Shown: positions 1 to 24,409 of the stretch, piece by piece
How the letters are laid out: each line of letters begins with the position of its first letter
Numbering within the stretch: position 1 is the first letter of the stretch
Virus record (IMG/VR): IMGVR_UViG_3300045978_000190
Coordinates: 1-24,409 of that record
Source: a virus
Reading direction: 5' to 3' (one strand)
Length of the DNA stretch: 24,409 nt
Notes under the pieces: model-generated
What the model saw: the letters and a program-made list of their open reading frames with translations, nothing else
What the model was told of the DNA's origin: nothing
Databases searched by the model: none
Translations under genes and position numbers: made by a program

Positions 1-229
1 CCAGCATCTTTGGGCCCTCCGGAGAGACCTCAGCCCAGAGGCCTCCAAGAAGGTGCAGGAAGTGTTGGCGGTCCCGGCCCTTCCGGAGCGCCAGCTCGGT
101 GGCCTGCGCGATCTGCAGCGCCTCTTTGCGGTTAGTCTTGCGCGTTGAGAACTGGCGCCGCTGCCCACCCGGCAGGGTCACGCAAGCATACCAGTTAGAG
201 GTTCCCTTTCTGCGTCTGATAGAGGCCAT
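1..229 (-). CDS. int: Tyrosine-type integrase, N-terminal part (cut by window edge)
   Basis: The minus-strand frame opens with ATG at 229 and runs off the left edge after about 76 codons. The protein begins MASIRRRKGTSNWYACVTL, followed by a GG-turn and a basic QFSTRKTNRKEALQIA stretch. This short beta-sheet plus helix pattern (basic start, W-Y-A-C-V strand, then 'ST.KTN..EA') is typical of the arm-type DNA-binding domain at the N-terminus of phage tyrosine recombinases. The catalytic domain lies outside the window, so the R-H-R-Y residues cannot be checked. The context supports the call: a tRNA-derived att core and paired repeats lie directly upstream (230-414). It would act in the host cytoplasm on integration and excision. 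It is on the same strand as the late genes but separated from them by about 590 bp of non-coding DNA. Confidence 0.8.
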   Translation of the reverse strand, partial: MASIRRRKGTSNWYACVTLPGGQRRQFSTRKTNRKEALQIAQATELALRKGRDRQHFLHLLGGLWAEVSPEGPKML

Positions 230-251
230 ACTGACAACGGTTTTGCCAACA
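230..251. repeat. Direct repeat, left copy (candidate integrase arm site)
   Basis: A 22-bp element begins ACTGACAACGG and ends TGCCAACA. It matches the element at 393-414 at 19 of 22 positions; the only differences are three central bases (TTT here, AAA there). It starts at the base just upstream of the integrase ATG and is 163 bp from the other copy, with the tRNA-like att core between them. This layout is typical of arm-type integrase binding sites. The role is inferred. Confidence 0.6.
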
Positions 252-326
252 GTCCATGGCGGATCATGTAAGGTCAACCCTGTATTTATCAGGCTATAAC
301 AGGTCCACAAAGGCCTTCGTCGTTTC

Positions 327-353
327 GCGGGTTCGATTCCCGCCCTCGCCTCA
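327..353 (+). other. tRNA 3'-end fragment: attachment-site core
   Basis: GCGGGTTCGATTCCCGC (327-343) is a perfect T-arm: a 5-bp stem closing the 7-nt loop TTCGATT. It is followed by seven bases CCTCGCC (344-350) that would be the 3' strand of an acceptor stem, then T as discriminator base. No matching GGCGAGG 5' strand, D-arm or anticodon arm lies upstream, so this is only the 3' end of a tRNA. Phages that integrate into tRNA genes carry exactly this segment in attP or attL/R to restore the gene. The adjoining integrase and flanking repeats support an att site. The tRNA identity cannot be determined, and whether this is attP or an integrated junction cannot be decided from the window. Confidence 0.75.
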
Positions 354-392
354 GTCTTCAATACCAACGACTTACGCGATTCAGAGGAGCCT

Positions 393-414
393 ACTGACAA
401 CGGAAATGCCAACA
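393..414. repeat. Direct repeat, right copy (candidate integrase arm site)
   Basis: This is the partner of 230-251 with 19 of 22 identical bases, in the same orientation. It lies about 40 bp beyond the tRNA-like core, while the left copy lies about 75 bp before it, so the pair flanks the core asymmetrically. Confidence 0.6.
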
Positions 415-511
415 AACCCGGTGGATCGGGCCAGCGTCATGAGTGGTGGGGGTTTAAGGAAGGCGCATAGGAACCCAGTTGAGGCTTTAAGTGAAAGGCT
501 CAATTTCTCGT

Positions 512-561
512 TTTATCGGAATCCGATAAATTCCGGATTCCGGAAATTCCCGATTCCGGAA
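512..561. promoter_or_regulatory. Three tandem dyads (operator-like)
   Basis: Three head-to-tail palindromes share one design. TTTATCGG-AAT-CCGATAAA (512-530) has perfect 8-bp arms. TTCCGG-ATT-CCGGAA (531-545) has perfect 6-bp arms. The third (547-561) is TTCCCG-ATT-CCGGAA, with one mismatch in the arms. Each has a 3-base AAT/ATT centre, and the centres are 16-17 bp apart. Repeated dyads of this size typically bind a dimeric repressor or activator. No regulator is assigned; the HTH protein at 5169-5441 is the only DNA-binding candidate in the window besides the integrase. Confidence 0.5.
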
Positions 562-577
562 CGGTCCTCCGCGCGGC

Positions 578-680
578 GTGCGAAAGTATGCAGTTTCGCG
601 GGTTTTTCGCACAAAGTATGCGAGCAACGTGCGAAAGTATGCAGTTTCGCGGGTTTTCTCGCACAAAGTATGCGAGCAAT
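578..680. repeat. Two tandem 51/52-bp repeats, each with two dyads
   Basis: Copy 1 (578-628) and copy 2 (629-680) are nearly identical. They differ by one inserted base near the middle and by the last base. Each copy contains two inverted repeats: GCGAAA-N8-TTTCGC and (C)TCGCA-N7-TGCGA(G). The word AAAGTATGC occurs in the spacer side of each dyad, giving four copies at 583, 613, 634 and 665. The steps are 30, 21 and 31 bp, close to whole helical turns, so all four would face the same side of the DNA. This is an iteron- or operator-like array of unknown function. Confidence 0.7.
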
Positions 681-712
681 TGGCGCGTAGCGGGAGCTAC
701 TTGGCGCGTAGC
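680..712. repeat. 12-bp direct repeat with 21-bp period and small hairpin
   Basis: TTGGCGCGTAGC occurs at 680-691 and again at 701-712, exactly 21 bp (two helical turns) apart. The bases between them complete a perfect 5-bp hairpin, GTAGC-GGGA-GCTAC (687-700). It directly abuts the preceding 52-bp repeat. Confidence 0.5.
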
Positions 713-740
713 CGCCGAGCTCGAGGGGGGGGAGGATGCT

Positions 741-774
741 ACTTTTTGCGGGCTCCAGCGAGCTGGCAAAAAGT
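741..774. repeat. Long inverted repeat / hairpin
   Basis: ACTTTTTGC (741-749) is perfectly complementary to GCAAAAAGT (766-774). The loop holds a second stem, GCTC-CAGC-GAGC (752-763), so the whole element can fold into an extended hairpin. The T-run is in the 5' arm and the A-run in the 3' arm on both strands, which is the reverse of a normal Rho-independent terminator. A simple terminator is therefore unlikely. Confidence 0.5.
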
Positions 775-803
775 GACATGCCGGCCCCAACCCCGCACGC
801 AAC

Positions 804-821
804 AAAAGTTTGAAAACTTTT
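804..821 (-). terminator. AT-rich palindrome at the gene end (weak terminator candidate)
   Basis: AAAAGTTT-GA-AAACTTTT is a perfect 8-bp inverted repeat with a 2-base centre, overlapping the TAA stop of the PEP-CTERM gene. On the minus strand the 3' arm ends in TTTT, as in a terminator, but the stem is almost all A-T and the loop is very tight, so it would be weak. Confidence 0.2.
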
Positions 822-1392
822 AGGAGGCCCGGCGGCGGCGGAGCAGCAGGGGAAGGCCCGCCCCGGTCAGCAGGAGCAGGCTCGAGGGCTCCGGGATCAC
901 GCACGCATTGGGGGTCGGGATGCTGGCGCGGATGTCCGGGCCCTCGGAGCCGATCAGGACCACGCCAGGAAAGGGCGCGACGAAGTTGTAAAAGGACAGC
1001 TCGAGACTGGGCGCCGTCCCTATGGGCGTGATTGTGATCCCGTCCTCCTCGCCGGGAATCGGCCCGAAGGAGAACCCGCCGTTACTGTAGCCCGCGCTAT
1101 AACTCGGGGAGCCCTCTCCGCCCACGAGTGGCTCGCAGGCCACGGCCTGGAAGAGGTCGATCTCCTCGGGCCCGTCGCTGAGCGAGTAGACATACTGGAA
1201 AATGCCCCCGGCGATGTCCTCGTGATGGATGACCTCCCACTCAAGCACGAGGTCTGACCATTCCACCGGCGCCGGCTCCGGGTCGATCTCCAGATCGGCC
1301 AGGATCAGGGATCCGGAATCAATCGTTGTCGCGGCGAAGCCGCCCAGGGACAGGGCGAGGAAAGACAATAACGAGTAAAGAAGGGCCTTCAT
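820..1392 (-). CDS. PEP-CTERM-tailed secreted protein
   Basis: This 190-residue protein starts MKALLYSLLSFLALSLGGFA, an N-terminal signal peptide. It ends with a PEP-CTERM sorting signal: PEP at about 167-169, a hydrophobic stretch (SSLLLLTGAGLPLLL), then RRRRAS. In exosortase hosts such proteins are exported, cut near PEP and delivered to the outer surface or extracellular matrix. The middle part is acidic, beta-rich and of unknown function. Residues about 22-72 resemble residues 27-72 of the PEP-CTERM domain at the other end of the operon: both have S-G-S/T-L, L-x-x-A-D-L, then a W-E-V/I strand and a Y-x-Y/F strand. It is the last gene of the accessory block. Its leader carries AGGG four bases before the ATG. 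The PEP-CTERM call is firm; its purpose in a phage is unknown. Confidence 0.85.
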   Translation of the reverse strand: MKALLYSLLSFLALSLGGFAATTIDSGSLILADLEIDPEPAPVEWSDLVLEWEVIHHEDIAGGIFQYVYSLSDGPEEIDLFQAVACEPLVGGEGSPSYSAGYSNGGFSFGPIPGEEDGITITPIGTAPSLELSFYNFVAPFPGVVLIGSEGPDIRASIPTPNACVIPEPSSLLLLTGAGLPLLLRRRRAS

Positions 1393-1448
1393 TGGCCCTA
1401 GGATGCGTTAGCGGGGCGCGGTTGGGTATGCTGGGGAATGGCCCCTAA
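1393..1448 (-). promoter_or_regulatory. Shared leader upstream of the PEP-CTERM gene (copy A)
   Basis: On the minus strand the leader begins TTAGGGGCC, a motif that includes the TAG stop of the methyltransferase gene, then continues with a T-C-x-C-C block and GCATA. The same pattern precedes the other PEP-CTERM gene (24268-24324). The motif ends 47 nt before the start codon here and 48 nt there. GGGG and CCCC around the motif (1433-1445) could pair. It may be a promoter or RNA leader; the role is not known. Confidence 0.5.
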
Positions 1449-2170
1449 TTTCTGAGGCGCTGGTATGCCTTCCGAAGCGGCTTGGCGTGGATGTGGCCCT
1501 CTTCCCGGTGGAGTACTACGTCTCGCCAATACAGCACGTCGACGAGCGTCAGGCCGGCCGATTCGGCGATCTCATCAATGCGGGGATGTTCGATCTGATC
1601 GCAGTTGTCGACCATCAGGATCCCGCCGGCTGAGATCCGCGGTCCAAAGAACCGCGCCTCCTGGCAGACCGTCTCAGTGTGGTGCTCTCCATCCAGGTGG
1701 ACGAGCGCGTAGCTCCAGAGCGGATCGGCCACTTGCTCGCAGTAGACGCGGCTGGTCACACGAAAGAAGTGGTAGATACCAGCATAGGCGTCCTCTATGA
1801 CGGCTCGCAGGACCCGCTCCGTCCGTTCCCTCAGATTGGAATCCTTGTAAGAGTGAATGTAGTTAGTTTCCAGACTCTCGTAGGGGTCGATCCCGTGAAA
1901 GACTCTGTTCTGAGCCGCCGTATCGAGGCCGAGCAGGGCCGCGTAGATGCCACCGCCGGCACGGATGCCAACCTCGGCGATGATTCCCTCCGCCTGGTTG
2001 TCGACGACGGCACAGCGGGCCAGGCGGGCTATGGTCGCGTAGGCCTCCGGCGCCCCGTCGCCGGTGAGCGGCCGTAGAGCCGCAGGGACGGCGATCACGT
2101 CCCAGATGTAGGGCAGCCACCGGTTGGGCCAATCGTGCGCATAGGCCTGGAATCTGTGCGGTTCCTTCAT
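1445..2170 (-). CDS. Class I SAM-dependent methyltransferase (Methyltransf_24-like)
   Basis: The protein has 241 residues from ATG at 2170, which overlaps the TGA of the upstream gene as ATGA. The longer frame reaching back to 2416 lies over that gene and reads as shadow sequence. The SAM-binding motif I is IIAEVGIRAGGG (about 63-74), followed by the acidic strand FHGIDPYE (91-98). Later come ALVHLDGEHH (155-164) and AGGILMVDN (181-189), the usual order in the TylF / cephalosporin-hydroxylase-like group that methylates sugars and small molecules. It is the last of four overlapping sugar-modifying genes, so O-methylation of a glycan is the likely job. The substrate is unknown. It could modify host surface polysaccharide or phage tail proteins. 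Confidence 0.8.
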   Translation of the reverse strand: MKEPHRFQAYAHDWPNRWLPYIWDVIAVPAALRPLTGDGAPEAYATIARLARCAVVDNQAEGIIAEVGIRAGGGIYAALLGLDTAAQNRVFHGIDPYESLETNYIHSYKDSNLRERTERVLRAVIEDAYAGIYHFFRVTSRVYCEQVADPLWSYALVHLDGEHHTETVCQEARFFGPRISAGGILMVDNCDQIEHPRIDEIAESAGLTLVDVLYWRDVVLHREEGHIHAKPLRKAYQRLRN

Positions 2171-3405
2171 CGGGCGCGGAACTGAATGCCGTAGCCGTAG
2201 ATCCCATCCCATGGGTAATGGATGACGGAAATATCCTCGATGTTCCATCCGCCGGCTTCGATGTGCGGCACCATGTGAGGTAAGAGCTTGAGCTCGCCAT
2301 GATAGGCCGGGATGCCAGGCGCATACTCGTGCCCGGCCTGCTCGCCCTGTTGCTCGGGCGGCCGCGGGTCGAAGGGGAAGGTAACGAGGAGGATCCGGCC
2401 CGAGGCCACAACGCACTTGCGCGCCTCGGCGGCGCTGTGCGTTATCTCGGCCATGGGCAGATGCTCGAGGATGTCGCCCATGACGACCACGTCAAAGCGG
2501 TTGTGCAGGTGGGCCGGCATCGCCCGACAATCCGCCACCTCGTCAATCAAGCTCTCCCGGCCGGTCCACGGGCACCGTTCATTGATGTCAATGTTGTAGG
2601 CCCCATAGCGCTTCTTCAGATGCGCCGGATCTGCCGAGGCGCCGACGTTGAGGATCCGTGAGGTGGGGCGCCGCTTGCAGATCTCGGCGACGGCCGCCGC
2701 CTGATATTCCACGTGCCCCTCATAGGACGGATAGCCCTTGTCCCGGAACTGTGCCACATACTCCATCAAGCGCCACTTTCCCCAGTGGGCCGCATAGTGG
2801 AGGAACCAAGCATCCGTCTCTCCGGAGAAGCTCGCTAGGTGGTTCCATGTTTCATCCAGATCGGAGACCCGAAGCTCGGCGCGACGCACCGCCAGGTTGA
2901 AGCCGTGCTGATCCGCCCAGCCGTCCACGTAGGGCGGTCCCAACTGACGGCTGAGCCGGAGAACGCTCTGGCGGCGCATCAGCCAGACGCCGCTGTTGTA
3001 GTAGGGATGGAACTCGTCTCCCTCGCGGTTCATGATGTCGCGGCACCAGTTCAGGAACGCGTCCGGATGCATGAGGCGATCCTGCCAAAGCCAATCGGAG
3101 TCCGCATCGTGCTCCTCGAAGATGTTCGGCGCATCCGGTTTCGGGATCACGTCCAGATCGATGAAGAGGATGCGCTCATACTCCGAGAGCGCCGCCCAGC
3201 GGATGGCGTCGTATTTGATGAAATGCCTGCACGGGTAGCCGCCGCCCCAGTCCTCTTCAGTGATCTCCCGGAAGGCCGCGCCGCACCGGGCAGCGTATTC
3301 CCGCTGGAAGGGCAGCGTATAGAGGTGATAGTCGTAGAGCTGCGGCCCGGAGTTGACGGTCATGACGAGCCGGCGCTCACTGTCAGGATTAGAGGGCTTT
3401 TCCAT
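2167..3405 (-). CDS. Fusion protein: DxD glycosyltransferase + methyltransferase
   Basis: The protein has 412 residues in two parts. Residues 1 to about 220 look like a GT8-type or related retaining glycosyltransferase: strand RRLVMTVNSG, the metal-binding ILFIDLDVIPKPDA (DLD at 83-85), and NSGVWLMRR (137-145). Residues about 235-412 are a class I methyltransferase: RILNVGASADP (250-260), the acidic strand NIDINE (271-276) and FDVVVMGDILEHLP (304-317), which matches the D-x-L-E-H motif of Methyltransf_11-like enzymes. One polypeptide could thus add a sugar and methylate it. The start at 3405 overlaps the upstream gene by 17 bp. A later ATG (3363) would remove the first beta strand, so it is less likely. 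The acceptor glycan is unknown. Confidence 0.75.
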   Translation of the reverse strand: MEKPSNPDSERRLVMTVNSGPQLYDYHLYTLPFQREYAARCGAAFREITEEDWGGGYPCRHFIKYDAIRWAALSEYERILFIDLDVIPKPDAPNIFEEHDADSDWLWQDRLMHPDAFLNWCRDIMNREGDEFHPYYNSGVWLMRRQSVLRLSRQLGPPYVDGWADQHGFNLAVRRAELRVSDLDETWNHLASFSGETDAWFLHYAAHWGKWRLMEYVAQFRDKGYPSYEGHVEYQAAAVAEICKRRPTSRILNVGASADPAHLKKRYGAYNIDINERCPWTGRESLIDEVADCRAMPAHLHNRFDVVVMGDILEHLPMAEITHSAAEARKCVVASGRILLVTFPFDPRPPEQQGEQAGHEYAPGIPAYHGELKLLPHMVPHIEAGGWNIEDISVIHYPWDGIYGYGIQFRAR

Positions 3406-4030
3406 TTTGCCAGATCGTAGAGGGAAGGGACCAGTTGGCCGTCGCGATCGGAACCCGGAGCATCCAGGCGCTGATGTATTGGGCCTGATAGGCGTAGAGG
3501 ACGTCTACGGGGGTGTTGATGGGCAGCAGGACCTCCAGGAGCCGCGCGGCGCCGGCCGGGCTGACCAGGTAGGCCGGGATGCCGTAGGCGCTCCAGAGCG
3601 TCCGGGCCCATGGCGAAGCCATCTCCTCGGACTCAGGGCTCTGCTCGAGCTTGTGGGTCTCGTGGTTTACGTCATCCAAGAAGGCAATGCTCCAATCCTT
3701 GGGCAGAGCGCGAATCAGAGCGCGAATCATCGCGCCGGCATTCTTCGCCGTCCAGGTAACGTCATCCTCAATCACCAGATACGGGTTCTGCGAGGCGGCG
3801 ACGAGCTTCAGAATGTCGGCATGGCCCTGGGCGGCGCAGATCTCGGTCTTTCCCATCGCGCTTCTGGCATGGTCCGTAAAGGTGCATCCATCCATGTTTG
3901 CCGGCGTGTGACCCCAAAACATCAACGGCCGGATGCCGGCTCTCTCACATTGGCGGAGGGCGTATTCCCAGCGGTCAGGCCGGTTCTTTACCGCGAGCAT
4001 GATCGCCGGAGGCGAGCTTAGGCCATCCAT
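3389..4030 (-). CDS. Glycosyltransferase, GT25 (LPS biosynthesis type)
   Basis: This is a 213-residue protein. The N-terminus PPAIMLAVKNRPDRWEYA matches the 'hxxhNLxxRxxR' opening of GT25 enzymes. It is followed by MGKTEICAAQGHADILK (59-75), equivalent to the family's 'G.iGC..SH...' segment, and YLVIEDDV (84-91) with the EDD metal-binding motif. A GIPAYLVSPAGAARLL segment (about 150-165) matches 'aYliS..gA..ll'. GT25 enzymes typically transfer galactose or related sugars in LPS, O-antigen or capsule synthesis on the cytoplasmic side. The start at 4030 overlaps the upstream gene by 13 bp; an ATG at 4000 is an alternative. The sugar donor and acceptor cannot be read from the sequence. Confidence 0.75.
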   Translation of the reverse strand: MDGLSSPPAIMLAVKNRPDRWEYALRQCERAGIRPLMFWGHTPANMDGCTFTDHARSAMGKTEICAAQGHADILKLVAASQNPYLVIEDDVTWTAKNAGAMIRALIRALPKDWSIAFLDDVNHETHKLEQSPESEEMASPWARTLWSAYGIPAYLVSPAGAARLLEVLLPINTPVDVLYAYQAQYISAWMLRVPIATANWSLPSTIWQNGKAL

Positions 4031-4803
4031 CGTTTAGGCGTCTCATCCGAGCCCCAGGAGCATTCGGATTCGTGAAGGGCAAAGGTGAAATGCCGGATTG
4101 GGCCGAAGATCCGGCGGTTGAAGAGCCCGTAGTAGCACGGCAGCGAAAGGCCCTTGTAGTCCTCCTGATAGGCGGACCTCACCATGCGGAGGAAGTAGGC
4201 GAGCCGGTGGGGCCCGAAGGCCTGGAGGGTCGGGCGGTCGCGGAACTTCCACGCATAGGTCAGGAAGTGGCGCCAAAACCGCAGGCCCGGCCTGCTGAAC
4301 ATTAGACCGTTGGCGATCCCAGGCCCGAAGGAATCAATGCTGCGGCATTCCTCGAAGAAGATCAGCTTGTGTTCGCCGATCGGCTTCGATAGGTCGCGCA
4401 CTCTCTCGCAGTCCTCATCGGTTAGGAGGTCGAACCTGTAGACCCCATCACAATGCACGCGCGTCTCCTCGAAGAGTTCCCAGATGGGGCGCACAGGAAC
4501 GATGTCGAGATCGGAATAGAGGCCGCCGTAATGATATAAAACCACGTAGCGCGCAAAGTCCGCCTTCTTGATGTGCGGGAAATCTCCCTTGATGAGCGGG
4601 ATCTGGTCCCACTTGCGACGCCAGCGGCTGTTTCGGACGAGCCTATCTAAATCGTCAGCGCTCCAAAAGCGGATGCTCCATTCCGGATTGAGCCGTTGCC
4701 ATAGGTCCAAGTGTTCGGTGTATTGCTCGGGCATGTGCCCGCGGCCCTGCCACCAAGACACGTGGATGATCTTCGGAATCCATGGCCACGGAATAGCCAG
4801 CAT
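4018..4803 (-). CDS. Glycosyltransferase, GT32-like (DXD sugar-binding)
   Basis: This is a 261-residue protein. It opens PKIIHVSWWQG (10-20), the 'IPKiIHqiW' hallmark of GT32/Och1-like and capsular polysaccharide transferases. The catalytic block KKADFARYVVLYHYGG followed by LYSDLDIVP (79-103) contains the DxD motif at 98-100. A late NGLMFSRPGLRFW segment is also typical. It would act in the cytoplasm, adding a sugar to a surface glycan or a protein. It is the first of the four tightly overlapping sugar genes and starts 6 bp after the stop of the Tad1-like gene. I see no export signal. Confident in the fold, not in the substrate. Confidence 0.85.
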   Translation of the reverse strand: MLAIPWPWIPKIIHVSWWQGRGHMPEQYTEHLDLWQRLNPEWSIRFWSADDLDRLVRNSRWRRKWDQIPLIKGDFPHIKKADFARYVVLYHYGGLYSDLDIVPVRPIWELFEETRVHCDGVYRFDLLTDEDCERVRDLSKPIGEHKLIFFEECRSIDSFGPGIANGLMFSRPGLRFWRHFLTYAWKFRDRPTLQAFGPHRLAYFLRMVRSAYQEDYKGLSLPCYYGLFNRRIFGPIRHFTFALHESECSWGSDETPKRWMA

Positions 4804-4809
4804 GGCGGA

Positions 4810-5172
4810 TCACTCGGCGTGCGTACCCTCAACACCCCGCTGTTCACGGTCGGCGGTGCGGGTGTTGAGTGCCTGGAGGGCGGACCGCAGAAACAGCAGG
4901 GCCGAAGCATTCGCCTCGCAGGCGAAGCGGCTCTGCTGGTAATAATCGATCCTGTCAGCAGCCGCGGCGATGACATCCTCGACGAATGCCCCGTTGGGCT
5001 CTTTCCGTTCTGGATCTCTACCTAGCGGCCCGTTCTGCCAACTGATCGCGAAGCCTGTCCCGTAGGTAGAACCGCCGGCCGGATTTCCATCCGGATCGGC
5101 CCAGTGTTGGGATTTGAATCCTATTCTCATGACGTGGTTTTTTGATGCGTTGAGGATCTGGCCAAAAATCAT
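4810..5172 (-). CDS. Tad1-like protein (Acb2/Tad1 hairpin), candidate anti-Thoeris sponge
   Basis: This is a 120-residue protein. Conserved blocks as I remember them for the Tad1 family are all present: a QHWADPDGNPAGG beta segment (about 22-34), GTGFAISWQNGPLG (38-51), PNGAFVEDVIAAA (59-71), a two-helix hairpin, and the C-terminal RTADREQRGVEGTH motif. Tad1 proteins bind and sequester the TIR-derived gcADPR signal and so block the Thoeris defence. Older annotations of such proteins are often wrong ('ABC transporter ATPase'). ATG at 5172 overlaps the stop of the HTH gene (ATGA). ATG at 5130 is an alternative that would start just before the conserved part. Assignment is from memory of the family and needs a profile search. 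Confidence 0.65.
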   Translation of the reverse strand: MIFGQILNASKNHVMRIGFKSQHWADPDGNPAGGSTYGTGFAISWQNGPLGRDPERKEPNGAFVEDVIAAAADRIDYYQQSRFACEANASALLFLRSALQALNTRTADREQRGVEGTHAE

Positions 5173-5441
5173 CCGCCTCTGGCGCGCTTCTTCTTGGCCT
5201 TGGTCTTCTTCTTAGGCGCGCGCACCATGAGCTTTGAGGCCCGCTTGAGATAGTCTTCGACGTCCTGCTCCCGGAAGCGAACGCTTCTCCCGATCTTCAT
5301 CGCCCGCAGGTGCCCCTCATGCGCCAGCGTTGTGACGGTCCGAGGGGAGAGGCGGAGACGTGCGGCCACCTCGGCCTTGGTCAACATTGGTCCGGAAGGT
5401 TTCACGACGCGAAAGGACAGGAAAGGACGGGCAAAAGCCAT
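5169..5441 (-). CDS. Small excisionase-type helix-turn-helix protein
   Basis: This is a 90-residue protein. Residues 19-66 (MLTKAEVAARLRLSPRTVTT, then LAHEGHLRAMKIGRSVRFREQDVEDYL) are a classical HTH_17 / MerR-like winged-helix 'excisionase family' domain: helix, turn, recognition helix and the KIGR-S-VRF wing. A lysine/arginine-rich tail (KKKTKAKKKRARGG) follows and could bind DNA non-specifically. It could be an excisionase, a transcription regulator or a repressor; the dyad cluster near att (512-561) is an attractive but unproven target. The start at 5441 is preceded directly by GGGGA and lies inside a hairpin. An ATG at 5387 would still retain the whole domain. It sits between the tail genes and the accessory block. 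Confidence 0.75.
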   Translation of the reverse strand: MAFARPFLSFRVVKPSGPMLTKAEVAARLRLSPRTVTTLAHEGHLRAMKIGRSVRFREQDVEDYLKRASKLMVRAPKKKTKAKKKRARGG

Positions 5442-5460
5442 TCCCCAGAATGGCCCCTAA
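5437..5460 (-). promoter_or_regulatory. Hairpin over the HTH-gene start plus third TTAGGGGCC motif
   Basis: GCCATTC (5437-5443) and GAATGGC (5448-5454) form a perfect 7-bp inverted repeat around a 4-base loop. The start codon of the HTH gene lies in one arm, and its GGGG in the loop and neighbouring arm. The TTAGGGGCC motif (5452-5460, minus strand), also found before both PEP-CTERM genes, overlaps it. This could be translational occlusion or an autoregulatory operator. Confidence 0.4.
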
Positions 5461-5463
5461 GTA

Positions 5464-7602
5464 CTACCAGTATTCCGGCCAGTTCTTGGCGCTCCGGTCT
5501 GCAAACCACCAGATCGCGCCCGTCGTGTGATAGGTGACTGTTGGCGGGCTCCCGGAGACTACGGTCAGGATGTGATACCAGTACTCGCCCGTTTGCCCTT
5601 CGTCGGCCGCACTATCGGTCAGGGGTTCGCGGTGCCGCTGTTCCTCCGGTGCGTGCCCGCTATCCTGCCAACTTCCCTCTACGGATTGCCGTATCCCATA
5701 CTCATCGGTGATGAGCTGCACCCAAAGCTCTTTGGTTCCGCTGAGGCTGTAGTTCGGCCCTCCGGATGGAGAGCAGGCCTGAGGCTCACCTATGACGTCT
5801 CCCTGCCCGAACTGGTATCCGGGCTCGAGGTAGATTGACCCATCCCCGTTATCGCTCACAAGCCACATGTGCCGGTGATGCACGGCCGGCGTCGTGTTCG
5901 TGTTCGTCTTGGGCTCTTGGTGCCCGCCTACCACGTCGCCGCCGCCGCTGCCCTCATCCTGCGGGGGTTCGGCCTCGGTCCGGCTCTCAATCGTCCACCA
6001 TGTAGGACTCGATCTCCTGAGCGCGCGCATCAGCTCGACGTAGTCCTGCGGCGCTAAGTGTCCCGGCGGCCCGAAGGCGATGCGGGTACGGCCGCTCTGA
6101 ATGTCCTCATCCACGCTCTGGATCAGGGCGGCCATGGTGCCCCATTCGGTTCGCTCGGCGTCCGTGATGTTCAGCACTCGGCCCGGATGCAGGATCGTCT
6201 CGCCAACCTCAGCCTCGGCCACGGTCAGCCGCCCCTCATGATGCACCTCGAGCAAGGCCTCGTAGAGATGCTGGGCGATTCCCGTAGGCGTCGCCTCCGC
6301 GGGGCTGTAGCTGGCAAGCCCCTTGTAGAGCTTGGTGACCGCATCCGTCCCCGTGATCTCGACTGAGACCTTTACCGCCGGATAGGCCGTCCCGCCGATC
6401 TTCACCCGGTCGGGGAATTGCTTCAGCACCTTCTCATTCTCCGCGGCATTGCACGCAATCGTTGCCGACACTATCAACCGCTCGGCCTTTACCTGCATCC
6501 AGTCCTCGATGGTCCCGAAGATAAGTTCGCGCGGGTAGTCGCCGGGATCGGTGGAATCCTCTACCTCCTGATCCTCCGAAGCGGCCTCGGGTGGAGCCAC
6601 CCGGCGCGCAAACGCTATCAGATGCCCGCCCACTGCGAGGTTGGCGTTCGCATAGTCTTTAAGCCACGGTACGTGTTCCTTCCACCAGTTTTCAACCGTG
6701 TCCCCCGTCGAACCATCCGGCGGGATCGTCTCGGCCCGGATCCGCTGCTTGTGATAGGATGCCGTGACGCCCCGCAGCGAAACCGTTGTGACCAAGGCTC
6801 CGAACTCTCCGCCGGTTGCCGCGAGTGGAAACTTGTCGATCTGGACGCTCACATAGGTGGAGCCGTCAACGGAGTTCGCCTTCTCGTATTTGATGACGAC
6901 GGCGGGCGGAACGAGGTCCGCCCTATCATAAATCTCTATGTCGGCCAGCTTCGAGCCGTCATTCGAGATCGTTGTGGCGGCGAGGTTGGCCCTGTGATCG
7001 ATGTGGAGAGTGGGCGGGCTGGTCGTGTAGTCGAACCAGGTCACGCAATCCGGATGCCAGCGCAGGATCGCCCGAACGACCTCACTGCACGTCTGATCCA
7101 GGAAGCCTTGGGTCCAGGCCAGGAGCCCCGTTGGCAGCGTCCCGATCTGGAAAGGCGCACCCGCCGCGATACAGTAGCTGAGGATCGCGTCTAACTGATC
7201 TGCGGTGTTGATCGCGTTCCCGTCATCGTCCATGCCCAGCAGCACCCGGGAGCGGGCCACAGTTATGAGAGCGTCGCTGTCATCGTAGGATTTCCAGTTC
7301 TGTTGAAAGGTGAGATTGTCCAGATACCACCAAGGCCCGGCCAGCTCGTAGCCGAGACGCTCCCGGCCCCCACCTGCGCTCCGGGGCGTGATGACTACTC
7401 GGCCGACGAACCACTTCACCCCGTCTTTCTTGATCGTTACCGTCTCCCCATATTCAAAATCGGGATCTGCCGTGAAAGGCTCGGCCAGCTCGAGGACCAC
7501 GAGGTCCGCCGATTGGCTGGCGCGCCGGCGCGTCGAGACACCTACGCCCCAGGCCTCGAGGGTTTGCTCGGTGGCTCCGTGTAGGAGTGTCCAAAGGGCC
7601 AT
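5464..7602 (-). CDS. Tail hub / tail-tip protein
   Basis: This is a 712-residue protein encoded directly after the tape measure, the standard place for the baseplate hub or tail-tip protein. The N-terminal part (about 1-100) has the look of hub domains related to Mu gp44/T4 gp27 or late-control proteins: alternating beta strands with ELAEPF, GETVTIKKDGVKWFVGRVV and YELAGPWWYLDN. A second beta-rich part follows to about 535. A low-complexity linker (about 543-570: GSGGG, PKTNTNTTP, HHRH) then leads to an acidic, aromatic C-terminal domain of about 140 residues that may contact fibres or host glycans. ATG at 7602 lies 3 bp after the tape-measure stop, with no clear Shine-Dalgarno. The role is by position and pattern; the exact family is not certain. 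Confidence 0.65.
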   Translation of the reverse strand: MALWTLLHGATEQTLEAWGVGVSTRRRASQSADLVVLELAEPFTADPDFEYGETVTIKKDGVKWFVGRVVITPRSAGGGRERLGYELAGPWWYLDNLTFQQNWKSYDDSDALITVARSRVLLGMDDDGNAINTADQLDAILSYCIAAGAPFQIGTLPTGLLAWTQGFLDQTCSEVVRAILRWHPDCVTWFDYTTSPPTLHIDHRANLAATTISNDGSKLADIEIYDRADLVPPAVVIKYEKANSVDGSTYVSVQIDKFPLAATGGEFGALVTTVSLRGVTASYHKQRIRAETIPPDGSTGDTVENWWKEHVPWLKDYANANLAVGGHLIAFARRVAPPEAASEDQEVEDSTDPGDYPRELIFGTIEDWMQVKAERLIVSATIACNAAENEKVLKQFPDRVKIGGTAYPAVKVSVEITGTDAVTKLYKGLASYSPAEATPTGIAQHLYEALLEVHHEGRLTVAEAEVGETILHPGRVLNITDAERTEWGTMAALIQSVDEDIQSGRTRIAFGPPGHLAPQDYVELMRALRRSSPTWWTIESRTEAEPPQDEGSGGGDVVGGHQEPKTNTNTTPAVHHRHMWLVSDNGDGSIYLEPGYQFGQGDVIGEPQACSPSGGPNYSLSGTKELWVQLITDEYGIRQSVEGSWQDSGHAPEEQRHREPLTDSAADEGQTGEYWYHILTVVSGSPPTVTYHTTGAIWWFADRSAKNWPEYW

Positions 7603-7605
7603 GGA

Positions 7606-10600
7606 TCAGTCGCGGAGGTTGCGGGTCTGTTGCTCAAGGGTGCTCATGCGCGAGAGCAGAGCCCGCTGTTGGTTGGTGAGGCTCTGGAGGGTGGCCAGCA
7701 GAGTCTGTGCGGCGGCCTGCTGCTGGGCTCCCTGCGTCTGGAGTGCTGCCCCGATGGCCAGCAGGGCGTCCGCCACTGTCGTATCCGACGCGATGCCGGC
7801 GGCGGCCTGACGGGCGGCTCCGTCCTGCGGGGCAAGTGCCGGTTGAGGCGTGACCGGTTGGCGTACCTCGCGCGGGCGCGGTGCGATGCGCGCGGGCGGC
7901 GGCTCTGCTCTGGGTGCGGCTACCGGGATCTCGCGCGCGCGGAGGGCGGCGATCAACTGCCTGATCTCGGATGCGAGTTCGCGGAACCCCGCCCCCTCGA
8001 TCTGCGAGGCGACACGCTCGAGGCCGGGGATCGGTTGAGGGGGTGGCGCGCCCTGGGCTCGCGGCGCCCGCGCGGGAATGTCCCGTTCCCGCACTGCCGC
8101 GACGAGGGCGCGCACGTCCGCGCGCGTGTCTTCGTCCAGCCCGCCGGCTGGAATGGCTCTAATCGCCTCCTCGATCCGGGCGGCGATCTCTGCCGCCTCC
8201 GTGCCGGTACCGCGAGGTTCAACGGGCTCCCGCGGCGGCGCGCTCAGCATCCGGATCAACCCGCGGATCTCAGCCGCGAGTTCGCGCGTCGCGGTGTCCT
8301 CGTGACGGGTGAGCCGGGTAGACAACTCCTCGAGGGCGGCGGCTGTAGCCTCGCGCCTCTCGAGAGGCGCCGTGCTTGATGTTCTCTCCTGCGCGGGTGC
8401 CAGGGCCCGGAGGGCCTCCCGGATCTCGCCTGCTATGGCTGGATCGATCGCCGTCGCATCCGGTGCTCTCGAGGGTTCGCGGCGGCTCAATGCCTGCTCA
8501 ATCCGGGAGATCGCCGCATCGGTGGCCGAGGGTTGGGCCGCCGGTCGATCCGCTCGGGTATCGGGTCCGCTCAGGATCTGGATCAGGGCGCGGATCTCTG
8601 CCGTCAGGGCGCGCAATTCCGGCGCGGTCTCCCGCTCGGGTCCGATGGCCTCGATAAGGCGCTCGAGGGCGGGGATTGCCTCCGGAGTCTCGAGGCGCTC
8701 CCGCGGGAGTTCCTCGCGGCGGGCGGTCTCTTGGATCTGCTGGGCGCGCGCATCCTCACCCGCGGGCGTAGCCGCTAGCCTGCCGATCCCATCCGCCACC
8801 CTGCGCGCGAGGCTGACAAGCTCAGGACTCGCGGCGGCGGGAGGTTGGGGCGGGGCGGCCGGGCGTTGTGCTTCCCTGGTCCTGAGTAGCTCGATCAACT
8901 GCTGGATCGCGATGATGAGCGGCCCAACATCCTGGGTGGGGGGGGTCTCGCCGAACCTCGCCTCGATCAGCCGGGCCAGGATCCGTTCGAGGGTCGGAAG
9001 TGCCGCGGCAGTGGTGAGGCCCCGCTCCCGGAGTGCTGCCGCATCTGCGCGGCTCACGGGCGCCGGCGGCGTGCGCTCTCCAGGCTCTGCCGGTCGCTGC
9101 GCCTCAGCCCGCAATCCCGCGATCGCGGAGGCGATGATCCGCCCCAGTTCCTCGATCCTGGCATCGATGGCGGCGGCAGGTTGGGGCGCCGGGGTCCGCT
9201 CCGATTCCGCGAGGGCGCGCACGCGCTCGCGTTCGGTGATGGCGCCGATCAGCGTATCAATGGCGGTCCGTAGTGGCTCGAGGGCGGCGCGGATCTCGGC
9301 TGTCGGCGTCCGGAGCCCCCTCGTGATCAACTCACGCAGGGCATTGAGAGCCGGAATGGCGGCGGCTTCTGCTGGTCCGCCCTCGGCCTCGACGGCCTCC
9401 CGGCGGCGCGTCAGCTCGGCCAGGAATTCCTCGGTGCGGGTTCCGGGCCTGCTCTGCTGCACCACTGCCGGCAGATCCTCAAGCTGCCGCCTAAGCTGCT
9501 CAACAAGCGTGCTGGTGCGTGCCTCCTGCTGCTCGGCCTGGAGGGCGAAGGCTTCCCGCTGCTCGGCGCGTAGGGCGTCGCTGAGTTCCTTCCCCGTCTG
9601 AATCTCGCGCGTTTCCGCTTCGATCTCGAACACGCGCCGCAGAGTCTCGATTTCTCGTTGTAGTTCTGGGCGGCGGTCTGGTTGTTCAGCGAGCTTTTCG
9701 CTTGCGGCTTGGGCGCGTTCCAGCTTCGCCGTGAATGCCTCGATTTGCCCTTGCGCTTGTGCCAGATCAACCGCGTCTGTCTCCGACGGCCCCTCGGCCT
9801 TCTGAATTCGCGCCAGAACATCCTCGATCTCGCGCCCCAATCGTTGCACGGCTTCGCCCGCGTCCTCAAAATCCTCTTGGAAAAGCAATCGCCCTGCCAA
9901 GGCGAGAGGCGCGGTTAAGGGCGATGCCGATCCTGCAAGACCGATCTCCGAGAGTTGTCTCCTTGCCTCGTTGATCTCATCCCGCGCCTGGGTGAGTGTT
10001 AACAAGCGCGCCCGCAGATCTTCCAGTCCTCCCGGCTCCGAGGATTTCGCGAGGATTTCAGACTGCCGCTGCAGGGCGGCTTGTAGGCCTGCGGACGATT
10101 CCTTCCGGATCCTCTGAAGTTCCTCCTCTTGCCGGGTGCGAAGATCGATTTCCCGTTGAAGCCTCTGCTCGGCCCCCTTAAACTCCTTCTCTTCGGCCCC
10201 TCCGGTTATGCGCGCCCGCTCTTGAATTCTCTGCGATTCCGTTAGGTCCTCGCGTGCGTCGATCTCTGCCAATCGTCGAGCGAGTTCCGCCTGGGCAATC
10301 TGCTCTTGAGCATCGGCTAATTGTTCCGCGCGAGATCGCGCCCGATCGTAGGCCTCGCCAATCTGATCTACCGTGCGAACTGCTGCCTCGGCGGCGCTGT
10401 TGGTGCCGCGCCAGGCCTCGGCCAAGTCCTCCACTCCGCGGGTCTGCTTCTGAATCTCGGCCGTGCCCTGTGGCATCGTTCTCAGTGATCCGGCTACTTT
10501 GGAGATTGCACCTTGCAGGGTATCCAGGGCCAGGGTCCAGCCGCGGATCATAGGGCGTAACCGGTCATTGATAGGCTCTCCGATGGTGCGTTGCAGCCCT

Positions 10601-11634
10601 GTCCAAGCATCCCGCAGCGTCGAGAGGAGACCGTTGACGGTCTTGCTCCGCCGCTCCATCTCTCCCTCGAACTTAGCGAAGGATGCCGCAGCGACAGCCC
10701 ATACCTCCTGTCCGCGAAGACCTTCTTTCTGCAATGCCTCGAGCTGTGCCCGAGTCTCGCCACCGAGCGCCCCGAGTTCCTGGAGGCGTTGCGCTGGTTC
10801 GCCGATTGGGCGCCCGGAATCAAGACCGTCATAGAGACGCCCTACCGTTGTCGCTACCAGTTCGAGGTGTTCGTTAGTTAGCGCGGCGATGTTGCCAACT
10901 AGGCGGAGCCCGTTGCCAGTTGCGAGCGCTCCGTTGGTTAGGTTCTCCAGAATCCTCGATGCGCCCGCAATTTCGGGCAACTCAAACGGTGTCTCCGCAG
11001 CGAACCGGCTAAGCTCTCGCATGCGTTCCTGCGCGGCTTGAACGGAACCGAGTAGAGTGACAAAGGATGCAGTGAGATCCTCGATGGCGGCGGCTTTGCC
11101 TGAAGCCCCGATAGCGGCGCGCACGCTCGCGCCAAAGGAGACGAGTCCGGCGGCAGCGGCGGCTACTGGGACGGATGCAAACCGGGAAAACGCTGCTCCG
11201 GCCGCACCGATCCGCCCCGGCATAGCCGAGAGCCCGTCGAGGATCCCGGTTCCGACGTTGACCCTATCTGTCTGCCGCGCCTGAGTCTCGAGCCTGCGGA
11301 GCGCCTCGCGGGTCTGTGCCGCCTCGGAGCGGAGCCGGCGCGCCTCAGATCCCCAGCGCGAGAACCCGCGAACTTGCGCGAGTTGGGTATCTAGCGCGAG
11401 AGCCCGCGCCCGGAGTTGTTCGGTTGCCTGCGCGGTTGTCTGAGACTCCTGCCGGATCTTCGCGAGGGCGGGCGCATCCAACCCCGCAAAAGCCGCATCA
11501 AGGCGCTTGGCCTCCTCGGCCGCCTGCTCCGTCGCTACCTCCGTCCCCCGGATCGCGGCCTCGGCCTGTTCGGCTCCGGAGGTGTCCGCCGTGGTCTGGA
11601 AGCGGATGTCTACGCGCTTGTTCTCGTCAGCCAT
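7606..11634 (-). CDS. Tail tape measure protein
   Basis: From ATG at 11634, one base after the preceding TGA, the protein has 1342 residues; an upstream ATG (11667) would overlap the previous gene and is less likely. The first ~140 residues are coiled-coil (RALALDTQLAQ, EARRLRSEAAQTREALRRLE). Next is an Ala/Gly-rich hydrophobic segment (GAAGAAFSRFASVPVAAAAA) and a conserved tape-measure region (EDLTASFVTLLGSVQAA, ELSRFAAETPFELPEIAGAS, NGLLSTLRDAWTGLQRTIGE). Long coiled coils follow. The last ~500 residues before the C-terminus are repeats separated by Pro-rich linkers. At roughly 0.15 nm per residue the length would suggest a tail near 200 nm, if not processed. It sets tail length and is ejected with DNA. 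Confidence 0.9.
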   Translation of the reverse strand: MADENKRVDIRFQTTADTSGAEQAEAAIRGTEVATEQAAEEAKRLDAAFAGLDAPALAKIRQESQTTAQATEQLRARALALDTQLAQVRGFSRWGSEARRLRSEAAQTREALRRLETQARQTDRVNVGTGILDGLSAMPGRIGAAGAAFSRFASVPVAAAAAGLVSFGASVRAAIGASGKAAAIEDLTASFVTLLGSVQAAQERMRELSRFAAETPFELPEIAGASRILENLTNGALATGNGLRLVGNIAALTNEHLELVATTVGRLYDGLDSGRPIGEPAQRLQELGALGGETRAQLEALQKEGLRGQEVWAVAAASFAKFEGEMERRSKTVNGLLSTLRDAWTGLQRTIGEPINDRLRPMIRGWTLALDTLQGAISKVAGSLRTMPQGTAEIQKQTRGVEDLAEAWRGTNSAAEAAVRTVDQIGEAYDRARSRAEQLADAQEQIAQAELARRLAEIDAREDLTESQRIQERARITGGAEEKEFKGAEQRLQREIDLRTRQEEELQRIRKESSAGLQAALQRQSEILAKSSEPGGLEDLRARLLTLTQARDEINEARRQLSEIGLAGSASPLTAPLALAGRLLFQEDFEDAGEAVQRLGREIEDVLARIQKAEGPSETDAVDLAQAQGQIEAFTAKLERAQAASEKLAEQPDRRPELQREIETLRRVFEIEAETREIQTGKELSDALRAEQREAFALQAEQQEARTSTLVEQLRRQLEDLPAVVQQSRPGTRTEEFLAELTRRREAVEAEGGPAEAAAIPALNALRELITRGLRTPTAEIRAALEPLRTAIDTLIGAITERERVRALAESERTPAPQPAAAIDARIEELGRIIASAIAGLRAEAQRPAEPGERTPPAPVSRADAAALRERGLTTAAALPTLERILARLIEARFGETPPTQDVGPLIIAIQQLIELLRTREAQRPAAPPQPPAAASPELVSLARRVADGIGRLAATPAGEDARAQQIQETARREELPRERLETPEAIPALERLIEAIGPERETAPELRALTAEIRALIQILSGPDTRADRPAAQPSATDAAISRIEQALSRREPSRAPDATAIDPAIAGEIREALRALAPAQERTSSTAPLERREATAAALEELSTRLTRHEDTATRELAAEIRGLIRMLSAPPREPVEPRGTGTEAAEIAARIEEAIRAIPAGGLDEDTRADVRALVAAVRERDIPARAPRAQGAPPPQPIPGLERVASQIEGAGFRELASEIRQLIAALRAREIPVAAPRAEPPPARIAPRPREVRQPVTPQPALAPQDGAARQAAAGIASDTTVADALLAIGAALQTQGAQQQAAAQTLLATLQSLTNQQRALLSRMSTLEQQTRNLRD
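7855..9370 (-). repeat. Degenerate ~100-residue repeats within the tape measure
   Basis: About five imperfect protein repeats can be read. Each has one or two amphipathic helices, such as AIPALERLIEAI and LAAEIRGLIRMLS / LASEIRQLIAALR, followed by a Pro/Ala/Arg-rich linker such as REPVEPRG or PAAPPQPPAA. The boundaries are approximate. The helices are Arg/Glu/Ala rich and the linkers would break a continuous coiled coil, which is unusual for this part of a tape measure. Confidence 0.6.
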
Positions 11635-11635
11635 C

Positions 11636-12046
11636 TCAGACCGAGAGCGCTCCCCCGCTGATCTCAAAAGCCTGCGTGACCGTCACCTCGTCGAGTTGGC
11701 CCGAGACCGACGCAATCGCCGCATGCGCGATCGTCCAGATGATCCCGGATGAGACCGTGTGGATGGCGACGTTGGCATGCCCTACGGGCAGGAGCGCGAC
11801 AAGGGAGAAAAGCTCCTGCGCGGCCGTCGCGGGCGAGGTCAAAATTGTAACCTTCGTAAACCTCAGAACATGGCGCACGTTCCCGCGGTCGAAGGTCCGC
11901 ACGTTCGCGCCGCGAACCAACTCCGCCGGATCAACTAGCCTCGCATTGTCCAGCAGGATCGGTCCAAGCGTGTAATCCCCGAAGGCCAGAAGCTCGGTTG
12001 CCCCATGTAGGATCCTATACGGAGACTCGAGGTAAACATCTGCCAT
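11636..12046 (-). CDS. Small tail-region protein, unknown function
   Basis: This 136-residue protein starts MADVYLESPYRILHGATELL and is mostly beta-strand-like, with no signal peptide or membrane segment. It lies between the adhesin/tail-tube block and the tape measure, where tail assembly chaperones or minor tail proteins are encoded. It is not clearly a frameshift extension of the preceding gene: it has its own ATG, 7 bp after that gene's TGA, and no obvious slippery heptamer was noticed. Its own TGA is followed one base later by the tape-measure ATG (TGAGATG), so the two are probably translationally coupled. I do not recognise the family; a minor tail role is inferred from context. Confidence 0.55.
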   Translation of the reverse strand: MADVYLESPYRILHGATELLAFGDYTLGPILLDNARLVDPAELVRGANVRTFDRGNVRHVLRFTKVTILTSPATAAQELFSLVALLPVGHANVAIHTVSSGIIWTIAHAAIASVSGQLDEVTVTQAFEISGGALSV

Positions 12047-12053
12047 CGGAAGC

Positions 12054-12536
12054 TCATTCTGCCTCGTGCTTTGGATCCTGCGCCGCCGGCGCCGTGTCGC
12101 TCTGGGTCTCTACGGGCGCCGCCGGCTCCGCCTGCTGCGGCTCGCCCTCGGGGGTTGGGTTGTCATTGTCAATGATGACGTGATCCCCGGGCGGCGGAGT
12201 GGGTTGATTCGTGAGGCGGTCCTGAGCCGTCGCGATGCCCCGGGCCTGCCCTGCTCCGAGGAGTTTTATGCCTTGCGCCTTGAGGGCAAAGCATTCATCA
12301 AGGCTTTCCGTTACCCACTCGAGGCCCACGGCGACACCGCCCGGAACACGCATGACGGGCATGCCCCGCGGGCGCGCGCTCTGGACTAACTGAAGGAACG
12401 TAGTGGGAACCGGCTCGCCGTTTTCGTCGGTCAGCCCATACATTTCTTGCAACTTGGGCGGAAGGGGCAGGGGCATCGCCGCGGTAGCTACCTCGAGGAT
12501 GACTGAGCCCTGTAGGATGTTGTCGAAAGCTGCCAT
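12054..12536 (-). CDS. Hypothetical tail-region protein with Pro/Ala/Glu-rich tail
   Basis: This is a 160-residue protein. The first ~105 residues may be folded, with MPLPLPPKLQEMYGLTDENG, GMPVMRVPGGVAVGLEWV and ESLDECFALKAQGIKLLG. The rest (PTPPPGDHVIIDNDNPTPEG to the end) is acidic and rich in P, A, E and Q, probably disordered. Tail assembly chaperones are usually encoded just before the tape measure, often as small acidic proteins, and this is the best candidate by place. The sequence gives no firm match, and no frameshift product is evident. It lies between the LamG adhesin and the small 136-residue protein, with gaps of 12 and 7 bp. Confidence 0.5.
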   Translation of the reverse strand: MAAFDNILQGSVILEVATAAMPLPLPPKLQEMYGLTDENGEPVPTTFLQLVQSARPRGMPVMRVPGGVAVGLEWVTESLDECFALKAQGIKLLGAGQARGIATAQDRLTNQPTPPPGDHVIIDNDNPTPEGEPQQAEPAAPVETQSDTAPAAQDPKHEAE

Positions 12537-12548
12537 GGCATTGAATGA

Positions 12549-15500
12549 TTAAACGAACGGATAGAGCGCCTTGTTTTTCTCGTAGCGGGCTTTCACTTCT
12601 GCCGCACTCAAGGCGCGCCTAAAGATTGCTGGCTTTGCCAGAGGTCCAATAAAAGCATCGTTCCCCACATATCCCCCGGCTAACCGAACATACGCGCTCA
12701 TCACTGCCGGCGGCTCAATGATTGCCGCACTCGCTAAGCCGTCCACATAAAGCCGGTAGGAGCCCGATTGCATAACCATCGCGACGTGATGCCATGTCCC
12801 CGGCACCTGCGCGAAGGACTGCGAGGCCGCGGCCGCATCCACAAAAGCCCCAAAGACCCTTTGGATAACTGGTATTTCGTAGGCGACGAGGCGCGGTCCA
12901 GCAGTCGCAGATTCCGATCCGTCAATGATCTTGACGGCAGCCGCGATGCCAGGGTGTTGGGCCCAAGCCTCTAGGGTAAAGTCTCCAGCCGGAACCGCAA
13001 AGTTCCATTGGGCATACGAGGACTCGCCCGGCATGTTCAGCGAGTAGGGAGGCCGGATCAGGTTGATAGGCAGCGTCGTTTTTCCCACTGTCACGCCGTC
13101 ATCGTAGCGCGCCACATGGATTGCCGGGCTGCCGCCGATCAGGTCGGGATGGATCGCCCCGATTTCGTCCCTCCACTTATTTATGTAAGGGCCTTTATTG
13201 GTCCATTGATTGGTCCACGCGCCGGTGTTTCCAGCATCGAGCTGTACTCTGAGGAGTAAGCTCCTCATCGAGCTGGAGGTATGCCCAAAGTAGAACGCCG
13301 GCAGAGGTGTTGCCATGTTCGGCTTGGCGGTGAACGAATCGGAGAGCCCGTTGAGAGTGATTGTCGTAGCGCCGGTAACGTGATTGTAAATGCAAACCAA
13401 CTCGTTTACCGCATAGGGAACCGGGAGCTTGGTCGAGACTGAGTTGTGAGCCGTGGAGGGGAAATAGTGAATGACAACCGGATTGCCGCTTGTGTTTAGT
13501 TGAATCAACAACCCCTGAGAGTTGACGACATGCCCTGCGTACATCCTTTGAGGTGCGCCGGTCGGAACATAAAAGAACAGGATCGAGATACGGTAGGATG
13601 CGGAGACATTAGCTTGAGTGAGAAATCGAACATAATCGTCTATCCCGTCAAAGTGCATGCGTGACTCGAGATTCTCATGGGCGCATTGCGGCCAGCCTAG
13701 CAGGAGGTCACTCACTCTGCCTAACGGTGCCGTCATGGAGGTTACGTGAGCAGTCCCGATCTTGTCTTGCCAGTCGGCTAGGGTGTTGCCCGTATTGATC
13801 CACTCATGATCGAAGCTCCCGTTGTTTCCGAGATCGATTGCCGCCTCGTAGATGACTCCCGAAAACTGGAAGTTGGCATCATTGGCACCAAAGGAACATT
13901 GGAACGTCGGCGTAGCCTGCTGCAGCAATGCCAGGGTCTGCGATTGGCCATCGATATTGATGGTGAGTTGTTGAGTGCCCGCGTTGTAGGTCAGAAGGAT
14001 CTCGCAATAGGCATTAGGCGGGACAGGAATGGTTGAGGTCGCCGTGTAGGTGGTACTCCCGGCCGCGTGATGCGTCACCACGAGAAAGCCAGCCGGTGTC
14101 ACGGCAACCCGCATTCCGCTGCCAGATGCCCCAGTGGTGGCATTCTCAAAAATCCGGTAATTCTGCGGCCCGCCAAGCGGCCCAGGGTTGACCCATAGGA
14201 GCCGAAACCGCATCCGCAGGTTGCCGCTTGTGTTGATAACCTGCGTCGTCATCAACCGCCCATCGTAGAACCGGGAGAAGCAAAGGACACTCAGGCTCCG
14301 TTCCAATAGGCGTTCGCGGAATAGCACGGAACCAACCCCCCCGATGCTGGCACCATTCTGAGCTTCCCACCTTCGATTAAGCGGGGAATGATCCCAGATG
14401 GGATTATTGCCGGAACGCAGCGGAAGCCAGAAGACCAGAGATGCAGGCCGAACGGGGGTCTTTTGCGGGTAGGAAACCTCGTCGCGGATCTCTTGATGGG
14501 TGAGGATCGCGGCCCACATGCGCGCCTCGGATGCATAGCCCGTTGGAACGTCGATTGGTGCTCCATAGTTGCGCGAGAACAGGCAGACCGTCGCACCATG
14601 GGTTGGAGTGCCGGTCAATGCGCCGCTGCCTACCAAGTCCCCGTTGACGTAAAGCGCGCACGTTATCCCGTCCCATGTGATCGCGAGATGACATCCAAAG
14701 CGCAGTAGCCCGATCCTCGCGGAATCGATAAAACTTATCATGTTGCCGTTTACCTTTACCTCGATCTTGTTCTCCGCGGAACGCCAGACCGAAAACCCAA
14801 CATGCTCGGATGTGCGGGTGTCGATCAATACTCCGGAGAGTGCGGTATTTTTGAGTCGGCAGGTGAAGGTGATCGGCGGCCCGGCTGGAACAATGTTGGC
14901 GCGAGTGAGGTAGGTATTCGCGCCGTTTAGTGCCATCGCGCGCCCGGTGAAGAGTTGCAGGTTGCCCTTGGCCCCGGAGTCATCCCGCATGACTCCGGAA
15001 TAGATTTCCTCTGTGCCGATGAGAGAGAGCGCGCCGCTGACGGGATCGCTCGGCATGACGGGCGTAGCCGGGGGGATGACTACACCGCCGCCATCTCCGG
15101 CGTCTTCCGGTTCGGCCGGCGGGATAGGCGTTCCCCCTGGGCCTGCGCTCTCTGGCTCCGCCGGAGGCGCGGCAGATCCGCCGCTCCCATCTCCGGCGTC
15201 CTCGGGTTCCGCAGGAGCGGCGGCCCCTCCTGCCGGCGGTGGAGCGGCTACGGGCGCGGCTCCGTCCGGGGGTTGGGGCGTAGGGGCCGGGAGGATCTTC
15301 TCGCCGGGCTCGTGGACATGCTCGGCTCCGCCTCCTCCCCCGCTGCCCGGCGGGGAATTCTCCACGTCCTCGGGTGGCGGCGGCGCCGCCCCGCTGGGCG
15401 GCGGATTCGGGATCGAGGCCGGGGGCGGAGGTGCGGCTCCGCCGGGCGCGGGGTTGGGGACCGGCGCGGGCGCGGGGGCCCCTCCGGCGGGCGGAAGGTT

Positions 15501-15758
15501 GGGAATATCAACTGGCGGAGGGGGGACCGATCCCTCGACGAACAACGGGATCTCCTCGGGCGGCGGCGGGTCAGCATCGCCCGGCGCGGGGTTTGCCATC
15601 GACAGCGGCGGCGCGGGCGGGGATCCGCCCGGCGCGGGGTTGTCGATGTCCTCGGGCGGAGGCGGGCTCCCGGCCCCAGGCGCGGGGTTGGGGATCGGCG
15701 GAGGCGGCGGGGGAGCCGATCCGCCCGGAGCCGGATTCGGGATCGGCTGGGTCGGCAC
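12549..15758 (-). CDS. Giant LamG-domain adhesin with proline-rich repeat stalk
   Basis: This 1069-residue protein starts with GTG at 15758, two bases after the tail-tube TAA. Residues 6-131 are eight ~16-residue repeats of the type I-P-N-P-A-P-G-G-x-x-P-P-P-P. Residues 182-229 hold three PAEPEDAGDG-type repeats. After about residue 240 come four concanavalin/LamG-like beta-sandwich domains at about 270-430, 495-650, 690-850 and 905-1069. Their signatures include LALNG- or MHFDGIDDYV-like strands, LAITWDGITCALYVNGDLVGS, and WHHVAMVMQSGSYRLYVDGL. LamG domains bind carbohydrates or proteins, so a host-receptor binding or virion decoration role is likely. Its place between tail tube and tape measure is unusual. 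There is no signal peptide, which fits a virion part rather than a secreted adhesin. Confidence 0.8.
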   Translation of the reverse strand: MPTQPIPNPAPGGSAPPPPPPIPNPAPGAGSPPPPEDIDNPAPGGSPPAPPLSMANPAPGDADPPPPEEIPLFVEGSVPPPPVDIPNLPPAGGAPAPAPVPNPAPGGAAPPPPASIPNPPPSGAAPPPPEDVENSPPGSGGGGGAEHVHEPGEKILPAPTPQPPDGAAPVAAPPPAGGAAAPAEPEDAGDGSGGSAAPPAEPESAGPGGTPIPPAEPEDAGDGGGVVIPPATPVMPSDPVSGALSLIGTEEIYSGVMRDDSGAKGNLQLFTGRAMALNGANTYLTRANIVPAGPPITFTCRLKNTALSGVLIDTRTSEHVGFSVWRSAENKIEVKVNGNMISFIDSARIGLLRFGCHLAITWDGITCALYVNGDLVGSGALTGTPTHGATVCLFSRNYGAPIDVPTGYASEARMWAAILTHQEIRDEVSYPQKTPVRPASLVFWLPLRSGNNPIWDHSPLNRRWEAQNGASIGGVGSVLFRERLLERSLSVLCFSRFYDGRLMTTQVINTSGNLRMRFRLLWVNPGPLGGPQNYRIFENATTGASGSGMRVAVTPAGFLVVTHHAAGSTTYTATSTIPVPPNAYCEILLTYNAGTQQLTINIDGQSQTLALLQQATPTFQCSFGANDANFQFSGVIYEAAIDLGNNGSFDHEWINTGNTLADWQDKIGTAHVTSMTAPLGRVSDLLLGWPQCAHENLESRMHFDGIDDYVRFLTQANVSASYRISILFFYVPTGAPQRMYAGHVVNSQGLLIQLNTSGNPVVIHYFPSTAHNSVSTKLPVPYAVNELVCIYNHVTGATTITLNGLSDSFTAKPNMATPLPAFYFGHTSSSMRSLLLRVQLDAGNTGAWTNQWTNKGPYINKWRDEIGAIHPDLIGGSPAIHVARYDDGVTVGKTTLPINLIRPPYSLNMPGESSYAQWNFAVPAGDFTLEAWAQHPGIAAAVKIIDGSESATAGPRLVAYEIPVIQRVFGAFVDAAAASQSFAQVPGTWHHVAMVMQSGSYRLYVDGLASAAIIEPPAVMSAYVRLAGGYVGNDAFIGPLAKPAIFRRALSAAEVKARYEKNKALYPFV
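15072..15215 (-). repeat. Second stalk array: three PAEPEDAG repeats
   Basis: Residues 182-229 of the adhesin read as three units beginning PAEPEDAGDGSGG, PAEPESAGPGG and PAEPEDAGDGGG. They are followed by a degenerate PATPV unit. The unit is acidic and Gly/Pro-rich, about 15-17 residues long. Confidence 0.7.
15366..15743 (-). repeat. First stalk array: eight ~48-bp NPAPG/PPPP repeats
   Basis: Residues 6-131 of the adhesin form eight units of 15-16 residues (45-48 bp), such as IPNPAPGGSAPPPPPP, IPNPAPGAGSPPPPED and VPNPAPGGAAPPPPAS. A ninth degenerate unit (VENSPPGSGGGGG) follows. The fifth and sixth units are the most diverged. Tandem DNA repeats of this kind can change copy number by slippage. 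Confidence 0.8.
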
Positions 15759-15760
15759 AG

Positions 15761-16291
15761 TTAAGAGAGGTTCGAGATCGTGCCGGAATTGAGCGAGCTG
15801 TAGAGTCCTTTCAGAACCAACTCATAGCGGACCAAGTCGTCATTGAACCGCGTGGCGTTTACGCTCGCCTCGGCCCACAGGTCCATTACGTTGATCAGCT
15901 CGTCCTCGTGACTGTAGTTCTGGAACTTCCACCAACCCCGGCAGGGCCCGGCTTTGCTCATCGGCACAAAGTCCGCTGTGATCTTTCCGGCGTTCAGGAA
16001 CAGAAGCTCGAACATGAGCGGGCTGCCCTGCTGGACCGTTGCCGTCAGGGTCAGATCAACGGTGCGCTGCAAGATTGCCGTCCGCCGGTAAACGCCCGGG
16101 GAGGGCGCGCGTACCTCGATCTCTTCAACCTGGGGCTCGATGTTCGCCTCCGAGATCTCTCCGATGTCTGTCCAGTTCGTCACTGGTACGACGTCCGGTT
16201 TTGCCGTCGCGCTGACTAAGATGGCATCGATTGTCTCGCCCTCGCGCGCGAAATAGAGGTGAGAACCGAGGATCAGGTGTTTGAGGTCCAT
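15761..16291 (-). CDS. Major tail tube protein
   Basis: This is a 176-residue protein. It starts MDLKHLILGSHLYFAREGET and has the segment VTNWTDIGEISEANIEPQVE followed by mixed beta strands. Its size, beta-rich character, 'W-T-D-I-G-E' step and position after the terminator and connector genes fit a siphovirus tail tube subunit. No tail sheath gene accompanies it, which argues for a non-contractile tail. The start ATG at 16291 lacks a Shine-Dalgarno; CTAACC precedes it and contains the upstream TAA stop. The tape measure follows after an inserted adhesin gene and two small genes. Confidence 0.7.
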   Translation of the reverse strand: MDLKHLILGSHLYFAREGETIDAILVSATAKPDVVPVTNWTDIGEISEANIEPQVEEIEVRAPSPGVYRRTAILQRTVDLTLTATVQQGSPLMFELLFLNAGKITADFVPMSKAGPCRGWWKFQNYSHEDELINVMDLWAEASVNATRFNDDLVRYELVLKGLYSSLNSGTISNLS

Positions 16292-16296
16292 ATTGG

Positions 16297-16731
16297 TTAG
16301 AGTTGGATAGTTGTTTTAAGAATCACCTCATGCACTACGAAGGGCTCTTCGATGGTCGGGCGAATTTCGGTAACGTGCAGCAGATAGGGTTTCGTTGGGC
16401 GCGGGCTTGGCAACTGCGCGCGGTGCAGGGTCCGGCAGATGATCTCCACCAAGTCCGGCGCCGGCGTCGCCGCACCGCGCAAGGTGGGCTGAGTGATCAG
16501 AGCCGCTGCGTAGAGGGCTTCCAGCCTCGGGCCTGGGTGATCGTCCCACTGGCTCGAGGCTCCCGTGAAGGCGACTACGATGGCGCTCCCGCTCGTCTTC
16601 GCCAGAGCCTTCTGGACAAGTGCCGCGGTGTCTTTCTGCATATCCACCAAGATGTCGCACTCGGCCAGTTCCGGCACAGAGCCGAGCAAGGCCGCGATGT
16701 CTGCGGCCATCGAAAGAAGTGTGGAGGCCAT
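16297..16731 (-). CDS. Tail terminator / gp37-like protein
   Basis: This is a 144-residue protein with an alpha/beta pattern: MASTLLSMAADIAALLGSVPELAE, then the strand SAIVVAFTGAS, a helix, and PYLLHVTEIRPTIEEPFVVHEVILKTTI at the C-terminus. This resembles tail-terminator/completion proteins (Mu gp37, DUF1834-like) that cap the tail tube and join it to the head. Gene order (gp36-like gene, this gene, then tail tube) supports it. The match is by general pattern and place, not by a diagnostic motif. It lies 5 bp before the tail tube start and 6 bp after the connector stop. Confidence 0.5.
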   Translation of the reverse strand: MASTLLSMAADIAALLGSVPELAECDILVDMQKDTAALVQKALAKTSGSAIVVAFTGASSQWDDHPGPRLEALYAAALITQPTLRGAATPAPDLVEIICRTLHRAQLPSPRPTKPYLLHVTEIRPTIEEPFVVHEVILKTTIQL

Positions 16732-16737
16732 GCATGG

Positions 16738-17184
16738 TCAGAAAAGAGGGATTTCCATCAACGGGTCACCCCCGTAGCGGGCGCGTCCTGTGGTTGCTCC
16801 TGCCTCTGCGAGTTCGGCATCATCCGGTGCTTCGATCTCGATCTTGCAAGCGGCGACGTTCTCTAAGTAGGTCAAAGCCGAGCGGTATTCTTCCCGGCGC
16901 AGCTCACCTTGTAGCTCCGTCATCGCGGGCAGGGCCGCGGCCAGGGAATGTTTCACAATGGCAACGGCGGCCCATAGGCATTCCTCCGGTATCTCCGGAG
17001 AGGCGGCCATCACATTCCGCGGACAGGTCGCCACGTAGCCCCGGATCATTCCGGAAACCTGGGCAATGATCCCGAGTAACCTCTGCGGATCCGTACCAGT
17101 AAAAAACTCATCCCCATAGGCCGCGATCTCGCTATCGATCAGCCGGTCCCGAACATGCTCAGGAGTAAGGGTCAACCACGACAT
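16738..17184 (-). CDS. Head-tail connector, Mu gp36 (DUF1320)-like
   Basis: This is a 148-residue, mainly helical protein. It opens MSWLTLTPEHVRDRLIDSEI with a TPE-x-V-R-D-R-L motif like the 'T.eDl..rlg..el' start of gp36/DUF1320 proteins. It continues with LLGIIAQVSGMIRGYVATCP and LWAAVAIVKHSLAAALP, the two helices typical of the connector fold. It follows the capsid gene after a 91-bp gap, as expected for a head-completion protein at the neck. ATG at 17184 has no clear Shine-Dalgarno. The 91-bp gap holds no convincing gene or terminator. Confidence 0.65.
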   Translation of the reverse strand: MSWLTLTPEHVRDRLIDSEIAAYGDEFFTGTDPQRLLGIIAQVSGMIRGYVATCPRNVMAASPEIPEECLWAAVAIVKHSLAAALPAMTELQGELRREEYRSALTYLENVAACKIEIEAPDDAELAEAGATTGRARYGGDPLMEIPLF

Positions 17185-17275
17185 GACGGACGGCGACTAA
17201 GGCGGGCTGAGCGAGACCGGGCGAAGCGAACCATGCCTTCTTTGTGGGAGAGTGTCCCGGCCTCGCCCATGCCCA

Positions 17276-18211
17276 TTAGGAGGGATTGAAGTTGAGGCGC
17301 ACCCCGGCCGAGGCGTTGGTTATCTGGACGTCTTCAGACCAGTCAAACTTGGCGACCTCAACCCGCTGATCGTCCCGCAGGTAGGAGCCGGGAACCATCC
17401 ATTGGCCCATGAGCCGAAAGGTTTTCATGAAAGACGGATCGCGCCGCGTCGGAGTCGCGTTACGCGCGAACACGATCACGGCGTTATCCAGCAGAAACTG
17501 CATGCTCTTGGTCACCCCCACGTTGGTCGTATCGTGGACCATGTAGGAAACCCGCACTTCCGGGTTCCCGATCAGAAGGCCTATAACGTCCTCCATCGAA
17601 GGGTTGATTCCGTCCGATTTCCGACCGCCGCCGGCATAACGTCCTTTGGTCTTGCCGTGGTTCTTGAATCTGCGGAATGCACTCGCCCCGAAGAGGACGC
17701 CCACTCCCATGACGGAGCCATAGGCTGCGTTCCGCAGCACGTTGAGGATCTCGCCATCGATGGTATCAACCAGGTCCACCGTAGAGGCCTCGGAGGCGTT
17801 GACGTTCGTCCCGGCCCCAAGAGAGGCGAGCGCCTTGTCGATCACAGATTTTTCGTGCGCGAGTGCGCCGATCTCTGCACAGGCTGTCGCGCCCTCCATG
17901 AGCATGTTCTCGAGGGCGGCCGCCTCGAGCTGCTGGAGATTATCCACCGGATAGTCGAGTGCGTGCGGCTCGCAGTTGTAGGTTGCGTCCGCGGCCTCGA
18001 AGCGAATCTCGGTGGCACGCCCGCCGATAGCTCTGCGGGTATCGGGAATGTGAAACCGGTTCTTCTCCGTGTAGATTTTATAACGCCCGGTTGAGGTTGG
18101 GACGCTCACCGTTGGTGCGAGAAAGTCAGCCACAGGTTGGGTGGCGGCTTGGGCCGCGCCCTGCGCGTATTCCCGGATTACAGGATTGGAGGAGATGGAG
18201 GCTAGGCTCAT
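17276..18211 (-). CDS. Major capsid protein
   Basis: This 311-residue protein lies between the decoration gene and the connector. It begins MSLASISSNPVIREYAQGAA and continues ADFLAPTVSVPTSTGRYKIY, with the 'vadfl.P.v.v....g.y.y' opening seen in Mu-like and related capsid proteins. Later parts include DYPVDNLQQLEAAALENMLM (long E-loop/spine-like helix), PEVRVSYMVHDTTNVGV, and the C-terminal ...LMGQWMVPGSYLRDDQRVEVAK. The size is right for an HK97-fold capsid subunit. No long N-terminal delta domain is present; the separate GpI-like protein probably provides scaffold and protease. Start ATG at 18211 has no evident Shine-Dalgarno. Confidence 0.85.
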   Translation of the reverse strand: MSLASISSNPVIREYAQGAAQAATQPVADFLAPTVSVPTSTGRYKIYTEKNRFHIPDTRRAIGGRATEIRFEAADATYNCEPHALDYPVDNLQQLEAAALENMLMEGATACAEIGALAHEKSVIDKALASLGAGTNVNASEASTVDLVDTIDGEILNVLRNAAYGSVMGVGVLFGASAFRRFKNHGKTKGRYAGGGRKSDGINPSMEDVIGLLIGNPEVRVSYMVHDTTNVGVTKSMQFLLDNAVIVFARNATPTRRDPSFMKTFRLMGQWMVPGSYLRDDQRVEVAKFDWSEDVQITNASAGVRLNFNPS

Positions 18212-18245
18212 GGCAGATCAGGTGATCAAAGTTGCGATGTGAAGA

Positions 18246-18605
18246 TCAATAGAAGCGGACCAGGGCTAAATCTGAGGCGGAAGCTGCTTCCTCGACTACG
18301 CCTCGGGCCGTTCCCGCTCCCAGAACGATGATTTCCCCGTTGGCCGCAGTCTGAAATTGGGCTCCCGCAGTGAGCGCGCCGTTGGTACAGACCCGAAACT
18401 GTCTGGTAGAGTCGATAGGAATGATCGTAACCATGGTTTGGCTCGCGCCTCCCTCATCGATCACGTAGACGGGGCGCTGATCCGCGGCGCAAAGGATAAC
18501 CTTCCCCGTTCCATCGAGGACGGCGCAGAATCCCTCTCTTCCCGCTAGGTTCAGGCCTGCGAGGCGGCGAATTGGGCCTTCTCTGACATCAGTTTGCTTG
18601 CTCAT
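18246..18605 (-). CDS. Capsid decoration/stabilisation protein, DUF2190-like
   Basis: This is a 119-residue beta-rich protein with GREGFCAVLDGTGKVILCAA, FRVCTNGALTAGAQFQTAAN and GEIIVLGAGTARGVVEEAAS. The 'a.G..V.....G.a..al' spacing matches DUF2190-like capsid cement proteins that lie just upstream of the capsid gene in Mu-like and many siphovirus clusters. It would bind the outer capsid surface. Its ATG at 18605 is preceded by CCTAACCT instead of a Shine-Dalgarno. The role is from family pattern and gene order. Confidence 0.65.
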   Translation of the reverse strand: MSKQTDVREGPIRRLAGLNLAGREGFCAVLDGTGKVILCAADQRPVYVIDEGGASQTMVTIIPIDSTRQFRVCTNGALTAGAQFQTAANGEIIVLGAGTARGVVEEAASASDLALVRFY

Positions 18606-18640
18606 AGGTTAGGATTGGATCGAGGTTGATCGAGGGTGAA

Positions 18641-19639
18641 TCACTCCGGAATGGATTTCCCGGCGAGCTGCCACGCTTGGTCGAAGCGCATCCCGGCCTT
18701 GACGAGTTCGTCGGCTTTCGCGCGGATCTGCTTGGCGCGGACTTCGCCAAGCTGAGGCGCCTGCCCCCGCGCTTGATCCTGACTCAGGACGCGCCGCGTA
18801 ACGGGGTTGGCCGGGATCGAGGCCAGGGCCTTCTGGGCTCCTGCCGGATCTTCGAGAAGACGCCCTCTCCAGAACGTCTTCGTTTCCTCATCCTTGGCAG
18901 GGATCCGTCCGGCCTCGATGGCCTCGACCAGAGCCGCGTCGGCCTGCTCCGCGCGCGCCTGCGTTAGCGCCGCTTCGGCCCTGTCAGCCCGCTCCTTTTC
19001 TGTCTTGGCCAAGCTCTCGGCCGTCTCAGCTCGGGCATTCGCGGCCTTGAGGGTGGCGAGGATCTGGGCCGCGGCCTTTTCGTCTACGTCTTGGTCTGTC
19101 GTAAGCAGGCCAGCCTTCACGAGTGCGGATGCGAATTCGTCCATGGGATCGGCAAGAGTTGTTTGATGGGCGGCTACCCTGCGGATTTTGCGGAAGGCCG
19201 GGTCATTGACCAGCGCGCCGATTGGCCCCTGAGATGCTAGGCCCGTAGGCGTCCCGTCGTTTCCAATCAGGAACGCAGGGCTGAAATAGCTGTAGGACCG
19301 GCCCGTCACGGCCTCTTCGCCGGCACGGGTCCACTCGACCAGGAGATAGAGGCCTTCGCCTTCCACCCACTCGAAGCCGGTCGGGATCGCGGCCGCGGCT
19401 GTCCCCGCATGATCGAAATCGATATACGGGCGGACGTTATCCTTGAGCCGCTTGGCGAGTGCGGCGGAAAAGCGTTCAAAAACCGACGCATCGACTGTGA
19501 CGGTCAGCGTCTTTGGCTTGCCATTCACCGTCGCATGGACTTCATGCGTCCCGGCGGGGAGATACATGATCCGGGCCGAAGGGGCATCGCCGCATTGAAT
19601 GCGCTGGGCGGCGCTCGAAACGAGCAGGTTGGTTCTCAT
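18641..19639 (-). CDS. Prohead protease-scaffold, Mu GpI-like
   Basis: This is a 332-residue protein. The N-terminal half carries PYIDFDHAG (71-79), the conserved 'D.dH' segment of Mu-like GpI proteases, followed by IPTGFEWVEGEGLYLLVEW and the SYFSPAFLI segment (113-124 region) typical of the family. From about 195 a coiled-coil (AANARAETAESLAKTEKERA) and an Ala/Glu-rich helix form the internal scaffold. The C-terminal half thus supplies the assembly scaffold and the N-terminal half matures the head. The gene overlaps the upstream acidic gene as ATGA at 19636-19639 and is followed by the decoration and capsid genes, in standard Mu order. Confidence 0.8.
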   Translation of the reverse strand: MRTNLLVSSAAQRIQCGDAPSARIMYLPAGTHEVHATVNGKPKTLTVTVDASVFERFSAALAKRLKDNVRPYIDFDHAGTAAAAIPTGFEWVEGEGLYLLVEWTRAGEEAVTGRSYSYFSPAFLIGNDGTPTGLASQGPIGALVNDPAFRKIRRVAAHQTTLADPMDEFASALVKAGLLTTDQDVDEKAAAQILATLKAANARAETAESLAKTEKERADRAEAALTQARAEQADAALVEAIEAGRIPAKDEETKTFWRGRLLEDPAGAQKALASIPANPVTRRVLSQDQARGQAPQLGEVRAKQIRAKADELVKAGMRFDQAWQLAGKSIPE

Positions 19640-20043
19640 CCTTCTTCCTCCGGGGTCGGGGGCTTTCCTTCTTCTTCCTCCGGGGTCGGGGGCTCTTCGG
19701 ATCCCTCCTCTTTCTGCGATTGCAGAGCCTCGCCCTCGAGGTCGACGAGCTCCGCCAAGGCTTCTTCCATGGTCTGCGGATAGGGCTCATCCTCCCCAGT
19801 GATCGGCACTCCGCCGACGTTGTGTTTCACATGCACGCAGCGGTCGATAAACAGCTTCTCTTCGCCGTGCAGGGTCTCGACAGCGACCGCGGCGTCTACG
19901 CGGTCCTGCGTATCAGGCGGGCATGTCCCGACCACTCCGCAGAGATCCATAGCGGCGGCGAGTTTTTCCTCGATGACGGCCTTTTCTGCTGTCAGGTTCG
20001 CGATCTCGGTGGCGAGATCTTGGCAGGGTGCTAATACGTCCAT
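19636..20043 (-). CDS. Small acidic protein, unknown function
   Basis: This 135-residue protein sits between the morphogenesis protein and the protease-scaffold. The N-terminus (LATEIANLTAEKAVIEEKLA) is a short coiled coil and holds two cysteines (DLCGVVGTC). The C-terminal ~30 residues are very acidic and contain a duplicated (E)EPPTPEEEE-type segment encoded by a DNA direct repeat. No family is recognised. It could be a small head-assembly or chaperone protein, by position only. Its stop overlaps the start of the protease gene (ATGA), so their expression is probably coupled. ATG at 20043 has no Shine-Dalgarno. Confidence 0.6.
   Translation of the reverse strand: MDVLAPCQDLATEIANLTAEKAVIEEKLAAAMDLCGVVGTCPPDTQDRVDAAVAVETLHGEEKLFIDRCVHVKHNVGGVPITGEDEPYPQTMEEALAELVDLEGEALQSQKEEGSEEPPTPEEEEGKPPTPEEEG
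19641..19694 (-). repeat. 24-bp direct repeat, period 30 bp, in the acidic gene
   Basis: The word CTTCTTCCTCCGGGGTCGGG extended by GGCT is identical at 19641-19664 and 19671-19694. It encodes the repeated PPTPEEE segment. The 30-bp period keeps the reading frame, so copy-number change would add or drop ten residues. Confidence 0.8.
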
Positions 20044-20055
20044 GGTAGTTATGGG

Positions 20056-20661
20056 TTAGGGTTCGAGTTCTTTCAGGCGGTTCTTGATGCCTTCTAGGTA
20101 GGCGTTGGAAATCTCCCCAAGCGGCGGGAGCGCTCCCGGCCAGGGCTTCTGATTGACCCTCTTGCGCAGCAGATAGATGACCCGCAGGCCGCCCGCCCCG
20201 TCATCCTGGGCCAAGTAGGATTTGCCCTTGGGGCGAAATACCCGGCCGAAGGCGCGAACGTAATCAGCCACCCGGCGCGCGTGCGCCTCGGGCACCATCG
20301 GGATCGTCAGGGCCTTCTTCTTCTTCGCCTGGATGACTCCGCCCGTGAGCTTGTGAGCGAAGCCTGGCGCGGCATTGGTCACGACGGCGCCGTCGGCGTT
20401 CGCCTGGGTCACCGCCCAGGCGCGCACGATCAACTCACCGAACCGTGAGCGGTGCCTGCCCGCTCCATGGGTGGGGAGCTGGGGATTGGTCCAGCGGCGC
20501 GCGCCCTCGTAGTCCCGATGGTAATTCCTCAGAAACTTCACGGCCTCGCGGCCGCCCAGGTCATTCATCTGGGCCCGCCCGCTCGCGCCGATGCCGGCCA
20601 GGATGCCCCGAACGGCTCGCATGGATTCGTCCGATTCAATGCTGACCTCGAGCGAAATCAT
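20056..20661 (-). CDS. Phage virion morphogenesis protein (Mu gpG / tail-completion-like)
   Basis: This is a 201-residue protein. Conserved stretches include MRAVRGILAGIGASGRAQMN, REAVKFLRNYHRD, the GAGRHRSRFGELIVRAW segment and TNAAPGFAHKLTGGVIQAKKKKALTIP. The last fits the 'a..H..Gg.i..k..k.l.iP' signature of the virion morphogenesis family (gpG-like, HK97-gp10-related). These proteins act in head completion or tail joining. It is encoded right after the portal with an ATGA overlap (20658-20661). The family's usual place and length (about 150-200 residues) fit. No separate gpF-like minor head gene is seen between the portal and this gene. Confidence 0.75.
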   Translation of the reverse strand: MISLEVSIESDESMRAVRGILAGIGASGRAQMNDLGGREAVKFLRNYHRDYEGARRWTNPQLPTHGAGRHRSRFGELIVRAWAVTQANADGAVVTNAAPGFAHKLTGGVIQAKKKKALTIPMVPEAHARRVADYVRAFGRVFRPKGKSYLAQDDGAGGLRVIYLLRKRVNQKPWPGALPPLGEISNAYLEGIKNRLKELEP

Positions 20662-22328
20662 ACGTCTATCCTCCCCACGGTTCCGGACAGGAGCCCGGCT
20701 GAGATCGATTCCTCCAGGGCCGTCTTCAGGGTTTCGGTGTCGAGCTTGTTGAACAGTTCTGGCATCTGCCGTCTCGCTGCCGTCACGGTGTTGAGAAACT
20801 GCTTGTCTGTGACCTCACCGCTCCGGGCGGCCCGGATCAGGGCCTCGAAGTAAGGCCGCACCCCGGAGAGCCATTGGAGCTTCACGTCAGTCAGGCCGCC
20901 CAGCACCATGTCGACCAGCCGATCGAGTTCCTTCTGCCGCTTTCGGGTTTCGGCGCGCGCGGCCTCCACGGCTTCGGCATCTTCGGGCATAGGCTCAGGG
21001 TCTTCAGTCTCATCTCCGCCCATGCCGGCCGGTTGCGGCTTCGCGGGCGGCTTGAAAAGCTCATCCTCGGGCGCCGGCATCGGGACTCCATGCCGCTCGT
21101 AGAGCCAGGACGAGGCGACCGGCAGGCCCATATCGGTGAAGAGGATCTTGTCGCGGTTCGCCATCGCCATCTCATCCTCGGGCTCCTCGATGCCTGGATC
21201 CAGCCAGGGCAGCCCGTCCACCTCCCCGAAGTTCAGCGCGATTATCGAGGGGATCAGTTGGTGATTGATCACCGCCGCGGCCATGTCGGCGCACCCACAA
21301 AGCACTTCCATCCGAACGCCCTCGTGCACGTCCCCTAGGGCGCGGCTCCCCGAATCCCCAACGTCGGAGGTCAGGGTCTGGCCGAGGATCAGGATGTCCG
21401 CCTGAGTATCAGCACGGTCGAGGAGTGCGCCCTGGGGAAGGGATGTGGCGGCCCGGTTCGCCTCTTGGATCTGTAGGCTCGTACCTTCCGGAAAGGCTCC
21501 CCAGCCGGAAGTCCCGATGTTGCTCAGCATGGCCTCGATCTCGCCAATCAGGGTCTCATCGCGGTAGGTGGCCCACCTGAGCGGGATGCCATAGATCTGG
21601 CTAAACTGCATGAACCACTTCAGCCCGTAGCGTTGCGCGACCCACCAGCCAACGAGGCTACGCATCGGAGCCGCGACGGAGGCATGGCCCGTATGGGCCC
21701 GGTAGTTGCCGATCAGGAAGTGATGTTCGGGAAAATCCTCGAGCTGCCCGTTGTAGTAGCCGCTTGGCTTCAGCATCAGCCGGTCCTCCTCGCCGCGGTG
21801 GCAGGGATAGCCGAGGTATTGGGCCGATACGGTGCGGGCCGCCCTCGGGAGGATGCCGTCAATGGTCGAGTGCCAGTAGACCTCAAGTACCCGTGTCCCT
21901 CCGAAGGCGGCCGTTGCCAACCATCCCACCAAACCCTCGAACCCATCCTCCTGATAGGTGGGCCTCGGCGTCATGGACCAGATCGCTTTCTCGATGTATT
22001 CAGCGATCTCCTGCGCTTGCGGGGTTGGATCCTTCCCCTTTTCCGCAAAGGGCTGGACGCTCCAGGGCGCCTTGCCGACGGCCCGCCTGACTTCGCTCAT
22101 GTTCTTGCTGAGCCGCGGCCACGTGTCGACCATCAGCTCGAAGAGGTAGCCCTGCTGGGTGAGGTCGCCCTGGAGGGCGCTGGCCAGGATCTGCTCGATC
22201 CGGACGGGCAGCAGGTCGCGCTCGACGTAGCTGAACAATCGCTCGGTCGCATCCGGGACAATAACCGGCACCTTGGGCGGTACCTTCTGCGCGGCCCGGG
22301 TCTGCGCGGCTGTAACTCTACGTTTCAT
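20658..22328 (-). CDS. Portal protein (DUF935, Mu gp29-like)
   Basis: This is a 556-residue protein. Typical DUF935 segments are visible in order: LLPVRIEQILASALQGDLTQ near residue 40, LFELMVDTWPRLSKNMSEVR, an LVGWWVAQRYGLKWFMQFSQ helix, YGIPLRWATY, TLTSDVGDSGSRALGDVHEG (the 'T.....sga.A.a.vh..v' block), and ILFTDMGLPVASSWLYERHG followed by P-x-P. The C-terminal acidic part (about 430-475) and final helices are also usual. It forms the dodecameric vertex through which DNA is packaged and ejected. ATG at 22328 overlaps the stop of the small lipoprotein gene (ATGA). Confidence 0.9.
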   Translation of the reverse strand: MKRRVTAAQTRAAQKVPPKVPVIVPDATERLFSYVERDLLPVRIEQILASALQGDLTQQGYLFELMVDTWPRLSKNMSEVRRAVGKAPWSVQPFAEKGKDPTPQAQEIAEYIEKAIWSMTPRPTYQEDGFEGLVGWLATAAFGGTRVLEVYWHSTIDGILPRAARTVSAQYLGYPCHRGEEDRLMLKPSGYYNGQLEDFPEHHFLIGNYRAHTGHASVAAPMRSLVGWWVAQRYGLKWFMQFSQIYGIPLRWATYRDETLIGEIEAMLSNIGTSGWGAFPEGTSLQIQEANRAATSLPQGALLDRADTQADILILGQTLTSDVGDSGSRALGDVHEGVRMEVLCGCADMAAAVINHQLIPSIIALNFGEVDGLPWLDPGIEEPEDEMAMANRDKILFTDMGLPVASSWLYERHGVPMPAPEDELFKPPAKPQPAGMGGDETEDPEPMPEDAEAVEAARAETRKRQKELDRLVDMVLGGLTDVKLQWLSGVRPYFEALIRAARSGEVTDKQFLNTVTAARRQMPELFNKLDTETLKTALEESISAGLLSGTVGRIDV

Positions 22329-22477
22329 CCCTCGGTCATTTTGACTTCGACTAGGCTTTTCCTTGGCGGCGGCTTGGGCGGATCTGCTCCGCCCTGAATC
22401 TTAATGAGCGTGCAAGCATTGAGTATCCCCCCAGTTAGGAGGGCCAGGATAACAAGCCTGAATCGAACATCGCTCAT
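22325..22477 (-). CDS. Small lipoprotein, o-spanin candidate
   Basis: This 50-residue protein begins MSDVRFRLVILALLTGGILN, followed by AC. It has an N-terminal basic/hydrophobic signal and a lipobox L-N-A-C with the cysteine at residue 22. After it come only ~28 residues, rich in proline and lysine (DPPKPPPRKS). Such tiny proline-rich lipoproteins are typical of outer-membrane spanins (Rz1 type) that help break the outer membrane. No inner-membrane spanin with a long periplasmic coiled coil is seen next to it, so the call is tentative. The ATG overlaps the TGA of the holin-like gene, and the TGA overlaps the portal ATG. A long frame running to 22849 covers this gene but is not the likely start. 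Confidence 0.6.
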   Translation of the reverse strand: MSDVRFRLVILALLTGGILNACTLIKIQGGADPPKPPPRKSLVEVKMTEG

Positions 22478-22641
22478 CGGCCGTTCTGGATCGGCTCCCC
22501 AAAGACCGCCCACCCCAGGACGAGCAGCAGCAGGAACAGGAGCAGGTGAGCCCCGGATTTCTTGTGATCGGGCCAGGTTGTCCAGACCGCAAAAATTACC
22601 CATAGGATCATCAACACCCAGAAGAGGATTGAGAGTGGCAT
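22474..22641 (-). CDS. Small two-TM membrane protein, holin candidate
   Basis: This 55-residue protein is easily missed because of its size. It begins MPLSILFWVLMILWVIFAVW (TM1), has a short basic, polar turn (PDHKKSG), then HLLLFLLLLVLGWAVFG (TM2) and a short tail. Two tight membrane helices with a polar loop and a very small size are typical of holins or of short tail/lysis membrane proteins. Its neighbour is a spanin-like lipoprotein, which supports a lysis role. No endolysin is visible nearby. It starts 18 bp after the serine-protease stop and overlaps the next gene as ATGA. Confidence 0.65.
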   Translation of the reverse strand: MPLSILFWVLMILWVIFAVWTTWPDHKKSGAHLLLFLLLLVLGWAVFGEPIQNGR

Positions 22642-22659
22642 AGTCGTTACCAGTTGGTG

Positions 22660-24267
22660 TTATTTGCTGTCGCTGACCGGCTCCTGCATGGAGTCGAAAG
22701 CCTTGCGGATGTCCGAGCCGACGTAGGCCGAGAGGTAACAGGTCCCGATCGTCGATGAGGAGTGGGTGGCCACCAGAACGGGCTCGCCCCGGAAGAGGAT
22801 GAAAACGGGGTGCCCGGAATCCCCGGTTGTCAGCGGCGGTCCCTCCCATGTGGGATTAGTGCCCGGCTTATAGTCCACCATCCCCGCCAACCCGTAGGGA
22901 TCCGTGACCCGGATGCCCTCGATGTACCACGCGCCCGCAGCCTCCAGGCCAATCACGGACGCGCTGCGCGCCGGAACGTCGGGCGAGCGCTGGTTGTATT
23001 TGGTCCTGATCGCCTGCGCGCCGTCGTAGGAGTGGACCCGCTGAAGCGCGAGGGTCCGGTAGTGGCGCACTGAACTGGGCAGGTCCGCATCGAGGAGGTA
23101 ACACCCGATGTCAGTCTTCCCCGCTCGGGCGCGCGCGACAATGGTCCTGGAGTGCGCCTGCCCGTTCCGGTCGTAGAAGGTGACCACATGCCCGACCGCG
23201 TAGGCGAACCACGCCTCCGGGTTGCCGTAGTTACTTCCATAGTAGTGATGGGCGCATACCATGTGACGGCGGCCAATCAGCGTCCCGGCTCTGCTGTGGT
23301 TCCAGACCACACCCGAGAAATCGATGTCCCAGTGCGGGTTATAGGTCTTCTGTGTCGAGCTGTAGTGCGAGAAAATCGCCCAACCGGGTCCGTTAGGTGG
23401 CAGGCATTGAAGGGTTTCGGCGGTGATGGCTGGCGCGAGATCGATCGAGCCGGGGACCCCTCCGGCGCGGGCCGCGATCAGATCCTTGCGCTTGAGGTAT
23501 CCCGGCGGCGGTCCATGCCGGGGCGTTGGATCGTCCATGGGCCGCGGGTCGAGGATCTCCACGGGCTTGACGCCGGCCGGGTAGTGGTGGCCCCGGTAGG
23601 CGCACCCGCTCAGGAGCGCGCATGCCAGTAGGAACGGAATCAGGGCCGCAGCTCGGCGGCGGCGGAGGACTAAGACGACCAAGCCCAGGAGGGCCAACCC
23701 CAGCGTTCCGGCCTCGGGGATCAGGATCAGCCCTGGGCCTTTGGCGAAGTTAGTCTCCGCCCCGCCGACGATTTGCCCGACGTCGAACACCGAATTCGCG
23801 CCCGGCTCATCCTCGAGGTAGATCGATGCCGGCGCCGGGTCGCGATTGGAGGTAAACGAGATGCTCGAGAATCCCTCCGGAAGGGTGAAGGTGACGGCGG
23901 AGGGGAGCAGGTTCGCGGGTCCGAAGGTGTAGGAGTCCATCGGAGCATCCACGCCATCGAAACGGACTGAGTGGAGCGCCAGGGGATCGGTGAGAGTGTC
24001 GCCCGCGATCAGCTCCGCCGGCAGGTCGAGGGAGAAGACAGTGGCCGGCGAATCCGATCCTGGCAGAAACTGATAGGTGTAGAGCGCACTGGATGCCGAC
24101 TCGGCCTCGATCTCCCAGACAAGCGCCGCCGGGCCCCATGGATCATTGCCAAGATCGGCAAATAGGAGCAGGGTCCCGGAAATCGTGGTGAGCTCGCCCT
24201 CGTCCGGAATAGCAGCGGGCGCCGCACATGCGGGCATGGTCAATGCTAGGATGAGGGCGCGGCGCAT
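22660..24267 (-). CDS. PEP-CTERM domain + lipobox + trypsin-like serine protease, single frame
   Basis: One 535-codon frame combines three elements. Residues 1-20 are a signal peptide (MRRALILALTMPACAAPAA), followed by a beta-rich region and a PEP-CTERM tail: IPEA (183-186), a hydrophobic stretch, then RRRR at 202-205. Next is a second hydrophobic segment with a lipobox, ALIPFLLACALLSGC (cysteine at 222). The rest (about 290-520) is a chymotrypsin-like protease: His in MVCAHHYYG (337-344), Asp in KTDIGCYLLD (about 386) and the serine motif TGDSGHPVF (481-489, Ser 484). The frame may encode one polyprotein, or two proteins with an internal TTG start at 23682 (residue 196). In either case the last part would be exported. 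It is the first whole gene of the window, just after the terminase-like 3' end. Confidence 0.75.
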   Translation of the reverse strand: MRRALILALTMPACAAPAAIPDEGELTTISGTLLLFADLGNDPWGPAALVWEIEAESASSALYTYQFLPGSDSPATVFSLDLPAELIAGDTLTDPLALHSVRFDGVDAPMDSYTFGPANLLPSAVTFTLPEGFSSISFTSNRDPAPASIYLEDEPGANSVFDVGQIVGGAETNFAKGPGLILIPEAGTLGLALLGLVVLVLRRRRAAALIPFLLACALLSGCAYRGHHYPAGVKPVEILDPRPMDDPTPRHGPPPGYLKRKDLIAARAGGVPGSIDLAPAITAETLQCLPPNGPGWAIFSHYSSTQKTYNPHWDIDFSGVVWNHSRAGTLIGRRHMVCAHHYYGSNYGNPEAWFAYAVGHVVTFYDRNGQAHSRTIVARARAGKTDIGCYLLDADLPSSVRHYRTLALQRVHSYDGAQAIRTKYNQRSPDVPARSASVIGLEAAGAWYIEGIRVTDPYGLAGMVDYKPGTNPTWEGPPLTTGDSGHPVFILFRGEPVLVATHSSSTIGTCYLSAYVGSDIRKAFDSMQEPVSDSK

Positions 24268-24324
24268 ACGGCCGCAGCATAGGGGGAGCGGCGCGCCGGC
24301 CCTATGCCGGAGATCGGCCCCTAA
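24268..24324 (-). promoter_or_regulatory. Shared leader upstream of the PEP-CTERM/protease gene (copy C)
   Basis: On the minus strand TTAGGGGCC (24324-24316) is followed by a similar T-C-x-C-C block and GCATA, matching the leader of the other PEP-CTERM gene. The TAG within the motif ends the upstream partial frame. The motif is 48 nt from the start codon, versus 47 nt in copy A. A promoter, leader or duplicated cassette are all possible. Confidence 0.5.
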
Positions 24325-24409
24325 AAACGGGTGATTGACTTCACGGCAAAGGGCGATGCTGGGGCGCGGATAGAACGTAGTTGATCGCGGGATAGGGCGC
24401 CAGTCCCGA
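24321..24409 (-). CDS. 3' end of an upstream gene (terminase large subunit by position)
   Basis: About 28 codons enter from the right edge, reading GTGALSRDQLRSIRAP, then ASPFAVKSITRF and a TAG stop at 24321-24323. The stop lies in the TTAGGGGCC motif in the same way as the stop of the methyltransferase gene does before the other PEP-CTERM gene, which supports this frame. Another frame ends earlier (SGLAPYPAINYVLSAPQH then stop). Terminase is suggested only by Mu-like gene order (terminase, then portal); nothing in the visible residues is diagnostic. Confidence 0.4.
   Translation of the reverse strand, partial: GTGALSRDQLRSIRAPASPFAVKSITRF

Follow-up and report, generated by a model that had tools for sequence, protein, structure and literature searches.

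The window analyzed here is a virus record of IMG/VR, comprising 24,409 bases, whose genes lie on the minus strand. One of these genes encodes a protein of 535 amino acids in which a PEP-CTERM-like sorting tail is followed, in the same frame, by a lipoprotein signal and a trypsin-like protease domain. We conclude that this gene very probably arose by a lineage-specific, in-frame fusion of two genes that were once separate, one for a PEP-CTERM-type surface protein and the other for a lipoprotein S1 protease. The best explanation for its product, to which we give an even chance, is an exported chain subjected to dual cutting by exosortase and signal peptidase II. The features of the fused gene are the following:

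22660..24267, minus strand: fusion ORF, 535 amino acids, ATG start; the same frame is intact in a second contig, L002
24211..24267, minus strand: probable N-terminal signal peptide, approximately residues 1-19, MRRALILALTMPACAAPAA, recognized by eye in the sequence
23722..24210, minus strand: putative exported N-terminal domain, residues 20-182, differing between contigs (allele comparison)
23653..23721, minus strand: PEP-CTERM-like tail IPEAGTLGLALLGLVVLVLRRRR, residues 183-205 (borderline scores; similar chromosomal tails)
23602..23664, minus strand: predicted lipoprotein signal peptide RRRRAAALIPFLLACALLSGC, residues 202-222, lipobox Cys222 (LSGC), the Cys being invariant in the family
23641..23643, minus strand: CTG codon 209, presumed original protease start (alignment with the initiator Met of L158)
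22681..23382, minus strand: S1 trypsin-like protease domain, approximately residues 296-529 (alignments and structure model)
23245-23247, 23110-23112 and 22816-22818, minus strand: catalytic codons H341, D386 and S484, respectively (triad alignment)
23734..24372, no strand: tract containing 77 of the 78 sites that differ from the second contig, ending just before the PEP motif (two-contig comparison)

The frame is open from the ATG at 24267 to the stop at 22660, while the other two frames across the ORF carry 12 and 9 stops; a stop-free run of such length has P ~3e-6 at the local base composition. A second record, IMGVR_UViG_3300045977_000256 (L002), spans 38,219 bases, matches the window at 99.6% and contains an intact copy of the fusion ORF with 98% amino acid identity and an identical junction. 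Within the first 9.7 kb compared, the two contigs differ at 78 sites, 77 of which are clustered between -105 and +533 of the fusion ORF, the remaining 9.2 kb holding a single one. In the N half, 45 synonymous and 13 nonsynonymous codons distinguish the two alleles (dN 0.059, dS 0.457). It looks as if the N-terminal segment, under purifying selection, had been swapped with a relative approximately 12% diverged. The swap stops short of the PEP-like motif, and its upstream limit lies too close to the contig ends for placement. Since L002 represents a different allele, a single sequencing error cannot explain the frame. An assembly or sequencing artefact that deleted a stop between two genes could be imagined from the end of the window contig, just 142 bp upstream of the start, and from the polymorphism of this region. 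However, the intact junction is common to two contigs carrying different alleles, over 600 bp separate it from the nearest contig end, and no homopolymer is present there. On the strength of the two alleles with their identical junction, a frameshift or assembly artefact was rejected as extremely improbable, and the continuous frame read in the initial annotation is almost certainly real. Because the two contigs hardly differ beyond the N half, they test the junction in one lineage only.

The N-half sequence upstream of the PEP-like tail matched no family. The tail itself had been described as a PEP-CTERM signal, an assignment that holds for its composition and proves softer than claimed for its scores. 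All three parts, motif, hydrophobic helix and RRRR, are present in IPEAGTLGLALLGLVVLVLRRRR, the motif being PEA and not PEP. The Pfam PEP-CTERM model gives 16.2 bits vs a cut-off of 20.7, and TIGR02595 (cut-off 16) scores the L002 N half at 9.3 bits and the isolated tail at 16.7 bits, the result varying with the length of the query sequence; the tail is thus at or below the curated cut-offs in every test but that of the isolated tail. Used as query, the N half retrieved chromosomal proteins of Verrucomicrobiota with tails such as VIPEASTLGLMAIGMIAVIGLSRRRKVAA and VVPEASSAALLLLGLLPILRRRR, where the stop occurs 0-6 residues past the basic box. PEA tails are encountered among such chromosomal proteins, one scoring over the TIGR02595 cut-off (20.3) and one under it (14.0). 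Known PEP-CTERM tags lie near the C-terminus, with fewer than 10 residues after the tag in 87% of cases (PMC1569441); in the fusion ORF, 330 residues follow the RRRR. Judged by tag position, the fusion protein in its present form is not a standard PEP-CTERM member; the N half alone would be.

These properties bear on the possibility that the tag is dead and plays no exosortase role, the product being either one membrane protein containing a helical hairpin or a lipoprotein protease whose leader is discarded. The borderline scores and the replacement of PEP by PEA would agree with such a protein, as would the suggestion, in the original description of the tag, that long-tailed cases may be non-functional (PMC1569441). 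On the other hand, the N half is under purifying selection, the motif, the helix and the RRRR have all been kept, PEA tails are present in the chromosomal relatives and Haloferax cuts sorting signals that lie centrally (PMC7157517). We consider a dead tag quite unlikely.

The RRRR at residues 202-205 is followed directly by AAALIPFLLACALLSGC, strongly hydrophobic stretches flank it on both sides, and it belongs to the lipoprotein signal as well as to the PEP-CTERM-like tail. The second signal-like segment noticed in the initial annotation is therefore where it had been placed, and RRRRAAALIPFLLACALLSGC has the makeup of a lipoprotein signal, with a lipobox ending in a Cys that is invariant in an alignment of 11 members (ten chromosomal proteins and the window). 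In the long frame this signal is internal, at Cys222; it would be N-terminal only given an internal start. Further downstream, the His, the Asp and the GDSG motif are invariant in the 11 chromosomal and window members and also in an alignment of 28 sequences comprising the window and viral members. Aligned in this way, the S1 triad (H341, D386 and S484) indicates that the protease domain is complete, as first described. Taken as a single sequence, the C half matched no Pfam, PHROG or NCBIfam model, and a phmmer search of the PDB with the protease sequence returned nothing useful. An AlphaFold model built from the 28-sequence alignment (pLDDT 71, pTM 0.73) was matched by Foldseek to trypsin-like proteases (prob 1.00, E 1e-7). 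Structural comparison with VIA gave Z scores of 16-17 over 180-200 residues, about 17 to both thrombin and chymotrypsin; the value for thrombin was 17.1 with an rmsd of 3.2 over 199 aligned residues. As modelled, the C half has the double beta-barrel of the trypsin fold.

Homologues of the protease were found in 24 of 388 Verrucomicrobiota genomes by sequence search and in 31 by profile search. The ten close chromosomal relatives (L147-L156), delimited by a profile E below 1e-98, share with the fusion the same catalytic domain (24-33% identity), a lipobox of their own and the invariant triad, but differ from it as separate chromosomal genes devoid of a PEP-CTERM half. All ten stand alone with their own signal peptide, and begin for instance with MKPYLLLVTVLLASC, MIRALLVLPFLSLIGGC or MKHTRWLLVVVALMASGC. 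They are surrounded by ordinary chromosomal genes, and the idea that they belong to prophages was dismissed as no sign of one appeared within 10-16 kb around them. The nearest viral relative, L158, is likewise a stand-alone lipoprotein, beginning with MRPFLLLPLFLAAC, in a phage that is otherwise different. By these alignments, the protease half is a member of a Verrucomicrobiota lipoprotein family that is chromosomal in the phylum. The initial annotation had named two genes with a stop between them as the finding that would speak against a polyprotein. The protease homologues are indeed separate genes, but a PEP-CTERM partner is found in none of the ten close chromosomal relatives, nor for the nearest viral one, and none shows such a partner with a stop in between. 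The fusion therefore occurred locally and does not represent a conserved polyprotein. A conserved polyprotein family was also discarded on the distribution of the fusion, with no fused homologue in the 388 Verrucomicrobiota genomes, nor in IMG/VR except for the second allele; a tblastn search of the INPHARED phages with the fusion yielded nothing useful.

Other combinations of these domains exist. Four Verrucomicrobiota loci (L242, L244, L245 and L247) resemble the fusion in joining the S1 superfamily to a PEP-CTERM tag; they differ in that the tag comes after the protease, at the true C-terminus, and they are more distant relatives. One of them, L244, encodes two such C-terminally tagged S1 proteases. 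In many distant phage relatives (L163, L169, L171, L174 and L178-L218), an Ig-like or other N-terminal part precedes a trypsin-like S1 domain. Some of these phages are large, and L171, the one tested among them, gave no Pfam match.

The alignments also point to the position of the lost gene boundary. Codon 209 of the fusion, a CTG, aligns with the initiator Met of L158, and 14 residues separate this position from the Cys in both proteins. The simplest reading of this alignment is that the protease gene once began at codon 209 and that the fusion removed both its start codon and the stop codon of the gene upstream. The same codon is central to a nested arrangement, in which translation of the protease would begin mostly inside the frame, at CTG209, TTG196 or TTG191, and give an ordinary lipoprotein, the long frame yielding a PEP-CTERM product with an appended tail that is processed or degraded. 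An internal start had been proposed from the outset. It is possible, although not favoured at the TTG originally suggested: codons 191 and 196 lie inside the PEP helix without a clear ribosome site. The best candidate is CTG209. Besides its alignment with a known initiator, CTG209 is overlapped by a TGA in the +1 frame (CTGATT), an arrangement resembling the common 4-nt overlaps between genes. Its weak Shine-Dalgarno sequence is no bar, many genes of this phage having none; the phage uses such sequences too rarely for Shine-Dalgarno energies to be a guide to its starts. Against this arrangement, CTG is a rare start codon and ribosomes would be free to make the fusion too. We regard it as possible but doubtful.

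The preferred explanation, dual cutting of the fused chain, can be laid out in successive steps. The first signal peptide would export the chain until the PEP-CTERM helix halts transfer, leaving the RRRR in the cytoplasm. There the RRRR would double as n-region for the lipoprotein signal, sending the chain back into the membrane and bringing the protease to the periplasm. A full-length AlphaFold model (mean pLDDT 44, N domain unresolved) contains helices at 186-202 and 206-224, of modest confidence; as expected, these two modelled helices would fit a hairpin with the RRRR inside. An exosortase, whose presence in the host is assumed and which was not found among the phage genes scanned, would cut at the PEP-like site, and Lgt together with signal peptidase II would lipidate and cut at Cys222. 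The helical hairpin would be discarded, and the chances that one chain thereby gives rise to two anchored products seem to us evenly balanced. The protease might then attack proteins of the envelope or surface, whether at lysis, in keeping with its position in a lysis slot, or during lysogeny. It had also been suggested that it acts on the first half of the protein, and nothing was found in support.

The principle of an internal sorting tag is known. HVO_0405 of Haloferax volcanii, itself the product of two fused genes, undergoes cutting in vivo at an archaeosortase signal located centrally (PMC7157517), and this precedent makes dual cutting plausible by analogy. Like the phage fusion, HVO_0405 bears a mid-chain sorting signal composed of a motif, a helix and basic residues, with a second domain after it. 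It differs as an archaeal protein, reportedly a Tat substrate with a PGF-type signal cut by ArtA, and its cutting has been shown experimentally (PMC7157517), whereas the signal of the viral fusion is PEP-CTERM-like, is followed by a lipoprotein signal and is only predicted to be cut. In bacteria, MXAN_5598 of Myxococcus xanthus has an internal MYXO-CTERM tag and is a proposed two-gene fusion with proposed processing (PMC11980579). It shares with the phage protein an internal tag of C-terminal type, but it combines an adhesin with an outer-membrane barrel and OmpA-type domains, no lipobox is reported after its tag and it is not phage-encoded. The novelty here lies in a PEP-like tag that is joined to a lipobox and encoded by a phage. 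No report of a phage protein in the exosortase pathway was found in open papers, and a literature search for phage-encoded PEP-CTERM or lipoprotein proteases in superinfection exclusion gave nothing useful. The proposed cutting, if true, would place a phage protein in this pathway. Cutting at sorting tags is hard to detect when the removed piece is tiny; with a domain of 330 residues after the tag, exosortase cutting would appear as a large size shift, as was the case with HVO_0405 for archaeosortase.

The window encodes a Mu-type portal, matched in Pfam with E 3.9e-66, along with a head maturation protease of Mu-like type and a major head protein; it is a contig of a Mu-like temperate phage. 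The second record adds the terminase, the integrase and early genes. Its two termini share an overlap of 196 bases (2 mismatches), so that the genome is likely to be close to complete, in circular or circularly permuted form. The large terminase is nearest to that of phages infecting Akkermansia muciniphila (43.7% identity), which are the closest named phages in this comparison, and the host is for this reason probably a member of the Verrucomicrobiota. The fusion occupies a slot between terminase and portal, with these borders and neighbours:

24321..24409, minus strand: 3' end (partial) of the large terminase gene, bounding the insert upstream; continuation in L006 16759-18219
22474..22641, minus strand: holin-like protein of 55 amino acids with two predicted membrane segments; putative function from place and size
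22325..22477, minus strand: outer-spanin-like small lipoprotein of 50 amino acids, lipobox LNAC; by size and place
20658..22328, minus strand: Mu-type portal protein, bounding the insert downstream (Portal_Mu E 3.9e-66)

The slot thus contains the fusion, the 55-amino acid two-segment protein and the 50-amino acid lipoprotein, the latter two matching no family. Among related IMG/VR loci in which terminase and portal could both be located, most have the two side by side. Elsewhere the slot carries small membrane proteins and lipoproteins, accompanied by an endolysin in L091, L092 and Akkermansia phage Chantilly, and by a phrog_3000 protein in L045, L049 and L087. Inheritance of the fusion from related phages was rejected, the relatives having terminase next to portal or a lysis cassette. 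Place and neighbours suggest that the fusion may have a role in lysis, and no endolysin family match was obtained among the phage genes scanned. A bolder proposal is a phage polyprotein with dual sorting: exosortase and signal peptidase II would split it into a surface protein with a PEP-CTERM anchor and a protease with a lipid anchor, the single RRRR being used by both signals, and it would replace a conventional endolysin module or strip host surface proteins; we consider it unlikely. Separately, the phrog_3000 proteins at L045 8020-8580 and L087 7391-7975 form a candidate endolysin family, that of L045 being located beside small membrane protein and lipoprotein genes.

Several other genes of the phage deserve mention. 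A second PEP-CTERM protein of 190 amino acids is encoded at 820-1392 of the window (minus strand), beside the integrase, and scores 17.8 bits with TIGR02595, above the cut-off. It was dismissed as parent of the N half, the two sequences sharing no similarity, and the phage therefore has two exosortase-type proteins; a search for relatives of this second protein gave nothing useful. A tandem pair of a 51-base unit (577-679) is found between its gene and the integrase, and the stretch 115-308 is polymorphic between the two contigs. The product of 4810-5172 (minus strand, 120 amino acids) is homologous to phrog_2428 and to structures of Thoeris anti-defense 1 (Tad1; PDB 8kbb, E 1.7e-7), which makes it a likely nucleotide-sponge anti-defence gene. 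Next to it, a run of glycosyltransferase and methyltransferase genes at 1445-4803 (minus strand; Methyltransf_24, Glyco_transf_25 and Gly_transf_sug) is perhaps devoted to surface modification.
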